A stretch of DNA of 64,000 bases from contig CP114179.1 of the NCBI GenBank assembly GCA_039555135.1, positions 3,162,001 to 3,226,000 of the forward strand, read 5' to 3'. This document shows positions 1-64,000 of the stretch, one piece after another; positions within the stretch are counted from its first letter, which is position 1, and each line of letters begins with the position of its first letter. A program made the position numbers and the translations under genes. The notes beneath the pieces were generated by a model, which saw only the letters and a program-made list of their open reading frames with translations, did no database searches and was not told the origin of the DNA. The DNA comes from Phycisphaeraceae bacterium D3-23 (GTDB lineage Bacteria > Planctomycetota > Phycisphaerae > Phycisphaerales > Phycisphaeraceae).

Positions 1-3000
1 TTCGCGCTGGTTGACCGCGAGATCGATAGCGCGGCGTTGGGCATCGGCGGGTTCGCCGATCGCGCTGACGGCGGGCTGGGCGATATGGTCGCGGTAGCGC
101 TGGGCCCAGTCGATCTGCTGCGTGAGCGTGTCCCAATCGGCTTCGCCGTCACGCCATGCCGGGCCAAACGCTGTCGCGGCGGGGCGTGCGGGGTCGGCGA
201 GCTTTGCGGTGAGGGTCTTGAGCTTGCGGAGCGCATCGAGGTCTTCGATGAGCTGCGTGTTGCCGGGCAGTTTGCCGCCGATGAGGACGAGCTTGAGGCG
301 TTTGCGTGGGCCGCGGCACTTGAACCAGGAGATGATCGGCAGCGCGGTCATCCCGGCCGCGAGCTGGTTGCGCAGCGTATCGAGGTCTTCGTTCAGCACG
401 GCATCGCGGTAGCGGGCAAAGAGGCGTTTGCGTTCAGCGTCGCGCTGCTTGCCCAGCTCGATGGCTTCGTTGAGCACGGGCTTGAGCGTTGTCCAGTCCG
501 CTGCGCGCAGCAGCGCCTCGCTCGGGCGCGGTGGCTCGGTGAGCAGCCGGCCCAGCCCGATGAGCCATTGCGACTCGTCCGCGCTCAGCGACTGCGCGTT
601 TTGCGTATCGCTGGCTTCGAGGCCGAAGGCCTTGAGCATGTCGGTCAGCGCGATGGCGAGCGCATCGGCCGCGTCGCTCGCGGGGTCGATCAACGCGCGG
701 AGCTGGTCGGGCAGGGCGGTGTGGTACGCGGTGACACCCGCGGCGTGGTAGGGGTGGCCGGCACCCGTCTGGTCGCGCTGGGTCGCGGTCGCGGCGGTGG
801 CGAGCTTGTCAGCCGCGTCGCGCATGGCCTTGAGTGTCGTCGCTTCGAGCCCAGTGACATCGGCGAGGTCGAGGTCCAGGGCGGGCACGTCGCGCAGGCC
901 GATCAGCGTCGCGGTGGCCTGGTAGTAGCTCAGCCCGATCGGGTGTGCTTCGTGCAGCGCGGCGACGAGCGCGTTGATGCCGTCGCGCGTCGTCTGCAGT
1001 TGCTCGGCCTGCTGCTCCCAGCCCTCGGGGTCCAGCGCGCCGGCGGCCTCGAGCGCTTCGTTGATCTGCTCCAGGACCTGGCGCTTGTTCGCCTTGTTGG
1101 AGTGCAGCTCGAGGCAGAACGGGCCCAGCCCGATCTGCGTCATGCGCTTATGGACGACGCTGAGCGCCGCCATTTTCTCTGAGACGAACAGGACGCGCTT
1201 GCCGTGCGCGAGCATCTGCGCCATGAGGTTGGTGATGGTCTGCGACTTGCCCGTGCCCGGCGGGCCTTCGAGGACGAAGCTTTGGCCGTCGTGCGCGGCG
1301 AACACGGCCGCGAGCTGGGACGAGTCCGCGTCTTTGGCGCAGAACGTCTCGGCGACTTTGCGCGTCGCGTCGAGCTCCTTGGGGTCGGGGAGCGGCGTGT
1401 CGCCTGCGAGGGATTCGCCGTTCTTCTCGACGAGGTGTCGGACGACCTTGCTGGTGAGCAGGGCCTGCGAGCGGTCTTCGAGGTCGCGCCACATGAGGAA
1501 CTTGGTGAAGCTGAACAGCCCGAGGTCGGCGCGATCGACGATGTCCCATCGCGGGATATCCACGACGACCTCGCGGAAGCGGCGGAGGATCTTGGGGACG
1601 TCGAGCCCGGCGTCGTCGGTGGTGAGTTCGTCGAGCCCCGCGACGTCGAGGTCGTACTCGGTGCGCAGCTTTTCGAGGAGGGTGACATTGATGCGGGGCT
1701 CATCGTCGAGGATGGACAGCCGATACCCGCGCTGGGCGGAGAGGCGTTCGAGCGCGACGGGGACGAGGAGGACGGGCGCGAGGCGTGGCTTGGTGTGGCT
1801 GGGCGATTCGTACCATTCCAGGAATCCGAGCGCGAGGTAGAGGGTGTTCGCGCCGGACTCCTCGAACATGAGGCGTGCGGCGCGGTAGATTTCGAGCAGG
1901 CGTTTGTCGAGCTCGCCGTCGGCGAGGTCGGCGTAGGTTCGGCCGTGTTTGAGTTCTGCGGTCAGGTAGGTCTGGACGCGGTCTTCGCCGGTTCGTTCGG
2001 TGTGGAGTTCGTCGCTTCGGGGGTCGGTTTCTTTTTTGAGGCGGGAGCGCGGGACGATCTCGAATTTTTCGCCGTCGGTCAGCAAGTCTTCAAGCTTGGC
2101 GAGGTCGGGGCAGAGCAGCGGGATGCTCTTTCGGGTGTCACGGTGGTTGAGGATGCGGTTTCGCAGTGAGAGGTCGAGGAGTTTTCGTTTCCAGCGGTCG
2201 AGCCGGGTCTGCGCGGCGGAGGCCTGGGTGAGGTCGATGCCCAGGTCGAGGGCTGGCGTTTCATCCACCTCTTCTGCCCCCGGGCGTGGCCCGGCGGTTT
2301 CGGGGTCGGGTGTTGGGGATTGGGGAGATGCCGACACGGGCGGTGAATCGCCCTGTGCCTGGGGTGTTCGTTCGAGGTCGATGAGGTCGTAGGTGCCGGG
2401 CTTGACGCGGAGGGGGAGGGGGCGGATGCCGCGGCGTCGGGCGGTGGCGATGTCGATGGCGTAGTGGTATTCGTCGGGGTCTTCGAGTTTGCGGAGCGCG
2501 GCCTGCTCGGCCTGTTCGAGGGGCATGGTCGGGTCGTGCGTGAGCCCGGTGGATTCGATGGCGACGATCTCGCCGAGCTGGATGCGCTTACGCAGGCGGA
2601 GCGGCTCGGTCACGGCGGGCTCGGGGAACGAGGCGTCATGCAGGTGGCAGGCGACAAAGGCGTGGCCCTTGGTCATCACGAGGATCGGGTGGAGCCCGGC
2701 CTGTTCGAGCATGCCGGCGAGCAGGAGCGAGAGGTCCAGGCAGTTGCCGAGCTTGCGTTCGGCGATCTGGTCGGGCAGGCGGACGCGCTGGCCTTGGTCC
2801 TCGAAGCTGGCGGGGACGGTGATGTAGCCGGGGTTCAGGTCGCCGGCGGCGCGGTAGACGGCGTCGATGATGGCGCGGGCGTAGGCGGGGTCGCGTCGCT
2901 GGTAGCCCGAGAGCGCGGCGGTTTCGCGGTCGCCCAGCGCGAGCTCGAGGTGCTTTCGGGCGTCGCCCATGAGTCGGCCGATGACGGGGTGGTTGGGCGT

Positions 3001-3636
3001 CACAAACGCGGCGAGGATCTCGGGCAGCGAGCCGATCCCCGCCCACTCATCGAACGCGAGCACGTCGACGCTGTGGCGGACCTCGGCGAGGGTGTGGTCT
3101 TCGAGTGTGACGGAGCAGTGGAGCTGAGCCGAGTCGCGCTCGGTGATGTGTGCGAGGGTGTCGGCCCGTAGCGGGAGATCGATCGTGTCCAGGTGCAGCG
3201 TCGTGCCCGGCTCGATGCGGTCGATGCGCTGGGTCCACGGGTCGGAGAGGTCGCGGTCGATCCAGAGGGTGACAGTCGCCTCGCGGATCGGGGCGTCGCC
3301 GTGGTGGGTGAGGGCGATCTGGTTGACGGCGGGGACGTCGTTGTGGCACATCGCGAAGTTGATGTGCTTGTCGAAGTGGATGTCGAGGGTGAGCGTGCCG
3401 GGCGGGAAGGGGGGCTCGGGTTCGTCGGCGAGCGCGGTGCTGCTTTGGGTGAGCGATTCGGTTTCGGTTTGCGTGACGGCTTCGGGTTCGGGGGCGGCGA
3501 GATTGGTCGGCGTCTCCGCGTCGTCGTGCGATGCGCTTTCCACATCCGCGTCCGTATTGGGCCCGGCATCCCCGGCATTGGATTCGCGTGCGCTTGGCAG
3601 GTCGTCCTGCGGCGGGTTGGGGTCGTGGTCGCTCAT
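1..3636 (-). CDS. DUF4011-type superfamily 1 helicase, partial
   Basis: The frame is open from the ATG at 3634-3636 to the left edge, so at least 1,212 residues are present and the C-terminus lies outside. After an acidic, low-complexity first 60 residues comes a beta-rich region (about 70-190). A transglutaminase-like stretch (GNCLDLSLLLAGML, about 297-335) and a DUF4011-like entry (RWKRKLLDLSLRNR, about 480) follow. A Walker A loop GPPGTGKS lies at about 791-798. This order is known from large DUF4011 SF1 helicases of bacterial genomes, which usually end in more helicase motifs and a nuclease-fold domain. That part cannot be seen here. The role is probably nucleic-acid unwinding or defence, which is inference. 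No good ribosome binding site precedes the start. Confidence 0.8.
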   Translation of the reverse strand, partial: MSDHDPNPPQDDLPSARESNAGDAGPNTDADVESASHDDAETPTNLAAPEPEAVTQTETESLTQSSTALADEPEPPFPPGTLTLDIHFDKHINFAMCHNDVPAVNQIALTHHGDAPIREATVTLWIDRDLSDPWTQRIDRIEPGTTLHLDTIDLPLRADTLAHITERDSAQLHCSVTLEDHTLAEVRHSVDVLAFDEWAGIGSLPEILAAFVTPNHPVIGRLMGDARKHLELALGDRETAALSGYQRRDPAYARAIIDAVYRAAGDLNPGYITVPASFEDQGQRVRLPDQIAERKLGNCLDLSLLLAGMLEQAGLHPILVMTKGHAFVACHLHDASFPEPAVTEPLRLRKRIQLGEIVAIESTGLTHDPTMPLEQAEQAALRKLEDPDEYHYAIDIATARRRGIRPLPLRVKPGTYDLIDLERTPQAQGDSPPVSASPQSPTPDPETAGPRPGAEEVDETPALDLGIDLTQASAAQTRLDRWKRKLLDLSLRNRILNHRDTRKSIPLLCPDLAKLEDLLTDGEKFEIVPRSRLKKETDPRSDELHTERTGEDRVQTYLTAELKHGRTYADLADGELDKRLLEIYRAARLMFEESGANTLYLALGFLEWYESPSHTKPRLAPVLLVPVALERLSAQRGYRLSILDDEPRINVTLLEKLRTEYDLDVAGLDELTTDDAGLDVPKILRRFREVVVDIPRWDIVDRADLGLFSFTKFLMWRDLEDRSQALLTSKVVRHLVEKNGESLAGDTPLPDPKELDATRKVAETFCAKDADSSQLAAVFAAHDGQSFVLEGPPGTGKSQTITNLMAQMLAHGKRVLFVSEKMAALSVVHKRMTQIGLGPFCLELHSNKANKRQVLEQINEALEAAGALDPEGWEQQAEQLQTTRDGINALVAALHEAHPIGLSYYQATATLIGLRDVPALDLDLADVTGLEATTLKAMRDAADKLATAATATQRDQTGAGHPYHAAGVTAYHTALPDQLRALIDPASDAADALAIALTDMLKAFGLEASDTQNAQSLSADESQWLIGLGRLLTEPPRPSEALLRAADWTTLKPVLNEAIELGKQRDAERKRLFARYRDAVLNEDLDTLRNQLAAGMTALPIISWFKCRGPRKRLKLVLIGGKLPGNTQLIEDLDALRKLKTLTAKLADPARPAATAFGPAWRDGEADWDTLTQQIDWAQRYRDHIAQPAVSAIGEPADAQRRAIDLAVNQRE

Positions 3637-3687
3637 ACTGAGATTATGGCGGATTCGGGGCGTTGAGGTGTCCGCCGCGATACGCAG

Positions 3688-3716
3688 GAAGCCCACGCTC
3701 GGCGAGCGTGGGCTTC
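3688..3716 (-). terminator. Perfect 13-bp hairpin downstream of the DUF1476 gene
   Basis: A 13-bp perfect stem with a 3-nt loop lies just after the stop of the DUF1476 gene and before the helicase gene. It has no T tract on the minus strand, so it is either a factor-dependent terminator or a dispersed repeat. A related stem sits at 44401-44423 after another gene. Confidence 0.5.
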
Positions 3717-3743
3717 GGGGGGAGTTCGGGTTGCTGTGCGGCG

Positions 3744-4061
3744 TTAGGACTCGTTGACGATCTGGTCGTGGGCGACGTGGAGTAGGCGGTCCATCTCCGC
3801 GCGGATGTCGGCGTCGGTCGTGCCGACCCCCTTGAGGTCGGCGGCGACTTTGCGCAGCACGTCGTCGTCGCCGGCTTCCTCGAAGTCGGAGATGACGACC
3901 TCCTTGGCGTAGGCGGAAGCGTCGTCGCCGGTCTTGCCCAGCAGGTCCGCGGCCCAGAGGCCCAGCAGCTTGTTGCGGCGGTTCATGACTTTGAAGCGCA
4001 GCTCGTTGTCGTGGGCGAGCTTGGCGTCCATCCCTTTTGAGCGGTCGTCGATACCGGACAT
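3744..4061 (-). CDS. DUF1476 protein, ATPase zeta-subunit-like inhibitor
   Basis: This 105-residue protein matches the DUF1476 family over its full length, including the hallmark stretches LAHDNELRFK, RRNKLLGLWAA and DFEEAGDDDV. In Paracoccus and its relatives this family is the zeta subunit, which binds F1-ATPase with its N-terminal segment and blocks ATP hydrolysis. The same size and acidic helical character are seen here. The start is supported by AGGAG (minus strand, 4069-4073) at normal spacing. It stands alone between the helicase and bamD, with no ATP synthase genes in view. As I know the family it is almost entirely alphaproteobacterial, so its presence in this background suggests transfer or a wider range than described. 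Family call is firm; the inhibitory role is inferred. Confidence 0.85.
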   Translation of the reverse strand: MSGIDDRSKGMDAKLAHDNELRFKVMNRRNKLLGLWAADLLGKTGDDASAYAKEVVISDFEEAGDDDVLRKVAADLKGVGTTDADIRAEMDRLLHVAHDQIVNES

Positions 4062-4147
4062 CGTGTGTCTCCTGTGGCTGGGTGTCTTGGCGGAGGCGTG
4101 CGCCTCGGCTGGTGAATTCTAGCAGGTGTCGGCGGCGGGCCGGGGCT

Positions 4148-4176
4148 TTGTGGCATCGTAGTCGGCACGATATGAT
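4148..4176 (+). promoter_or_regulatory. Probable sigma-70 promoter of bamD
   Basis: A -35-like TTGTGG (4148-4153) and a -10 TATGAT (4171-4176) are separated by 17 nt. Transcription would begin at about 4183, which is the GTG/ATG start cluster of bamD itself, so the message may be leaderless. Confidence 0.5.
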
Positions 4177-4182
4177 CCGGGT

Positions 4183-5268
4183 GTGATGATGCAGACGACA
4201 AGACGTTGGCGGATCGCTCGGCTTGGCCGGGCCGCGCTGCTGGTGGCCGCGATGTCCGGGGGGGCCGGGGTGTGCAGCCCTGCGGCGGCGCAGCAGCGGC
4301 ACGAGTTGGGTACCGACGGCCAGTGGACCGCGGTCGATGAGCCCAACCCCGAATCGCCCGAGGGCGAGCTGCTCGCGCTGCAGCGCCGGCTGGCGAGCGG
4401 TGAGACGCGCGGCGTCGTCGAGGGGGTGTCGGACTGGCTCGAGCGCAACCCGACCCACCCGCAGGAGCCCGCGGCGTATCTGCTGCGCGGGGATGCTCGC
4501 GTGATGAAGGGCTACTACTACCGCGCGCTCGCCGACTACGAAGCGATCGTCGGGCTCTTCCCCGGGACCGAGTACTACCAGACCGCGCTGCAGCGCGAGT
4601 ACGACATCGCCCTGACGTTCATCGGCGGCGTCAAGCGGCGCGGCCGACTGCTGGACTGGCGCATCTACCCCGCGGGGGACGTCGGCGTCGAGCTCTTGAT
4701 CCGGATCCAGGAACGCCTCCCCGGCAGCGCGCTGGGCGAGAAGGCCAGCATCGGCATCGGCGACTACTACTTCCAAGAGGGCACGATGGACATGGCCGTC
4801 GAGGCTTACAACATCTTCCTCGAAGCGACCTACCCCGACTCGGACCTGCGCGAGTGGGCGATGCTCCGGCTGATTCAGGCGTCGCTCGCGCAGTTCAAAG
4901 GCCCCGAGTTTGACCCGACCGGCTTGTTCGAGGCGGCGCAGCGCCTGGAGCAGTACCGTGACGAGTACCCCGCCGCCGCCGAGCGCATCGGTGCCGATGC
5001 GCTGCTGGTGCGCATCCGTGAATCGCTCGCGCTGAAAGAACTTGTGACGGCCCAGTGGTATGAGCGGCGCAGCGAACGGCTCAGCGCCGTGACGATGTAC
5101 CGCCGCGTGGTGACGGGCTATGCCGACACCGCCGCCGCCGGGCGGGCGCTCGACCGGCTTGATGAGCTGGGCGAGCCCGTGATCGACCCGCGTGCCCCGG
5201 GCACGGCGGACCGCGTAGCCGACGAGCCGCCCGTGCTGGATGCCGAGATCAACCCGCCGACGGAGTAA
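4183..5268 (+). CDS. bamD: Outer membrane assembly lipoprotein BamD-like
   Basis: A 361-residue exported protein. The first 36 residues form a signal peptide (basic start, hydrophobic core, PAAAQ). The rest is helical tetratricopeptide-like repeat, for example YLLRGDARVMKGYYYRALADY at about 97-117 and a second set at about 180-235. This matches the YfiO/BamD family of the beta-barrel assembly machine, although no lipobox cysteine is evident and the sequence is divergent. LptE lies immediately downstream, which supports an outer-membrane assembly role. Three starts are stacked (GTG 4183, ATG 4186, ATG 4189); no ribosome binding site precedes them, consistent with leaderless initiation. Confidence 0.75.
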   Translation: MMMQTTRRWRIARLGRAALLVAAMSGGAGVCSPAAAQQRHELGTDGQWTAVDEPNPESPEGELLALQRRLASGETRGVVEGVSDWLERNPTHPQEPAAYLLRGDARVMKGYYYRALADYEAIVGLFPGTEYYQTALQREYDIALTFIGGVKRRGRLLDWRIYPAGDVGVELLIRIQERLPGSALGEKASIGIGDYYFQEGTMDMAVEAYNIFLEATYPDSDLREWAMLRLIQASLAQFKGPEFDPTGLFEAAQRLEQYRDEYPAAAERIGADALLVRIRESLALKELVTAQWYERRSERLSAVTMYRRVVTGYADTAAAGRALDRLDELGEPVIDPRAPGTADRVADEPPVLDAEINPPTE

Positions 5269-5415
5269 TCTGAGCGCATGGCAAACTCCCCGTTCAATTT
5301 TCGAGTAGCGAACGCCTCCGCGGCACGGTACGTGGCGTGCGCCGCGGGGCCAGCACCGCGTAGCGGTGCGGCTATTCAATGCTGCGTCGGATCGCGGTGC
5401 GGGTCGGCTGCCTTA

Positions 5416-5922
5416 ATGCGTGCCGGTGTGCTGTGGGTTCTTGCCGCGATGCTGCCGCTGCTGTCGGGTTGTGGCTATTCCGCCAAGGAGCTGTACCCGA
5501 CGCAGTACCAGACGGTCGCCGTGCCGAACTTCGAGAATCGCACGTTTTATCAGGGCGTCGAGTTCGAGCTGCGCGAGGCGATCATCAAGGAGATCGAGCA
5601 GCGCACGCCGTACAAGGTCGTGCGGACCCAGGGCGCAGCCGACACCGTGCTCGAGGGCGTGGTCGTGACGATCGACAGCGACTCGGTGAGCCGGACGGAC
5701 AACGGCGGCGTGCCCCAGGAGATCGAGTTGACGGTGACGGTCGACTTCACGTGGCGCGACCTGCGGACCGGGCAGACACTGCGCGGGTACGAGGGCTTCG
5801 CCGCGGCGGGTCAGTACGTGCCGCTGCGTGGCGTGGGCGAGTTTTATCAGACCGCCCAGCACCGCGCGGTCCAGCGGCTGGCCGAAGACATCGTCTCGAC
5901 GATGCGGGATGACGAGTGGTAA
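5416..5922 (+). CDS. lptE: LptE-like outer-membrane lipoprotein
   Basis: From the ATG at 5416 the product is 168 residues with a lipoprotein signal ending LLSGCGYS, where the cysteine is the likely lipidation site. The body (TVAVPNFENRTFYQGVE, then EIEQRTPYKVV) is typical of the LptE family, which plugs the LptD barrel during lipopolysaccharide insertion. The frame stays open upstream to an ATG at 5278. That extension reads as non-signal sequence over a repeat-like GC-rich stretch, so the lipoprotein start was preferred. It follows bamD by about 150 nt in the same direction and probably shares its transcript. It also suggests that the cell has an asymmetric outer membrane. Confidence 0.75.
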   Translation: MRAGVLWVLAAMLPLLSGCGYSAKELYPTQYQTVAVPNFENRTFYQGVEFELREAIIKEIEQRTPYKVVRTQGAADTVLEGVVVTIDSDSVSRTDNGGVPQEIELTVTVDFTWRDLRTGQTLRGYEGFAAAGQYVPLRGVGEFYQTAQHRAVQRLAEDIVSTMRDDEW

Positions 5923-6168
5923 GGCGCGTCTCTGCGGAGCAGCCCGCACGGTTTTCGCCTGCTGAACATAGCGATTTGGACCCGAAGCCCGCTACCGTCA
6001 CCGACCGCACATGCCGATACCATAGTGGGCCTTGCCCGTCGGCCCGGCACGGTTGTGTGGGCTAGAATACGGGGTCCCGCGCCATCCCTCCACGATGGCC
6101 TGCCGTACGGACGCAACGACGCAAACGAAACAGACCACCGGGACGACGACCGGGAAAGAGGTAGCTGG

Positions 6169-8258
6169 ATGCCCGAACACGACGACAAGCCGCGCCGCGA
6201 CGACGACGCCAAGCCCGAAGAACCGGGCAAGCCCAACGGCGGCAAGGGCCCAAGCCCGTTTGGCCGCTGGCCCCTGGGCTGGGTGCTGCTCATCGGCCTC
6301 GCGGTCGTCATGCTGCTCGTGCTCAGCACCGGCCAGGGCAAGCCCGTCGACATCTCCGAAGACGAGTTCAAACGCTACGCCATCGACGGCGAGTTCAAGG
6401 ACGGCGTCATCGTCGAGAAGCCCACGATGTTCGTCGCCGAGCTCGTGCCCGACGCCCGCCGGACCGACAAAGTTACGGACGAGGTCACGCGCGTCTCGTT
6501 CAGCGCATTTGCCGAGAACAAGGCGCTCTACAACCACCAGTTCATCGCGTTCAATGATGCCGCGGCCGAGGGCAACCCGCCCAGCGAAAACTTCGTGACG
6601 CTCCAGCTCGAGGCTGACCCCAAGGGCAACAACCTCTTCCTGCTCTTCCTGATCCAGTGGGGCCCGCTGTTCCTGATCGCGTTCCTCATCTACTTCTTCA
6701 TCTTCCGTGCGATGCGCGGCGGCGGCGGGGGCCCGGGCGGGATGCTCGGGAACTTCGGCCGAAGCAAGCACAAGATGCTCACCAAGGAGCACTCGTCCGT
6801 GACGCTCAGCGACGTCGCGGGCATCGACGAGGCGAAGGAAGAAGTCGCCGAGATCATCGAGTTCTTGAAGCAGCCCAAGAAGTTCCAGCGCCTGGGCGGC
6901 CGGGTGCCGCGCGGCGTGCTGCTGATCGGGCCTCCGGGCTGCGGCAAGACGCTGCTCGCCAAGGCCGTCGCGGGCGAGGCGGATGTCCCGTTCTTCTCGA
7001 TCTCGGGCAGCGACTTTGTCGAGATGTTCGTCGGCGTGGGCGCAAGCCGTGTCCGCGACCTGTTCAAGCAGGCCAAGGACTCCTCGCCCTGCATCATCTT
7101 CCTCGACGAGATCGACGCCGTGGGCCGACGCCGAGGCAGCGGGTTTAGCTCGGGCGGACACGACGAACGCGAGCAGACGCTCAACGCCATCCTCGTCGAG
7201 ATGGACGGCTTCGACTCCTCCGACCAGGTCATCGTCCTGGCCTCGACCAACCGCGCCGATGTGCTCGACCCGGCGCTCACCCGGCCCGGCCGATTCGACC
7301 GCTCGGTGCAGGTCCACCTGCCCGACGTCAAGGGCCGCATGGAGATCCTCAAGGTCCACAGCCGCAAGATTAAGATGAGCCCGGACGTCGATATGGAACG
7401 CCTCGCGCGCGCGGCACGCCGATGTTCTCCGGCGCCGAGCTCGAAGCGATCATCAACGAGGCCGCCATCGCCGCGACCATGCTCAACAAGGACTGGGTCG
7501 AGCAGGAAGACCTCGAAGAGGCCCGCGATAAGGTCAAGTACGGCCGATCGCGCAAGAGCGCCCGCGTCGAAGAAGACGAGAAGAAGGTCATCGCCTACCA
7601 CGAGGCGGGCCACGCCGTGATCACCTACTTCGACGAGCACGCCGAGCCGCTGCACAAGGTGACGATCATCCCGCGCGGCGGCGCGCTGGGCGCGACGTTC
7701 ATGCTCCCCGACAAGGACCGCCACATCCTCGGTAAGAAACGGCTCAAGGCCATGATGCGCGTCAGCTTCGGCGGACGCATCGCCGAGCAGATGTTCTGCG
7801 ACGACCAGTACAACGGCACGGCCGGCGACATCCGTCAGGCCACCGGCATCGCCCGCGCGATGGTCACCGAGTACGGCATGTCCGACCGCGTCGGGTTCCA
7901 GCTCTTCGGCGACGACGGCCAGGAGCCCTGGCAGCGCGGCGACCAGCTCAGCGACGACACCGCCAAGGCCATCGACGAAGAGGTCAAGCGCATCATCGAC
8001 GAGACCTACGCCGCCGCGACCAAGGTCATCGAGGACCACCGCCAGCAGGTGATCGACCTGGCCGAGGCGCTCTTGAAGTACGAGACGCTCAACTACGACG
8101 AGGTCGACAAGCTGATGAAGGGTGAGCCCCTGGGCAAGCCGACCGTCAGTGACCTGCTCCAACAGGAACGCGAAAAATCCGCCGAGCCCAAGCCCGCCGC
8201 CCCGCCCATCGAAGACACCGGCGACGACACCCCCGGCATGCTGCCAAGCCCGGCATAG
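6169..8258 (+). CDS. ftsH: ATP-dependent zinc metalloprotease FtsH, frameshifted
   Basis: A membrane-anchored AAA+ protease of about 696 codons. It has two N-terminal membrane segments (about 40-60 and 150-175), Walker A GPPGCGKT (254-261), Walker B IIFLDEID, the second region of homology ending RPGRFDR, and the zinc site HEAGH (7599-7613). The start at 6169 has AAAGAGG upstream. The reading frame breaks at 7404-7414 in a run of CG dinucleotides. Removing one CG restores [14 protein letters not shown], the expected family sequence, and joins the two halves. FtsH is normally indispensable, so a sequencing or assembly error is the simplest explanation; a natural lesion cannot be excluded. A terminator follows at 8291. 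Confidence 0.9.
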
Positions 8259-8290
8259 CGCGCCGCGACGCACAAGTTCACAACACACGC

Positions 8291-8318
8291 AAGCCCCGCA
8301 GTGATGCGGGGCTTTCTA
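8291..8318 (+). terminator. Intrinsic terminator after ftsH
   Basis: A 10-bp perfect GC-rich stem with loop GTGA (8301-8304) is followed by a short T-rich tail, 33 nt after the ftsH stop codon. Confidence 0.75.
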
Positions 8319-8391
8319 TTGCGTCATCTACGACGGATTAGGTTTCGTGCGCCCCGCAGTGGTGCGGGCAGGGCACTCTTGCGCGGGGCTG

Positions 8392-8610
8392 CTAGGCCGC
8401 CTTCGCCTGATCGGGTTGATCGTTATGCCGCGCCGCCGCCGGACCTGTGTCCGGCGTCCCGCGCAAGGTGATGCCCGGCTGGTCGCGTGACACCGCGACC
8501 GACCGCCGGTCCATGCGTCGGCCGGTGTAGACCTTCACGAGCAGGTACACGCCGTACGCGTAGCAGCCCACGAGGTAGCCGCCCATCACAACCAGCATCA
8601 CACGCATCAT
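8392..8610 (-). CDS. Small membrane protein of unknown function
   Basis: Not recognised. From the paired ATGs at 8605-8610 the product is 72 residues: one hydrophobic segment at about 3-27 (MLVVMGGYLVGCYAYG) followed by a basic, hydrophilic tail. The frame is open further upstream to 8742, but the added residues are rich in Arg and Trp and look non-coding, and a weak GAGG precedes the inner start. It lies between the ftsH terminator and a palindromic repeat. It could be a spurious frame; the membrane segment and codon usage make it more likely real than not. Confidence 0.4.
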   Translation of the reverse strand: MMRVMLVVMGGYLVGCYAYGVYLLVKVYTGRRMDRRSVAVSRDQPGITLRGTPDTGPAAARHNDQPDQAKAA

Positions 8611-8726
8611 TTTCTGGGCCTCGAAGTGGCGGAACAATGTAGTGTTTTCATCGACCCGCCAAGGCACGCCGAAGCATATTCCCCACCTGATCCGACCGAT
8701 AACGCGGGTAAAATAGGTTTGCCGCC

Positions 8727-8799
8727 GTGTAGCCCCGCCCAACGGGCGCGGCGTGTTCGCCGAGATGGCCGCGCGCCGCCCGATGGGCGACGGCTAAAC
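8727..8799. repeat. Inverted pair of REP-like elements, family B
   Basis: A 28-nt palindromic element at 8772-8799 faces a degenerate copy at 8727-8755. The same element recurs at 27980-28006 and as a clean inverted pair at 41876-41948. All copies lie between genes, and this one ends just past the neuB stop. Confidence 0.7.
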
Positions 8800-8802
8800 A
8801 GA

Positions 8803-9903
8803 TCAGCCCAGGTCGCCGGGCATCAGCAGGTCGTTTGCCGCGACGGGCCGGGCGAGTGGACGCCCCAACACTTCCCGCAGCGTGCTCGCCGCGATCCCCG
8901 TGCCCGGGCGTTTGACCGTCACATCCCCGGAGGTCAGCACATGCCCCGCGGCAAGTGTACGGACGGCGCAGATGCTTTGGCGTGAGACCCGGCGGACGTC
9001 CGCTTCGAGTGGGTCAACTGTTTTGATGACCGGGCCGAGCATGCGTTCCGCATCGCGCACGTTTGCGACGTACTGCGCGAGGCCGTCGGTGTCGAGACTC
9101 GCGGCATGGTCGGGGCCTCGAGCATCACGGTCGTGGGTCAGGTGTTTTTCGAGCACGACCGCGCCCGCCCCGGCGGCGACCGCGCCGGTGTGCAGCGCGG
9201 GCGTGTGGTCGGAGTAGCCGACGGGCAGTGCGTAGCGCTGCGACAGCGCGGCCATGCCGTTGAGCCCGGCCTGCCCGGGCGGCGTCGGGTAGCTCGACAC
9301 GCACTGCAAGAACACCCCGCCCGCAGGGTGCTCGGCGAGCATCTGCGCCGCCGTTTCGAGTTCGCCGAGCGTACACGTCCCCGTCGAGACCAGCACCGGC
9401 AGCCCGAGCGCAAACACCGCTTCGAGCAGCGGCGTGTTCACCGCGTCGGGCGATGCGGTTTTGACGGCGCTCAAGTTGAGACCCGCGAGGTCGCGCACGT
9501 CTGCCGGGCTGAACGGCGTGACGATGAAGCCGAGCCCCACCGCCTGCGCCGATTCACCCAGCGAGGCGAGCGCCTCGATCGGCAGCGCGAGCTTGGCGAG
9601 CAGGGCGTGCTGGCTCGCCGCTTTGCCGCGCTGGTAGCCCGCGAGCTCGGCCTGGTTCGAGAGCAGCCGGTCGGGGTGGAAGTACTGGAACTTCACCGCG
9701 TCGGCCCCGGCCTGTGCCGCAGCGTCGATGAGCCGGGCCGCCCGATCCGCATCGCCATCGTGGTTCACGCCGATCTCCGCGACCACGCACACGCGCGGCG
9801 GCGCGTCGCGGGTCGCCTGCCCAAACGCCAGCGGCTTGGCCGTCTTCATCGGTGTCGCGGCAGGGCTTTGCATCTCCCCTGTTATCGGCGAATCCGCCCC
9901 CAT
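8803..9903 (-). CDS. neuB: NeuB-type nonulosonate (sialic acid family) synthase
   Basis: The protein (366 residues from the ATG at 9903) condenses phosphoenolpyruvate with an N-acylated hexose to give a nine-carbon sugar such as neuraminic, legionaminic or pseudaminic acid. Family landmarks are AEIGVNHDG near the start, GADAVKFQ, the barrel motif SDHT and the metal/substrate region VVLEKHLT. A C-terminal SAF (antifreeze-like) domain follows (RQSICAVRTLAAGHVL to the end). The frame runs upstream to 9993 through the tRNA-Lys gene, so a start at or after 9903 is required. No CMP-sugar synthetase or epimerase gene is nearby, so the exact sugar is open. Confidence 0.88.
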   Translation of the reverse strand: MGADSPITGEMQSPAATPMKTAKPLAFGQATRDAPPRVCVVAEIGVNHDGDADRAARLIDAAAQAGADAVKFQYFHPDRLLSNQAELAGYQRGKAASQHALLAKLALPIEALASLGESAQAVGLGFIVTPFSPADVRDLAGLNLSAVKTASPDAVNTPLLEAVFALGLPVLVSTGTCTLGELETAAQMLAEHPAGGVFLQCVSSYPTPPGQAGLNGMAALSQRYALPVGYSDHTPALHTGAVAAGAGAVVLEKHLTHDRDARGPDHAASLDTDGLAQYVANVRDAERMLGPVIKTVDPLEADVRRVSRQSICAVRTLAAGHVLTSGDVTVKRPGTGIAASTLREVLGRPLARPVAANDLLMPGDLG

Positions 9904-9922
9904 TGGCCGAGTTTCCCCGCGT

Positions 9923-9951
9923 TTGCCCGGGGCCACCACCCGCCCTAAAAT
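9923..9951 (+). promoter_or_regulatory. Promoter of tRNA-Lys
   Basis: TTGCCC (9923-9928) and TAAAAT (9946-9951) are separated by 17 nt, placing the transcription start near 9958, about 9 nt before the tRNA. Confidence 0.7.
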
Positions 9952-9966
9952 GCCCGGCTCGCTACC

Positions 9967-10039
9967 GACCGGGTAGCTCAATTGGTAGAGCATCGGCCTT
10001 TTAAGCCGCTGGTTCTGGGTTCGAGTCCCAGCCCGGTCA
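9967..10039 (+). tRNA. tRNA-Lys (anticodon TTT)
   Basis: A 73-nt cloverleaf with acceptor GACCGGG/CCCGGTC, D arm GCTC...GAGC, anticodon loop CTTTTAA with TTT at 10000-10002, T arm CTGGG/CCCAG and discriminator A. The outermost anticodon-stem pair is a T-C mismatch. No CCA end is encoded. Confidence 0.93.
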
Positions 10040-10083
10040 TTTGTGGATCGTGTCGGTTGTGTGGGGGCATACGAGTCTGAAGG

Positions 10084-10482
10084 ATGAATGCCAAACGGCC
10101 TCCTGTCTGCCGGGCCTGCCCAAGCTGCGGGAGCAGTGTGGGGAAGAAGGTGCGATCGGATCGGCTGTTCACGTTTTCGGGAGACCGCCGGTGTACCCGC
10201 TGCGCGAGCTTTTATACCCCGCCGACGCCGAAGTGGGTCGCGTGGTTGTTCCTCGCGATCGGTGCTCTGCTGATGGTGAAGACGGTCTTCGGCGTGGTCG
10301 CGGTGCTCACGTCGGCCCCGGAGGTCGCGAGCGATGCCGATGAGATGGGCGCGGGGATGTGGGTCTGCCTCGGGCTGGTGACGCTGACAGGGCTGTTTTC
10401 ACTCTGGCAGGGTGTACGTTTTTTCAGGGAGAAGCAGGTCGAGCCGCCGACGTACGCCACGGGGCAGGACGGCGGGGAGTGA
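10084..10482 (+). CDS. Small zinc-ribbon membrane protein
   Basis: Not recognised beyond its parts. The 132-residue product begins with a zinc-ribbon-like set of cysteines (CRACPSCG at about 9-16, CTRC at about 37-40). Two hydrophobic segments follow, at about 49-72 and 88-110, and then a polar tail. Such architecture is common in small inner-membrane proteins of unknown role. AAGG directly abuts the ATG, which is closer than normal, but no other in-frame start would retain the cysteines. It precedes the phosphoesterase gene by 21 nt and probably shares a transcript with it. Confidence 0.6.
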   Translation: MNAKRPPVCRACPSCGSSVGKKVRSDRLFTFSGDRRCTRCASFYTPPTPKWVAWLFLAIGALLMVKTVFGVVAVLTSAPEVASDADEMGAGMWVCLGLVTLTGLFSLWQGVRFFREKQVEPPTYATGQDGGE

Positions 10483-10503
10483 AGTGTTATCAAGCGGATC
10501 GAG

Positions 10504-11391
10504 GTGGAGCAGGTGTCGTTGCAGGCCGATAGTTGGGTTATGACGGGCGAAGGTCGCACACTGATTTTGTCGGACACGCACCTGGGCAAGGGCGGGGCTG
10601 TGACGGCCCAGTCGCTAGCGCCGCTGTGGCGTGGGTTTGACCGGGTGGTGTTCAACGGCGACACGGCCGAGGTACAGATGCCGCGGCACCGCGAGCAGGC
10701 GGAGCGGGAGCTCTGGCACCTGCGGGAGCTGGCGGACCGCGACAGCGTCGAGCTGGTCTTGATCTGCGGGAACCACGATGCTCATGTCAGCGAGCTGCAG
10801 TCGCTCGCGCTGCTCAATGGACGGGTGCGGGTGACGCACGGGCACGCGCTGCACCCGGGGATCGCGCCGTGGACGCCGGCGGGTGCGCCGATGGCGAAGA
10901 TGTCGAACGAACAACTTGCAGCGCTGCCGAGCGAATCGGCCGCGTGTCTGGACAGTCGGCTGTCGGTGGCGCAGCGCGTCGCGGCGGAGGGCTTCGCGCT
11001 GGACCCATCGACACAGCGCGACGGCGGGCTCCGCCTGCGCGATTTGGCGACCCACCCGTGGTACGCGGCGAAAGTCGTGCAGTACTGGCTCAATGCGCCG
11101 CGCATGGCCTCGGATTTTGCGGAGCGCTACTGCCCCGAAGCCAGGGTGCTGATCGTTGGGCATTCGCACCGCCACGGCATCTGGCGACGCAAGGGGCGCA
11201 CGATCATCAATACCGGGTGCTACGGGTTCCCGGGCCGACCCCGCGCGGTCGTGGTCGAGGGCGAAACCCTGGCGGTGCATGACGTGCTGCTGACGCCGCG
11301 CGGGTACGTGCTGTCGCATGCGGCGCGGTGGGGGATGTCGCTGGGGGAGGCGCGCACGTCGCGGGAGCGGCTGCGCGAGCGGGCGGCGTAG
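10504..11391 (+). CDS. pdeM: PdeM-type calcineurin-like metallophosphoesterase
   Basis: A 295-residue enzyme with the full metal-binding set of the calcineurin-like superfamily: SDTHLGKGG, NGDTAE, GNHD, THGHAL and GHSHRHG. The spacing and the C-terminal GCYGFPGRP resemble the ligase-associated DNA-repair phosphoesterase family often encoded beside a DNA ligase and a helicase. No ligase or helicase partner is seen here, so the repair role is inferred from family only. The start is GTG at 10504, with a second GTG at 10513. A convergent terminator follows at 11616. Confidence 0.75.
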   Translation: MEQVSLQADSWVMTGEGRTLILSDTHLGKGGAVTAQSLAPLWRGFDRVVFNGDTAEVQMPRHREQAERELWHLRELADRDSVELVLICGNHDAHVSELQSLALLNGRVRVTHGHALHPGIAPWTPAGAPMAKMSNEQLAALPSESAACLDSRLSVAQRVAAEGFALDPSTQRDGGLRLRDLATHPWYAAKVVQYWLNAPRMASDFAERYCPEARVLIVGHSHRHGIWRRKGRTIINTGCYGFPGRPRAVVVEGETLAVHDVLLTPRGYVLSHAARWGMSLGEARTSRERLRERAA

Positions 11392-11443
11392 GGCGGCCTG
11401 CTTTCTTGCCGCTCATACGCATCCCCGAAAGAACACGCGCTCT

Positions 11444-11549
11444 GGGGTGCCACACAACTGGCCTGTCCGCAGGCCTGCTGTGTGTCGAGATGATCAATGG
11501 CATCGGGTTGTCGCACACAGCAGCCCTACGGGCAGTTGTGTGGCACCCC
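11444..11549. repeat. Inverted pair of REP-like elements, family C
   Basis: A 41-nt element at 11444-11484 faces a 36-nt copy at 11514-11549. Each can fold on itself (CAACTG...CAG-type inner palindrome), and the two can pair with each other. A third copy stands alone at 58375-58408. This fills most of the gap between the convergent genes ending at 11391 and 11714. Confidence 0.8.
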
Positions 11550-11615
11550 GGAAGATACGCGCGCGAATCAACTGGGATGCGGATTAGCGCGGGGGATGCG
11601 GAATCTAAAAGAACA

Positions 11616-11647
11616 CCCACGGATGGAATCCGTGGGCTTCGGGTTTT
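11616..11647. terminator. Terminator between convergent genes
   Basis: A 9-bp perfect stem with a GGA loop (11616-11636) is followed on the plus strand by CTTCGGG and six T residues. It ends the phosphoesterase transcript and may also serve the minus-strand gene ending at 11714. Confidence 0.75.
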
Positions 11648-11713
11648 TTGTATTCGAGATTGTGTGTTTGTGTTCTTTTTGTGGGTGTGTCTGGCGCGTC
11701 TTGCCGCGTCGCG

Positions 11714-12934
11714 CTAGTCGTGGCGTTGTTCGTAGGCGGCGATGATCTGTTCGACGCGGTAGGCGACCTCGGGGTCGGCGTGGCTGGCATTGTCGCGGAC
11801 GACGCCGATGGCGGCGCGGTCCATCTCGATGAGGGCGCGTTGCGCGGCGTTTCGGCGGGCCCAGTCGTCGTCGCCGAGCTGTGCGATCAGTTCGCCGACG
11901 GTGCCGGCGATGTCGGGCTCGACGTTGTTGAGGACGACGATGCCGAGGCGGTGCAGCGTGGCCGGCTCTGGCGCGATCGTAAGCGGGAGCAGGGTGTCGA
12001 GTGTTTCTTCGTTGACGAGGTAGATGAGCGACATGGACGCATCGCCGAAGGCGGTCTCGCGGAGGATCGCTGCGGCGGTTGCTGCTTGCGTCTCGGGGTA
12101 GCCGCGCTGCCGCAGCGCTTCAAGGATGGGCGCGACGGCCTCGTCGGCATCACTGATTTGCTGCATCTCGATTGGCCCGGCGAACGGCGCGGCGCTGAGC
12201 GTGCCCATCCGCCAGCCCGCGCTGTCGCGGCGGACGACGAGGATGTGCTGGGTCCCGGCGGGCGGCTCGCCGGCGATGGTGTAGCCCTCTTCCTGCTTGC
12301 CCTCGACCTTGAGCGTGGGGCGGAAGGCAAAGGTCGCGTCGTAGCAGAAGAAGCGGTCGATCTGCCCGCGTGAGTTGAAGGGGAGCGGCCCTTCGCCGTC
12401 GCGCAGCGGCGCGAGCCAGTGGTCGGGGTCGACGCGCATCCGGCCGGCAAGGGTGTCGGCCTGCTGGATGTCGTACCACACGAGGTAGTCGCGGCTCGCG
12501 ACGCCCTTGGGCCAGTGCCCGAGGAACTGGCCATCCTCGCCGGCGATGTCGATGCGGAGGGAGGTGGGCTGCGTGACTGCGCCACCGAGTGTGATGAGCC
12601 CGAGGGGCATGGGCGTGTCGCTCGAATTCTCGCCGACGTCGCGTCGGCGGGGCGCGCCGTTGAAGAGCGTCGTGTCGAAGTCGCCCGGGTCGTTCATCTT
12701 CTGGCCAAACAGGTCGGCCTGCATGATGACCAGGTCGTGGACGATCAGCCCCGGCTGCTCGGGCGTTTGCTCGGGCGTCTGGGCGGGCTGTTCAGCGGGC
12801 TGCCCGGTCGGCGGCGGCGTGACGGGCGCATCGGGCGTTTCGCCCGGCGTGTCTTGCGCAATCGCGCTTGCGCCTGTGCCGAGCAGCGCGGTACAGCATA
12901 GCGCGGTGACCAGTGCGTGTGTCGTTCTTCTCAT
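11714..12934 (-). CDS. Secreted protein of unknown function, HEAT-like C-terminus
   Basis: From the ATG at 12934 the product is 406 residues. It has a signal peptide (RRTTHALVTALCC...SAIAQ) followed by a long Pro/Gln/Glu-rich linker to about residue 60. The middle is not recognised. The last 60 residues (DDDWARRNAAQRALIEMD and on) read as a HEAT-like helical repeat. The start codon overlaps the stop of the upstream PA14 gene in an ATGA, which shows translational coupling and fixes the start. It is the last gene of the long minus-strand cluster, so it probably acts outside the cytoplasm with the PA14-NPCBM protein. Confidence 0.75.
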   Translation of the reverse strand: MRRTTHALVTALCCTALLGTGASAIAQDTPGETPDAPVTPPPTGQPAEQPAQTPEQTPEQPGLIVHDLVIMQADLFGQKMNDPGDFDTTLFNGAPRRRDVGENSSDTPMPLGLITLGGAVTQPTSLRIDIAGEDGQFLGHWPKGVASRDYLVWYDIQQADTLAGRMRVDPDHWLAPLRDGEGPLPFNSRGQIDRFFCYDATFAFRPTLKVEGKQEEGYTIAGEPPAGTQHILVVRRDSAGWRMGTLSAAPFAGPIEMQQISDADEAVAPILEALRQRGYPETQAATAAAILRETAFGDASMSLIYLVNEETLDTLLPLTIAPEPATLHRLGIVVLNNVEPDIAGTVGELIAQLGDDDWARRNAAQRALIEMDRAAIGVVRDNASHADPEVAYRVEQIIAAYEQRHD

Positions 12935-14787
12935 TGCACCGCGTCCCGGATGAGTTGCGGGTCGACCCATGCGGCGCGGTCGCCGACGTTCTGCCCTTCG
13001 CCGAAGTCGACCTCGAGGATCAGTCGTTCGATGCCGGTGAGGTCGGCGTCGACCTCGACCTTGCCCGCGTCGGCGTCGATGTTGGCCTGTTCCCAGAGGA
13101 CTTTGCCGTCGCCGATGACGCGGGCGGTGACGTTGCCCAGCCGGCCGTCGGGCTTGAGCAGGCCGACGCCGGCGGTGAAGCGGGTGTACGCACCGTCGAG
13201 CCGGTAGTGCAGGCGGTTTCGGGAGTGGACGGCGAAGCCGCGTGCGTACTCGTTGCCGTCGTACAGCCGGATCGTCTGGCCGTCGAACGCGGTGTTCGTG
13301 CGGTAGGGGATGACGTGGTTGAAGAAGGGGACTTCCTCGACGGCGGTGGGGGCGATCGCGGTCATGTCGAGGACCCGGCCCAGCTCGTTTCGGATCATGA
13401 ACACGTCGGCGCGCGGCAGGGTGATGGGCTCGGCTCCGTCGGCCGCGCCGTCGAGGGCGAAGGCGATGCGCTGGGCGTCGAGCGAGACGAGCGTGCCGGG
13501 GAAGACCTGGCCGGTCTTGAGGTGGAGGGTCTGGTGGAAGCCGGGCGCATCGGGGCGTGGCCGGTCGGCGCTGTTGAGGACCAGGCCGATGACGCGGTCG
13601 CGGTTGATGTGTCGGACCTGGCCGCGGTAGTCGAAGTGGAGCTTCTCGGCGTCGAGCCCGACGAGTGTGCCCGGGACGGTGAGCACGTTGCCCGGGTTGT
13701 TTCGGTCGCGGACGTAGGCGGTGTCGTCGGTCTCGGATTCGTCGCTTCGGTCGACCTGGGTCGGGTCGGCGTCGACGGCCCAGAGCTCGGCGAGTTGTTC
13801 GAGCCGGAGCGTGACGGTGAGGCTTCGTTCCTCATTGACGGGGACGGTGAAAGTGACGTTCTCGTCGGTGAGCTCGTCGAGCTTGCCGGTGAGGCGTGTG
13901 GCGTCGGAGGTGGCGAGGACGGCAGACCACTCGGGGGCGTCGACGCTGGGCGGGAGCGCGGCGCTGAACTGGTCCTGCTGGCCGAAGTACAGCCGAGCAC
14001 CGTCGTCGGCGCTGAGGGTGAAGGTGTATTCGCCGTCCTGCTCGATGCGGAGGAAGCCGGTGAACATGAGCCCGAAGTACTCGGACTGCCCGGCCATGCG
14101 GTAGGTGATGCCGCCGGCGACGCCGCCGCGTTTGTGCTCCATGTTGGCAAAGGCGCTCATATCTTCCCATCGGCCGGCCTCATCGCCGACGAGGTAGGTG
14201 TAGCGGATGCGTCGGCGCAGTTCGTCGCTGTCTTCGAGCGCGCTGTCGGGGAGCTCGGGCAGGCGGAAGCCCTGCTCGTCGAAGCCGAGGGAGGGCTCGG
14301 GCACGGCGTCGGCATCGCGGAAGCAGTAGAAGTGGGTCGAGGGCACCTCGCCGCCGGGCATCCCCGGGCCCGAGAGGGTCAGCTCGAACTGCCGGTTGCC
14401 CGTGCCTTGCCAGTAGGGCAGGACGATGTGGTGGAGCCCGGCACGGAGCCTGATCGTCGCCGAGGCGGTGGGGTTTTCGGCGAGGCTGGCGTCGAGCAGC
14501 AGCACATCGCCCGAGCGGATGACGAGGTTGTCGCCCAGCACGATGCGGTGGACGTCGGCGAGCCCGATCGTCTGGGGCTCACCCTCTTCGGGGGTGATGG
14601 TGAGGTCGCCGTCGGGCGTGACGCTGACGCCGCCGCTGAGGTCGCCCGCGTCGATCGTCTGTGCGATGTCGGCTGAGGCGCCAGGCGTGAGGGCGAGGGC
14701 CAGGGTGAACGCGAGCAAGGCGCTCAGCCACCGCCGACCACGGAGCCGGGTAAAGGTCCGGGGCGATTCGTCGTGATGCATCTGCAT
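12931..14787 (-). CDS. Secreted PA14 / NPCBM domain protein
   Basis: A 618-residue exported protein with a long signal peptide (cleavage near ASADI, about residue 40). A PA14-like region (about 225-290; TGFLRIEQDGEYTFTLSA and DDGARLYF) is typical of carbohydrate- or surface-binding beta barrels. The C-terminal 150 residues match the NPCBM fold (GFAVHSRNRLHYRL, LILEVDFGEGQNVGDRA), a carbohydrate-binding module. Between them lie short beta repeats built around polar linkers. No catalytic domain is evident, so it looks like an adhesin or binding subunit. It is coupled to the next gene by an ATGA overlap at 12931-12934. Confidence 0.82.
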   Translation of the reverse strand: MQMHHDESPRTFTRLRGRRWLSALLAFTLALALTPGASADIAQTIDAGDLSGGVSVTPDGDLTITPEEGEPQTIGLADVHRIVLGDNLVIRSGDVLLLDASLAENPTASATIRLRAGLHHIVLPYWQGTGNRQFELTLSGPGMPGGEVPSTHFYCFRDADAVPEPSLGFDEQGFRLPELPDSALEDSDELRRRIRYTYLVGDEAGRWEDMSAFANMEHKRGGVAGGITYRMAGQSEYFGLMFTGFLRIEQDGEYTFTLSADDGARLYFGQQDQFSAALPPSVDAPEWSAVLATSDATRLTGKLDELTDENVTFTVPVNEERSLTVTLRLEQLAELWAVDADPTQVDRSDESETDDTAYVRDRNNPGNVLTVPGTLVGLDAEKLHFDYRGQVRHINRDRVIGLVLNSADRPRPDAPGFHQTLHLKTGQVFPGTLVSLDAQRIAFALDGAADGAEPITLPRADVFMIRNELGRVLDMTAIAPTAVEEVPFFNHVIPYRTNTAFDGQTIRLYDGNEYARGFAVHSRNRLHYRLDGAYTRFTAGVGLLKPDGRLGNVTARVIGDGKVLWEQANIDADAGKVEVDADLTGIERLILEVDFGEGQNVGDRAAWVDPQLIRDAVQ

Positions 14788-14861
14788 GATGGTGGGTCCA
14801 CCGGCGAGGGGAAGGAAGGCCGAGTGCCCCGGGTCGGGGGCGCTCGGTGTTGTGTTGGGTG

Positions 14862-15128
14862 TTACTCGTCGACCTCTTCGTCCGGCTCGGCGAGCGCTTC
14901 TTCGCTCGCCAGTCGGGCGTAGTACTCGCTGAGCAGGTCCTCGTAGCCGGGCGGGAAGCCGTCGGCCTGCGAGCGGAGGATCTCTTCGCGCAGACGCGGG
15001 GAGAGGTCTTCGAACTGCTGGTTGCCGTCGCTCTCGGCGTGGAGGTCGCCGGCGGGTGTGTTACCCGCAGCGAGGGTCGAGTCGTTTGCTGGATTCTGAC
15101 CGCCAGCCTGGCGGTTACCGGTACCCTG
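14862..15128 (-). other. In-frame coding extension after two UGA codons
   Basis: Directly downstream of the gene at 15144-15575, in the same frame and after UGA codons at 15144-15146 and 15129-15131, about 88 sense codons run to a TAA at 14862. The sequence reads as a Gly/Gln/Asn linker and then LSPRLREEILRSQADGFPP and LLSEYYARLASEE. In planctomycete homologs, as I recall them, this type of tail is the normal end of the same protein. There is no start codon of its own. It is therefore either the lost C-terminus of a truncated gene or reached by readthrough. Confidence 0.6.
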
Positions 15129-15138
15129 TCAGGTACCG
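15099..15138 (-). other. Two small hairpins between the gene end and its extension
   Basis: A 7-bp stem (15119-15125 with 15132-15138) holds the second UGA in its loop. A 6-bp stem (15099-15104 with 15110-15115) follows 3 nt away on the plus-strand map. Neither has a T tract. Confidence 0.4.
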
Positions 15139-15143
15139 CCCGG

Positions 15144-15575
15144 TCACGAGTTCGACATTTCTTCGATCAGCGCGATGAGCTGGTCGAGTTTGTTGACGAC
15201 CTCTTCGCCCTGTTCCTGGACGGGGCGGTCGGTCTGGCCGTCATCGAAGTGGAGCGCCAACTCGTGCATCTCGCCTTCGAGGTGGTTGAACGGGTCGTTG
15301 AGCCACTCGGCGTCCTGCGCGCTGCCCTGCTCGGCAAGCTGGTCTTGCTGCTGGGTGAGCAGTTCGTTGGACGCGGCGATCAGGTCTTCGAGTGAACGCT
15401 TGCCCGGGTTCTGGCTGAGCAGCTCACGCAGCTCCGGGTTGACGGGCACGCCGTTGACCACCTGGATATCGGTGGCGGCCTCTTCGCTCAGCGGGGCGCC
15501 GGCGTCCTGGGCCCACGCAGGGGCACAGCACAACGCCACGGCCGTGAGCAGGCCTGCGGTACGGAAACGGGTCAT
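15144..15575 (-). CDS. Exported coiled-coil protein, probably truncated
   Basis: A 143-residue product with a signal peptide (TAGLLTAVALCCAPAWAQ) and a helical body rich in Glu, Gln and Leu. GGGAG precedes the ATG at 15573-15575 at good distance. It sits in the VWA cluster at the place where related genomes carry a similar but longer helical protein. The expected C-terminal part continues in frame after two UGA codons (see 14862-15128). The function is unknown; the context suggests a structural partner of the coiled-coil protein encoded upstream at 15726-17176. Confidence 0.7.
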   Translation of the reverse strand: MTRFRTAGLLTAVALCCAPAWAQDAGAPLSEEAATDIQVVNGVPVNPELRELLSQNPGKRSLEDLIAASNELLTQQQDQLAEQGSAQDAEWLNDPFNHLEGEMHELALHFDDGQTDRPVQEQGEEVVNKLDQLIALIEEMSNS

Positions 15576-15725
15576 CGAGATACTCCCGTGAGGTGAAAGG
15601 CGGTTTCGGCCGCCTAAGAATCAAACGCATCTTAGCTGGTATCGGTTCCCAGACCCAGCCCGGTTTGTGGATTTATTGAAGAAATCGGCGTTTAGAGCCC
15701 ACGCCCACTCATCTATACGGCCCGA

Positions 15726-17176
15726 TCAGCCGCCCTGGGCCGCCCGTTCGCCCAGGGCGCGGGTCGTGTCGCGGATACGCTCCTGTCGGTCTCGAAGCCC
15801 GAGCTCGCGCCGGCGGACCTCGGCTTCTGGCAGGTTGCCGCGCTGGCGCGTCTCTTCGAGGCGGACGGTGTTGTCGTTGTTGGCGATCTGCAGCAGCTTG
15901 AGCATGCGGAGCTCGGCCAGGATCTGGTTCATCTCCTGCTGTTGCTGCTGCTCGCCGGTCTGCTGCTCCTGCTGCTCCTGGTCTTCGGGCGGCTGGTTGG
16001 CGTTGCTCTGCTCCATCGCCTCGATCAGCGAACGCAGGTCGTCCTCGACCTGCACCGTCGCGGCGACGACGCTCGCGCCGGCGAGCCCGGCCGTGTAGTC
16101 GTCCACGAGGTACTGCATCCGGTCACGCACCGCTGCCAGCGCGGGCGGCAGCGCGAGCGAGAAGTCGGTCTGCTCGGCGAGCTCGATCGTTTCTTCGGCG
16201 AGCTGGACGATCTTGTCTTCCTCGGGCGCAAGCCCACGCACCGCGACGATCGCGCGGGCGTCGCCCGACTCGGCCGGGCCCGAGACGGACTCAAGCAGCG
16301 TGCGGATGGCGATCTGCTGGTCGAGCATCGCCTGGAGGTTTTCGACGACGACCTCGCGGACCTTGCGTTCGATCTTCTCCTGGATCGCGTCGCGAGCGCG
16401 TTCGAGGTTTTCGCGGGCGGTCTCCAGGTCCTCACGGGCCTGGCTCTGGCTGGGCGAGGCGCTGCTCGGGCTGCCACCGGGCTGGCCCAATTGGCCTGCG
16501 GACGCTTCCATGTTTTCGGCGGCGCTTTCGAGCGCTTCCTGCGCGGCGTTGAGGTCCGCGTTCTGCGGGTCGATCTCGCCGACCTCGCTCTCGAGGCCTT
16601 CGGTCGCTTCGCCGTTGCGGGCCTCGGCGCCGGAGAGCCCCTGCATCGCCTGCTCGCTCGGGCTCGCCTGCCCGGCCAGGTCGTTGGTCTGCTCCTGGTT
16701 CTCCGCGGCGCGGCGCTCGATCTCTTCGAGCGCCTCGAGCGCATCGTTGATCTTCTCAAGCTTCACCAGCTCTTCGAGCAGCCCGAGGTCTTCGGTCAGC
16801 AGCATCCGCTTGATCTTCTCGAGCTCGGCGATGATCTCGTCGACGTTCGCGCTCGCCTCGGTCAGTTCGAGCGACGCGATCAGGTCCCCGACCTCGGCCA
16901 TGCGCTGGGTCACACGCACCGCGCGACTGCTCGAACGTCATCTCAAGCCGCAGCGCGTCGTCGGGCTGGGTCGCCTTGAGCAGCCGGGCCAGCGTCGCCA
17001 TGCGGTCCTCCATCTCGCGCATGTGCTCGAGGGCCCGCTGGTTCTGGATCGTCCGCGCCGTCGGCCTCGGTGGTCTCCCGGCCGTGGACCCCCTGGGCAG
17101 ACACCGTCGCCGGCATGAAGGCGGCACCGCCTACAGAAAGCGTGAGGGCCAAAACGGGCGTCAGTCGGCGGTTCAT
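15726..17176 (-). CDS. Exported coiled-coil protein, two frameshifts
   Basis: The gene starts at the ATG of 17174-17176 (GGAG 8 nt upstream) with a signal peptide ending in VSAQ. It breaks twice: near 17053-17059 and near 16920-16925. At both places one CG dinucleotide appears to be missing from a CGCG run. Restoring both gives one protein of about 482 residues. The joined parts are QRALEHMREMEDRMATLA (second segment) and TQRMAEVGDLIASLEL onward (third segment). It is almost wholly alpha-helical coiled coil with Gln- and Glu-rich stretches. No enzymatic motif is seen. It lies between the DUF4175-like gene and the shorter coiled-coil gene of the same cluster. Confidence 0.75.
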
Positions 17177-17280
17177 GGTGCGCTCCAGTGGGAGGTGAGC
17201 CCGCAAGGGCGGGGTCGGTGCGTCTCTTGGCTATACGACCTAACTCGGTGTCGGGGTCGTGGGTTGCGGAAAGCCGGTAC

Positions 17281-19521
17281 CTATTCATCGTCGAGCAGGC
17301 CGTCGAGCTCGCCCGGGCCGTCGTCGAGCTCGTCGTCGAGCTGGGCGTTGAAGAGGGCTTCGAGCGTCTCGCGGAGCCCGCGCTGGGTCCCGATAATCTC
17401 GTTGAGCTGGTTGATGAGGTCGATCATGCTCGCCCACTTGTCCATGGCGGTCAGGATGCGGTTCATCTCGTCGACGACCTCCTGCTGCTGGACCGCGAGG
17501 GCCTCGATCTGCTCGGGGGTGGCTGCGCCGGCACGCTCGAGCGCGTTGCGCTGGTCGGTCATCAGCCCGCGGTGCAGGTTCGCCATCGGCGTCAGGACGT
17601 CCTGGTGGATCAGCTCGTGCGCCCGGCTGCCCTCTTCGCGCGTCCCGGCCAGGCGGTTGAGCCGCATCTCTTCGGCCGAGGCGGCGATCGCGTTATGCAC
17701 GTTCCACACCTCGCGCCGCTGGGCCTGGAACCGGCGGGTCAGCGCCGCGGCGGCGTTGCCCGACTCGGCCGCGACAAGCTCAAGCTGGATGTCCCGGCAG
17801 GCCTCCATCGCCTGGCGGAACTGGTTGCGCGACATCTCCTGGCGGGCCTTGATCTCTCGCGCGAGGTCTTCGTGTGTGACGATGCGGAAGGTGAGTGTGG
17901 TCGATGCGCCGCGCTGAGCGCCGGTGAAGCGGTCGTCGAGCCCGACGCCGGTAATGCGGACGACGTCCGTTGGCCTAACGCCGTACTCCTCGATCTCGAG
18001 CCCGTGGTCGCCGTTGGCGTGCTTGGGCAATTCGCCGACGAAGTTGCCATCCTCGTCGCGGCGGGCGCTGAAGAGTGAGATCGGGTCGAACGTGCCCTCC
18101 GCGTTGGCGTCGCCCGGGCGGTCGCGGAAGATTTCGATGTTGAGGTCGGTGAGCCCGATGTCTTCCTTGGCGCTGGCGGCGAGCGGGATCAGCGCGTTGG
18201 GCGTGATGCGTGTGCCCACGCCGGTGGACTGGATCCGGACGCGGGGGGCACGGTCGATCTTGAGCCCGACGGAGATCGCCAGGGGCTGTGAGACGAGCCC
18301 GGCCTCTTCGCTGACGAGCTCGACGCGGAAGCGTTCGCGTTTGGTGTGGTTCCAGCGGATGACGAACTGTATGCCGTCGCTGCCGTAGGGCTCGATCGTG
18401 CCGGGGCGGTCTTCGGGCTCGATATCGTCGGTGTAGCGTGCGGTTTTGATGGGGACGTTGGCGGTGATGATGAGCTCGACGTCGTTGAGGTCGAGCAGGG
18501 AGAGCCCGCCGTCGGTGCCGTCGAACCGCAGCTCGCGGCGGACGCCGTCTGCAGGGTGGGTGTAGAAGAGCTGGATCGTGCCGCTGGGGCGGTCGACGGG
18601 GACGATGCGGAAGTCGGCGTGGTTGTCGCCGCTATTGATGGTCGCGTGGATGGGGACCTGCGTCCCGGCCAGTTCGTAGCGGTAGTCGCCGTCCTCGAAG
18701 CGGTCCATCGCCTCGCTGCGTTTGCGGCCGCCCTCGGGCCGGGTCGTGACCTCGACGTCGCGGACCTCGGACTCATCGCGGGTCGTGACGCGCACGCGGA
18801 TGGTCGCGGTCTCGCCCTTGGGGATGACGAGCCGGCCGCCGTCGTCGAGCCCGAGCACCTCGATGGTGGTGTTGCGTTCGTAGGCGGTGTCGGAGAGCAT
18901 CAGCCAGCGCTGGGCCCAGGTGCCCAGCGCGCCGTTGGCGGCGAACTGCATCACCAGCGCGAGCCCGACGGGGAGGATGATCGCCGCGCCGATGGCCGCG
19001 ATGCAGTTCATCACGTGCGTGTTGTTGACGTGCCGCTCGAAATTGTCTTTTTCAAGCGAGTCGTAGCTGCGCGACACGGCCGAGTGGATCATGTTAGATG
19101 ACGTCGCCTCGTCGTCGCCGAGCATCTCGGGGAGTTGCAGGACGGTCGCGACGCGGGGCGCGACCTTGGCATCGCCCTCGGCCCCGCTGGCGTTGTCGAC
19201 GGCCTGGGCGAGATCGATCGGGCCGAACTTTTTCGAGAGCGGCTTGAGCGCGTAGTGGTAGAGGAAGTGCGCCGCCGCGGCGAGGGTCACGAGCCAGTAC
19301 ACGACGCGGATGGGCCGGCTCAGCTCGAGCCACCAGTCGAGCACCAGGCTCAGCGCGAGCAGCCCGAGCAGCACACACAAGCTGCGTGCAAACCCATCGA
19401 GCGCGATCTGCCGGCGGATGCGCGACCCCAGCTGGCCAAGCCGGTCCACGACCTTCTTCTGCATCGAGGCCAGCGGGCGGGTCGGCGTCGCGTCCGGCGG
19501 TGGGGTGTTGAGCGTGGTCAT
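17281..19521 (-). CDS. DUF4175-like membrane protein
   Basis: A 746-residue protein with two membrane segments near the N-terminus (about 47-65 and 74-92) and a third at about 172-195. A large periplasmic region of beta-sandwich type follows (about 210-530), and then a helical C-terminal third ending in an acidic run. This organisation and the position after the VWA genes fit the DUF4175-like family found in MoxR-VWA clusters of planctomycetes and some proteobacteria. The biochemical role is unknown. The start has no clear ribosome binding site; a Met at codon 20 is an alternative. Confidence 0.65.
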   Translation of the reverse strand: MTTLNTPPPDATPTRPLASMQKKVVDRLGQLGSRIRRQIALDGFARSLCVLLGLLALSLVLDWWLELSRPIRVVYWLVTLAAAAHFLYHYALKPLSKKFGPIDLAQAVDNASGAEGDAKVAPRVATVLQLPEMLGDDEATSSNMIHSAVSRSYDSLEKDNFERHVNNTHVMNCIAAIGAAIILPVGLALVMQFAANGALGTWAQRWLMLSDTAYERNTTIEVLGLDDGGRLVIPKGETATIRVRVTTRDESEVRDVEVTTRPEGGRKRSEAMDRFEDGDYRYELAGTQVPIHATINSGDNHADFRIVPVDRPSGTIQLFYTHPADGVRRELRFDGTDGGLSLLDLNDVELIITANVPIKTARYTDDIEPEDRPGTIEPYGSDGIQFVIRWNHTKRERFRVELVSEEAGLVSQPLAISVGLKIDRAPRVRIQSTGVGTRITPNALIPLAASAKEDIGLTDLNIEIFRDRPGDANAEGTFDPISLFSARRDEDGNFVGELPKHANGDHGLEIEEYGVRPTDVVRITGVGLDDRFTGAQRGASTTLTFRIVTHEDLAREIKARQEMSRNQFRQAMEACRDIQLELVAAESGNAAAALTRRFQAQRREVWNVHNAIAASAEEMRLNRLAGTREEGSRAHELIHQDVLTPMANLHRGLMTDQRNALERAGAATPEQIEALAVQQQEVVDEMNRILTAMDKWASMIDLINQLNEIIGTQRGLRETLEALFNAQLDDELDDGPGELDGLLDDE

Positions 19522-19525
19522 GGCG

Positions 19526-19651
19526 GAAGCAGTCAGGAGTTAGAAGTCAGGAGCGAGAAGCCGCGTGGCCCAAGGCAATGGGTGCTACCTAGGTGTCCGA
19601 CGCATCGTGGCCCGTCGAGTTTCCAATCATCAATCATCAATTAGCAATCAA
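19526..19651. repeat. Spacer with GA-rich and TCAA-rich short repeats
   Basis: The gap holds two imperfect copies of a GA-rich motif (GTCAGGAG(T/C) around 19532-19556). It also holds tandem AATCATC units near 19622-19645. The GA-rich motif recurs at 22249-22272 and, inverted, at about 22366-22400. Confidence 0.5.
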
Positions 19652-22236
19652 ACCAGTCGGCATCGCTTGCGGATGACCCATTCGGTGATGACGAACAGCA
19701 GGAACAGGATAATCAGGATCGGCGCGTTCCAGATGGGCTGGACGTTGATCTGTTCGTCGTCCACCATGCCGATGGTGATCGCGTCGGGCAGCCCATCGAC
19801 GGTGTCGAGGGTGAAGGCCCGGCCGCCGGTGAGGTTGGCGACGCGCTGGATCAGGTCGGCGTCGAGCGTGGGGTTTCTTGCTTCGTGGTCGGGGACCTCG
19901 GCGCGGAAGCTGAGGGTGTTGGGCTTGGCGCTGAGCTGTGTCGTCGCGTCGCCGGGCCAGACGCGGACGAGGAAGTCGCCCGCACGGTCGACGACGAAGG
20001 TCGTGCTGAACGAGTTCTCGTCATCGCCGCTGGGGGTGAGCGAGAGCTGCATCGCTTCGCCCTCGCCGGTCTGCACCTCGGCGTAGAGCGTGGACAGCCC
20101 GGCGTCGCGCTGGTTGGCGTCGGTGAAACGCGCGGTGACCGTCACCTCTTCGCCCGGCTCGTACACGGCCTTGTCCGTCGAGACGCGGTAGGGGTGCTGA
20201 CCGCCGAGCTGTTTCATAAGCCCCGCGCGGTCGATGACGCGCGCCCAGAACCCGTCGAATAACTGTTCATCCACAAAACGCCAGCGGTACGTCGAGTCGA
20301 ACCCGATATACATCACCCGGCCCGGGCCTACGAGGTGCGTGGCCATGAGCACCTCCTGCTCGCCGTAGCGGTTGGTCATGCCGTTGTGGCCGTGGCGGGC
20401 GAGGACGGTTGCGCCGGGTTTTTCGCGGGTGACGGTGAAGTGCCACATCAGCCCGGGCAGGCTCTGGAGGATCCGACGATTGACGACCGGGTCACGGTTG
20501 AACGCGAAGACCTCGTCGCGCATCCCCGTCTCGGTGATCTTGAGCTTCCACGGCTCGCGCATCGTCAGCGAGACCTGCACGGCCGAGGGGAACAGCCCGG
20601 GCTCGCGGGACACCGGCAGCAGGTCGATAAACGAGACGCCCGGGCTGCCCTGCTGGTTGAACAGGGCCTGGGTGTTGCGTTCGCCGCAGATGTAGACCAG
20701 CCCGCCGCCGCGGTTGGCGACGAACTCGACCAGCAGGTCGGAGAAGTTCACGGCCCAGCCGGCGGGGTTGGGGTCGTAGAGCACGATGCAGTCGTACTGG
20801 TCGAGCTCATCGATCGTCTTGGGCAGGCGGTTGAGCGCGAGCCCCGGGCTCGCGGGCTGCTGCCAGCTGCGATTTCGGTCGTCGCGTGCGTTGACCAGCG
20901 CCGCCTCCTGGAGCCAGGTCGAGACCTCGACGCTGGGGTCGCGCAGCAGCGCGTTGCGCAGGAACTGGACTTCGGGGAACGAGTAGCCGGCGATGAAGAG
21001 GACGCGGGTCTTGTCGGGGACGACGTTGACCTGCTTGATGGCGGCGTTGTCGAGCGGGTCGATCTCGCCCTCGACCTCTTCGAGCCGGGCGCGGAAGATG
21101 ACGGTCTGCTCGTCGTTGCTGGTGTAGTCGAAGCTGACGTACTGCGCCAGGCCGTGGCCGACGAGCTCGATATTGACCGGCTGGACGACGCGGGGGAGGC
21201 CGTCGTCCCCGTTGGGCAGGGGGACCGGGCCCCAGACGTCGTCCTCGCCGTCTTCGCTGGACTCGATGAGCTGTTCGAGGAAGACGCGGGCGGGCTCGCC
21301 TTCGAGGCCGCGCGAGTGGATCGTCGCGGTGAGCTTGGTGGTGTCTCGGATGAAGACAATATCGTTGGCGTCGAGCTCGGAGACGGTGGCGTTGCGCGGG
21401 CCCAGCACGGTGCCCATGCCGACGGTGTAGACGGGCACGCCGTCGAGCTGCGCCTGCGCCGCGGCCTTCATGACCGGCAGGGAGTTGGGCGTCGAGTTCT
21501 GGCCATCGGTGATGAGGACCACGCCGGCGAGCGACACGCCGCGGTAGGCCTGGAGCACTTGCTGGAGCGACTCGCCCAGCCCGGTGCTCCGGCCCGAGAG
21601 CGCGAGCATGTCGGCGACGGCGTCGTCGTTGGCCGCCGCGCCTTCGGTGCCGCCTTCGGGCGATGTGGCGTCGTTGGCGGATCGTGTCGGCGCGCTGAGC
21701 TCACTGCGGCTGAGCCGTTCGTCGAACGTGTGGACGTGAAGCACACGGTCGCCTTCGGCGGCGAGATCGTTGAGCAGCCCCCGTCGCAGCACGCCGCGTG
21801 CGAGGTCAAGACGCGCGGTCTCGGGGAGCATGGAGGCGTCTTCGAGCCCGGCGGCGCGGGCCGCGGCGGTCGCGCGGTCGGGGTCGACCCACGCGTCGGA
21901 CATCCCCATCGACGGGGACGTGTCGATCAGGACCAATAGCTGCGAGGGCCGCTGCTCGACCTTGCTGAACTTGATCGCGGGTTCGAGCAAGATGAATACG
22001 ACGATCGCGAGCAGCAGGATGCGGAGCGTGAAGAGGAGGTAGCGGGCCTTGCGTGTGATCTGTCCGCCCTCGCGGCGGTAGAGCCACCAGATCAGCCCGG
22101 CGACGAGCGCGAGCCCGACCAGGATCATCAAGGCTTTGTCCCCGCCGGGCCAGCCCAGCAGAGACAGACGCCAGTCCCCGCCCTCCACGTGTTGCGCGGG
22201 CTCGACGCCGATCAGCCATTGGAAAAAACGAGTCAT
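19648..22236 (-). CDS. VWA-domain membrane protein with amidotransferase-like fold
   Basis: An 862-residue protein with two N-terminal membrane segments (about 35-55 and 65-88). A von Willebrand factor A domain begins at about 100 (LVLIDTSPSM, matching the DxSxS metal site) and contains VVLITDGQNS. A central region (YDCIVLYDPN, RGGGLVYICGE) resembles the class I glutamine amidotransferase-like fold but shows no catalytic Cys in a recognisable elbow. A beta domain and a C-terminal membrane segment (about 835-855) close the protein. It follows the BatA gene and is a standard member of planctomycete MoxR clusters. Probable role: periplasmic-face scaffold remodelled by MoxR. Confidence 0.75.
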   Translation of the reverse strand: MTRFFQWLIGVEPAQHVEGGDWRLSLLGWPGGDKALMILVGLALVAGLIWWLYRREGGQITRKARYLLFTLRILLLAIVVFILLEPAIKFSKVEQRPSQLLVLIDTSPSMGMSDAWVDPDRATAAARAAGLEDASMLPETARLDLARGVLRRGLLNDLAAEGDRVLHVHTFDERLSRSELSAPTRSANDATSPEGGTEGAAANDDAVADMLALSGRSTGLGESLQQVLQAYRGVSLAGVVLITDGQNSTPNSLPVMKAAAQAQLDGVPVYTVGMGTVLGPRNATVSELDANDIVFIRDTTKLTATIHSRGLEGEPARVFLEQLIESSEDGEDDVWGPVPLPNGDDGLPRVVQPVNIELVGHGLAQYVSFDYTSNDEQTVIFRARLEEVEGEIDPLDNAAIKQVNVVPDKTRVLFIAGYSFPEVQFLRNALLRDPSVEVSTWLQEAALVNARDDRNRSWQQPASPGLALNRLPKTIDELDQYDCIVLYDPNPAGWAVNFSDLLVEFVANRGGGLVYICGERNTQALFNQQGSPGVSFIDLLPVSREPGLFPSAVQVSLTMREPWKLKITETGMRDEVFAFNRDPVVNRRILQSLPGLMWHFTVTREKPGATVLARHGHNGMTNRYGEQEVLMATHLVGPGRVMYIGFDSTYRWRFVDEQLFDGFWARVIDRAGLMKQLGGQHPYRVSTDKAVYEPGEEVTVTARFTDANQRDAGLSTLYAEVQTGEGEAMQLSLTPSGDDENSFSTTFVVDRAGDFLVRVWPGDATTQLSAKPNTLSFRAEVPDHEARNPTLDADLIQRVANLTGGRAFTLDTVDGLPDAITIGMVDDEQINVQPIWNAPILIILFLLFVITEWVIRKRCRLV

Positions 22237-22248
22237 GGTGGGAGGAGG

Positions 22249-22400
22249 TAGAAGTCAGGAGGCAGGAGCTAGAAGTTGCGCCGCGCTAGCTGTGCGGCGT
22301 GCTCTCTGCTTTTTAACGTTCGTGCTCCATACTCCTTAGTGTGTCTTACCGGATCGTTTCGAACCCCAACTTCTCAGTCCTGTCTCCTGCCTTCTTCCGC
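22249..22400. repeat. Intergenic GA-rich repeat, direct and inverted copies
   Basis: The 164-nt gap between two VWA genes carries AGAAGTCAGGAGGCAGGAGC at 22250-22269. A similar motif on the opposite strand lies close to the end of the BatA gene (22366-22400). The arrangement mirrors that at 19526-19561. Confidence 0.45.
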
Positions 22401-24527
22401 TCAGTGTTCCCGGCCGACCCAGGTCGCGAAGCAGGCCTCGATGATGACCATTGCCAAGAGCAGGACGGCGAGGGTGCGCCAGATCTCTCGGCCTGCGCGG
22501 TCGTCGCCGGTGTCTTCGCCGCTGAGGTCGACGATCTGCAGGTCGACACCGCTCATCACTTGTTCGAGTTCGGACTCGGTCAGCCGGTTGAGGTCGCTTT
22601 CGCGGGCGTCTGGGCTGACGGCGAAGTAGCGCTGCTGGTCGGGGCTGCCGAGCTTGTCCCAGGTGAGCCGGTAGACGCCGGCCTGGCCGGTGTTGCCGTA
22701 GACGACGCGGGCGTTGTCGCGGTCGACGCTCGCGGAGGCGGTGGTGTCTTCGCCGGGGTGCTGGACCTTGGCGGCGCTGGGCTCGGGGTTGGTGGAGACG
22801 GCCTGGCGGATGGGCTCGCCGGCGGTCAGGTTGCCGGCCTCCTCGCCGACGCCGGCGATCGCGAGCGACGACTCGCGTGACGCGATGAAGAACGAGCCCT
22901 GCGTGGGCCAGTCGCCCCAGCCGCGGTCGGCGGTCATCGTCCACAGCAGCACGGTGCCCCGGCCGATCTTCTTCTGCACGATCGCGGGCATCAGGTCCGT
23001 GTTGTTCCAGCGCGCGAGCACCTGCACATCCTCGTCGTCTTCGTCGAGCTCGATTGGTGCGGTCTTGAGCGGGACGATCTGCGCGAGCAGGCTCTGGCGA
23101 AGCCCGCCCAGCGGGGTGAGGACCGAGCCGTCGATCGGCTCGACGATGAGCCCCTCGGCGTCGATCGCCTCACCCACATCGACGCGCCCGGGCAGGACGC
23201 CCTCGCCGTTGGCGTAGAGGTTGTTGTTGTACGAATCGGGGTCGACCTGGTCGCCCATGAAGACCATCAGCCCGGTGCCCGCCTCGACCGCGTCGTAGAG
23301 CTGTTGCGCACGGTCGGCCGGGATCTCGGCCACGTTGGCCAGGACGATCAGGTCGTAGAACCCGACGCCCGGGGCGTCGAGCCACTCGGCGTCGGTCATC
23401 ACCCGCGTGTTGATGGGCACGGCCCCGACGCTGAGTGTCATGTTGAAGTAGAACAGCTCGCCGTCACGGATCTCCAGCGACGGGTCGCCATCGACGAGCA
23501 GCACGTTGACCGCCTCGGCGACATTGACCACGCGGGAGCGCTGGTTGTCCCCCGCCATCGCGTCGTCGGGCAGGCGCAGCTCGATCGTGTGCTGGCCGGC
23601 CTCCTTGAACGACCACTCGATGGGCAGGTCGATCTCCTGGTTGGGCGCAAGGTCTGGCAGTTCGAGCGGGTTCTCGTTGCCATCGACGATGAGCGTCGCC
23701 TGTCGGGAGGACCACTGCGGGTCGCCGTCCGCGCGGATCGTGGCGGTGAAGACGACGGGGGTGTTGGCCAGCGCGACGCCGGTGGTCTGTTCGAGCTCGA
23801 TGAGCGCCGCGTTGCCGGGCGAGGGGTTGCCGACGTTGACGATCGTGACCTTGACGCCCATCTCCGCGAGCCGGCGGGCCTGCTCGCTGGCATCCGCGGA
23901 CCATCCCTCGGCCCGCTGGTCGGTGATGATGCGGACCTCTTTGCTGGTGTGCGCCGCGCCTTCGAGCATCTCGACGACCTGCGCTAAGGTCGCGGCCCAG
24001 TTGTTCGCGGTTTCGCTGGGCTCGAGCTCACGCACGTCGTCGGCGAGCTGCTGGGCCTGGTCGGCGGTGAGCGGGGTGTCGCGCTGCAGCGGGTCACTCA
24101 TGCGCGAGGTCGTCACGACCGTGAGCGAGTCCTGTGTGCCAAGCGACTCGATCGCGACGGCGGCCTCTTCCTTGGCGCGGTCAAAGGCGGGTGTGCCGCC
24201 CTGGTGCAGCCCCATCGACAGCGAGTCGTCGATGACGAGCACCCGGCTGGTGCGCCCGCCGATGGCGAGCCAGGACGCCCCGGCGTTCGCGTTGAGCAAC
24301 GGCCGGGCGACCGCGAAGATCAAGAGCAGGATGAGGAGCGTGCGCAGCGCGAGCAGGATCCACTGTTCGAGCTGGAGCCGACGCCGGTTGGTGCGCAGCG
24401 TGAGCTTGAGGTACTCCATCGGCGCCCACTCGACGAGCTTGAACTGCCGGCGGTTGAGCAGGTGGATGATGAGCGGTGCGCTGGCGAAGACCAGGCCGCC
24501 GAGCAGCAGGGGGGCGAGGAACATCAT
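22401..24527 (-). CDS. BatA-type VWA membrane protein
   Basis: A 708-residue protein opening with the BatA N-terminal domain: a membrane helix with APLIIHLLNRR, then a second helix at about 55-80. A VWA-like domain follows (VLVIDDSLSM at about 95, the metal site). A long beta-rich periplasmic part and a C-terminal membrane helix (about 685-703) close it. Proteins of this family (Bacteroides aerotolerance, BatA) work with MoxR ATPases. The start overlaps the DUF58 stop by one base (TAATG at 24525-24529), showing coupling. Confidence 0.85.
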   Translation of the reverse strand: MMFLAPLLLGGLVFASAPLIIHLLNRRQFKLVEWAPMEYLKLTLRTNRRRLQLEQWILLALRTLLILLLIFAVARPLLNANAGASWLAIGGRTSRVLVIDDSLSMGLHQGGTPAFDRAKEEAAVAIESLGTQDSLTVVTTSRMSDPLQRDTPLTADQAQQLADDVRELEPSETANNWAATLAQVVEMLEGAAHTSKEVRIITDQRAEGWSADASEQARRLAEMGVKVTIVNVGNPSPGNAALIELEQTTGVALANTPVVFTATIRADGDPQWSSRQATLIVDGNENPLELPDLAPNQEIDLPIEWSFKEAGQHTIELRLPDDAMAGDNQRSRVVNVAEAVNVLLVDGDPSLEIRDGELFYFNMTLSVGAVPINTRVMTDAEWLDAPGVGFYDLIVLANVAEIPADRAQQLYDAVEAGTGLMVFMGDQVDPDSYNNNLYANGEGVLPGRVDVGEAIDAEGLIVEPIDGSVLTPLGGLRQSLLAQIVPLKTAPIELDEDDEDVQVLARWNNTDLMPAIVQKKIGRGTVLLWTMTADRGWGDWPTQGSFFIASRESSLAIAGVGEEAGNLTAGEPIRQAVSTNPEPSAAKVQHPGEDTTASASVDRDNARVVYGNTGQAGVYRLTWDKLGSPDQQRYFAVSPDARESDLNRLTESELEQVMSGVDLQIVDLSGEDTGDDRAGREIWRTLAVLLLAMVIIEACFATWVGREH

Positions 24528-25471
24528 TACTTACGCACCCCCATCTGGCCCCGGCCCGCACTGCTCGAAGCGATCCGCTGCCGGCGGTGCAGGTACTGCG
24601 CCATGGTCTGGGCCATGTCCTCGTCCGTCCGGACAAGCACGTGGTCGATCCCCGCGAACTGGCAGCGCGAGCGGACCTGTTCGATGAACTCTTCCATCGC
24701 GGCCTTGTACGCCTTGCGGAAGGCCCAGGGCTCGCCGAAGACCTCTTCGCTGCCCTCGATGTCTTTGAAGATGATGGAGTCGTTGAAGGACAGGTCGATC
24801 TCTTCGCCGTCGAGGATGTGCAGGACGATGACCTCGTGGCCATTGTGCTGGAGCTTGCCCAGCGCGTCGTAGAGGTTATCGAGGTCGCACAAGAAGTCGG
24901 AGAGGATGACGACCATGCCGCGGCGTTTGAGCTGGTCGGCCGCGCGGAGGATGACAGGGCCCAGGTCGGTCTCGCCGCCGGGCTTAGTCGTTTCGAGCGT
25001 GTCCATGAGCTGCGCTTTTTGGCGCTTGGTGCTCTTGGGGTCGAGGACGTGCCTCGGCTTGGTGTCGATCGTGATGAGCCCGACGGCGTCGCGCTGGCTC
25101 ATCAGGAGCTGCGCGAGGCAGGCGGACAGCGTCGCGGCGGCCTCGAACTTGCTTCGGCCCTTGCCCGCGTTTTTCCCGGCGTACTGCATCGAGCGCGAGC
25201 AGTCGAGCATCAAGGTGCAACGCAGGTTCGACTCTTCCTCGTACCGCTTGATGACGTAGCGGTCAGACTTGGCCCAGACCTTCCAGTCGAGGTTCTTGAC
25301 ATCATCGCCCGGCGAGTACTCGCGGTGCTCGGCGAACTCGGGCGACACGCCGTGCATCGGCGAGCGGTGCATCCCGGTGATGGAGCCCTCGACCACGCGC
25401 GCGGCCTTGAGCCCCAGCGGCGTGATCCGCGCGAGGATGTCGGGGTCCAGAAGGGGGGAGCGTTCAGCCAT
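24527..25471 (-). CDS. DUF58 domain protein
   Basis: A 314-residue soluble protein with the DUF58 signature around residue 50 (HREYSPGDDVKNLDWKVWA). A VWA-like half follows (LMLDCSRSMQY, VVILSDFL). DUF58 proteins are standard partners of MoxR ATPases and BatA-type VWA proteins. The gene lies between them here, 124 nt after moxR and overlapping the BatA gene by one base. Its precise role is unknown; it probably links the MoxR ATPase to the membrane VWA proteins. Confidence 0.88.
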   Translation of the reverse strand: MAERSPLLDPDILARITPLGLKAARVVEGSITGMHRSPMHGVSPEFAEHREYSPGDDVKNLDWKVWAKSDRYVIKRYEEESNLRCTLMLDCSRSMQYAGKNAGKGRSKFEAAATLSACLAQLLMSQRDAVGLITIDTKPRHVLDPKSTKRQKAQLMDTLETTKPGGETDLGPVILRAADQLKRRGMVVILSDFLCDLDNLYDALGKLQHNGHEVIVLHILDGEEIDLSFNDSIIFKDIEGSEEVFGEPWAFRKAYKAAMEEFIEQVRSRCQFAGIDHVLVRTDEDMAQTMAQYLHRRQRIASSSAGRGQMGVRK

Positions 25472-25490
25472 AGGGGGAGGATCACAAAAA

Positions 25491-25587
25491 GTGGGGCGGG
25501 CATCTTGCCCGCCATCGCGGCATCGCCGCGAATACGTTGAGTCAACTCAGGCCTGCGGCCTGATAGCGGGCAGGATGCCCGCTCCAC
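25491..25587. repeat. Inverted pair of REP-like elements, family D
   Basis: A 22-nt element at 25491-25512 (each arm itself palindromic, GCGGGCA...TGCCCGC) faces a near-identical inverted copy at 25566-25587. Together they fill the spacer between the moxR stop and the DUF58 start. Confidence 0.8.
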
Positions 25588-25595
25588 CAGAAACC

Positions 25596-26642
25596 CTACG
25601 CCGTCAGCGTCCGCTGCACCGCCGGGTCGTTCGCGCCCGAGCCGCCCACGGGGACCGTCTCGATCAGCTTCTGGATCACGGTGTCGGGGCTCTGGCCCTC
25701 GGCCTCGGCGTTGTAGTTCACGACGATGCGGTGGCGCAGGACAGGCACCGCCATCGCGTGCAGGTCTTCGATACTGACCTCGGGCCGGCCCTGCAGCGCG
25801 GCGCGGGTCTTGGCCGCCATGATGAGCGCCTGCCCACCACGCGGGCCCGCGCCCCACAGCAGCCATTGCTTGACAAAGTCCGGCGCATCGTGCTCGCTGT
25901 GGCGCGTCGCGCGGATGAACCGCATCACGTAGTCCAGCAGCATGTCGCTGATCGGCACCCGGCGGACCGTGTCCTGCAGCTTGAGCACCTCCTCGCCGCT
26001 GATCTGCGGCGAGGGCTCGGCCACGGGCGCGCCGGTCATCATCTTGTAGATCGCGCGCTCCTCGTCCGGCGTCGGGTAGTTCACAAACACCTTCATAAAG
26101 AAGCGGTCCAGCTGCGCCTCGGGCAGCGGGTACGTGCCTTCCTGCTCGATCGGGTTCTGTGTCGCGAGGACGAAGAACGGGTCGGGCAGGCCATAACGCT
26201 TGCCGCCGGTCGAGACCTGGCGCTCCTGCATCCCTTCGAGCAGCGCGGCCTGGGTCTTGGGCGGCGTCCGGTTGATCTCGTCGGCGAGCAGCACGTTAGT
26301 GAAGACCGGGCCGTGCACGAACTTGAACTCGCGTGCGCCGGTGGACTTGTTCTCTTCGATCACCTCGGTGCCCGTGATGTCGGAAGGCATCAGGTCGGGG
26401 GTGAACTGGATACGTGTGAAGTCGAGCGAGAGCGATTTCGCCAGCGTCGAGACCAGCAGCGTTTTCGCGAGGCCCGGCACGCCCTCGAGGATGCAGTGGC
26501 CCCGTGCGAAGATCGAGACCAGGAGCTGTTCGATGACCTCGTCCTGCCCGACGATGACCTTGGCGATCTGCTCGCGGATATTGTCGTAGGCCTGCTTGAG
26601 CTGCTGCAGGTCTTGAAGGTCGGGGGCTTGTTGGTCGGTCAC
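25596..26642 (-). CDS. MoxR family AAA+ ATPase
   Basis: A 348-residue AAA+ ATPase with Walker A-type [10 protein letters not shown] (about 50), Walker B LLADEINR (about 113), sensor 1 [11 protein letters not shown] and the C-terminal lid. MoxR ATPases act as chaperones that insert metal or mature VWA-containing complexes. DUF58 and BatA genes follow, as is usual. The start is GTG at 26642 with GGAG 8 nt upstream. A strong hairpin lies between this gene and the toroid gene upstream, so moxR may have its own promoter or depend on partial readthrough. Confidence 0.93.
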
Positions 26643-26729
26643 GTGTAGCTCCGGGAGTGGTGTGCGTTTGATTGAAGTCGAGGATGTTACGGTTTTGAGG
26701 GCTGGATTGTTCGGATAAACAGGTAGTCA

Positions 26730-26755
26730 GGGCTGGTCGCCTAAGCGACCAGCCC
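26730..26755 (-). terminator. 11-bp hairpin after the toroid-repeat gene
   Basis: A perfect 11-bp stem with loop CTAA (26741-26744) lies 30 nt past the stop of the gene ending at 26785. The T content after it on the minus strand is modest, so termination may be partial. Confidence 0.55.
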
Positions 26756-26784
26756 GGGCGGACATGGCCTTGGTCCGATGCGCA

Positions 26785-27951
26785 TCAGCGCTGATAGATC
26801 GGCAGGTACTTGTACGGCAGCTGGAGGATCGTCAGCGCCAGCGCGGTCCCGTAGACCGGCCCCACGCCGTCCCCGTTCCACCATCCCTCGGCCTGCTGGA
26901 GTCCAATCAGCTGGTCGCGGGCCTTGGGGAAGTAGGCGTCCCAGTACTCGTCGCCGGCCTGGTAGAAGGCCTGCGCCGCGTAGTAGTGGCCGTAGTAGTC
27001 GTGCCCGCCGTTCTTGCTGAACCGGTCGCCGCGGCCGTTCTCGCAGTACTGGCTGAAGACGTAGGCGAGGCAGGCCTCGGCCATGTCGGACTCATAGTCG
27101 CCCGCCGCGTAGAGGCAGGGCAGCGCCGCCGCGGAGATCGGCAGGCGGACCCCGCGTGAGCCGTAGCTGTAGCAGATGCCGCCCTCGGGGGTCTGGCACA
27201 TCTCGAGGTAGCCCACCGCGTCGCGCACGACTTCCTCGGGCAGCACAAAGCCCGCGTTGTGGCAGGCCCGCAGCGCCTGGAGCTGGGTCACGGTGACCGA
27301 GCCCTCGTCGCCCGAGTTGGGCGTGTACATCCAGCCGCCCAGCGGCGACTGCGCACGGTCGGTCAGGACGATCGCCTTCTGGATGATGATGCGCATCTGC
27401 TCGCGCACGCGCTCATCACTCTCCATGTCGTAGGCGCACGCCAGGAACATCAGCGCGAACCCGTGCGGGTACATCGTTCGGCCGTTCTCGTTGCCCGCAG
27501 CGATGATGCCGCTGTCGGGGTTGGCCTGACGCATGACGTAGCGGACGGCTTTGCGGACATTGTCGGCGTAGGGCCCACGGCTGGTCGTGTTGCCCCCGGC
27601 GAGGAAGGCCATGCCGGCGAGTGAGGTCATCGTCACGGGGTAGGTGACGCCGTCCTGCGTCGTGCTCCAACTGCCGTCGTTGCCCTGCGTGCGGGCGAGG
27701 TAGTCGAGGCCCTTCTCGATCGAGCGTTGGGTCTGCTGTGTGAAGTGGCGCGGCATGATGTTGCCGTCTTCATCGAACACCACCTCGACATCGGCGCGGC
27801 CGTCGCCGTCGTCTTCGCCTGCGGTGTCGGGGGCGGCCTGGGCGGGTACCTCGGGCTCGGCATCCTGCGCGGGTGCCGGCTGCGGCATCGCCATGAGCGA
27901 GAACACGGCGAGGAACGCCATCCAGAGCGGGAGGTGGTTGCGATGCTTCAT
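26785..27951 (-). CDS. Exported prenyltransferase/squalene-cyclase-like repeat protein
   Basis: From the ATG at 27951 the product is 388 residues with a signal peptide (FLAVFSLMAMPQPAPAQ) and a negatively charged linker. It then carries alpha/alpha toroid repeats of the prenyltransferase / squalene oxidase type. Repeats are seen at GLDYLARTQGNDGSW (about 104), AVGYLEMCQTPEGGI (about 250) and near the C-terminus. The catalytic aspartate motif of true cyclases is not visible, so a binding or structural role is more likely. Such proteins are commonly encoded next to MoxR in planctomycetes. The frame is open to 28023, but that stretch contains a REP-like element, so the inner start was chosen. 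Confidence 0.78.
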   Translation of the reverse strand: MKHRNHLPLWMAFLAVFSLMAMPQPAPAQDAEPEVPAQAAPDTAGEDDGDGRADVEVVFDEDGNIMPRHFTQQTQRSIEKGLDYLARTQGNDGSWSTTQDGVTYPVTMTSLAGMAFLAGGNTTSRGPYADNVRKAVRYVMRQANPDSGIIAAGNENGRTMYPHGFALMFLACAYDMESDERVREQMRIIIQKAIVLTDRAQSPLGGWMYTPNSGDEGSVTVTQLQALRACHNAGFVLPEEVVRDAVGYLEMCQTPEGGICYSYGSRGVRLPISAAALPCLYAAGDYESDMAEACLAYVFSQYCENGRGDRFSKNGGHDYYGHYYAAQAFYQAGDEYWDAYFPKARDQLIGLQQAEGWWNGDGVGPVYGTALALTILQLPYKYLPIYQR

Positions 27952-27979
27952 GCGGAGAGTCCCCAGTCTTGGGTGGGTC

Positions 27980-28006
27980 GTTGAGCCGTCGCCCGGCGGG
28001 CGGGGC
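27980..28006. repeat. Single REP-like element, family B
   Basis: A 27-nt element between the SIMPL and toroid-repeat genes shares the GCCGTCGCCC...GGGCGG core with copies at 8772-8799 and 41876-41948. Confidence 0.6.
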
Positions 28007-28037
28007 GTCGTGCCGGCTGCCATTGTCTGTCTTGAAC

Positions 28038-28904
28038 TTAGTCGATCGCAAAGGTCACGGTGAGTGTCGTCGTCACCGGGATCGGGTCGTGCGAGGCGGT
28101 GGACATCGCGTCGGAATCCTCGGCCATCAGGCCGAAGATCATCTGCATATAGCTGTTTTCGTTGCCGGCGTCGCTGGTCGGGATGCCCTCGACGATCGCG
28201 GTGACGCCGCCGAGCTCGACGCCCGCAAGCTGCGCGAGGCGCTCGGCCTGCTGGCGGGCCTTGGCCATGGCCTGCGCGGCCGCCTCGGCTCGGGCCGCTT
28301 CCGGGTCCGACACGCGGAACATCGCGACGTCGCTCGACGGGACGCCCTGGCCAAACTGCATCATCATCATGTCTTCCTGCGTCATCGCGCCGATCGAGAT
28401 GCCGGCCTCTTCGATCGCCTCGCCGACCTCGACGATCAGGTCGATAAGGTCGGCCTCTTCCATCGCGCTGACGCCTTCGATCTGGACCGTCACGGTCTGG
28501 CTGATCGCCAGTTCGCCGGGCGGGGTCTGGATCTCGTCGCCGCCCAGCCCCGGCCCGATCATCATGCCGCCCATCGCGTCGGCCATGTCGCCGCCCTGGC
28601 TCACGCGGAGCCCGCTGGTCTTGACGCTGAGCCCGTCGATCTCCATCGCCTCCAGCGCCTGGATCGCCCGGCGTCGGGTGTCACGGAACGCGACCACCGC
28701 GTCGTCGGCGGACTCGGCCGACTCCATCAGCGTGCCTTCGAACACAAGCAGGTCGGGCGTTGCCTCGGCCTCGCCGGTGACGGTGACGGTGATGCCGCCC
28801 TGCTGCGCCGTCGCGACCGGGCCGCTGACGAGCGCGAGGCCCAGCGTGAGTGCGGCCGGTGCGGTGCGGAGCGGGCGGAAGATCAGCTTAGTTAGACGGT
28901 TCAT
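28038..28904 (-). CDS. SIMPL (DUF541) domain periplasmic protein
   Basis: A 288-residue exported protein from the ATG at 28904, four bases after the upstream stop. It has a signal peptide ending near TAQQG. The SIMPL/DUF541 pattern follows: GITVTVTGEAEATPDLL, the middle motif DTRRRAIQALEAMEIDG, and a C-terminal ITVTVTFA-like strand (TTTLTVTF). The MoxR cluster context suggests a periplasmic partner. The function of the family is not settled; it has been linked to outer-surface or stress roles. An upstream start at 28940 would overlap the preceding gene and was not chosen. Confidence 0.85.
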   Translation of the reverse strand: MNRLTKLIFRPLRTAPAALTLGLALVSGPVATAQQGGITVTVTGEAEATPDLLVFEGTLMESAESADDAVVAFRDTRRRAIQALEAMEIDGLSVKTSGLRVSQGGDMADAMGGMMIGPGLGGDEIQTPPGELAISQTVTVQIEGVSAMEEADLIDLIVEVGEAIEEAGISIGAMTQEDMMMMQFGQGVPSSDVAMFRVSDPEAARAEAAAQAMAKARQQAERLAQLAGVELGGVTAIVEGIPTSDAGNENSYMQMIFGLMAEDSDAMSTASHDPIPVTTTLTVTFAID

Positions 28905-28908
28905 CAAT

Positions 28909-31204
28909 CTAGTTTCCAGGTGCGTTGTTATCGTCCTCAAACTGCGGGGCGGGCTGGGTCGGCAGGGAGTAGGCGGTGATATCGCGGCGGGTGACGCAGA
29001 TGATCTTATCGCCCACGATGCTCAGCCGCCCGCCGCTGCCACGGAGGTATCGGCTTTCGAACTCGGAGAGCGGGTCGCCGTTCTCGACGGACAGGGCGAA
29101 GAGCTTGTCTCCGCGGAGGACATACATCGCCTCGTCGGAGAGCAGCCCCGAGCCGATCGTCGACCCTTCGCGTGATCGGTTGTTCCAGGCCATGCGCTCT
29201 TCGGGGTCGAGCGGGAAGGCCTGGACGGCCTGGTCCATCGTATAGAAGCGGTCGTGGTCGACGCCGATCAGCTCGGCGTTGGCCTGGGCTTCGCGTTCCC
29301 ATAGCATGGTGGCATTGACGGGGTCGATGGCGTAGACACGGGCGCTGCGGGCTTCCTTGATGTAGAGCACGCCGCCACGCAGCGCGATCGCGCCCGGGCC
29401 CTGCGCGTTAGCGCTGGGGGGCGGCGAGCCGTAGTAGTTCTGCTGCCCGCCGCCTTCGGGGATCTGCAGGCGCATCGCCCAGGCGACTTCCCCTGTGCCG
29501 GTATCGACGCCGAGCACCGCGCCGTTGTTGGTGAGCACATAAAGGTTTCGGCCGTCCATGCGCATGGTCGGGTGGGGCATCCAGGCGTACTGCGCGTTGG
29601 GGCTGACGCGGAGGTCGGCTTCGCCCAGGGGGAGGGACCACTGCGGGTTGCCGGTGGATGCGTCGATGCGGTAGAGCACGAGGGTGCGGTTGTTGCCCCC
29701 GGGCAGCTGCCCGTCGTCGAACCCGCCCGGGCCCTGGTTGGGGTTGTTGGCGTTGACATTTGAGCCGACGCTGTGCGCGATGGCGTAGATTTGGCCGTTG
29801 ACGACGATGGGTTGGCCGCAGAAGCTCTGCCCGCGCCATGCGGGGATGCGTGCCGAGTCCCACGTGACCTCGCCGGTCTGCTTGTCGTAGGCGGCGAGCG
29901 AGAAGCGGTCGTTTTGCCGGTTGCCGGCGATGCCTGCGGACTGCACCAGGACGTGGCTGTCGGTCAACGCGATCTTGTAGCCGCGCGGGTTGCCGGCGGG
30001 GGTGCTCATGCGCTGGGCCATGCCCGTCGCGGCCTCGGTGAATCGGCCGCTGCGCCAGAGCAGCTTGCCGGTCTCGAGCTCGATGGCAAACACGACGCCG
30101 TGCCAGTGCGCGTAGACCGCGCGGTCGTCCGCCAGGGTGGGGGGGGTGAGCTGGGCGCAGGTCGGTCGGGCCGTAGTACCGGCCGTTCTGGTTGTAGTTG
30201 TCGAGCAGGTCCTTGGTCGCCTCGTCCACAAACGTCATCTGCCAAACGGGGTCGGCCCCCTCCGCGGGCAGTGCCGAAGGCACCCGGCTTGCCACACGGT
30301 TCCCCGCCGGTGCCCCCTGCTGCGGCGGTTCACCTAAGATCGCCTGCAGCGCTGCGGGTGCGTCTTGCTCGCCGCCGCCATAGTCGACCCCGCGCCCGGC
30401 AAACCGCAGCGCGACCTGCTCGGCCAAAGCGTGCGCCTCGGCCGCCCGGCCCGCGCGGTGCATCGCGAGCACACGTTTGAACTGCAAGTCCACTTCGGGA
30501 AGCGACGAGCCCGGGTGGTGTTCGAGGATCGCTTCCCAGCACGCCTGGGCCGGGGCGAACTGCCCGCGCTCAAAGTAGAGGTCGCCCAGCAGGTCCGCGG
30601 CCTGGTCGCCGACGTTGGTCATAAAGAACAACTCGTAGAGCGCCTGGGCCTGGCGGAGCTGGTCGTCGGAGCCCGGCTCGCTGTGGTCCCTGCAACGCGC
30701 GAGCATCTCGCGGGCCTGCGCGTCGTAGAAAAGCTGGAACGCGCGACGGCCTTCCTGGGGCAGGTCACGCAGCCGTTCCTGGATCGATCGGCGGACCGGG
30801 ACATAGACCGAGGACTCGCCCAGCGGCGCCATCACGTGCCGCGTCGATTCGGTCAGGTCGATCAGGCTGCGGAACGCCTTTTCCCATTCGCCGGCATCGA
30901 GGTTCTCGTGGAATCGGTTGAGCGAGTCGTCAATCAGTTCGCTGTTGTCGCCTCGCAGCAGCGAGAAGCCGGGCTTGGCGTCTTCGCCCAGGACGTCGTC
31001 GAGGGACTCGGTGGGCTCGTCGAACAACTCGGCTTCTTGAACGGCGGCTTGAGCAACAACTTCGACTTGAGGCATTTCGATGGCCTGGAGATCAAGCTCA
31101 TCTTGCGCTGAGGCAACCCCCGCCCCCAGCCCGGCCAAGACGCAGCCGACGAGTGCTGCGGGGTAGCGGCGGGCGTGACGATCGCGTGGTTGGCTTGGCT
31201 GCAT
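28909..31204 (-). CDS. Exported PQQ-like beta-propeller protein, frameshifted
   Basis: The gene starts at the ATG of 31202-31204 with a signal peptide (AALVGCVLAGLGAGVASAQ). A helical repeat region of about 300 residues is followed by a PQQ-type beta-propeller (AIELETGKLLWRSG, LAAYDKQTGEVTWDS, AIDPVNATMLWERE). The frame breaks in a C8 tract on the coding strand (30139-30146). With seven C residues the two parts join as DLRPAHPPTLADDR and the protein would be about 764 residues. The propeller is related to BamB-like proteins, but fused to helical repeats. It is the first gene of the minus-strand cluster, diverging from the VWA gene at 31460. Confidence 0.82.
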
Positions 31205-31459
31205 AAAGAAAACCCCATGTGTCCCCGGCCGTCGGGCCGGCCAAGGCCTCAGTGTACCTGCGCGGGCCGTGTCCCTTGACCACGCATCAATAAGACGTTC
31301 TTGCGTGGGATTTGTTCGCGGTTCGGTCAGGCCGGCCATGCCGGTCGGCTAAACGTGTTTTCTGCGAAAAAATCATCGACAACGCCGCCGGATGCCGGTA
31401 CAAAGCATGGGTGGCCCTTTCCCGCCGCCCCCGCCCCTTCCTTCCCCAGGAGCCCGCCG

Positions 31460-32494
31460 ATGCCCGAGCGTACGAACCCGGCCCAGCGCCCGGAAACCCC
31501 CGAAATTTCGCAGGAAAACGACAGCATCGGCCAGGAGGTCGGCAAGACCCTCGCCGAGATCGCGCCCTGGGCCGTGTCGATCTTCGCCCATATGGTCCTC
31601 GTCCTGCTGGCGGTGTTTCTGGTCTGGACCACCGTTCTGGACGAGCAGGACCCGCCCCATCAGGTCCAGGCGAGTTTCCCGCAGGATGACCTGATGCGGC
31701 CTGTCATCGACCCCAACCCCCAGCCCAGCGAGGCCGAGGCCGCGCGGGCGACCGCGCCGATCCTCTCACAACAGAACGACCCCGAGCCGATCATGCCCCG
31801 CGATATCGGGCTGGGCGAGACCGACCTGCCCAATCTCCGGATTGAAATCGGGCCCTACAGCGAGTTTGACCGCAACCGGAAACCCGGCCCCGGCACGCCC
31901 GGCTCACCGATCCTGGGCCCCACGGGCCGGCAGACCGTGTTTGTGATCGATGCGTCGGGGTCGCTGATCGACACCTTCCCGCTGGTGGTCAATGAGCTCA
32001 AGCGGCTGCTGGTGCAGCTCGCCCGGGCGGAGCAGGCACGGCTGGCCGACCCGGCACAGCGTAACGAGACGCCTTTTGCGTATTCCGTCGTGTTTTTCCG
32101 CGATGGGGAGGTGCTGGTCGAGGACCGCCGGGGGCTACGCACGGCTGGGAACGAGGCGGTGGATGGGTCTTTGGCGTGGCTGGACACAGTTTCGCCGGGT
32201 GGGGCGACCTCGCCTTTGCCCGCGCTGGAGCTGGCGATGTCGTATGGACCCGACACGGTGATCGTGTTATCGGACAACATCACGGGTCACGGCATCCACG
32301 AGTTGAGTGCCCAGACGCTGATCGACCGTGTGTTGGACGCGCGCGGCGGCCGACGCATCACGATTAACACCGTCCAGTTCATTTACCCCGACCCCCAAAC
32401 CGCTTATGGCGGCAAAGGCACACTCGAACGCCTCGCGGACGAGACAGATGGGGCCTACCGATTCATCACAGACCGCGAATTGAACCTGCGTTGA
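31460..32494 (+). CDS. VWA protein with TonB-like N-terminal anchor (first copy)
   Basis: A 344-residue protein from the ATG at 31460 (AGGAG 8 nt upstream). A short acidic cytoplasmic part is followed by one membrane segment (about 38-60; SIFAHMVLVLLAVFLVW) and a Pro-rich linker. A VWA domain with a DxSxS metal site (DASGS at about 164-168) and LSDNITG closes the protein. The topology, a single anchor followed by a Pro-rich periplasmic linker, resembles TonB but with a VWA domain at the end. A second copy lies just downstream, and ExbB/ExbD genes follow. Function unknown; the context suggests a link between the Exb motor and a VWA ligand. Confidence 0.82.
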   Translation: MPERTNPAQRPETPEISQENDSIGQEVGKTLAEIAPWAVSIFAHMVLVLLAVFLVWTTVLDEQDPPHQVQASFPQDDLMRPVIDPNPQPSEAEAARATAPILSQQNDPEPIMPRDIGLGETDLPNLRIEIGPYSEFDRNRKPGPGTPGSPILGPTGRQTVFVIDASGSLIDTFPLVVNELKRLLVQLARAEQARLADPAQRNETPFAYSVVFFRDGEVLVEDRRGLRTAGNEAVDGSLAWLDTVSPGGATSPLPALELAMSYGPDTVIVLSDNITGHGIHELSAQTLIDRVLDARGGRRITINTVQFIYPDPQTAYGGKGTLERLADETDGAYRFITDRELNLR

Positions 32495-32530
32495 GCCGAT
32501 AGGGGCCCAACCGCCTTCTACGGGTTTCAC

Positions 32531-32561
32531 TGGACAAAAACGCGCGTATGGTGTTCAATAT
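32531..32561 (+). promoter_or_regulatory. Possible promoter ahead of the second VWA gene
   Basis: TGGACA (32531-32536) and TTCAAT (32554-32559) are 17 nt apart in the 243-nt gap between the VWA genes. CAATAT at 19 nt is an alternative -10. The rest of the gap holds GC-rich small palindromes and no gene. Confidence 0.3.
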
Positions 32562-32737
32562 TGCATATGCTCACCGGCTCAGCCGGCTTGGGTCGCCCGA
32601 TCGTCGGCAATGCCGGCGGGGAATCGGCCGATCTGGGCCTGGGCCAACCCGCAGCCCCTGTGGGTAGGCCGCCCTCGGCGGTCGAGCGACACGGGCCTTA
32701 AACACCCGCTTTTTCACCGCTTTGCGGAGACCTCGCC

Positions 32738-33811
32738 ATGATGCTTTTCGGATTTGCCGCCAACCGTGCCTCGGCTCCCGGGCCCGACCACGTGCCGCCG
32801 CCGAACGAATTCGAGGAGGAGTTTGACGATGAGGACTCGATCGGCGACGAGATCAGCGACACGCTGGTTGCGCTGATGCCCTGGGGCATCTCGATCCTGC
32901 TGCATGTCGGGCTCGTCGTCGCCGCCTTCTTCTTCGTCTGGCAGGTCATCATGACCGAGGAGCCCGACCCGCCCGTCATCCCCGACGCGGCCTTCTCGGA
33001 GACGCCCGGCTCGCCCGACCCGATCGAGACCGTCGACGAGCAGACCTCCGACGCGCCGCCCACCGTCCCGACCATCGACCCGACCACCAATCCGCCCAGC
33101 CCGGTCATGAACGTGACCGACATCCAGAGTCTGAGTGTCGGCGCGACCAGCGCGGGCGGCACGCCCGGCTCGTCATTCACCAGCGGCAACGGCACGGGCA
33201 CGTTCGGCACCAACGTCTTCGGCAACGGCGGTACCGCCCGCAACATCGCCTTCATCGTCGACGCCTCGGGCTCGATGGTCGACACCATGCCCCTGGTCAT
33301 CAACGAACTCAAACGCGTTATCAATGAGCTCGACGCCGCCCAGAAGTTCACCATCATCTTCTTCAACGGCGAAGGCGTCTTCGAGGTCCCGGGCACCAGT
33401 GCCACGGGCCGAAACAACCTCCGCGCCGCGACCGCCGAGTTCAAGCAGTTCACCTCCAACTGGATCACGCTCGACAACCACAACATCGAGCCCAACGGCC
33501 GGGGCTCGGTCAACGCCATCCCCGCGATCGAGCTCGCCCTCAAGTACGACCCCCAGCTCGTCTTCCTGCTCTCGGACAACCTCACCGGCGGCGGACAGGG
33601 CGCAACGACCCACGAGATCTTCCAGACCGATGTGATGCGTGCGATCGAACGCGCTAACGACAACACGCCCCCCGCGAAGATCAACACGATCCAGTTCCTC
33701 TACCGCGACCCGCTGCTCGACGCCGGGCTGTCGGGCACGCTCGAACGCATTGCCGAGGAAACCGAAGGCAACTACAAGTTCCTGAGCGAGCGCGACCTGA
33801 ACCTCCGCTGA
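32738..33811 (+). CDS. VWA protein with TonB-like N-terminal anchor (second copy)
   Basis: A 357-residue paralog of the upstream gene, with an acidic N-terminus, a membrane segment (about 49-71; ISILLHVGLVVAAFFFVW), and a Pro/Thr-rich linker. A VWA domain follows with the metal site DASGS (about 175-179) and LLSDNLTGGG. Both copies end with the same ERDLNLR-type tail (SERDLNLR here, TDRELNLR in the first). GGAG lies 9 nt before the start. The linker is longer and richer in Gly/Thr than in the first copy. Together they look like a recent tandem duplication that has specialised. Confidence 0.85.
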   Translation: MMLFGFAANRASAPGPDHVPPPNEFEEEFDDEDSIGDEISDTLVALMPWGISILLHVGLVVAAFFFVWQVIMTEEPDPPVIPDAAFSETPGSPDPIETVDEQTSDAPPTVPTIDPTTNPPSPVMNVTDIQSLSVGATSAGGTPGSSFTSGNGTGTFGTNVFGNGGTARNIAFIVDASGSMVDTMPLVINELKRVINELDAAQKFTIIFFNGEGVFEVPGTSATGRNNLRAATAEFKQFTSNWITLDNHNIEPNGRGSVNAIPAIELALKYDPQLVFLLSDNLTGGGQGATTHEIFQTDVMRAIERANDNTPPAKINTIQFLYRDPLLDAGLSGTLERIAEETEGNYKFLSERDLNLR

Positions 33812-33887
33812 CCCGGAGCGAGGCAGGCGACGCCGCCTGGACGAAATCGACACGACACCGCCGACCCCACCGCCCACGGAGACGCCG

Positions 33888-35066
33888 ATGCCCCATGTGC
33901 CTTTGTCTGAGCCCACGACGACCCGACGCGCTGTGCGTATCGGGATCGCTTTGTTGACGCTCGTGTTCGCTTGGGCCATCGCACTGCCGGCCTCGGCCGA
34001 TCAGCTTCAACGTAACGGCCAGTGGCAGAACGTCACGATCGTCGGCGTCGAGGACGGAGAGCTGGTCTACCGCAACAACGCGGGCGGGACCAACACGGTT
34101 GCGCTGGCCGATGTGGAGTCGCTCGATCTCGACGACGAAGCCGAGTTTAGGGGCGCACTCGAGGCGTTCCAGGGCGAAGACTACCGCAGGTCACAGCGGA
34201 TGTTCGGCGAGATCGCCGAGCAGACCCGTATCGACTGGGTCCGCCACTACGCACAGTTTTTCCTCGTCCAGTCGCTCGACCAGCGCGGCGAGCCGGTCGA
34301 GGCCGCGACGGTCTTTGCCCAGCTCGCGCGTGACGGGGCCGACCCGTACTTCCTTTCCGTAGCGCCGATGGCGTCACTCGCAGCGGTCAGCGACGATGAG
34401 CGTGCCCGCATCCGCGAAGAGGTCGTCGATGTCCTCGGCGACACCGAGGGTGTCACCCGCGAGCGTCTGCAGAACTACCTGCTCGCGGTCGTTGGCGAAG
34501 AGGCGATGCCCGACCTCACGCCCATCGAGCCCAACCCCAACCCCGGCACCGGCACGGACAACGCGGCGCAGCTCGACCGCTCGCAGTCTGCGGTGATCTT
34601 GCCCGAAGCGCTATGGGAGATCCTCGAGGCCGAGGAGTTCGATGCCGAGAAGTGGGGGGGGCTGACGCTGCTGCGTGAAGGCAAGTACGAAGAGGCGGTC
34701 GAGGCGATCACGCCGTGGATGGAAGGCCGGGGCGACATGCCTGAGAAGCTGTTTATCCTTGGCCGGGCGCAGCTCGCACTGGCCGACGCGTCGGAGGACC
34801 GTGACGACTACCTCGACGCCGGGCTGACGTTTATGCGGATCGTCGTCCACTACGAAAACCTCGGCACACCATTGCTCGCGCCCTCCCGGCTCGAACTCGC
34901 GTACCTGCACCGCGTCATCGGTCGCGAAGACCTGTACGACAAGCTGCTCAACCAGAGCGACCTGTTCCTCTCGTTCGCGGACGACCCCGAGACCTACCCC
35001 CAGTACTACCAGCGCTACTACGAGATCATCGGCGAGCCCGTACCCGTCCCCGACGCCGACGAGTAA
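33888..35066 (+). CDS. Exported helical-repeat (TPR-like) protein
   Basis: A 392-residue protein with a signal peptide ending near ASADQ (about 37). A short beta region (VTIVGVEDGELVYRNN) is followed by helical repeats of tetratricopeptide type (ALEAFQGEDYRRSQRMF at about 87, LAEEGKYEEAVEAI-like at about 268). It lies between the VWA pair and exbB in the same direction and with short spacers, so it probably belongs to the same operon and works in the periplasm. No enzymatic motif is seen. Confidence 0.75.
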   Translation: MPHVPLSEPTTTRRAVRIGIALLTLVFAWAIALPASADQLQRNGQWQNVTIVGVEDGELVYRNNAGGTNTVALADVESLDLDDEAEFRGALEAFQGEDYRRSQRMFGEIAEQTRIDWVRHYAQFFLVQSLDQRGEPVEAATVFAQLARDGADPYFLSVAPMASLAAVSDDERARIREEVVDVLGDTEGVTRERLQNYLLAVVGEEAMPDLTPIEPNPNPGTGTDNAAQLDRSQSAVILPEALWEILEAEEFDAEKWGGLTLLREGKYEEAVEAITPWMEGRGDMPEKLFILGRAQLALADASEDRDDYLDAGLTFMRIVVHYENLGTPLLAPSRLELAYLHRVIGREDLYDKLLNQSDLFLSFADDPETYPQYYQRYYEIIGEPVPVPDADE

Positions 35067-35342
35067 GACAACAAGCCCCCAGCCGCCCCGCGTGTTTGTG
35101 CGACGCCGGGGCTGATATGCCCGAGCCCGGCCACGTGCTCGGCGACAACCCAGCGACCCGAAGTAGTTTGACCCGGTTGCTTTTCGGCGGCCCGCTTGCC
35201 GACCCCGGCCCGCAGGCGGCACGCCGATGCAGCCCACCGGCCCGCACCGCCGCTGGCCGGCTTGGTTTAGGATACGCCACGCTTGACCCTGCATACCCCA
35301 CAGATCACACACCCGACTTCCACCCCACAGGACCGCCCACCG

Positions 35343-36149
35343 ATGCGCACGACTTTGACGAAGATGACCTTTGCCCTGGCTGCGGCGATCGCGACACCGA
35401 TCGTCTCGCTCGCACAGGACGCCGCCCCCGCCGCCGCCGAGGCCGCCGCCAGCACCGGCGGCGAGACCCAGAGCTGGTTCAAGGCGTTCTTCTGGCCCGA
35501 CGGCCCGATCCTGGGCAACCTCATCATCCTGCTCCTGCTGCTGATGTCGGCCACCGTCATGGGCTTCTCGCTCATGCTCATCTTCAAGTTCCGACGCAAC
35601 CAGGTCCTGCCCGAGGAGACCCGCGACGAGATCGAAGCGCTCCTCGCCGAGAAGAAGTACCGCGAGGCCATCGAGTTCTCGCAGGACGACGACTCCTACC
35701 TGGGCCAGGTCGTCAGCGCCGCGCTGAGCGAAGCGAGCAACGGCTACGCCGCGATGGAACGCGCCGTCGAAGAGGCCGGCGACGCACAGGCCGTCAAGAT
35801 CCTCCGCCCCATCGAGTACCTCAACGTCATGGGCAATATCGCACCCATGATCGGGCTGTTCGGCACGGTCTTCGGCATGATCGTCGCCTTCCAGGCGCTG
35901 GTCGCCTCCGAGGGCGGCGCCGACCCCACCGAGCTGGCGGGCGGTATCTCCACCGCGCTGGTCACCACCTTCTGGGGGCTTATCGTCGCCATCCCCGCGC
36001 TCTCGGCCTACTCGCTCATCCGAAACAAGATCGACGCGCACTGCGCCGAAGGCATCCTCATCGTCGAAGAACTCATCGCGCCCTTCAAGCCCAGCGGCAA
36101 GAAGAAGTCCCGGTCCGACCGCCCACGCGCGACGCCGAAGCCCGAGTGA
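35343..36149 (+). CDS. exbB: ExbB / TolQ / MotA-family proton channel subunit
   Basis: A 268-residue protein with a cleaved signal (ALAAAIATPIVSLAQ), a membrane helix (about 57-82), a cytoplasmic loop and a channel-forming pair of helices. The pair contains NIAPMIGLFGTVFGM and GISTALVTTFWGLIVAIPA. This is the ExbB/TolQ/MotA pattern, although the presequence is unusual outside planctomycetes and related groups. It forms the stator with ExbD and is driven by the proton gradient. Two exbD genes follow. The start at 35343 has AGGA 10 nt upstream; an earlier TTG at 35283 was rejected because it would precede the signal peptide. A long spacer (about 276 nt) upstream may hold its promoter. Confidence 0.9.
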   Translation: MRTTLTKMTFALAAAIATPIVSLAQDAAPAAAEAAASTGGETQSWFKAFFWPDGPILGNLIILLLLLMSATVMGFSLMLIFKFRRNQVLPEETRDEIEALLAEKKYREAIEFSQDDDSYLGQVVSAALSEASNGYAAMERAVEEAGDAQAVKILRPIEYLNVMGNIAPMIGLFGTVFGMIVAFQALVASEGGADPTELAGGISTALVTTFWGLIVAIPALSAYSLIRNKIDAHCAEGILIVEELIAPFKPSGKKKSRSDRPRATPKPE

Positions 36150-36232
36150 TAGGCGTTTTGTCGTTGATTGAAAAGGCACCGGCCCGCTGAAGCGGCCCCG
36201 GCCTAGCGCGTAAGACCCAAGCGAGTTTCTGT

Positions 36233-36769
36233 ATGGCTTCCAATGTCACAAAACGCGGCGCCGTCAAGCCGACCCTGAATATCACGCCGTTGATCGACGT
36301 GGTGTTCCTGCTGATTGTCTTCTTCTTGCTGGTGAACAATATTGTCACCGACGAGAACCCGGACATGAAGCTGCCCGAGGTTGAAAAGCCCGAGACGATC
36401 CAGGTCGTCTCCGAGAACCGGCTGATCATCAGTCTCATCCCCGATGAAGAGTGGGAAGGCGAGCCAGGCCCGGGCAGCCCCGTCGAGCACGTGCTCCAGC
36501 GCGGCGGCAAGGCCAAGGCGATCTCGCTGGCCGGCGTCGAGTACGCGATGGACGATCCCGACCGGATCCAGGCGTTCCGCGACAAGCTGGTCGACCTGAT
36601 CCGCCTGCGCCACCCGCGCGGCGGGCTGCGGTTCCTCTTCCGTGTCGACGCCACGATCTACTACCGCGAAGTCCTCCCGGTCATGGCGATCATGCTCGAA
36701 GCGATGTTCGAGTGCGGCCTCGAAAAGGGCGAGACCCTGATCGACATCGTCGCGTACATGCCGGACTAA
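36233..36769 (+). CDS. exbD: ExbD / TolR-family protein (first copy)
   Basis: A 178-residue single-pass protein with the ExbD hallmark LNITPLIDVVFLLIVFFLL, in which Asp22 is the proton-carrying residue of the membrane helix. The periplasmic domain is longer than usual (about 135 residues) and contains an insertion around EWEGEPGPGSPVEH. It pairs with ExbB upstream and a second ExbD downstream; two ExbD copies per locus are common where heteromeric stators form. Confidence 0.92.
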   Translation: MASNVTKRGAVKPTLNITPLIDVVFLLIVFFLLVNNIVTDENPDMKLPEVEKPETIQVVSENRLIISLIPDEEWEGEPGPGSPVEHVLQRGGKAKAISLAGVEYAMDDPDRIQAFRDKLVDLIRLRHPRGGLRFLFRVDATIYYREVLPVMAIMLEAMFECGLEKGETLIDIVAYMPD

Positions 36770-36782
36770 CAAGCGACACCCC

Positions 36783-36810
36783 AGGCCAAGGGATTTAGAT
36801 CCCTTGGCCT
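36783..36810 (+). other. Stem-loop between the two exbD genes
   Basis: An 11-bp perfect stem with a 6-nt loop lies within the operon with no T tract. It may act as an mRNA processing or stability element that lets the two ExbD copies be made at different levels. Confidence 0.55.
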
Positions 36811-36826
36811 CAGACCTGGACACCCC

Positions 36827-37339
36827 ATGGCCGACGAAAACGACATCATCCTCCCCGACGAAGATGTGGAGAACATCCAGCTCGTCCACCACACCTCCCA
36901 GCGCAAGAAGCGTAGGATCAACGACGACGAGATGGAGCTCCAGCTCACGTCCATGATCGACGTCATCTTCCAACTGCTGATCTACTTCGTCATCACCGCG
37001 AACTTCACGATCGACGAGGGCACGCTCAAGGCGTCGATGCCCGGCCAGAGCGCGCCTGCCGACACCGACAATCCCGACCCCCCGATCTTCATTGACCTTA
37101 AGACCGGCGACGACGGGCTGACCTACACCCTCACCGTCGACAACAAACAGGTCCCCGGCGGCGCGAGCGAGCTCTACGGCTACCTCCAGTCTCAGGTCGA
37201 TACCAACAAGTTCAACATCGACGACGACTACCAGATCCGCCCGCAGGGCAACGTCCGCTGGCAGCACGTGGTCAATGTCTTCAACGCCTGCACCCGCGCG
37301 GAACTCGAGAAAGTCGGCTTCGCGACGCCCAACCAGTGA
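36827..37339 (+). CDS. exbD: ExbD / TolR-family protein (second copy)
   Basis: A 170-residue protein with a longer, acidic cytoplasmic head and a membrane segment around LTSMIDVIFQLLIYFVI, in which Asp45 takes the role of the proton-carrying residue. The periplasmic domain begins GTLKASMPGQS. It differs enough from the first copy that the two probably form a heterodimer or serve different VWA partners. The next gene starts about 98 nt later in the same direction. Confidence 0.92.
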   Translation: MADENDIILPDEDVENIQLVHHTSQRKKRRINDDEMELQLTSMIDVIFQLLIYFVITANFTIDEGTLKASMPGQSAPADTDNPDPPIFIDLKTGDDGLTYTLTVDNKQVPGGASELYGYLQSQVDTNKFNIDDDYQIRPQGNVRWQHVVNVFNACTRAELEKVGFATPNQ

Positions 37340-37437
37340 CCGGGGGGCCCCCGGCGTCGCTCTACCCCCGGGGGCGCGCTAGGATGAGTCGGGGGTTTGC
37401 GCTTTCGCCCGTGGGGGCACGACACAGGAATCTGAAA

Positions 37438-40400
37438 ATGAACGTACCCGCCGCTTGCCGACAAACCCTCCTGGGGCTTTTGCCCGCGTTGCTGCTGGCT
37501 GGCCCGTCGTTTGGGCAGATGGAGGCGCTGCGCGACCGCGACGACCAGTTCATCCAGGGCATGCGCGAGGAGGGGTTGTCTGACCTGCTGGGGCGGTTTG
37601 TCGAGCGGGTCGGCGACGAAGACATGGACCCGGTCGCCAAGGCGCAGCTCGTGATCGCGCAGCAGGAGTTTCTCGCCAGCGAGAGCTTGGCCCGCGCGGT
37701 GGAGCTGTCGTCGCAGGACCCGGCCCAGGCCGAGGCGGTGTTCCGCGAGAGCCGGTCGGCCTACGAGGGGCTGATCGCTGCGCAGCGGCAGATGATTTCG
37801 GACAACGCGCAGGACGAGCGGGTCCCGATGTGGCAGACGGACCTGGCGGCGATGCTGCTGGAGACCTACCTGCCGACGTATCACAACAACGCGGTGTGGT
37901 TCTACGAGTTTGGCATTCCGTCGCCCGAGCAGACGAAGGCCTACGAAGACAACATCGCGCTGGCGTTCGAGATGGTCGCCGATGCGCGGTACCGGCTCGA
38001 GCGGCTGGTCGACCGCATGGCGCGTGACGGCGGTGTGCTTCGGGCGGAGCTCGAAGAGATGGGCATCTTCTTCGACCTGCGTGAAGAATACGACAAACGG
38101 CGCACGCCGTTCTGGTACGCGCACTGCGCGTACTACGCCGCGCAGTTGCCCAACGAGCACCCGTATTTCCAGAATCTGGGCGGGAGCCAACTCGTGCGCA
38201 ATCAGGCGGGTACGGTCGACGCTGAGCGTGACCGCTTGCTGGGCCAAGCCGAGGCGGCGGTGCTGGGCGGGCTTCTGAATGATGCGGACATCGCGACGAC
38301 GATGCGTTTGTTGGCGGGCCGGGTGCTCGTCGCGTCGGGCGACCCGGACCGTGTGGACGAGGGCATCGCGGATTATCTTGAGGCGGTGATGACCGGCTCG
38401 GCCGACAGCTGGCAAGGCTTCCTCGCGTCGCTCGCCAAGGCGCGTGGCCGGGCGGCGACCGGCGAGATGGATACCGCGACCGAGATCCTCAACGGGATGG
38501 CGCGTCACCCTTTTGTGACCCAGCAGTTGGTGCGCGGCAACATCTACCCGCGTCTGCTCGCGGCCGACCTGATGCACCGGATGCTGCTCGAACCCGCCGA
38601 GCGGGCGCGCGGCGCCGACCGCACCGCGCTGATGGCCGAGGCCTACGAGATGCCTTACCTCGGGCTGATCGCCGACGAGCAAAACCGCTTTGCGCCGTTC
38701 CTCTACACCCGCTGGGCCGAGCAGGTCGGCCCGGAGGAAGACCCCGCGTCGCTGCCCCCGGCCGTGCGTATGGGGATCGGCCAGATGAAGAGCAGCGCGG
38801 GCGCGGCGATCGCCAACGAGTTGATCCGCCTGGCGCAGGTCGACCCGACCGCGAACTACCCGATCCCCGCCGAGCGACAGCGTGAAGAGCAGCGGCGGGC
38901 GCAGCAACGCACCCAGGCCGAGGAGGACCTTGACCGTGCGCTGGCATTTAACGAGACACTGGTGGGTGAAGAGATCGACGGCGCGCTGCGCGACCGCGGG
39001 CTGATGAACCTGGGCTTCAACAAGTACTACCTCGCCGAGCTGGCGAAGTACTACGGCGGCGGCGGGGGGAACGCCGACCTGATCGAGCGCTATTTCGAGG
39101 TCGCGCAGTACTGGGCGACGATCGGGATCGAGTACCCCGGCTCGCCCTTGGCCGAGGACGCGACGACCTACGCGGTGTCGCTGCTGCTGAACTTTGATCG
39201 GATGTCGAACACCGGGCCCGGCGGCGTGACGAGCATCCGCTTCCGCGATGCGTACCGCGACGCGGCGGACGTGCTGTTCGCGAACTGGCCGCAGAACGAT
39301 GCGGCGCATAACGTGCGGGTCTACACCGGTTTTTATGTCTATGAGCTGGCGGGCGATCTGGACAAGGCCATCGAGGTCTACGGCGGGATGCCGCGCGAGC
39401 ACCCGGACTACTACGAAGCGCGTCGGCAGATGATCCTGGCGATGCAGAAGCAGTACGACGACGTGAGCGACGAGATGCGTCAGCTGGAGCTGACCGGCGC
39501 TGCCGAAGACAACGACGCGTCGCGCGACGCGTTGGCGCGGGCCCTGGGCCAGCGGGCAGAGGACTTGGAGCGTATGCGGCGTGAGCTCTTGACGGCTGCG
39601 GAGTTTCTGGAGCTGCACGCCTCCGAAGCGATGGAGAACGCCGAGGACGCGCGTCGGCGATTCTCCGCCGCGACCGCGCGGGCCGGGTCGCTGGTCGCCA
39701 TCGCGGCGATGGAGTCCGACGGCGGCGACGCCGAGGCGGCGCTCGACCTGCTCGAAGGGTTCGAAGACGACTACAGCCCCGCGGGCGGCCTCTCGAACCT
39801 TGTGGCGCAGCAGGCCAACCCCGAGCAGGCCGCCGCGCAGCTCGACGGCCTGATCCAGTCGGCGCAGGAGCGGCGGATCCTCTCGCTCGTGCAGTCCGCA
39901 CAGCTCGATAACGAAGACGACCTCAGGCGCATCGGCGATGCGGCCCAGGCCATGATCGAGGCCTACCCCGACGTCGCGGCGGGTGTGGTCAACGGCGTGC
40001 TGCGTCGTATCGAAGACCAGATCAAGACCTTCGTGAAGGCCCGCGAGGAGGCGTTGCTCCCCGTCAACCGGGCCGACGCCCAGAAGAACATCACCAACCT
40101 CGCCAACGTCGCGGTCCAGCTCAGCCGGCTGCTTGTGGGGTGGGCCAAGACCAACGGCTACGCCGGGGCCCGGCTGCTCCCGTTCGAGCTGGGCATGTGC
40201 AAGGCCCTGTTGCTCGCCGAGCGCCCGGGCGAAGCGATCCCGCTGATGCAGGACTGGCTCGCGATGTTCCCCAACAACTTTGATGTGGTTATGCTCACCG
40301 GCGACTGCATCGTCGCCGACGCACGCAAACGCGGTATCCGCACGCCCGAGACGCTCCAGCCCGGGCTCGACCTCTACTACAAGATCATCCTCTTCCACAA

Positions 40401-40596
40401 CGCCCAGCCCGGCGACAAGCCGCCACGCTTCTGGACCGCCTGGCTCAAGGTACTGGAGACGATGGAGTACGCCGGCGGCGACCTGGCCGGGCTAATCCGC
40501 GAAAAGGTGCGCATGCTCCAGAACCGCGTCGACCCCGAGCTCGGCGGGGAGGAGTTCAAGGCCCCAATCCTCGAAATCTTCGGCCGCAACCTGTAA
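37438..40596 (+). CDS. Large exported helical-repeat (TPR) protein
   Basis: A 1,052-residue protein from the ATG at 37438 (AGGAA 8 nt upstream) with a signal peptide ending GPSFGQ. The rest is alpha-helical repeat of tetratricopeptide type, with recurring A/L/Y spacing. A Gln/Arg-rich coiled segment occurs at about 480-500, and a Gly-rich run (YYGGGGGN) lies mid-protein. No catalytic motif is visible. Its place at the end of the VWA-Exb operon suggests an assembly scaffold in the periplasm. The 1,056-codon frame on the opposite strand is a codon-bias shadow. Confidence 0.8.
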   Translation: MNVPAACRQTLLGLLPALLLAGPSFGQMEALRDRDDQFIQGMREEGLSDLLGRFVERVGDEDMDPVAKAQLVIAQQEFLASESLARAVELSSQDPAQAEAVFRESRSAYEGLIAAQRQMISDNAQDERVPMWQTDLAAMLLETYLPTYHNNAVWFYEFGIPSPEQTKAYEDNIALAFEMVADARYRLERLVDRMARDGGVLRAELEEMGIFFDLREEYDKRRTPFWYAHCAYYAAQLPNEHPYFQNLGGSQLVRNQAGTVDAERDRLLGQAEAAVLGGLLNDADIATTMRLLAGRVLVASGDPDRVDEGIADYLEAVMTGSADSWQGFLASLAKARGRAATGEMDTATEILNGMARHPFVTQQLVRGNIYPRLLAADLMHRMLLEPAERARGADRTALMAEAYEMPYLGLIADEQNRFAPFLYTRWAEQVGPEEDPASLPPAVRMGIGQMKSSAGAAIANELIRLAQVDPTANYPIPAERQREEQRRAQQRTQAEEDLDRALAFNETLVGEEIDGALRDRGLMNLGFNKYYLAELAKYYGGGGGNADLIERYFEVAQYWATIGIEYPGSPLAEDATTYAVSLLLNFDRMSNTGPGGVTSIRFRDAYRDAADVLFANWPQNDAAHNVRVYTGFYVYELAGDLDKAIEVYGGMPREHPDYYEARRQMILAMQKQYDDVSDEMRQLELTGAAEDNDASRDALARALGQRAEDLERMRRELLTAAEFLELHASEAMENAEDARRRFSAATARAGSLVAIAAMESDGGDAEAALDLLEGFEDDYSPAGGLSNLVAQQANPEQAAAQLDGLIQSAQERRILSLVQSAQLDNEDDLRRIGDAAQAMIEAYPDVAAGVVNGVLRRIEDQIKTFVKAREEALLPVNRADAQKNITNLANVAVQLSRLLVGWAKTNGYAGARLLPFELGMCKALLLAERPGEAIPLMQDWLAMFPNNFDVVMLTGDCIVADARKRGIRTPETLQPGLDLYYKIILFHNAQPGDKPPRFWTAWLKVLETMEYAGGDLAGLIREKVRMLQNRVDPELGGEEFKAPILEIFGRNL

Positions 40597-40770
40597 ACCA
40601 GAACGCTAAGGCACGACGCGCCATTGACGTTGTGCTGGCTCAAACGACCTTGCCGGTGGCCTACGGACACCGGACCCGTCTACACTGTTGCATCGCAAGC
40701 CCACCGACGTCCTCGCGCCGTCGTCGGCTTACCCCGCGATCATCCTACGCCCTAGTTTTCGGAGCTTCTC

Positions 40771-41844
40771 ATGGACTACCGCACGATCCCCGGCACCGAC
40801 CTGACCGTCTCCCTCCTCGGCTTTGGCAACTTCACCTTTGGCGTGAACTGGTGGGTCGATGTCACCGACGACGAAGCCATCGCGATCCAAAACGCGGCCA
40901 TCGACCGTGGCGTCACCTTCTTCGACACCGCCCCGGCCTACGGGAACTGGCGGGCCGAGAAGCTGATGAAGGACACCATCGCCTACGCGGGCCGAGACAA
41001 GATCGTCGTCTCGACTAAGTTCGGCTACGCCCTGCAGAAAGACCCCGGCGAAGAGGGCAGCCACCGCGAACGCCGGCAGGACTTCTCCAAGCAGGCGATC
41101 CTCGACGAGTGCGACCTCTCGCTCAAGAACATGGGCATCGACTGCATCGACCTGTACCAGGCGCACAACCTCAAGCACGCGCACTACACCGACGAGTTGT
41201 TTGGCGCGATCGATGAACTTAAGAAGGCCGGCAAGATCAAGTACTGGGGCGTCGCGCTGGGCCCGGCGATCGGGTGGCGCGAGGAGGGGCACGCGGCCGC
41301 GCTGGAGCACAAGGCGGATGTGATCCAGACGGTCTACAACATGTATGAGCAGGACCTTGGCCGAGAGTTTGGCGAGTGCTGCGAGCACGTCAACCACGGC
41401 GGGGTGATCGCGCGGGTGCCGACCAACTCGGGGATCCTCGACGACGAGTTCGACGACCCCAGCTACGTCTTCCCCGAGACGGACCACCGCAAGTTCCGCG
41501 ACCGGAATTGGCTGGTGTACGGGCTTCAGAAGAACGACATGGTCCGGCCGATGGCCCAGTCGCTGGGGCTCAACCTGCGGCAGTTCGCGATGCGCTGGCT
41601 GGCGATGCAGCCGGCGATGGTCTCGATCGAGCCCAACATCCTGAACGTCGGCGACGTCGAGGACTACGCGGTCGGCTGCACGGGCGAGCCGCTCCCGGCC
41701 GAGATGGTCGAGCAGATCAGCGCGTGGTACGCGGACGACTTCGGCCTGGGCGATGCGGCGCATCCCTGCGACCACAAGAGCACTTTCGCCGAGGATGGCA
41801 AGGTGCGCAGCCAGTACGTGCAGCCGGTGGTGTCGATGGCGTAG
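40771..41844 (+). CDS. Aldo/keto reductase
   Basis: A 357-residue NADPH-dependent oxidoreductase of the aldo/keto reductase barrel. The catalytic tetrad is intact: Asp52 and Tyr57 (FDTAPAYG), Lys83 (STKFGY) and His132 (LYQAHN). The family reduces aldehydes and ketones. The substrate is not predictable. The gene stands alone between the large TPR gene and a REP pair. Its C-terminal extension (about 300-357) contains a Cys-Asp-His-Lys motif of unclear meaning. Confidence 0.9.
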   Translation: MDYRTIPGTDLTVSLLGFGNFTFGVNWWVDVTDDEAIAIQNAAIDRGVTFFDTAPAYGNWRAEKLMKDTIAYAGRDKIVVSTKFGYALQKDPGEEGSHRERRQDFSKQAILDECDLSLKNMGIDCIDLYQAHNLKHAHYTDELFGAIDELKKAGKIKYWGVALGPAIGWREEGHAAALEHKADVIQTVYNMYEQDLGREFGECCEHVNHGGVIARVPTNSGILDDEFDDPSYVFPETDHRKFRDRNWLVYGLQKNDMVRPMAQSLGLNLRQFAMRWLAMQPAMVSIEPNILNVGDVEDYAVGCTGEPLPAEMVEQISAWYADDFGLGDAAHPCDHKSTFAEDGKVRSQYVQPVVSMA

Positions 41845-41875
41845 GTTGCCCAGGTTCGGGTGTGCGAACCCGCCT

Positions 41876-41948
41876 GTTTAGCCGTCGCCCAACGGGCGGC
41901 GCGACCAAGCCGACATACCACGCGCCGCCCGATGGGCGACGGCTCAAC
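41876..41948. repeat. Inverted pair of REP-like elements, family B
   Basis: Two 28-nt copies (41876-41903 and 41921-41948) face each other across a 17-nt spacer and can form a long hairpin just after the aldo/keto reductase stop. The rest of the 41845-42071 gap shows nothing else of note except a -10-like TATACT at 42061-42066. Confidence 0.85.
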
Positions 41949-42071
41949 GTGATCGTTTTGCACGGATGATTCCGCCCACTTAGACGGCAGGCAGGCATGT
42001 CTGCCCCACGTTTGAGAATGTGCTTGGCGTGATTTTCAGCGGTTCGACGCCTCGTCGGTTTATACTTGGGC

Positions 42072-42653
42072 GTGCCCGAAGCGACCGCACAACGCGAGCC
42101 GGTGCGTGGCGAGGGGGTCGCGGGGCGTGTTGCCGACGACCTGCTGGCCCGGGTGATGGCGTTTGAGCTGGACGACCCCGAGTCGCCGATGCCGTTTACG
42201 AAACGGCTGGCGCGCGATAACCGCTGGCCGCTTGCGTATGCGATCCGTGTCGTGCGGGAGTATCGGCGGTTTGTGTTCCTCGCGATGCGCGCGGGGCATA
42301 CGGTCGTGCCGTCCGAGCAGGTCGACCAGGCCTGGCACCTGCACCTGCTCTACACGCGCAGCTACTGGGACGGGCTCTGCGCCGATGTGCTGGGCCGGCC
42401 GCTGCACCACGGCCCGACGCGCGGCGGCGAACAGCACAAGCACGAAACGCTTTACCAGCAGACGCTCGACAGCTACGCGCGTCTGTTTGATGAACCGCCG
42501 CCGGGCGATATCTGGCCCGATGTGCATGAGCGCTTCCGCGTGGCGCACACGGGCACGCATGTGTACACGGGCGACTATTGGCTGATGCCTCGGCCCGGCG
42601 TGTGGTGGCGTCGGCTCCGGGGGCTCTTTACACCATCCGGGGGACGGCGATGA
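42072..42653 (+). CDS. Glycine-rich-domain-like (GRDP-type) protein
   Basis: A 193-residue protein with the motif EQVDQAWHLHLLYTRSYW (about 83-100). This motif is typical of the glycine-rich domain-containing protein family, in which the His and Trp residues are conserved. Family function is unknown in bacteria. The stop overlaps the next gene's start (ATGA at 42650-42653), so the pair is translationally coupled. Such proteins are often found next to TIGR04222-type membrane proteins. The start is GTG 42072 or TTG 42066; TATACT at 42061-42066 would place transcription start at the GTG, so the message may be leaderless. Confidence 0.65.
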   Translation: MPEATAQREPVRGEGVAGRVADDLLARVMAFELDDPESPMPFTKRLARDNRWPLAYAIRVVREYRRFVFLAMRAGHTVVPSEQVDQAWHLHLLYTRSYWDGLCADVLGRPLHHGPTRGGEQHKHETLYQQTLDSYARLFDEPPPGDIWPDVHERFRVAHTGTHVYTGDYWLMPRPGVWWRRLRGLFTPSGGRR

Positions 42654-43525
42654 CGATGTTTGCGATGAGCGTGCTCGACCTGCCGGGCCCGAAGTTTCTG
42701 ATGCTGTACGGCGGGCTTCTAGTGCTGTCGCTGGTCCTGTGCGTGTTGGTGGTCGTCTACGGGCCGCGTCTCGACCCGCCGCCGATCGAGGTGGAGGAGG
42801 AAGGGCTCGATCCCTACGACGCGGCGTACCTCGCGGGCGGCCGGGCCCGGCTGGCGGAGGCGGCGGTAGCGTCGCTGGTGCAGGGCGGGTATGTGCGGGT
42901 GTCGCTTGCGAAGTGGCTCAAGGCGGTTCAGCCGCTGCCCGACGATGCGCCGCAGGTCGAGCGCGATGTCTATGCGGCGGCGGCCGCGCGGGGGCAGCTC
43001 AAAGACATGCGCGACGCGGTGCGCGGCGCAGCCAATGTCATCCGTTTCCGACTCGTGGAGCAGCGTTTGCTGTTGTCGTTTGGTTGGCGGTTGGCGATCA
43101 AAGCCATCGCGGGCGGTGTGTACCTGCCGGTGCTGGCGTTGGGGATCGCGAAGATCAACGTCGGGCTGGGGCGGGATCGGCCGATCCTGTTTCTGCTGAT
43201 CCTCTGCCTGGCGACCGTGGTGCTGATGTTCGGCCCGGCCAGCGCGGTCCGCACCTCACGGGCCGGTGCCAGGCTGCTGCGTTCAATGCGCCGGGCGACG
43301 CCGTCGTGGGACGGGCGGACGAAGGTCGGCACGGGTGCCGAGCAGGCGGCGCTCGCCTGCGCCTTGTTCGGCGCGTCGGCGGTGGCGACCGGCGGGCTCG
43401 CTGACATGGGCTTGTTCCTGAGCCCGCCCAGTTCGTCGGGCGGCGGCTCGGGCTGTTCGGACAGCGGGTGCGGCGGGGGTGGTGGCGGTGGCGGATGCGG
43501 CGGGTGTGGTGGGTGCGGTGGCTGA
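42650..43525 (+). CDS. TIGR04222-type membrane protein with Gly/Cys-rich tail
   Basis: A 291-residue protein with a membrane segment near the start (about 18-40) and the TIGR04222-type motif DPYDAAYLAGG (about 55-65). Two more membrane segments lie in the middle. The C-terminal 35 residues are almost only Gly, Ser and Cys (repeated CGG). Such tails are characteristic of the family and are suspected sites of modification or metal binding. Partner gene upstream, overlapping start. GGGGGA precedes the ATG. The function of the family is not known. Confidence 0.8.
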   Translation: MTMFAMSVLDLPGPKFLMLYGGLLVLSLVLCVLVVVYGPRLDPPPIEVEEEGLDPYDAAYLAGGRARLAEAAVASLVQGGYVRVSLAKWLKAVQPLPDDAPQVERDVYAAAAARGQLKDMRDAVRGAANVIRFRLVEQRLLLSFGWRLAIKAIAGGVYLPVLALGIAKINVGLGRDRPILFLLILCLATVVLMFGPASAVRTSRAGARLLRSMRRATPSWDGRTKVGTGAEQAALACALFGASAVATGGLADMGLFLSPPSSSGGGSGCSDSGCGGGGGGGGCGGCGGCGG

Positions 43526-43616
43526 TCTTGCGTGTGCGATGCGCGTGTTTGCCGCGTGCGGCAGCCGGACCATTCATGCCCGGCTCGTGAACAACCGATG
43601 CGACTACAATCCGCCT

Positions 43617-44387
43617 ATGCCTGACGACGAACAACCCGGGGACCCCACACGCCGAGCGGGTGATGTCGACGATGTCGATGCCGACGCGCTGCCGACGGTG
43701 CATGAGACGCCGATCGTCAAGTGGCTGCTGGGGATCAACATCGTCGTGTACCTGATCGACCAGTCGCTCCGCGTGTCGCTGCACACGGTCTACGGCTCGT
43801 CCACGTCGGGCTACTTCACCTACCACGGCAACTTCAACATCGAGCAGGCGATGAACCAGTGGCAGCTCTGGCGGCTGTTCACCTACCAGTTCCTGCACGG
43901 GAACCTGTTCCACCTCGTGATGAACATGATGGCGCTCTACGTGTTCGGCCCGATGATGGCCAAGTGGTGGGGGGCTCGGCGGTTCCTCGTGTTCTATCTG
44001 TTGTGCGGCGCGTGCGGGGCGTGGCTCATGGCGATGCTGACCTACGCCGGGCTGCTCTCGACGGCCGGCGGCTCGGCGGGCTGGCTGGTCGGGGCGTCGG
44101 GGTCGATCTTCGGCCTGCTCGTCGGCGTCGCGCTCGTTGCACCGTCGCTCGAAGTCAAACTCATCTTCCCGCCGATCTGGCTGACCGTGCGCCGCCTCGC
44201 GTTCATCTTCGGCGCGATCTCGCTGGGCGGGCTGCTGATCGACTGGAACGGCGGGGGCAACGCCGCGCACCTGGGCGGCGCGTTCTTCGGGTATGTGCTG
44301 ATCAAGCGCCCCTGGACCCTGGACTGGGCCGACCGCGATGCGCCCAAGCTCGAGCCGCCGGGCGACGACGGCAACGACGAAGCGTGA
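43617..44387 (+). CDS. Rhomboid family intramembrane serine protease (first)
   Basis: A 256-residue membrane protein with six or more hydrophobic segments and the rhomboid signature: LVGASGSIFG (catalytic Ser in GASGS), NAAHLGGAFFG (catalytic His), and the earlier HLVMNMMAL loop. Rhomboids cut single-pass membrane proteins within the bilayer. The start at 43617 is preferred because the upstream frame overlaps the end of the previous gene. A -10-like TACAAT sits 7 nt before the ATG, which hints at a leaderless message. A hairpin follows the stop, and a second rhomboid gene comes next. Confidence 0.92.
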   Translation: MPDDEQPGDPTRRAGDVDDVDADALPTVHETPIVKWLLGINIVVYLIDQSLRVSLHTVYGSSTSGYFTYHGNFNIEQAMNQWQLWRLFTYQFLHGNLFHLVMNMMALYVFGPMMAKWWGARRFLVFYLLCGACGAWLMAMLTYAGLLSTAGGSAGWLVGASGSIFGLLVGVALVAPSLEVKLIFPPIWLTVRRLAFIFGAISLGGLLIDWNGGGNAAHLGGAFFGYVLIKRPWTLDWADRDAPKLEPPGDDGNDEA

Positions 44388-44400
44388 CGACGACGCGGAA

Positions 44401-44423
44401 GCCCACGCTCGCCGAGCGTGGGC
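44401..44423 (+). terminator. Hairpin after the first rhomboid gene
   Basis: A 10-bp perfect stem with a 3-nt GCC loop, closely related in sequence to the stem at 3688-3716. No T tract follows, so it may be a dispersed element with a secondary role in termination. Confidence 0.55.
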
Positions 44424-44448
44424 GTCGTGGAAGCGATAGGATTCCGAT

Positions 44449-44544
44449 ATGGGCTGGCAAGACCGACAATACGACCGCGGGACCGGCGGGTGAGGCGGCG
44501 GGCAGGGTGGTGGTTTCGCTACCCGCTTTAGCGGCAAGTCTGCC
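44449..44544 (+). other. In-frame N-terminal segment of the second rhomboid, cut by UGA
   Basis: An ATG at 44449 with AGGA 8 nt upstream opens a segment reading MGWQDRQYDRGTGG. It then meets UGA at 44491-44493 and continues in the same frame (GGGQGGGFATRFSG) straight into the rhomboid gene at 44545. The opening resembles the usual N-terminus of rhomboids of this type. Confidence 0.6.
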
Positions 44545-45330
44545 GTGACCTGGCTGCTCGTGCTGAACCTCGCGATCCACATCGTCAACGCGATCTTCGC
44601 GACCGGGACGCGCGTGGGACAGACGCCGTACTTCACGCTCTGGGGCAACTTCAACGTCAGCCAGGCCATCGAGGGCGGTCAGGTCTGGCGGCTGTTCACG
44701 TACCAGTTCCTGCACGCTGATTTTTTCCACCTGCTGTTCAACATGATCGGGCTGTACTTCTTTGGCCCGCTGCTGGAACGCTGGTGGGGCACGCGGCGGT
44801 TCGTGGTGTTCTACCTGCTGTGCGGCGCGAGCGGGGCGCTCTTGATGCTCGTACTCGTCTACGCCGGCGTCATCGGCAAGGGCGCGATGCTCATCGGCGC
44901 GTCGGGCTCGATCTACGGCATCCTCATCGGCGCGGCGGTGCTCTACCCCAAGATGCGTGTCATGCTGCTCATCCCGCCGATCCCCATGTCGCTGCGCACC
45001 ATGGCGCTGATCTTCCTGGGCATCTCGCTCTTCTCCGCGCTCGCCGGCTCGAACGACGGCGGCAACGCGGCCCACCTCGGCGGCGCGGCGCTCGGCTTTC
45101 TCTTGGTCAAAAAGCCCGGCGTCCTCAACTTCGCCGACCGACTGAGCCCGCAGGCGATCCAGGACGGCTACAACCAGGGCCGACACGAACGCAAGGTCAA
45201 AAACGAGCAGGCCACCCGCGAAGAGATCGACCGCATCCTCGCCAAGGTCTCCGAGCACGGCCTGCACTCGCTGACCAAAAAAGAGCAGAAGATCCTCAAG
45301 CAGGACACCGAGCGGCTGCGGAAGAACTAA
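44545..45330 (+). CDS. Rhomboid family intramembrane serine protease (second)
   Basis: A 261-residue paralog of the preceding rhomboid, with catalytic MLIGASGSIYG and NAAHLGGAALG. A C-terminal extension of about 70 residues is rich in charged residues (AEKVSEHGLHSLTKKEQK-like), a soluble tail lacking in the first copy. The GTG at 44545 is the first start after the UGA codon but has no ribosome binding site. A better start with AGGA lies at 44449, separated by one in-frame UGA (see that entry). Two rhomboids in tandem suggest related substrates in the envelope. Confidence 0.85.
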   Translation: MTWLLVLNLAIHIVNAIFATGTRVGQTPYFTLWGNFNVSQAIEGGQVWRLFTYQFLHADFFHLLFNMIGLYFFGPLLERWWGTRRFVVFYLLCGASGALLMLVLVYAGVIGKGAMLIGASGSIYGILIGAAVLYPKMRVMLLIPPIPMSLRTMALIFLGISLFSALAGSNDGGNAAHLGGAALGFLLVKKPGVLNFADRLSPQAIQDGYNQGRHERKVKNEQATREEIDRILAKVSEHGLHSLTKKEQKILKQDTERLRKN

Positions 45331-45350
45331 GCGAGCGCGATCTGCGAGAG

Positions 45351-45464
45351 TCTCACGCAAAGGCGCAAAGGCGCAATGCGATACAATCAAGTTTATGCTG
45401 CCTGAGCCGGTAGACTCTGTCTGCGTGTAACATCTTTCTTTGCGCCTTAGCGTCTTTGCGTGAG
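45351..45464. repeat. Inverted pair of CGCAAAGG-type repeats, family F
   Basis: A TCTCACGCAAAGGCGCAAAG element at 45351-45375 faces an inverted version at 45438-45464. This ACGCAAAGGCGC motif is widespread in unrelated bacterial genomes. The spacer (about 60 nt) holds a TACAAT near 45381. Confidence 0.75.
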
Positions 45465-45490
45465 GCATTCCCGCTTGATCGAATGCCCCC

Positions 45491-46780
45491 ATGCCCGCAC
45501 TGACCTACGAGCGACTCCAGCAAGACACCGAGTCCCACGCCCGGCTTGGGCGGGTGACGACGCTGCATGGGGCGTTCGAGACGCCGGCGTTTATGCCGGT
45601 CGGGACGCAGGGGACGGTTAAGGGGCTGACCCCCGATCAGGTGCGCGCGACTGGGGCACAGATCATCCTGGGCAACACGTACCACCTGCTGCTTCGGCCG
45701 GGCAGTGAACTCGTTGCGCAGATGGGCGGGCTGCAGGACTGGACCCGGTGGGGCGGGCCGATGCTCACGGACTCGGGCGGGTTCCAGGTTTTTTCGCTCG
45801 CGGGGATCAACGACATCACCGAGGACGGCGTGCGGTTCAAGAGCCACCTGGACGGCACGATGATCGACCTGACGCCCGAGCGGTCGATGCAGGTGCAGCA
45901 CGAGCTGGGCGCGGACATCATGATGGCGTTTGACGATTGCCCGCCGGCGCAGCACCCGCCGGCGCATCGGTTCTTGCCGAAATCGGACCGCGAACGGCAG
46001 GACGGGATCCCACCCGCCCTCGACGACCGCGCGTACGCCGCGCGTATCAAGCTCGCCAACGAGCGGACCCTGCGCTGGCTCGACCGTTGCGTGGCGTATC
46101 ACAAGCAGTCCGGGCGCGATGCGTTTCAGTCGCTGTTCCCCATCGTGCAGGGCGGGACGGACCTCGATCAGCGCGACTGGTGCGTCGAGCGGATCGCCCA
46201 GCACGACGCCCCGGGCTACGCGATCGGTGGGGTCGCGGTGGGGGAGGGGCCGGGCGAGATCCGCCGGGTCGTGGAGCACACGGCCCCGAAGCTGCCGGGC
46301 GATCGGCCGCGCTACCTGATGGGGGTGGGCTACGAGCGGGATATCGTCGCCGCCGTCCGGGCCGGGGTCGATATGTTCGATTGCGTCCTGCCCACGCGCA
46401 ACGGCCGGCGGGGCGTCGCGTTCACCCCGACGGGCCCGCTGCGGCTGAAGAACGCCAGTTTCCGGGAGGACCCCAGGCCGATCCAGGAAGGGTGTGATTG
46501 TGTCTGTTGTAGGGGCCAAGGGGCCGAGGGGCCATGGGGCCAAGTGGGGGGCAGTCACTTGGCCCCTGGGCCCCTTGACCCCTCGGCCCCTTCCCACTTC
46601 TCCCGCTCCTACCTCCGTCACCTGTTCCACGCCGGGGAGCAGCTCGGGCCGGCCCTGGTGAGTCTCCATAACCTCCGGCACTTCCAACGGCTGCTGTTGG
46701 ACATCCGGCGGGCGATCAGGGACAATGCTTGGTCTTTCCTCGCTCGGGATTGGCCGGTCGCGTTTGACGCGATCCCGTAG
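45491..46780 (+). CDS. tgt: Queuine tRNA-ribosyltransferase with an internal 27-residue insert
   Basis: The enzyme swaps guanine 34 for queuine or its precursor in four tRNAs. Active-site and family motifs are present: DSGGFQVFSL, QGG(T)D, GGVAVGE, FDCVLPTRNGR. The zinc site is CDCVCC (C-x-C-x2-C) with its His in SLHNL. Between CCR and HFSRSYLRH, where the family normally has no or one residue, lie 27 extra codons that exactly cover a palindrome (see 46512-46590). The gene stays in frame, so the protein of 429 residues is larger than the usual 370-380. yajC and secDF follow, as in many Gram-negative genomes. Confidence 0.93.
   Translation: MPALTYERLQQDTESHARLGRVTTLHGAFETPAFMPVGTQGTVKGLTPDQVRATGAQIILGNTYHLLLRPGSELVAQMGGLQDWTRWGGPMLTDSGGFQVFSLAGINDITEDGVRFKSHLDGTMIDLTPERSMQVQHELGADIMMAFDDCPPAQHPPAHRFLPKSDRERQDGIPPALDDRAYAARIKLANERTLRWLDRCVAYHKQSGRDAFQSLFPIVQGGTDLDQRDWCVERIAQHDAPGYAIGGVAVGEGPGEIRRVVEHTAPKLPGDRPRYLMGVGYERDIVAAVRAGVDMFDCVLPTRNGRRGVAFTPTGPLRLKNASFREDPRPIQEGCDCVCCRGQGAEGPWGQVGGSHLAPGPLDPSAPSHFSRSYLRHLFHAGEQLGPALVSLHNLRHFQRLLLDIRRAIRDNAWSFLARDWPVAFDAIP
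46512..46590. repeat. Palindromic repeat inserted in frame within tgt
   Basis: Two 35-nt arms (46512-46546 and 46556-46590) pair with about five mismatches across a 9-nt loop. They are built from GGGGCC blocks. The insertion, 81 nt, adds Gly/Pro-rich residues between two zinc ligands. Confidence 0.85.
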
Positions 46781-46835
46781 GCCAACACCCCGCTTTGCGA
46801 GCCACGACCCACCCGCTCTCCAGGGCTCCGCGACC

Positions 46836-47267
46836 ATGAATGTTGACCTTTTTACGCTCACGCTCGCTCAGGTTGGTGACGAGCTAGACGGCGCTCCCGC
46901 CGGCAATAGTAGTGCCACCGACGGCGCACCTGTTGAGGGCCAGCCCGCCGGCGACGGCGAAACGCCGCCCCCCAAGAAGCAAGGACTCTTCGGCGGCTCG
47001 ATGTTCTGGGTCATCATGCTTGGCATGATCGTCCTGTGGATCTTCCTCCTCGGCGGCGGCTCGCGCAAGCAGAAGAAACGACAGGCCGAGATGCTCGCCG
47101 GCATGACCAAGGGCGCTAAGGTCGTCACCATCGGCGGGATCAAGGGCTCGGTCGTCGAGGTCCGCGACGACGAGGTCCTGGTCAAGGTCGACGAGTCCGC
47201 CAACACCCGCCTCCGCTTCTCACGCGACGCGATCCGCTCGGTCACCGACGGCTCGTCCACGAGCTAA
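46836..47267 (+). CDS. yajC: Preprotein translocase accessory subunit YajC
   Basis: A 143-residue protein with an Asp/Gly-rich N-terminal part, one membrane helix (about 55-75; SMFWVIMLGMIVLWIFLL) and a basic segment. The YajC core follows: AGMTKGAKVVTIGGIKGSVVEV. It binds SecDF and assists Sec translocation. The N-terminal 50 residues, unusual for YajC, suggest extra periplasmic sequence. Start chosen at 46836; AGGG lies 11 nt upstream. It follows tgt by 55 nt and precedes the SecD-like lipoprotein. Confidence 0.9.
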   Translation: MNVDLFTLTLAQVGDELDGAPAGNSSATDGAPVEGQPAGDGETPPPKKQGLFGGSMFWVIMLGMIVLWIFLLGGGSRKQKKRQAEMLAGMTKGAKVVTIGGIKGSVVEVRDDEVLVKVDESANTRLRFSRDAIRSVTDGSSTS

Positions 47268-47291
47268 CCGTTCTCTTTTGTTGAGCCCGCC

Positions 47292-47984
47292 ATGCGCCCC
47301 TTTGCTGCCATGCTGTGTTGTTGTGTCGGAGCCACCCTCGGGTGCGCCGGCCACGCCGCCGACGCGCCGGCGGAGGACGCCGCCGAACTGTCTTTCCAGA
47401 TCGCGGCGGAGCCCGGCGACGAACACGCGGCCGAGGTCGCCCGGCTGATGGAGTCCGGCCCCGAGTCCGACGAAGATTCCGAACGCGACTGGCTGCCGAT
47501 CCTCGACCTGGTCCATTACACCGACGACGAAGACCGCATCGGGTACGTTTCGGAGTGGTTGGAGGAATCGACCGACGACGATGGGCCGTCCGCGATGGCG
47601 GCGCGAGAGTCGCTGGTCGACTTCTTCGAGGCGCACCGCGGCGTGGTGGCGGCACCCTATGACGGTCGGATGTACCTGCGGGTCTCCGCGATCCCCGAAG
47701 GCATGATGGCCACCGGCCAGGGCTGGTCGGTGCTTGATGCGCGTCAGCAGCAGGACGATCTGGGCCGACCCAGTGTCGTGCTACGCTTCGATGAACGCGG
47801 GACCGAGCTCATGTCGGCCCTGTCCGGCAAGCACGTCGGACGCATGATGGCGGTGGTACTCGACGGCGAGGTCATCACATCCCCCCGGATCCACATGCGG
47901 CTGGGGGGCGCGATCACGCTGACGGGCGACTACTCGCAGGAAGAAATCGATGCGCTGCTCCGCGCGCTGCGTGGGACCGACTAA
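47292..47984 (+). CDS. Lipoprotein carrying a stand-alone SecD periplasmic domain
   Basis: A 230-residue predicted lipoprotein (lipobox TLGCAG). Its body matches the periplasmic part of the SecDF gene just downstream: MAARESLVDFFEAHRGVV here versus SAARESVTAFFGPYRDVV there, then DLGRPSVVLRFDERG and a common ending ITLTGDYSQEEID / ITITGDFSPEEVR. The domain, in SecD, contacts the emerging protein and is moved by the proton gradient. A free copy anchored by lipid could act as an extra periplasmic partner for SecDF. I know of no characterised protein of this form. Confidence 0.75.
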   Translation: MRPFAAMLCCCVGATLGCAGHAADAPAEDAAELSFQIAAEPGDEHAAEVARLMESGPESDEDSERDWLPILDLVHYTDDEDRIGYVSEWLEESTDDDGPSAMAARESLVDFFEAHRGVVAAPYDGRMYLRVSAIPEGMMATGQGWSVLDARQQQDDLGRPSVVLRFDERGTELMSALSGKHVGRMMAVVLDGEVITSPRIHMRLGGAITLTGDYSQEEIDALLRALRGTD

Positions 47985-48054
47985 GACGCCGGGTGCTTGC
48001 GCGACGCGTCCAATCTCTCCCCCACCTTTTCCAACCTATACATAGACCCTACTT

Positions 48055-51000
48055 ATGGCCCTGCTCTTTACCATTATCTTCTTCGCGTTGCTCGGCGGCG
48101 CGCTTGTGCTCTACGTCATGAACCAGCACTGGTGGAAGGTCTCGCTGATCGCCGGCGTGCTCTTCGGCGCTGTCGCCATGCTCTGGGTCCCCGGTGTGTA
48201 CGCACCCGGTGAACGGCTCAAGGGCGGCATCGACCTGGTCGGCGGCACGACGCTGGTCTACGACGTGTCGGTCCCCGAGGGCCAGCTGCCCGGCGACGTG
48301 ATCGACCGGACGATCGAGGTCCTGGCCGACCGCGTCGACCCGACGGGCACGCGGAACCTGGTCTGGCGTCGGATCGCGGGCCAGCGCATCGAGGTGCAGA
48401 TGGCACTGGCGACGCAGAACGTGCGCGATGCGCGTGCGGCCGCAGAACGCGCGGAAAAGGAGCTGCTCGTAGGCAACCTGACACGCGGCGCGCTCGACAG
48501 CGCACTGCGGGCCGACGACCGCGATGCGCAGCTCGCCACACTGGCCGGGGAAAGCGACGACCTGCGCAAACAGCTCGACGAGTTGGCCCGCCTGTTTGAT
48601 TCGCAGCAGCGGCTTGAGCAGGCGTACGTCGATGCCCAGGCGCTTTGGGCCCAGGTGCCGCCCGAGGTCCGTGACGAGAACCAGAACGTGCTACGCGCGA
48701 TGGAAGATGCCGAGAGCATTTTCCTGAACGCTCAGGACAATTTTGTAAAGCAGGAGAACGCGCTCTTGCGTTCGTTCGCGTTCAACATCGTGCAGTTCGA
48801 GATGCTCAAGGACCTGCCCATCGTCGAGCTGACCGAAGAGCAGGTCGAGGCCGGCGAGCTCGCGCCGCGTGAGCAGCGGCTGAGCGAGCTCAAAGATAGC
48901 TACCCCAACCACGCCGAGCGTCTGCAGACGGCGTACGACCAGCTGTTAGCGTATGAAGACGTCAAGGGCCCGATGGACGACCCGCAGGACCTGATCGCGC
49001 TGCTGCAGGGCTCGGGTGTGCTCGAGTTCCGCATCGCCGCCGACCCGGACGAGAACTACCGCAACGCGATCACGCAGCTCGACACCGAGGGCCCACGTGC
49101 CGGCATCGAAGAGACGGTGCGATGGTTCGAGATCGACGACCTGACCAAGTATGTCGACGAAGAAGAGCAGCGCGAAGAGATCAACACCTGGCTGCGCGAC
49201 TCGCTCTCCGCCGATACCGAGGTCGCCTCGGCCGCGCGCGAATCGGTCACCGCGTTCTTCGGCCCGTACCGAGATGTCGTGGCTCGTCCCTACGCCGGCC
49301 GGCTGTATGTGCTGCTGCACAACGCCGATGGGCTGGCGATGACCCGCGCCGACGAGTGGGGCGTGCAGCGCGTCCAGCAGACGCCCGACGAATTGGGCCG
49401 TCCGTCCGTACTGTTCTTCCTGGACGGCCGGGGCGCGGGCTTCATGCAGCAGATGACGCAGAGCAACGTCGGCGAGCCGATGGCGGTGCTGCTGGACAAC
49501 ATGGTCCTCACGACGCCGCGCATCAACCAGTCGCTGAGCAGCACGATCACGATCACGGGCGACTTCTCGCCCGAAGAGGTCCGCTACCTGATCCAGACCA
49601 TGCAGGCCGGTGCGCTGGAGGGCCAGCTCTCCGAGTTGCCGGTGGGCCAGAAGACGACGGGCCCGCAGCTCGGTGAGGACAACCTCAAGGCGGGTATCCA
49701 GGCGGCGCTGATCGCGCTCATCGCGGTCGCCATCTTCATGGTGCTCTACTACTTCTTCGGCGGCTTCGTCGCGAACTTCGCGCTGGCCGTCAACATGGTG
49801 CTGATCCTGGGCATTATGGCGATGATCCAGTCGACATTCACGCTCCCCGGCATCGCGGGCATGGTGCTCACGATCGGTATGGCGGTCGATGCGAACGTGC
49901 TGATTTTCGAGCGCATCCGCGAGGAGCTCAAGGCCGGTGCCAACCTCGAGGTCGCCGTGCGGCAGGGCTACGGCAAGGTGCTCTCGACGATCCTCGACGC
50001 CAACATCACCACGCTCATCACCTGTGTCATCCTCGGCTACACCGCAACGAGTGAAGTCAAGGGCTTCGCCGTCGTGCTGGGCATCGGCATCCTCGCGACG
50101 CTGTTCACCGCACTGTTCTGCACCAAGACGATCATCGACCTCTACGTCCGCTTCGGCAAGGCCAAGTCGCTGCACATGCTGCCGCTGACCGTGCCCGCGA
50201 TCGACCGGCTGCTGCACCCCAAGGTCAACTGGATCAAGCTGAGCAAGCTGCTCGTGCCGCTGAGTCTGATCCTGCTGGTGCTGGGTCTGGCCGAGGCGGT
50301 GGGCCGGGGCGCGGACATGCTCGACATCGAGTTCCGCTCGGGCACGCAGGTCGGCTTCGAGTTCAAGCCGACCGGCGAGGAGAACGCCGCGGGCGACCCG
50401 ATCCTCGAAACCCTCGAGATCGGCGAGGTCCGCGAGCGGATCGAGCTGTACGGCGTCGTCGCCGAGGCGATCCAGGAAGGCGAAGGCCAGGACGCCGTGT
50501 CTGCCGAGTTGGCCCGGATCAAAGAGCTTACGGGCAGCGACCAGTCTGAAACCGTGCTCTTTCAGCAGGTCGCGGGCACCGTCGCGCAGTCCGTGACCGA
50601 TTTCAACAACCGCACGAACAAGTACTACAGCGACATCGCGGCGCGGATCGACCTGCCCGGCCAGGGCGAGGCGATGGCGGCCGTCGTGCGAAGCGTCCTG
50701 ACCGAGGGCACGCAAGCGGATGTCGCCGATGAGCTCAAGACGATTGTCGATGGGCTCGACGAGCCGCAGTCGGCGGACGACTACTATGCGCAGGTCGCCG
50801 AGGCCGCGCAGGACATCGCCCAAGACCTTTCCGCCCCCGAGGCGCTGGGCGACTACGCCAACTTCGACGGCGACAACCTCGTCACCACCGGCGAGCAGGA
50901 CGGCGCGGGCTACAGCGTGTCGATGCTCATCACCGACAACAGCGCGGTGACAGCCCTGCTCAAGGTCGCCTTTGCCGACGTGCTCGAAACGACGCAGGTC

Positions 51001-52131
51001 GTGTCCTACGACGGGGCGGGCCTCTCCGCGCAGGAATCACCGCAGTACGTCCAGGCGGTCACGAACAACTCGCTGACCCGTGTCTTCGACGGCGCGTACC
51101 GCGTCGCCTCGGAGCACGACGACGTCACCGACTTCCGCGGCGGCGTAGCGATCGTCATCGACGGCATGAGCCCGGCGCAGAGCGTCGAGCAGGTCACCGA
51201 CCGCCTCACCCGCACCCGACGCCAGCCCCCGCACGACCAGCTCGGAGCGCGGACGGTCGAGGTCCTCCCGCTCAATCGCTCTGCGCAGGGCGGCTCGGAC
51301 GCGGACGGCAACCTGCTCTATGAGTCGGTCGTCGTGCTGGTGAAGGACGACCACACCAACTACGACACGAGCATCGCGGACTTCAACAATGCCGAGGGGC
51401 TCGCCGCGACGGAGATGAAGCTGATCGACCAGGCGTTGCAACGCGACTCGAGCTTCAGCGACGTCACGGTGTTCAACAGCCAGGTCTCGGGCACGATGAA
51501 GCAGACCGCGATGGTCGCGATGCTGCTGTCGCTGCTCGCGGTCGTCGTCTACATCTGGGTCCGGTTCGGCAGCTTCCGCTACGGGCTCGCGGCGATCGTC
51601 GCGCTGATCCACGACGTCTCGATCACGCTTGGGCTGATCGCGCTGGCGGGCTGGGCCTACGGCAAGATGGGCGAGGACTCGGGCATCTCCAACCTGCTGA
51701 TGCTCGAGCCCTTCAAGGTCAACCTCGCGATCGTCGCGGCGCTCCTGACGATCGTCGGCTACTCGCTCAACGACACGATTGTCGTGTTCGACCGCATCCG
51801 CGAGAACCGGGGCCGGCTCAGCCGGGCGACGCCGGAGATCATCAACGACTCGATCAACCAGACGGTGAGCCGGACGGTGATGACGTCGATGACGACGTTC
51901 CTCGCGGTGATCGTGCTGTACGTGCTGGGTGGGCCGGGCGTGCACGGCTTCGCGTTCGCGATGGTGATCGGCGTGTTCGTCGGGACCTACTCCTCGATCG
52001 CGATCGCCAGCCCGATCCTCACGATCGGCACGAAGGGCCAGGGCCCGTCGGGCGGTCCGATGGAGCGCCTGCCCGTGACGCCGGAGGTCGATGAAGGCCC
52101 CGACATCGTGAGCGAGCCGGCGGCGGTGTAG
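48055..52131 (+). CDS. secDF: Fused SecD-SecF translocase subunit, oversized
   Basis: A 1,358-residue fusion of SecD and SecF, which together use the proton gradient to pull exported proteins through SecYEG. SecD features are the N-terminal helices (about 2-22 and 29-46), the D1-like DLVGGTTLVYDV, and the membrane motif GMAVDANVLIFERIREE (about 608). SecF features are a membrane half beginning near residue 1140 with NDTIVVFDRIREN (about 1239). Most fusions are 750-850 residues. The extra length comes from a coiled-coil insert in the first periplasmic part (about 135-330) and a large one before the SecF bundle. It is the last gene of the tgt-yajC cluster. Confidence 0.93.
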   Translation: MALLFTIIFFALLGGALVLYVMNQHWWKVSLIAGVLFGAVAMLWVPGVYAPGERLKGGIDLVGGTTLVYDVSVPEGQLPGDVIDRTIEVLADRVDPTGTRNLVWRRIAGQRIEVQMALATQNVRDARAAAERAEKELLVGNLTRGALDSALRADDRDAQLATLAGESDDLRKQLDELARLFDSQQRLEQAYVDAQALWAQVPPEVRDENQNVLRAMEDAESIFLNAQDNFVKQENALLRSFAFNIVQFEMLKDLPIVELTEEQVEAGELAPREQRLSELKDSYPNHAERLQTAYDQLLAYEDVKGPMDDPQDLIALLQGSGVLEFRIAADPDENYRNAITQLDTEGPRAGIEETVRWFEIDDLTKYVDEEEQREEINTWLRDSLSADTEVASAARESVTAFFGPYRDVVARPYAGRLYVLLHNADGLAMTRADEWGVQRVQQTPDELGRPSVLFFLDGRGAGFMQQMTQSNVGEPMAVLLDNMVLTTPRINQSLSSTITITGDFSPEEVRYLIQTMQAGALEGQLSELPVGQKTTGPQLGEDNLKAGIQAALIALIAVAIFMVLYYFFGGFVANFALAVNMVLILGIMAMIQSTFTLPGIAGMVLTIGMAVDANVLIFERIREELKAGANLEVAVRQGYGKVLSTILDANITTLITCVILGYTATSEVKGFAVVLGIGILATLFTALFCTKTIIDLYVRFGKAKSLHMLPLTVPAIDRLLHPKVNWIKLSKLLVPLSLILLVLGLAEAVGRGADMLDIEFRSGTQVGFEFKPTGEENAAGDPILETLEIGEVRERIELYGVVAEAIQEGEGQDAVSAELARIKELTGSDQSETVLFQQVAGTVAQSVTDFNNRTNKYYSDIAARIDLPGQGEAMAAVVRSVLTEGTQADVADELKTIVDGLDEPQSADDYYAQVAEAAQDIAQDLSAPEALGDYANFDGDNLVTTGEQDGAGYSVSMLITDNSAVTALLKVAFADVLETTQVVSYDGAGLSAQESPQYVQAVTNNSLTRVFDGAYRVASEHDDVTDFRGGVAIVIDGMSPAQSVEQVTDRLTRTRRQPPHDQLGARTVEVLPLNRSAQGGSDADGNLLYESVVVLVKDDHTNYDTSIADFNNAEGLAATEMKLIDQALQRDSSFSDVTVFNSQVSGTMKQTAMVAMLLSLLAVVVYIWVRFGSFRYGLAAIVALIHDVSITLGLIALAGWAYGKMGEDSGISNLLMLEPFKVNLAIVAALLTIVGYSLNDTIVVFDRIRENRGRLSRATPEIINDSINQTVSRTVMTSMTTFLAVIVLYVLGGPGVHGFAFAMVIGVFVGTYSSIAIASPILTIGTKGQGPSGGPMERLPVTPEVDEGPDIVSEPAAV

Positions 52132-52155
52132 GTCTGAGTCGGTTTGTTTTTTAGG

Positions 52156-52190
52156 CAAGGCCACGGGACTCCCCGTGGCCTTGTTTTTTA
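52156..52190 (+). terminator. Intrinsic terminator after secDF
   Basis: A 12-bp perfect stem with loop ACTC (52168-52171) is directly followed by a run of seven T residues. Confidence 0.9.
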
Positions 52191-52988
52191 CTGGATATAC
52201 ACATCAAACCGCACCGCCTTGCCCTTGTGCACGACGTCGGGCGCTCTGCGCGCATCCAACGGCGGGGCGTGCAGCGGCCGCTTGACCGCGACGCGGTGGA
52301 CGCCGGTGGCGAGCGCGGCCCCGAGCAGCGCGTCCGCGTCGTCGTCGTCCCCTGCGAGCATGCGCAGCACACGCATGGGCTTGCGCTCGGCGGCCTTGCG
52401 TCCCTGCGGGAACATCGGGTCGAGCACGATCGCGTCGGGGAGCGCTGTTTCAGCCTGATTTTGTGAGTCGGACGGGTTGCTTAGGCAGCCCGTCCAGGTG
52501 GCCGCATCCGCGTGATGCAGCGTGATCCGTCCCGCGATCCCGGGGTGTATGCGTGCCGCGCGCTCTAGCGCATCTTCCAACAACATCGCGATGATCGGCT
52601 GCCGCTCAAGCGCATCGACGGCGCACCCGTTCGCCGCGAGCAGCCAGGCATCTTCCCCAAGCCCGGCCGTGCAATCGAGCACGTGGGGGCGGTGGGCGTC
52701 GCCTTTCTTGATCCCGACTGCCTTGTACAGTGGGTTATTGAGCGACCGCCCGGCGGGTGACGTCGTGTCCAGCTTCGACAGGTCGGCATAGACCGCGTTC
52801 CCGCCCGCGAGCTCGCCCTGCTCGACGCGCAGCTCCAATCGCCTAGACGTCACGACCAGCCGCATGCCGCCACTGGCTTCGCCGAGCTTGCACACCGGCA
52901 GCCCGAGCCGCGACGCGAGATCGTTGGCGCGTTCGAGCAGCCGCTTTTCATAGGGTGGGTCGGCAGAGATCGCGAGGGATATGGGCAT
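52188..52988 (-). CDS. rsmJ: 16S rRNA m2G1516 methyltransferase RsmJ
   Basis: A 266-residue SAM-dependent enzyme from the ATG at 52988. The RsmJ-type binding motif is VLDCTAGLGEDAWLLA and the catalytic LDPMFPQGRKAAE is intact; the C-terminus ends VKRPLHAPPL and RFDVYIQ. It methylates G1516 in 16S rRNA. The frame is open upstream to 53087, but that region is a REP pair. The gene faces secDF, and both converge on the terminator. It lies in the same direction as the hydrolase upstream. Confidence 0.85.
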   Translation of the reverse strand: MPISLAISADPPYEKRLLERANDLASRLGLPVCKLGEASGGMRLVVTSRRLELRVEQGELAGGNAVYADLSKLDTTSPAGRSLNNPLYKAVGIKKGDAHRPHVLDCTAGLGEDAWLLAANGCAVDALERQPIIAMLLEDALERAARIHPGIAGRITLHHADAATWTGCLSNPSDSQNQAETALPDAIVLDPMFPQGRKAAERKPMRVLRMLAGDDDDADALLGAALATGVHRVAVKRPLHAPPLDARRAPDVVHKGKAVRFDVYIQ

Positions 52989-52992
52989 CAGT

Positions 52993-53094
52993 AGGGTGGG
53001 TGCAGCGAGGCCGCGAGCGCAACCCACCACGCGCTGCCCATGGTGGTTGGATTTACACGGTGGGTATCGCTCGCGGACTCGCTCCACCCACCCT
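52993..53094. repeat. Inverted pair of 36-nt REP-like elements, family E
   Basis: A 36-nt element at 52993-53028 faces a near-identical inverted copy at 53059-53094. Each has the core GCGAGG(C/T)CGCGAGCG. They occupy the spacer between rsmJ and the hydrolase gene. Confidence 0.85.
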
Positions 53095-53111
53095 GCGTTC
53101 GATACGGCTTG

Positions 53112-54023
53112 CTACACGTTCGCCGCGGCGTCGGCGAGCTGCTGCTCGTAGCGGGCGCGGTTGGCGCGTGTGTCCATCAAGACATGCACGCGGTCGCGGT
53201 GCTTCGCGGGGATCGCGACATCCAGGACTTTGCGCACCTCGCTCAGGTTCGTCCGCCGCGACAGGTGCGTCAGGATCACGGACTCGCAGTTGCACATCTC
53301 CAGCAGGCGGACGATGTCGTCCAGGTGCAGGTGTTTGCCGATCGCCGCGCGCTTGCGGTGGCCGGGCTCGATGAAGGTGCACTCGGTGATGAGCACCTTG
53401 GCGTCGAGCACCTCGGGCCGTTCAAAGTGCTTGCCCCACAACGTGTCGCCCATGTAGGTGACGAGCGGGATCTCGTGGGTCTCGGTGATCTCTTCGCCCT
53501 TGTCCTTGAGCTTGACGAGCTGTTCCTGCGGCATGCCGACCAGATCGGGGCGGAGCTTGCTGCGCAGCTCGACGCAGGCGTAGCCCAGCGACGGGACGGT
53601 GTGGACCGTGCTGAACGCGCGGAGGACGACGTTGCCCTTGAGCGGCATCTGCTGCTCGGGCTGGAGCGTGACGACTTCGTACGGGGTGCGCTGGCGTTCG
53701 ATGCCGACGAGCGCATCCATGAGCCCGCGGATAGGTTGTTCGAGGTCGGGGTGGCAGACGACGGTGCCCACGCCCATGCCCTGGAAGTTGCGCTGGGAGA
53801 AGTAGTAGATGAGCGCGGCGATATGGTCCATGTGGCCGTGCGAGAGGGCGACGATGTTGGAGGACAGCAGCGCGCGGGGGCACTCGCCGATGTCGAAGCC
53901 CAGGTCGAGTTCGGGGACCTGGATGGCGGTGGCTTCGCCGGCGATGGAGACGCCCTGGATGCGGTAGGGGGGCGCGTAGAGGAAGCCGAGCTGGGGCCGG
54001 CGTGCGGGTTCTTTGGGGAGCAT
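53112..54023 (-). CDS. Metallo-beta-lactamase fold hydrolase (RNase Z-like)
   Basis: A 303-residue protein with the metal-binding motif SHGHMDHI (His62, His64, Asp66, His67), a further metal His in TVHTVPS and the ending THLSRRTNLSEV. It resembles the RNase Z / MBL-fold hydrolase class, but is more divergent than tRNA 3' processing enzymes. A tRNA-processing role is possible since both tRNA genes here lack CCA, but is not shown. It diverges from btpA, with a 282-nt gap between them. Confidence 0.8.
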   Translation of the reverse strand: MLPKEPARRPQLGFLYAPPYRIQGVSIAGEATAIQVPELDLGFDIGECPRALLSSNIVALSHGHMDHIAALIYYFSQRNFQGMGVGTVVCHPDLEQPIRGLMDALVGIERQRTPYEVVTLQPEQQMPLKGNVVLRAFSTVHTVPSLGYACVELRSKLRPDLVGMPQEQLVKLKDKGEEITETHEIPLVTYMGDTLWGKHFERPEVLDAKVLITECTFIEPGHRKRAAIGKHLHLDDIVRLLEMCNCESVILTHLSRRTNLSEVRKVLDVAIPAKHRDRVHVLMDTRANRARYEQQLADAAANV

Positions 54024-54305
54024 AAGGGCCTCAAGCGGTCAGCGGGGGTGGCCGGCGGGGCAGTTGCTGACCGCGTGGGGCGGCTGCGAGCCGGTAAAAC
54101 AAGCCGTTGCGGGGATCGATCCCGCCGGGGGCGTTTTGGGTTCGCCACCCGTCCTGGCCGGTGTATGCTTAGGATGCATCCGTGGCCACGGCCGATACGT
54201 CATGCGCGGGCTGCCGCGCGGGACGGAGAGTATCGCAGCCGTGGCGTCGCTGTGCAAGACTGCCCCGTGCTGATGGGCCGGGTTTGGATGGATTGGAGTT
54301 TCACG

Positions 54306-55148
54306 ATGACGACTGGCCCCAACTCGATGCCGCCGCTCTGCCCCGCGTGGTCGGGGGTGCGCTGCCCGGTGATCGGGATGGTACACCTGCGCGCGTTGCC
54401 CGGGTCGCCGGGCTTTGGCGGTTCGTTGAGCGATGTGATGGATGCCGCGCTGCGCGATGCGGCGCTCCTGGAGCAGGGCGGGGTCGATGGGCTGATGGTC
54501 GAGAACTTCGGCGACGTACCGTTCTTCAAGGGGCGCGTCCCGGCCGAGACGGTCGCGGCGGTGACGCGCGTCGCCGGCGCGGTGCGCGACGCGGTGTCGC
54601 TGCCGATCGGGATCAACGTGCTACGCAACGATGCGATGTCGGCGCTCGCCGTGGCGGCGGCGGTCGACGCGTCGTTCGTGCGGGTGAATGTCTTGAGCGG
54701 TACGGCCGTGACCGACCAGGGGGTCATCGAAGGCGCGGCGGCGGAGGTGATGCGCTACCGCGCGGCACTAGGCGCCAGCCACATCAAGGTGCTCGCGGAC
54801 GTGCGTGTCAAGCACGCGGCCGCACTGGTCGAGCGCCCGCTGCAGGACGAGGTCGAAGAGTTGGTCCACCGCGCCGGCGCGGACGCCGTGGTCGTCTCGG
54901 GCAGCGGCACGGGTAAGCCCACGGACGTGGGGCTGCTCGCGGAGGTCGCACGTTACGCCTCGGGCCGGCCTGTCTTCGTCGGCAGCGGCGTGACATGCGC
55001 ATCCGCGCCGTCGCTGATGCAGCACGCCGGCGGGCTGATCGTCGGCACAGGTGTCAAGGTCGAGGGCGATGTCGCCAAACCCGTCGATCCCGGGCGAGTC
55101 CGGGCCCTGATGCAGGTCGCCCGCGAAACCGAGGGCGCCGCGCTATGA
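54306..55148 (+). CDS. btpA: BtpA family protein (TIM-barrel)
   Basis: A 280-residue TIM-barrel protein of the BtpA/SgcQ family. Motifs are VIGMVHLRALPGSP near the start, DGLMVENFGDVPF, SLPIGINVLRND, RVNVLSGT and the phosphate-binding GSGTGKP plus FVGSGV. In cyanobacteria BtpA affects photosystem I stability. Elsewhere the family is linked to sugar or nucleoside metabolism, and that is more likely in a non-phototroph. The frame is open upstream across the hydrolase gene on the opposite strand; GGAG 7 nt before 54306 supports the chosen start. The kinase gene begins 19 nt after the stop. Confidence 0.85.
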   Translation: MTTGPNSMPPLCPAWSGVRCPVIGMVHLRALPGSPGFGGSLSDVMDAALRDAALLEQGGVDGLMVENFGDVPFFKGRVPAETVAAVTRVAGAVRDAVSLPIGINVLRNDAMSALAVAAAVDASFVRVNVLSGTAVTDQGVIEGAAAEVMRYRAALGASHIKVLADVRVKHAAALVERPLQDEVEELVHRAGADAVVVSGSGTGKPTDVGLLAEVARYASGRPVFVGSGVTCASAPSLMQHAGGLIVGTGVKVEGDVAKPVDPGRVRALMQVARETEGAAL

Positions 55149-55167
55149 TGCTTCGCCGGACCCAGCC

Positions 55168-57582
55168 ATGACCCGAAAAATCCCCCCGACCCATCCGACG
55201 CAGGACCCCGGCGCGACCCAGCCGCACGTTGCGCTCGAGGTGTCCCAGGCCGGCCGAATCGCCGAGGTTGATCGCGGCGCGGCCGATGCGTTCCCCTACC
55301 GCCTGCTGTTTGAACGCGTCATGGACGCGGTCTTCATCAGCGACATGGAAGACCGTATCCTCGATGTCAACGTCGCGGCCTGTAACCTGTACGGCTACTC
55401 GCGCGACGAGCTACTGACGATGCACGTCGTCAACCTGCAGGCCCCCGAGCGCCGCGGTAAACGCGGCTCGGTCGTCAAGTCCGCGCTTGACCGCTACGCC
55501 GAGCGGTCCTTCGAGACGATCGACATCCGCAAGGACGGCTCGCGCATCGATGTCGAGGTGACGACGACGCAGATCAAGACGGCCGACGGCGTGTTGGCGA
55601 TGTCGATCGCACGCGACATCAGCGAGCGCAAGCGCTTTGAGCAGGCGATGCGCGACAGCGAACGCCAGTTGCGCCAGTCCCAACGCATCGGCCGCATCGG
55701 CAGCTGGGAGTTCGAGGTCGCCAGCGGCGACATCAAATGGTCTGAAGAGATGTACCGCCAGTTCGGCCGAAGCCCGATGCTCGGCCCGCTGCCACGCGAA
55801 GAGCTCTTCTCGGTCTACGGCGAAGCGGGCGCGCAGGCCGTCGCCGACGCGATCGCCGCCTCCATCGAACAACGCCAACGCGTCGAACTCGACCTCGCCT
55901 TCACCATGCCGCACGGCCACAAGGGCGTCCACAACCTCGTGCTCCTGCCCGTCATGGACCACGACGGCGTCGTCCTCAAGATCATCGGCACGACCCAGGA
56001 CATCTCCGACCGCAAGCAGGCCGAGGAGGCTGTGCGACGCCTCAACGCGAAGCTCGAAGCACGCGTCGGCGAACGCACCGCCCAGCTCGAACAGGCCAGA
56101 CGCCGGCTCGAGTCCGTCCTCGAATCCAGCCCCGCCGTCACCTACACCGCCTCCGGCGTCGGCGAACTGCCCACGACCTACGTGAGCCCGAACTTCCTCT
56201 CGCTCTTCGGCTACCCCGCGAGCCGGGCGATCTCAAACCCCTTCTTCCTGCGCAGCCGCATCCACCGCGACGACCTGCCGAGCATCAAGGCGCACCTCGC
56301 GACGCTCCGCGAGACCGGCCGCGTCGCGATCGAGTACCGATTCCTCCACGGCACAGGCGAGTACCGCTGGGTCCGCGACGAGCTAAGGCTGATGCGCAGC
56401 CCCGACGGCCGACCGCTCGAAATCGCCGGCATGCTCACCGACATCTCGCAGCGCAAACGCGCCGAGCAGCGACTTGAACTGATCCAAGCCGCCGTCGAAC
56501 AGGTCGCCGACGGCGTCGTCATTACCGGCCCGGGCCACGAAAATCACCGATTCCTCATTGTCTACGCGAACCCCGCCTTCTCCGAAGTCACGGGCCACGC
56601 GATGGACAACCTGCTGGGCTGCGACCCCCGGCTGATGTACGGCCCGCAGACCACGAACCGCAGCATCGATAACCTCCGCCGCGGCCTCAAGCGCGGCAAG
56701 CCCTTTGAGATCGAGATCCGCTTCCACCGCGCCGACGGCGAACCCTTCGACGCCGAAGTCTCGTTCACCCCGCTCATCGGGCACGGCGGCAAGCCCACGC
56801 ACTGGGTCAACGTCCTGCGCGATGTTACGCAACGCAAACGTGACGCCGAACTCGCACGGCTCCACCAGAACGAGCTCGCGCACGTCACACGCCTCAGCAC
56901 GATGGGCGAGATGGCGTCGGGCCTCGCGCACGAACTCAACCAGCCCCTCGCCGCGATCGCGAACTACGGCCAGGGTGTCCTGCGACGCCTCGAATCCGGC
57001 AGCGAAACACCCGGCGGCATGGAGCCCGCCGTCCGACACATCGTCACCCAGGCCGCCCGCGCTGGCGAGATCATCCGCCGCCTACGCGACTTTGTCACCA
57101 AGCGCGAAACCCACCGCTCCACCGTCCGCATCAACGCGCTGGTCAACGACGTCATCGCGCTCGTCGCGCGCGACACGGCCGAACAGGGCGCGGTCATCGT
57201 CACTGCGCTCGAGTCCGACCTGCCCGACATGGTGGTCGACACGATCCAGATCGAGCAGGTCGTCCTCAACCTGATCCGCAACGCCGGCGAGTCCATGTCC
57301 GACCGGCTCCCAGGGGTAACCCGGCCGATCCATATCACCACCCGCCGGCAAGATCAGTATGTCGTCATCGCCGTCTCCGACCTGGGGTGCGGCCTGACGC
57401 CCGAGCAGCTCGACCACCTCTTCGACCCGTTCTTCACCACCAAGTCGCATGGCATGGGCATGGGGCTTACCATTAGTCAGTCGATTGTCGAATCGCACGG
57501 CGGCCGATTAATCGCAGAAAACAACGCAGATGCAGAAGGTGCCACCCTCTCGATCGTCTTGCCAGCGGAGACTACGGATTGA
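55168..57582 (+). CDS. PAS-domain sensor histidine kinase
   Basis: An 804-residue soluble kinase with four PAS-type regions at about 45-155, 165-285, 310-430 and 435-560. A dimerisation helix follows with the phosphoacceptor His588 (GLAHELNQPLA). The ATPase domain carries LNLIRNAGES (N box), VSDLGCGL (G1), and GMGMGLTISQSIVESHGG (G2). It has no membrane segment, so it senses an internal signal. The H-box subtype and multiple PAS sensors are like FixL / DctB-type kinases. The response regulator follows after 125 nt. Confidence 0.93.
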   Translation: MTRKIPPTHPTQDPGATQPHVALEVSQAGRIAEVDRGAADAFPYRLLFERVMDAVFISDMEDRILDVNVAACNLYGYSRDELLTMHVVNLQAPERRGKRGSVVKSALDRYAERSFETIDIRKDGSRIDVEVTTTQIKTADGVLAMSIARDISERKRFEQAMRDSERQLRQSQRIGRIGSWEFEVASGDIKWSEEMYRQFGRSPMLGPLPREELFSVYGEAGAQAVADAIAASIEQRQRVELDLAFTMPHGHKGVHNLVLLPVMDHDGVVLKIIGTTQDISDRKQAEEAVRRLNAKLEARVGERTAQLEQARRRLESVLESSPAVTYTASGVGELPTTYVSPNFLSLFGYPASRAISNPFFLRSRIHRDDLPSIKAHLATLRETGRVAIEYRFLHGTGEYRWVRDELRLMRSPDGRPLEIAGMLTDISQRKRAEQRLELIQAAVEQVADGVVITGPGHENHRFLIVYANPAFSEVTGHAMDNLLGCDPRLMYGPQTTNRSIDNLRRGLKRGKPFEIEIRFHRADGEPFDAEVSFTPLIGHGGKPTHWVNVLRDVTQRKRDAELARLHQNELAHVTRLSTMGEMASGLAHELNQPLAAIANYGQGVLRRLESGSETPGGMEPAVRHIVTQAARAGEIIRRLRDFVTKRETHRSTVRINALVNDVIALVARDTAEQGAVIVTALESDLPDMVVDTIQIEQVVLNLIRNAGESMSDRLPGVTRPIHITTRRQDQYVVIAVSDLGCGLTPEQLDHLFDPFFTTKSHGMGMGLTISQSIVESHGGRLIAENNADAEGATLSIVLPAETTD

Positions 57583-57607
57583 GCAAGCAGGCGTTCTCGG
57601 CTATAAC
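57579..57607 (+). promoter_or_regulatory. Promoter for the response regulator
   Basis: TTGAGC (57579-57584) and TATAAC (57602-57607) are exactly 17 nt apart, starting at the kinase stop codon. A 5' leader of about 94 nt would follow, allowing separate expression of the regulator. Confidence 0.5.
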
Positions 57608-57707
57608 TTGCTGCGTGCGTCGTTGACAATCGGGCCGCCTTCCCCACGCCCCGGATTGTGATCGGGTACTCGATTATGTTTGCAGCAACCTGGGGTTTTG
57701 TTGGCGA

Positions 57708-58337
57708 ATGACTATGGCGAATCAGCAGACGGTTTATGTCGTGGACGATGACGCGGCGGTCCGTGACTCGCTGCAGTGGCTGCTCGAATCGGTGGGGATG
57801 TCGGTGAAATCTTTCGCCTCCGCCAACGCGCTGCTCGCCGAGGCGGACGAGTCCTGCCGCGGCTGTCTCGTCGTCGATCTCCGGCTGCCGGGCCTGTCCG
57901 GGCTCGACCTGATGGACCAGCTCAACGGCAAGGGCATCCATCTCCCCACAATCATGATCACCGGCCACGGCGATGTCACCGCCGCCGTCCGCGCCATGAA
58001 GGCCGGCGCAATCGACTTCATCGAAAAGCCCTTCAACGACGAGATCCTTCTGGACCGCGTCCGCGCCGCGCTGGCGATGGATGTCGAGCAGTTCGCCTCG
58101 GTCGAGTACCTCCGCGAGATCGCCGCGCGGGCTCAGCGCCTCACCCCACGCGAAGTGCAGGTCATGGCCCTGGTCGTTCAAGGCAAGCTCAACAAGCAGA
58201 TCGCCACCGAGCTCGGCCTGTCGCACAAGACCATCGAAGTCCACCGCGCCCACGTGATGGAAAAGATGCAGGCCGGCTCACTCGCCGAACTCGTCCGCAT
58301 GTCCGTCGCCTTGGAACGCGAAAAAGCGGACGACTAA
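57708..58337 (+). CDS. FixJ-type two-component response regulator
   Basis: A 209-residue regulator with a receiver domain: YVVDDDAAVRDSL (acidic pocket), phosphoacceptor Asp57 in VVDLRLPG, MITGHGD and the conserved Lys in FIEKPFND. A LuxR-type DNA-binding domain follows: RLTPREVQVMALVVQGKLNK, then ATELGLSHKTIEVHRAHVMEKM, which is the TIM-FixJ form. It is probably phosphorylated by the neighbouring kinase. The next gene, glutamine synthetase III, runs in the opposite direction and ends nearby, so no target is evident. Confidence 0.93.
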   Translation: MTMANQQTVYVVDDDAAVRDSLQWLLESVGMSVKSFASANALLAEADESCRGCLVVDLRLPGLSGLDLMDQLNGKGIHLPTIMITGHGDVTAAVRAMKAGAIDFIEKPFNDEILLDRVRAALAMDVEQFASVEYLREIAARAQRLTPREVQVMALVVQGKLNKQIATELGLSHKTIEVHRAHVMEKMQAGSLAELVRMSVALEREKADD

Positions 58338-58374
58338 AGAGCCGCCCGCTTTCGAGTGATTACGATTTTCTCAC

Positions 58375-58408
58375 GGTGCCACACAACTGCCCGCAGGGCT
58401 GCTGTGTG
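58375..58408. repeat. REP-like element, family C, single copy
   Basis: A 34-nt element matching the pair at 11444-11549 lies in the gap between the converging regulator and glnN genes. Confidence 0.7.
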
Positions 58409-58427
58409 ATGTCGCCGATGGGCTCCG

Positions 58428-60623
58428 TTACTTGATAAACAACATCTCCTGATAGGTCGGCAGCGGCCAAAGATCGTCGGCGACCACCTGCTCCAATTCA
58501 TCCGCGACCTCACGCACCGCATCCATCGCGGGCTTGATGGTATCGCAGCAGTACTTCGCATGTGCCAGCGTCGAGCGGAAGCTGCCCTTGGACATCGCCT
58601 CCTCCAGCGCGACGATCGCGTCTTGCAACTGTTTCACGAGCCCGGTCACCTGGTCGAGCGTGTCAGTATCGAAGTCGTAGCCCACCGCCTTGAGGTCGGC
58701 ACAAGTCTTGGCTAACTCACTCTGGTAGCGGATCGCCGCAGGGAAGATCATCGTCTTCGCGATTCGACGGGTCAGCTTCGACTCGACGTTGAGGTTCAGG
58801 ATGTACTGCTCAAGGTATGTTTCCTCGCGCGACTCAAGCTCGCGCTTGGTCAGCACCTTGTACTTCTTAAGCAGCGCGACCGTCGTCTTGTTCGTGATCG
58901 CGGTGAGGGCATCGGGCGTCGTGCGGATGTTGGGCAGCCCGCGTTTCTCGGCCTCCTGGTGCCACTGGTCCGAGTAGCCGTCGCCGTTGAACACCACGGG
59001 CCAGGCGTCCTTCACCGCGTTCTTCAGCGCCGCAGCCACCGCCGCGTTGAACTTCTTGGCGTCGCCCTTGGTGCGCGACTCGATGTCGTCCGCGATCTCG
59101 TCGAGCGCCTCCGCCATCGCCGTGTTGAGCGCGACCAGCGGGCCCGCCAGCGACTGTTTCGACCCCACCGCGCGGAACTCGAATCGGTTGCCCGTAAACG
59201 CGAAAGGCGAAGTCCGGTTACGGTCGCCCGCGTGCTTGGGCAGCGGCGGGAGCGAATCCACGCCGATCTGCAGCGTGCCTGATTTCTTCGAGGTCTTCGC
59301 CCCACCCTTGCGGATCTGCTCGAACACGTCGGTCAGCTGGTCGCCCAGGAAGATCGAGATGATGGCCGGCGGCGCTTCGTTCGCGCCAAGACGGTGGTCG
59401 TTGCTCGCCGACGCGATGACCGCCCGCAGCAGTTCGGCGTGACGGTGGACCGCCTTGATCACTGCGGCACAGAACACCAAAAACTGCGCATTGTCGTGCG
59501 GCGTGTCGCCCGGGTCCAGCAGATTGCCGACCTCTTTGCTGCCCATCGACCAGTTCAGATGCTTGCCCGATCCGTTCAGCCCGGCGAAAGGCTTCTCGTG
59601 CATGATGCACGCCATGCCGTACTTCTTCGCGACCTGCTCCAGCACGATCCCCACCAGCTGCTGGTGGTCGGTCGCGATGTTCGCCGTCTCGAAGATCGGC
59701 GCGATCTCGTACTGCCCGGGCGCGACCTCGTTGTGCCTTGTCTTCACCGGGATGCCGAGCTTGAACAGCTCGCGCTCGGTATCGAGCATGCACGCCAAGA
59801 CCCGCTCGGGGATCGAGCCGAAGTAGTGGTCGTCAAACTCTTGGCCCTTAGGCGCAGGTGCGCCGAACAGCGTCCGGCCCGCCGTGACCAGGTCGGGACG
59901 TGCATAGTAAAAATTCGAATCGATCAGGAAGTATTCCTGCTCGGCTCCCGCCGTCGCGTTGATGAAGCACTCCGCGTCCGTGCCGAACAATCTGAGCATG
60001 CGCTTGGCCGCACCATTCAGCGCGGTCATCGAACGCAGCACGGGCGTCTTCTTGTCCAGTGCCTCGCCGGTCCACGAGACGAACGCCGTGGGGATGCACA
60101 GCGTCGCGCCGTTGGGGTTGTCGAGGATGTAGGCCGGGCTTGTCACGTCCCACGCCGTGTACCCCCGCGCCTCGAACGTCTGCCGGATCCCGCCGTTCGG
60201 GAACGAAGACGCGTCGGGCTCGCCCTGGATCAGCAACTCGCCGGAGAACTCGGCGATCGCGCCGCCGTCGCCGTCGGGCACCATGAACGAGTCGTGCTTC
60301 TCGGCCGTGTACCCCGTCAGCGGGAAGAAGACATGGGCGTAGTGCGTCGCGCCCTTCTCGATCGCCCAGCCCGCCATCGTTGCCGCGACCACATCCGCGA
60401 TCTCGGTATCCAGCCGGCTGCCGTCCTCGACGGTCTTCAGCAAGCTCTTGTAGACCGCCTTGGGCAGCCGCTGCTTCATCACGGCAGCAGAGAAAACATT
60501 GTCCCCAAACACCTCGCCGGTGTGGGTCTTGTCGAAGGAAAAGGCCTTGTCGACCGGCTTAATCGCGGTCACGGCCTTGATGGCGTCCATGCGGGAGGCG
60601 CTGCCACTCATGCTTGCACTCAT
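58428..60623 (-). CDS. glnN: Type III glutamine synthetase
   Basis: A 731-residue enzyme of the GSIII class, which is roughly 700-730 residues and unlike GSI or GSII. Recognised features are the N-terminal [25 protein letters not shown] (metal-binding Glu), [31 protein letters not shown], and [17 protein letters not shown]. It makes glutamine from glutamate and ammonia. Two starts are close: ATG 60623 and ATG 60611 (AGGA 12 nt upstream of the latter). A clear sigma-70 promoter lies upstream. A FixJ-type regulatory pair is the next locus, but no binding site for it was seen. Confidence 0.95.
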
Positions 60624-60687
60624 TCCTGATAGAAAGGGATCGGTCGATTTAGGCAGCCATCAATCGGGCTTGCCAACGAAGGCAAGA

Positions 60688-60716
60688 AGTATAATCGGGC
60701 TGGACAATCACTGCAA
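60688..60716 (-). promoter_or_regulatory. Promoter of glnN
   Basis: On the minus strand TTGCAG (60711-60716) and TATACT (60688-60693) are 17 nt apart. Transcription would begin near 60681, giving a leader of about 60 nt. The rest of 60717-60863 holds no gene that I can support. Confidence 0.6.
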
Positions 60717-60863
60717 TGCCGACTACGTAAACTAGGGACAATCGACGTGCCTAATAAATAGGCAATTCTGTCCCAAATCGAATGGCAGCATCGCATCCGA
60801 CCGGGAGCAAAGCCCCGGACCCTCGCGTGTGGCCACAGTCCCAAGTTCTTTTCCCGACCCAAC

Positions 60864-60891
60864 TTGACGTAGAGCGTTTGCTGACTACAAT
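60864..60891 (+). promoter_or_regulatory. Promoter of tRNA-fMet
   Basis: TTGACG (60864-60869) and TACAAT (60886-60891) with 16 nt between place the transcription start near 60899, just before the tRNA. Confidence 0.7.
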
Positions 60892-60907
60892 CTCGGACCA
60901 ACCCGAT

Positions 60908-60981
<74 letters not shown>

Positions 60982-60992
60982 TTCCAGCTTTG

Positions 60993-61026
60993 AAAGGGAC
61001 TTGCGTCATCGCAGGTCCCTTTTTTT
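60993..61026 (+). terminator. Intrinsic terminator of tRNA-fMet
   Basis: A 13-bp stem with one G-U pair and loop TCAT (61006-61009) runs directly into a tract of T residues. Confidence 0.85.
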
Positions 61027-61121
61027 GTGGGAAACCTGGACACTTTGTACATCACCTTGCGCCTCACTCCACAGCCGAAGGCACCTGCCGGAATCTCACC
61101 TAGAGACCCCGGAGGTCCACC

Positions 61122-62378
61122 ATGGCATCGCTCATCCGTCGCAACAAGACCTACTACTTACAAGACCGGCTCACCGGCAAACTCAAACGCTGGAGCCTGC
61201 GGACCGACTCGCTCCAGATCGCCAAAGACAAGCTGAGGCAGTACGAATCCGCCAAGCTACTCGGCCAGGACAGCCCGTTACCCACCCGTACGCCGCTGCC
61301 CGACCTGCTCACGGCCTACGTCGAGCACATCCGCACCGTCAAGACGCCCAAGTCCGCCCAGACAGATATCTACTACCTCCGCGAGGCGTTCGGCCCGTGC
61401 TGTGAGGCCCTACGCATTACCAGCCGCAACACATCGAGCAAGACACGCAAGCGCCCTGTAAACCCCGAGGCCGACCGCCGGCACCGGCCGCACGTGATCA
61501 TTGCTCCCTATGCCGAGGCCGTGACGACCGCCGACGTACAGGCCTTCATCGACAGCCACGTCCGCAGCCGAGGCCTCGCCCCCAAGACCGCTAACCGCTA
61601 CCGCGAAATCCTGATGCGCTTCTACAACTGGTCGATGCAGACCGGCCGAATCAAGATGCCCGGCCAGGTCAACCCCGTCAAGGGCACCCAGCGGTACCGC
61701 GAGCGGGCCCCGCAGATCAGATTCCTATCACTCGCGCAGATCGACGAGCAGCTACACACGCTCCGCTTCAAGCCACAACTACAGGCGATGGTCGCCGTAC
61801 TGATTTATGCGGGGTTGCGGCGGGAGGAGCTGCTTTGGCTTACACTGGACGATGTAGACCTCACCCGCAGACATGGGGGACACGGTTTGATTCGCATCCG
61901 GGCAAAAACCATCGACGGCCGATCCTGGCAACCTAAGACCGCAGTCAACCGCGCCGTGCCGATCAGCCAGGCACTGCGCCGGCACCTCGACAGCTATAGC
62001 CAACCCGCCACATCATCACCGCCCGAGTTTGTCTGGAACACATCCGGGGGCGGGGGCCGGGGCTGGTTCTTCCCCTCGCCCGGCAGTCGCAAGAACACCG
62101 GCGGCGGCTGGTGGGACCCGGACAACTTCTCCGCCGACCTCCGCGACGCCAGCTGCGAAGCGGGCCTGCGTTGGTCCTGCCTAGACTTCCGCCACACCTT
62201 CGGCAGCCAGCTCGCACAACGCGGCGTGAGCCTGTTCAAGATCGCGGCCCTGTTGGGTAACTCGCCAGAGATTTGCAGGCGGCACTATGCAAACTTAACT
62301 CCCGAAGCGATGTGCAATGAGGTTGACTTTTCTGCGGGCAATAATTCTCCTAAACTTCTAACAGGGATGCGTCAATGA
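61122..62378 (+). CDS. Tyrosine recombinase / integrase of an integrated element
   Basis: A 418-residue site-specific recombinase whose C-terminal domain carries Arg233 (AGLRREEL), Arg357-His358 (FRHTFGSQL) and the nucleophile Tyr389 (RRHYANL). The first His of the HxxR box is Leu354, and the usual LGH is LGN, so two secondary catalytic positions deviate. The N-terminal half carries a SAM-like core-binding region (about 125-175). GGAGG 6 nt before the ATG is strong. It lies just after the tRNA-fMet terminator, a usual place for an integrase whose attachment site is the 3' end of that tRNA. The stop overlaps the ParA gene start (ATGA at 62375-62378). Confidence 0.9.
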   Translation: MASLIRRNKTYYLQDRLTGKLKRWSLRTDSLQIAKDKLRQYESAKLLGQDSPLPTRTPLPDLLTAYVEHIRTVKTPKSAQTDIYYLREAFGPCCEALRITSRNTSSKTRKRPVNPEADRRHRPHVIIAPYAEAVTTADVQAFIDSHVRSRGLAPKTANRYREILMRFYNWSMQTGRIKMPGQVNPVKGTQRYRERAPQIRFLSLAQIDEQLHTLRFKPQLQAMVAVLIYAGLRREELLWLTLDDVDLTRRHGGHGLIRIRAKTIDGRSWQPKTAVNRAVPISQALRRHLDSYSQPATSSPPEFVWNTSGGGGRGWFFPSPGSRKNTGGGWWDPDNFSADLRDASCEAGLRWSCLDFRHTFGSQLAQRGVSLFKIAALLGNSPEICRRHYANLTPEAMCNEVDFSAGNNSPKLLTGMRQ

Positions 62379-63184
62379 CTAAAATTCTATCTTGCGTAAA
62401 TTTGAAAGGTGGTGTCGGAAAGACAGCCATTTCTGTCAATTTCGCAGCATTCTGTGGAGAGCAAGGGCTCAATACGCTCTTGGTTGACCTAGACCCGCAA
62501 ACCAATGCCACATTCTCTTGTATTAGTATCGAAGATTGGGAGAGCCATGCAACCGATCACGGCACAGCCGCGGACTTGTTGGGGGCGCGTGCCCATACAT
62601 CCGCTGACGGTTCTTCGCGAGATGCCGCCGAAGTACTCGTTGAAGAAGTATTCTCTAACGTAGACCTGATTCCTTCTCATCTCGATCTCTTTACTGTAGA
62701 CTTAGACCTCGCAGGTTCCTATGCTAGAGAAACTAAACTGAAACGCGCGTTAAGCCCGATCTTAGAGGATTACGATATCATCGTATGCGACTGTCCTCCA
62801 AACCTGACGATCCCAACTCAAAATGCGCTTGCGATGAGTACGCATTTTGTAGTTCCAATCTCCCCTGACTTTCTATCTGGTATTGGGGTAGCACTGCTCA
62901 TCAATCGTGTGGCTGAAATGGGCGCAGCTCTTGGGCAAGAACCAGAACATGTGGGCATTGTCATGTCTCGCGTCGGCAGGCCAGCCAAACATCGTTCCGA
63001 CACGGCTGCCGCCCTCCGGACGCAGTTTGGCGAGCTAGTACTTCGTCAAGAGATAAAAGAACGAGCATCAGTTGCCGCGTCTGCTGAAGCCCATACGCCG
63101 ATCTATGACATGGGGAACCGAGACGCCGCGGGCGAATTTCGTGCTGTTGGACGTGAACTCTTGCGCCGCATGGGAGTCAAGTAA
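62375..63184 (+). CDS. ParA-family ATPase
   Basis: A 269-residue ATPase with the deviant Walker A KGGVGKTAIS at about residue 11, LLVDLDPQTNAT and the Walker B-type DIIVCDCPPN. The family moves plasmids, chromosomes or large protein clusters. No ParB or centromere-like repeat is seen. It overlaps the integrase by an ATGA, and the next gene overlaps it by one base (TAATG), so all are translated together. GC is visibly lower than in the genes to the left of the tRNA. This argues for recent acquisition with the element. Its job here may be maintenance of the element or defence; neither is shown. Confidence 0.88.
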   Translation: MTKILSCVNLKGGVGKTAISVNFAAFCGEQGLNTLLVDLDPQTNATFSCISIEDWESHATDHGTAADLLGARAHTSADGSSRDAAEVLVEEVFSNVDLIPSHLDLFTVDLDLAGSYARETKLKRALSPILEDYDIIVCDCPPNLTIPTQNALAMSTHFVVPISPDFLSGIGVALLINRVAEMGAALGQEPEHVGIVMSRVGRPAKHRSDTAAALRTQFGELVLRQEIKERASVAASAEAHTPIYDMGNRDAAGEFRAVGRELLRRMGVK

Positions 63185-63585
63185 TGAAATCACATGATTT
63201 AGCCAAAATTCTCATTCATTTGTCAGATATTCTGTATGCGGGACCTAATACCGATCTGGCCGACCTGAAAACAGGCAGCATAAAATCATCTCGAACTACC
63301 GACCGTGACAATAAGCCTGACTTGGCGATCAACTTGCACACACTCGCCACGCTGTCTAAAGTCGACAAGAGTGAGTGGATTGAGTTTAGTGAGCGATTTC
63401 ACCTACCTATCACCATTCGGCCCCGCGACGCTTCGCGAGACATTATTGGGAAACTCCTGACTTACTTGGACAATAATCCCGCAGAGCACAAGCGAATTGC
63501 CGAGAGTTCTCGCCCTGAATCTAGCGAGGGTTCGCCGGAGTTGCTTCGGGCACTTTCAGTTCTGCTCGGAGATAAAAATAAGTGA
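63184..63585 (+). CDS. Unknown 133-residue protein, in operon with ParA
   Basis: Not recognised. A polar protein of 133 residues with an N-terminal helix (LAKILIHLSDILYAGP), a basic middle (SSRTTDRDNKPD) and a helix ending LLRALSVLLGDKNK. It has no signal or membrane segment. Start and stop overlap both neighbours (TAATG before it, GTGA after), so it is co-translated with ParA and the following gene. A small protein between a ParA ATPase and an unknown helical protein could be an adaptor. GC is low like its neighbours. Confidence 0.75.
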   Translation: MKSHDLAKILIHLSDILYAGPNTDLADLKTGSIKSSRTTDRDNKPDLAINLHTLATLSKVDKSEWIEFSERFHLPITIRPRDASRDIIGKLLTYLDNNPAEHKRIAESSRPESSEGSPELLRALSVLLGDKNK

Positions 63586-64000
63586 CAACCTTAATGAGAG
63601 AAGTTGATGCCAACTTCGAAAAATCCAAAAAGAAATTCCTGGACCAGATCACCAAAGCAGGTGGGATAACGTGTGCAGATGCATCGGTACTGCGGGATAG
63701 TTATAGGCGGATTGTTAGTTTTCAGGCTTGGCGATCCGAACTGCTGACAGGATTGATGTCGGCTGATGCGATAGCTTTCTTTCTAGAAGCGCAAAACGAC
63801 TTCGTTTCCTCACATGTCCTCGCAAGGTTTGGCTTACATCGGCCGGCTCTAAAGTCACTCCGTAGTGCGATTGAGAATGTTTATTGTTCACTCTATTACG
63901 CCGACCATCCAGTCGAGTTGCAAAAATGGCTCGAATCGAGGCATAGAATTGATAGGACAGAGCTTGAGAAATATTTGCGGTCGCACCCTACGGTTTACCC
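63582..64000 (+). CDS. Helical protein of unknown function, partial
   Basis: The frame is open from the GTG at 63582 (or ATG 63594) to the window edge, so at least 139 residues are present. It is alpha-helical and contains FVSSHVLARFGLHRPALKSL and SAIENVYCSLYYADH, patterns that remind me of HEPN- or Abi-like helical proteins, but I cannot place it in a family. A GTGA overlap couples it to the previous gene. It may be an effector of the ParA operon. The rest of the gene lies to the right of the window. Confidence 0.7.
   Translation, partial: MTTLMREVDANFEKSKKKFLDQITKAGGITCADASVLRDSYRRIVSFQAWRSELLTGLMSADAIAFFLEAQNDFVSSHVLARFGLHRPALKSLRSAIENVYCSLYYADHPVELQKWLESRHRIDRTELEKYLRSHPTVY

Follow-up and report, generated by a model that had tools for sequence, protein, structure and literature searches.

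The tgt gene of Phycisphaeraceae bacterium D3-23 contains an 81-nt palindrome that is read in frame, and this insert is very probably a copy of a dispersed, non-autonomous palindromic element and is read as a disordered loop. The genome (G000 in the comparisons below) is a single contig of 4.62 Mb, and "the window" denotes the whole stretch of 64,000 nucleotides that was analysed. The element, as we picture it, would be non-autonomous and about 80-115 bp long, with arms of tandem octamers; it would have entered tgt after the lineage split from its nearest sampled relatives, and its tgt copy would be translated as a disordered loop of 27 residues. Presumably, tgt is translated across the insert in vivo and the enzyme retains its activity.

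A palindrome in frame within tgt

The product of tgt was identified as tRNA-guanine transglycosylase (TGT) by PFAM (PF01702, E 1.3e-133) and NCBIfam (TIGR00430, above cut-off). The features of the gene, in window coordinates, are:

45491..46780, + strand: tgt, tRNA-guanine transglycosylase, 429 aa; the ORF stays open across the insert
46493..46510, + strand: codons of C335, C337 and C340, immediately 5' of the insert; invariant in 32 TGTs
46511..46591, + strand: translated palindromic element, 81 nt or 27 codons (RGQGAEGPWGQVGGSHLAPGPLDPSAP)
46511..46546, + strand: left arm, with octamers GGGGCCNN at 46512, 46520, 46528 and 46536 and AAGTG at its end
46547..46555, + strand: 9-nt loop separating the arms
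46556..46591, + strand: right arm, 86% complementary to the left arm
46619..46621, + strand: codon of H377, 3' of the insert; invariant in 32 TGTs

The first base of the element lies directly 3' of the Cys340 codon (46508-46510) and its last base is followed by TCC. Inverted-repeat analysis gave arms of 36 nt, 86% complementary, around a 9-nt loop. The sequence-only reading of this DNA had the total of 81 bases and the two pairing arms right, but its interval (46512-46590) was one base too short at either end and its arm length of 35 nt one less than measured. In the alignment of 32 TGTs, the invariant C335, C337, C340 and H377, which we take to be the four zinc ligands of the enzyme, stand on either side of the insert. 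It thus sits between the third cysteine and the histidine, as had been read from the position of the cysteine ligands and a downstream motif. The RNA of 46500-46602 folds at -73.5 kcal/mol, compared with -51.7 +/- 3.5 in 200 dinucleotide shuffles (z -6.3; 0/200 shuffles as low).

An AlphaFold model of the protein, with the 32 TGTs as alignment input, had a mean pLDDT of 88.3. Confidence fell to 59 at residues 341-350 and 45 at 351-360 (below 50 at 351-359), rose to 69 at 361-370 and reached 97 in the next block. Foldseek matched the model to Z. mobilis TGT with a TMt of 0.94, and the titles of matched TGT structures mention mutants at Y330, H333 and W326. Modelled in this way, the insert falls in a low-confidence loop and is best read as a predicted disordered loop upon an intact TGT fold. 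The region presumably borders the dimer contact.

Five further inverted repeats were seen in the window (11441-11552, 25491-25587, 41876-41948, 45352-45464 and 52993-53094), with arms of 23-36 nt that are 88-93% complementary. One of these is located just 5' of tgt, and the repeat at 25491-25587 looks by eye like a repeat close to the transposase gene at 3886903.

A family of octamer palindromes dispersed over the genome

A search with window positions 46480-46620 returned 46 matches in the own genome (both strands, many sites counted twice). The pattern GGGGCCNNGGGGCC occurs 49 times in the genome and the same pattern read backwards once, so the repeat is not there by chance. From 36 candidate places we retained and delimited 32 sites of the octamer element, with boundaries placed by hand; 21 are longer than 75 nt and 11 are single arms or short arrays. 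Four candidate places (258630, 1743203, 3343584 and 3491685) were discarded as chance matches; a GC-rich cluster at 2630384 was set aside as well. The consensus starts as (AGGGGYCN)3-4 AGTG, frequently with TTGCG next, and continues with a loop of varying length and the complementary arm. Nineteen of the 21 full-length copies measure 81-114 nt, and the remaining two 132 and 155 nt. A GNAT-like gene (own genome 4396016-4396170, L070) carries palindromes of another octamer (AGTGGCCN) next to a GGGGCC piece.

Flanks and arms were compared in 19 copies, leaving out the composite copies 4396016 and 1819970. No exact flanking (target-site) duplication was found in these 19 copies, nor a fixed foot tetranucleotide; strong conservation (IC 1.53) is confined to the A beside the outer GGGG. 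The tgt copy begins with GTAG, which is not common to the other copies. The two arms of a copy were no more similar to each other than arms of different copies (p = 0.48), so pairing as such is not being maintained; copying of one arm from the other was also considered and left no signal in this test.

The sister species G002 has 11 sites of the element. The genome search for further copies of the palindrome that the sequence-only reading had called for thus yielded 32 dispersed sites, and these, the sites in G002 and the empty sites in relatives described below all agree with its suggestion of a mobile repeat. Movement itself, as read from presence and absence among species, is probable; dispersal of the octamer palindromes and their tolerance by host genes are well supported.

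Half of the sites are in frame inside genes

Sixteen of the 32 octamer sites lie inside genes, in an open frame and with coding flanks on either side. An automatic codon score had assigned 19 of the 32 sites to the same frame on either side. We removed four of these (629407, 989766, 1847276 and 1855588), which have an internal stop or stand at the ORF start, and added tgt. The score misjudged the tgt copy as well as the tgt copy of the relative G010, and homology was therefore used for both. In-frame palindromes in an enzyme core, thought to be rare when the tgt insert was first noticed, are thus common in this genome.

Twelve of the 16 in-frame sites fall in 11 proteins that match PFAM families strongly and are named here from profiles: chorismate synthase (AroC), PriA (two inserts), MutS, LeuS, ValS, RuvB, an SNF2 helicase, a PutA-type proline dehydrogenase/aldehyde dehydrogenase, NadA, RarA (MgsA) and TGT. 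The inserts of chorismate synthase and the PutA-type protein are short arrays. The proteins that hold the remaining four sites gave acetyltransferase matches of weak to moderate strength.

All 11 full-length in-gene copies (a set that excludes composite 4396016) are read in one phase. The used frame on the gene strand is free of stops in 11/11 copies; the second frame has a stop in 1/11 and the third in 9/11. The nine full-length copies outside genes, taken on both strands, have stops in 6, 10 and 12 of 18 per phase, so the used phase is generally the most open one. Copies that keep the frame in surface loops would survive in genes, the rest being purged or left intergenic. A filter of this sort does not by itself account for the use of one phase in 11/11 copies: with open weights of 12:8:6, the chance of all 11 falling in one given phase is about 0.46^11, or 2 in 10,000, a figure for a pattern noticed post hoc in copies of which some are perhaps non-independent.

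Empty sites and unrelated palindromes in relatives

TGT was found in 39 of 41 genomes, and the tgt loop is short in 28 of the 29 relatives that were read. Four genomes of the window's own genus (G001-G004) have no octamer insert in tgt. The one exception, G010, has an unrelated palindrome of GGGTATC heptamers at the same place. The sequence-only reading had advised looking for the empty site in relatives, and nearly all of those read have it; an insert carried by all relatives, which it would have taken as a sign of an ordinary domain, was not found. Its view that the loop tolerates additions agrees with the palindrome in G010 and with the low confidence of the loop in the model. A separate set of 80 named TGT loci, drawn partly from the same genomes, was readable at 72 loci, where the loop from Cys to the RxYxxH motif spans 4-27 residues; inspection of the 25 longest loops by eye did not reveal the insert peptides of the window and G010 TGTs.

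Empty-site comparisons covered five proteins: TGT, NadA, PriA (site 2), RuvB and ValS. NadA lacks the octamer insert in 20/20 relatives and PriA site 2 in 21/21; at the N-terminal ValS site it is missing in the 21 relatives that have letters at this place. In RuvB it is missing in 22/23 relatives and present only in G002. NadA is longer in G008 and G013, with other sequence. The RuvB loop of G013 (L113) is also longer, of other sequence, and to the eye perhaps holds one more palindrome.

In RuvB, G000 and G002 have orthologous copies: each measures 108 nt, 83 of the 108 positions are identical (hand count), and the flanks are 90% and 85% identical. G002 likewise has the short array in the PutA-type gene. 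Since these two copies are common to both species and others are not, some insertions are older than the split and others younger. A further octamer palindrome of G002 (contig C1 near 64222, L303) lies in frame in a gene that by eye resembles queG, another gene of the queuosine pathway.

Site 1 of PriA carries the octamer palindrome in G000 and its apparent decayed relative in G002; G010 has the GGGTATC palindrome there, and the one in G013 is of a third kind, built of GGATTTC-like units. Folding was run on the DNA of all four. The PriA site 1 and tgt loops were thus filled by unrelated palindromes that inserted independently at the same tolerant loops. The GGGTATC palindrome gave 95 matches in G010. 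Eleven G010 loci were inspected (at one of these, L254, the script did not display the element); besides tgt, five copies, the PriA one included, stand in an open frame that is coding on either side.

Origin of the insert

Palindromes could also have grown where they stand, a short G-rich seed expanding by slippage or template switching with no dispersal of copies. Tandem-octamer arms that differ in unit number and carry small indels would suit such growth, as would the missing flanking duplications, the arms of other 7-mers in other genera and the independence of the two arms of one copy. We nevertheless consider local growth unlikely, because the same octamer and the same AGTG(TTGCG)/CACT core recur in the same order at many sites, and the short loops of relatives contain no such seed.

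Selection for a regulatory hairpin or quadruplex, its place in genes being a coincidence, appears more improbable still. Half of the 32 sites do lie outside genes or at a gene edge, and according to the excerpted text of PMC4692102, quadruplexes form in vitro from the G-rich heptameric repeats found in Xanthomonas and Nostoc. A conserved regulatory role is at odds with inserts that are not the same in sister species and with arms that vary independently.

The segment might instead be missing from the protein, through ribosomal bypass or through removal from the mRNA or the protein. The very stable hairpin and the bypassed palindromes of Magnusiomyces mitochondria (excerpts of PMC6649704) speak for this, but removal would relax both the length of the insert and its reading frame, and we found 81 nt, a multiple of three, and 11/11 full-length in-gene copies free of stops; this makes bypass or removal a marginally poorer candidate than the regulatory hairpin. 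Finally, an ordinary lineage-specific TGT loop or domain with its own function, for which the variable loop length might speak, is scarcely credible given that the same DNA also occurs in unrelated genes, is missing from G001-G004 of the same genus and is replaced by an unrelated sequence in G010.

A candidate mover

TnpA_Y1/RAYT transposases are HUH enzymes that act on single-strand DNA and are not known to leave flanking duplications. The octamer element lacks such duplications, which would suit an HUH transposase working in trans, and the genome carries genes of this kind, one of which valS contains in frame. Tentatively, then, the most likely mover would be an HUH transposase of the TnpA_Y1/RAYT group that acts on single-strand DNA in trans.

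A profile search detected three PF01797 genes in the own genome. The octamer element was not found within 1.5 kb of any of the three, the nearest copy being about 2.4 kb away. Across 26 scanned loci (23 different genes), no transposase gene was bordered by the element; the scan returned one copy, which lies within the proline-utilisation gene at a distance of 2.4 kb, and a weak 14-nt match in L271. GGGTATC units were not seen at the four transposase loci of G010. A GGGTCTC-type palindrome stands between a transposase gene and the proline-utilisation gene at L062:3457-3630. That ValS-type transposases move the octamer palindromes is what we infer, and the tests of this link came out negative.

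A transposase embedded in ValS

The valS gene of the own genome, which encodes valyl-tRNA synthetase (ValS), the enzyme that loads tRNA with valine, is located as follows:

L052:3487-7428 (own genome 1597786-1601727), - strand: ValS with three in-frame additions

The additions are an octamer palindrome near the N-terminus, a REP-associated transposase at residues 492-626 and an insert around residues 830-862 (SRDREGA...GPLPDGRGS) that is missing from the other alignment rows. The ORF of 1314 residues reads ValS-transposase-ValS without a stop. Residues 492-626 match the REP-associated tyrosine transposase family NF047646 with 80.7 bits (NCBIfam scan, cut-off 80); they score below the PF01797 cut-off (19.8 vs 23) and were therefore missed by the own-genome PF01797 search. 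An exact 24-nt inverted repeat, GGTGGCACAGGCATCCTGCCTGTG, stands at either end of the transposase insert. Among the matches listed, the own genome did not show another ValS. The ValS loop is short in G001-G004, the genus of the window, so the G000 insertion looks recent.

Transposases are embedded at this same ValS loop in 23 of the 142 readable loops of the order (L278, L279, L286, L294, L299, 15 of L312-L371, L399, L423 and L435). The ValS segment that follows was matched in 148 of 151 genomes of the order (weakly in G043, G050 and G133; three genomes gave no match). The loops comprise sets of 24, 60 and 58 with 5, 15 and 3 positives, and the count leaves out G104 and G107 (no motif) and G125 (loop off the contig). 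Of two groups of 60 loci, the one with the longest frames was read first and the other was fetched later, with 58 read; because these remaining loci were also read, the figure of 23/142 does not come from long frames alone. The ValS loops of G081 and G096 look like REP-only pieces.

Three positives (G058, G062 and G110) are by-eye calls and stand outside the alignment, profile scans and tree. The other 20 embedded transposases all match NF047646 and PF01797 (E <= 0.01), and H97 and H99 of the HxH motif and Y162 are invariant in 20/20. Exact inverted repeats of 18-31 nt were found at the transposase ends in seven of eight cases tested, and one of 10 nt in the eighth. By type, nine of the 23 embedded genes are RAYT-like (type A) and 14 class-3-like (type B, by eye).

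A tree of the 20 embedded and 33 free transposases, the latter drawn from few genomes, placed the embedded ones in two separate clades of 12 (support 100/99) and 8 (99/97), each of which also contains two free genes. Parsimony on the 53 sequences gave four changes, and the well-supported branches require at least two. The closest sequence to a type B embedded gene is another embedded one, the best free match having 43-49% identity, and six of eight type A genes group together (98/97); type A identities include ValS flanks, and the tree was built on trimmed rows. Genus g25 has both types, type A in G028 and type B in G032 and G036.

It is possible, if rather doubtful, that REP-associated HUH transposases live in the valS frame as an internal domain of ValS and scatter in-frame palindromes. 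Residence in valS would give the transposase guaranteed expression and shelter from deletion, much as with inteins but without splicing, and the embedded enzymes would supply the strand-exchange activity that spreads palindromes, the tgt one among them, through housekeeping genes of the order. We found no report of transposases within ValS in the open-licence PMC literature searched.

Comparison with known systems

In-frame palindromes have so far been known mainly from Rickettsia and from scattered REP cases, and here they occur in eleven named core proteins. Unrelated palindromes in the same loops across genera amount to a natural insertion scan for foreign peptide in essential enzymes. In ValS a whole transposase sits within an essential synthetase, in two clades, which makes the use of essential genes as homes by transposons testable; fusions of this kind are easily thrown out as annotation errors.

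The heptamer repeats of Xanthomonas and Nostoc resemble the octamer element in being G-rich tandem units dispersed over the genome; as described in the excerpts of PMC4692102, they are tandem, most of four units, and neither facing arms nor in-frame enzyme inserts are named there. For the TnpA_Y1/REP-associated transposases, we compared the ValS-embedded genes with the portions of PMC6006769 on class 3: 14 of the 23 carry NHVH, W[TA] and YVxxEQ by eye, several deviating at single positions of the signature, and the embedded genes have REP-like inverted repeats at both ends, as there. The same portions report in-frame REP insertions within some transposase genes and state that unexpectedly long transposase proteins were thrown out as gene fusions or annotation errors. 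They do not describe TnpA_Y1 genes inside other genes, whereas here such genes are read within ValS.

Intragenic REPs, according to the excerpted part of PMC3733652, are palindromes in genes, many of which serve DNA replication and repair while some encode tRNA enzymes, and the octamer element likewise occurs in the replication and repair genes PriA, MutS, RuvB and RarA. Unlike REPs, hairpins of 20-40 bp with a GTAG or CGTC foot and with stems given there as 5-13 bp, the octamer element has 36-nt arms and no fixed foot. The REP-like label first given to the tgt insert does not suit an element with arms of this length, no fixed foot and no place at the border of a transposase gene.

The closest parallel is with the Rickettsia palindromic elements (RPE), which the excerpted texts of PMC2229807 and PMC10969869 describe as palindromes of about 100-150 bp that lie between genes and also, in frame, within conserved genes unrelated to one another; they encode a conserved peptide, which was tolerated in the single enzyme reported as tested, gmk. 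Like RPE as portrayed there, the octamer element is a long stem-loop palindrome, somewhat shorter overall (81-114 nt in 19/21 copies), that lies in conserved genes with the reading frame open. Two differences from those accounts are the tandem-octamer arms in a planctomycete host and the other oligomers that other genera carry at the same loops. The tgt element is the same kind of phenomenon as RPE, in another phylum and with another architecture.
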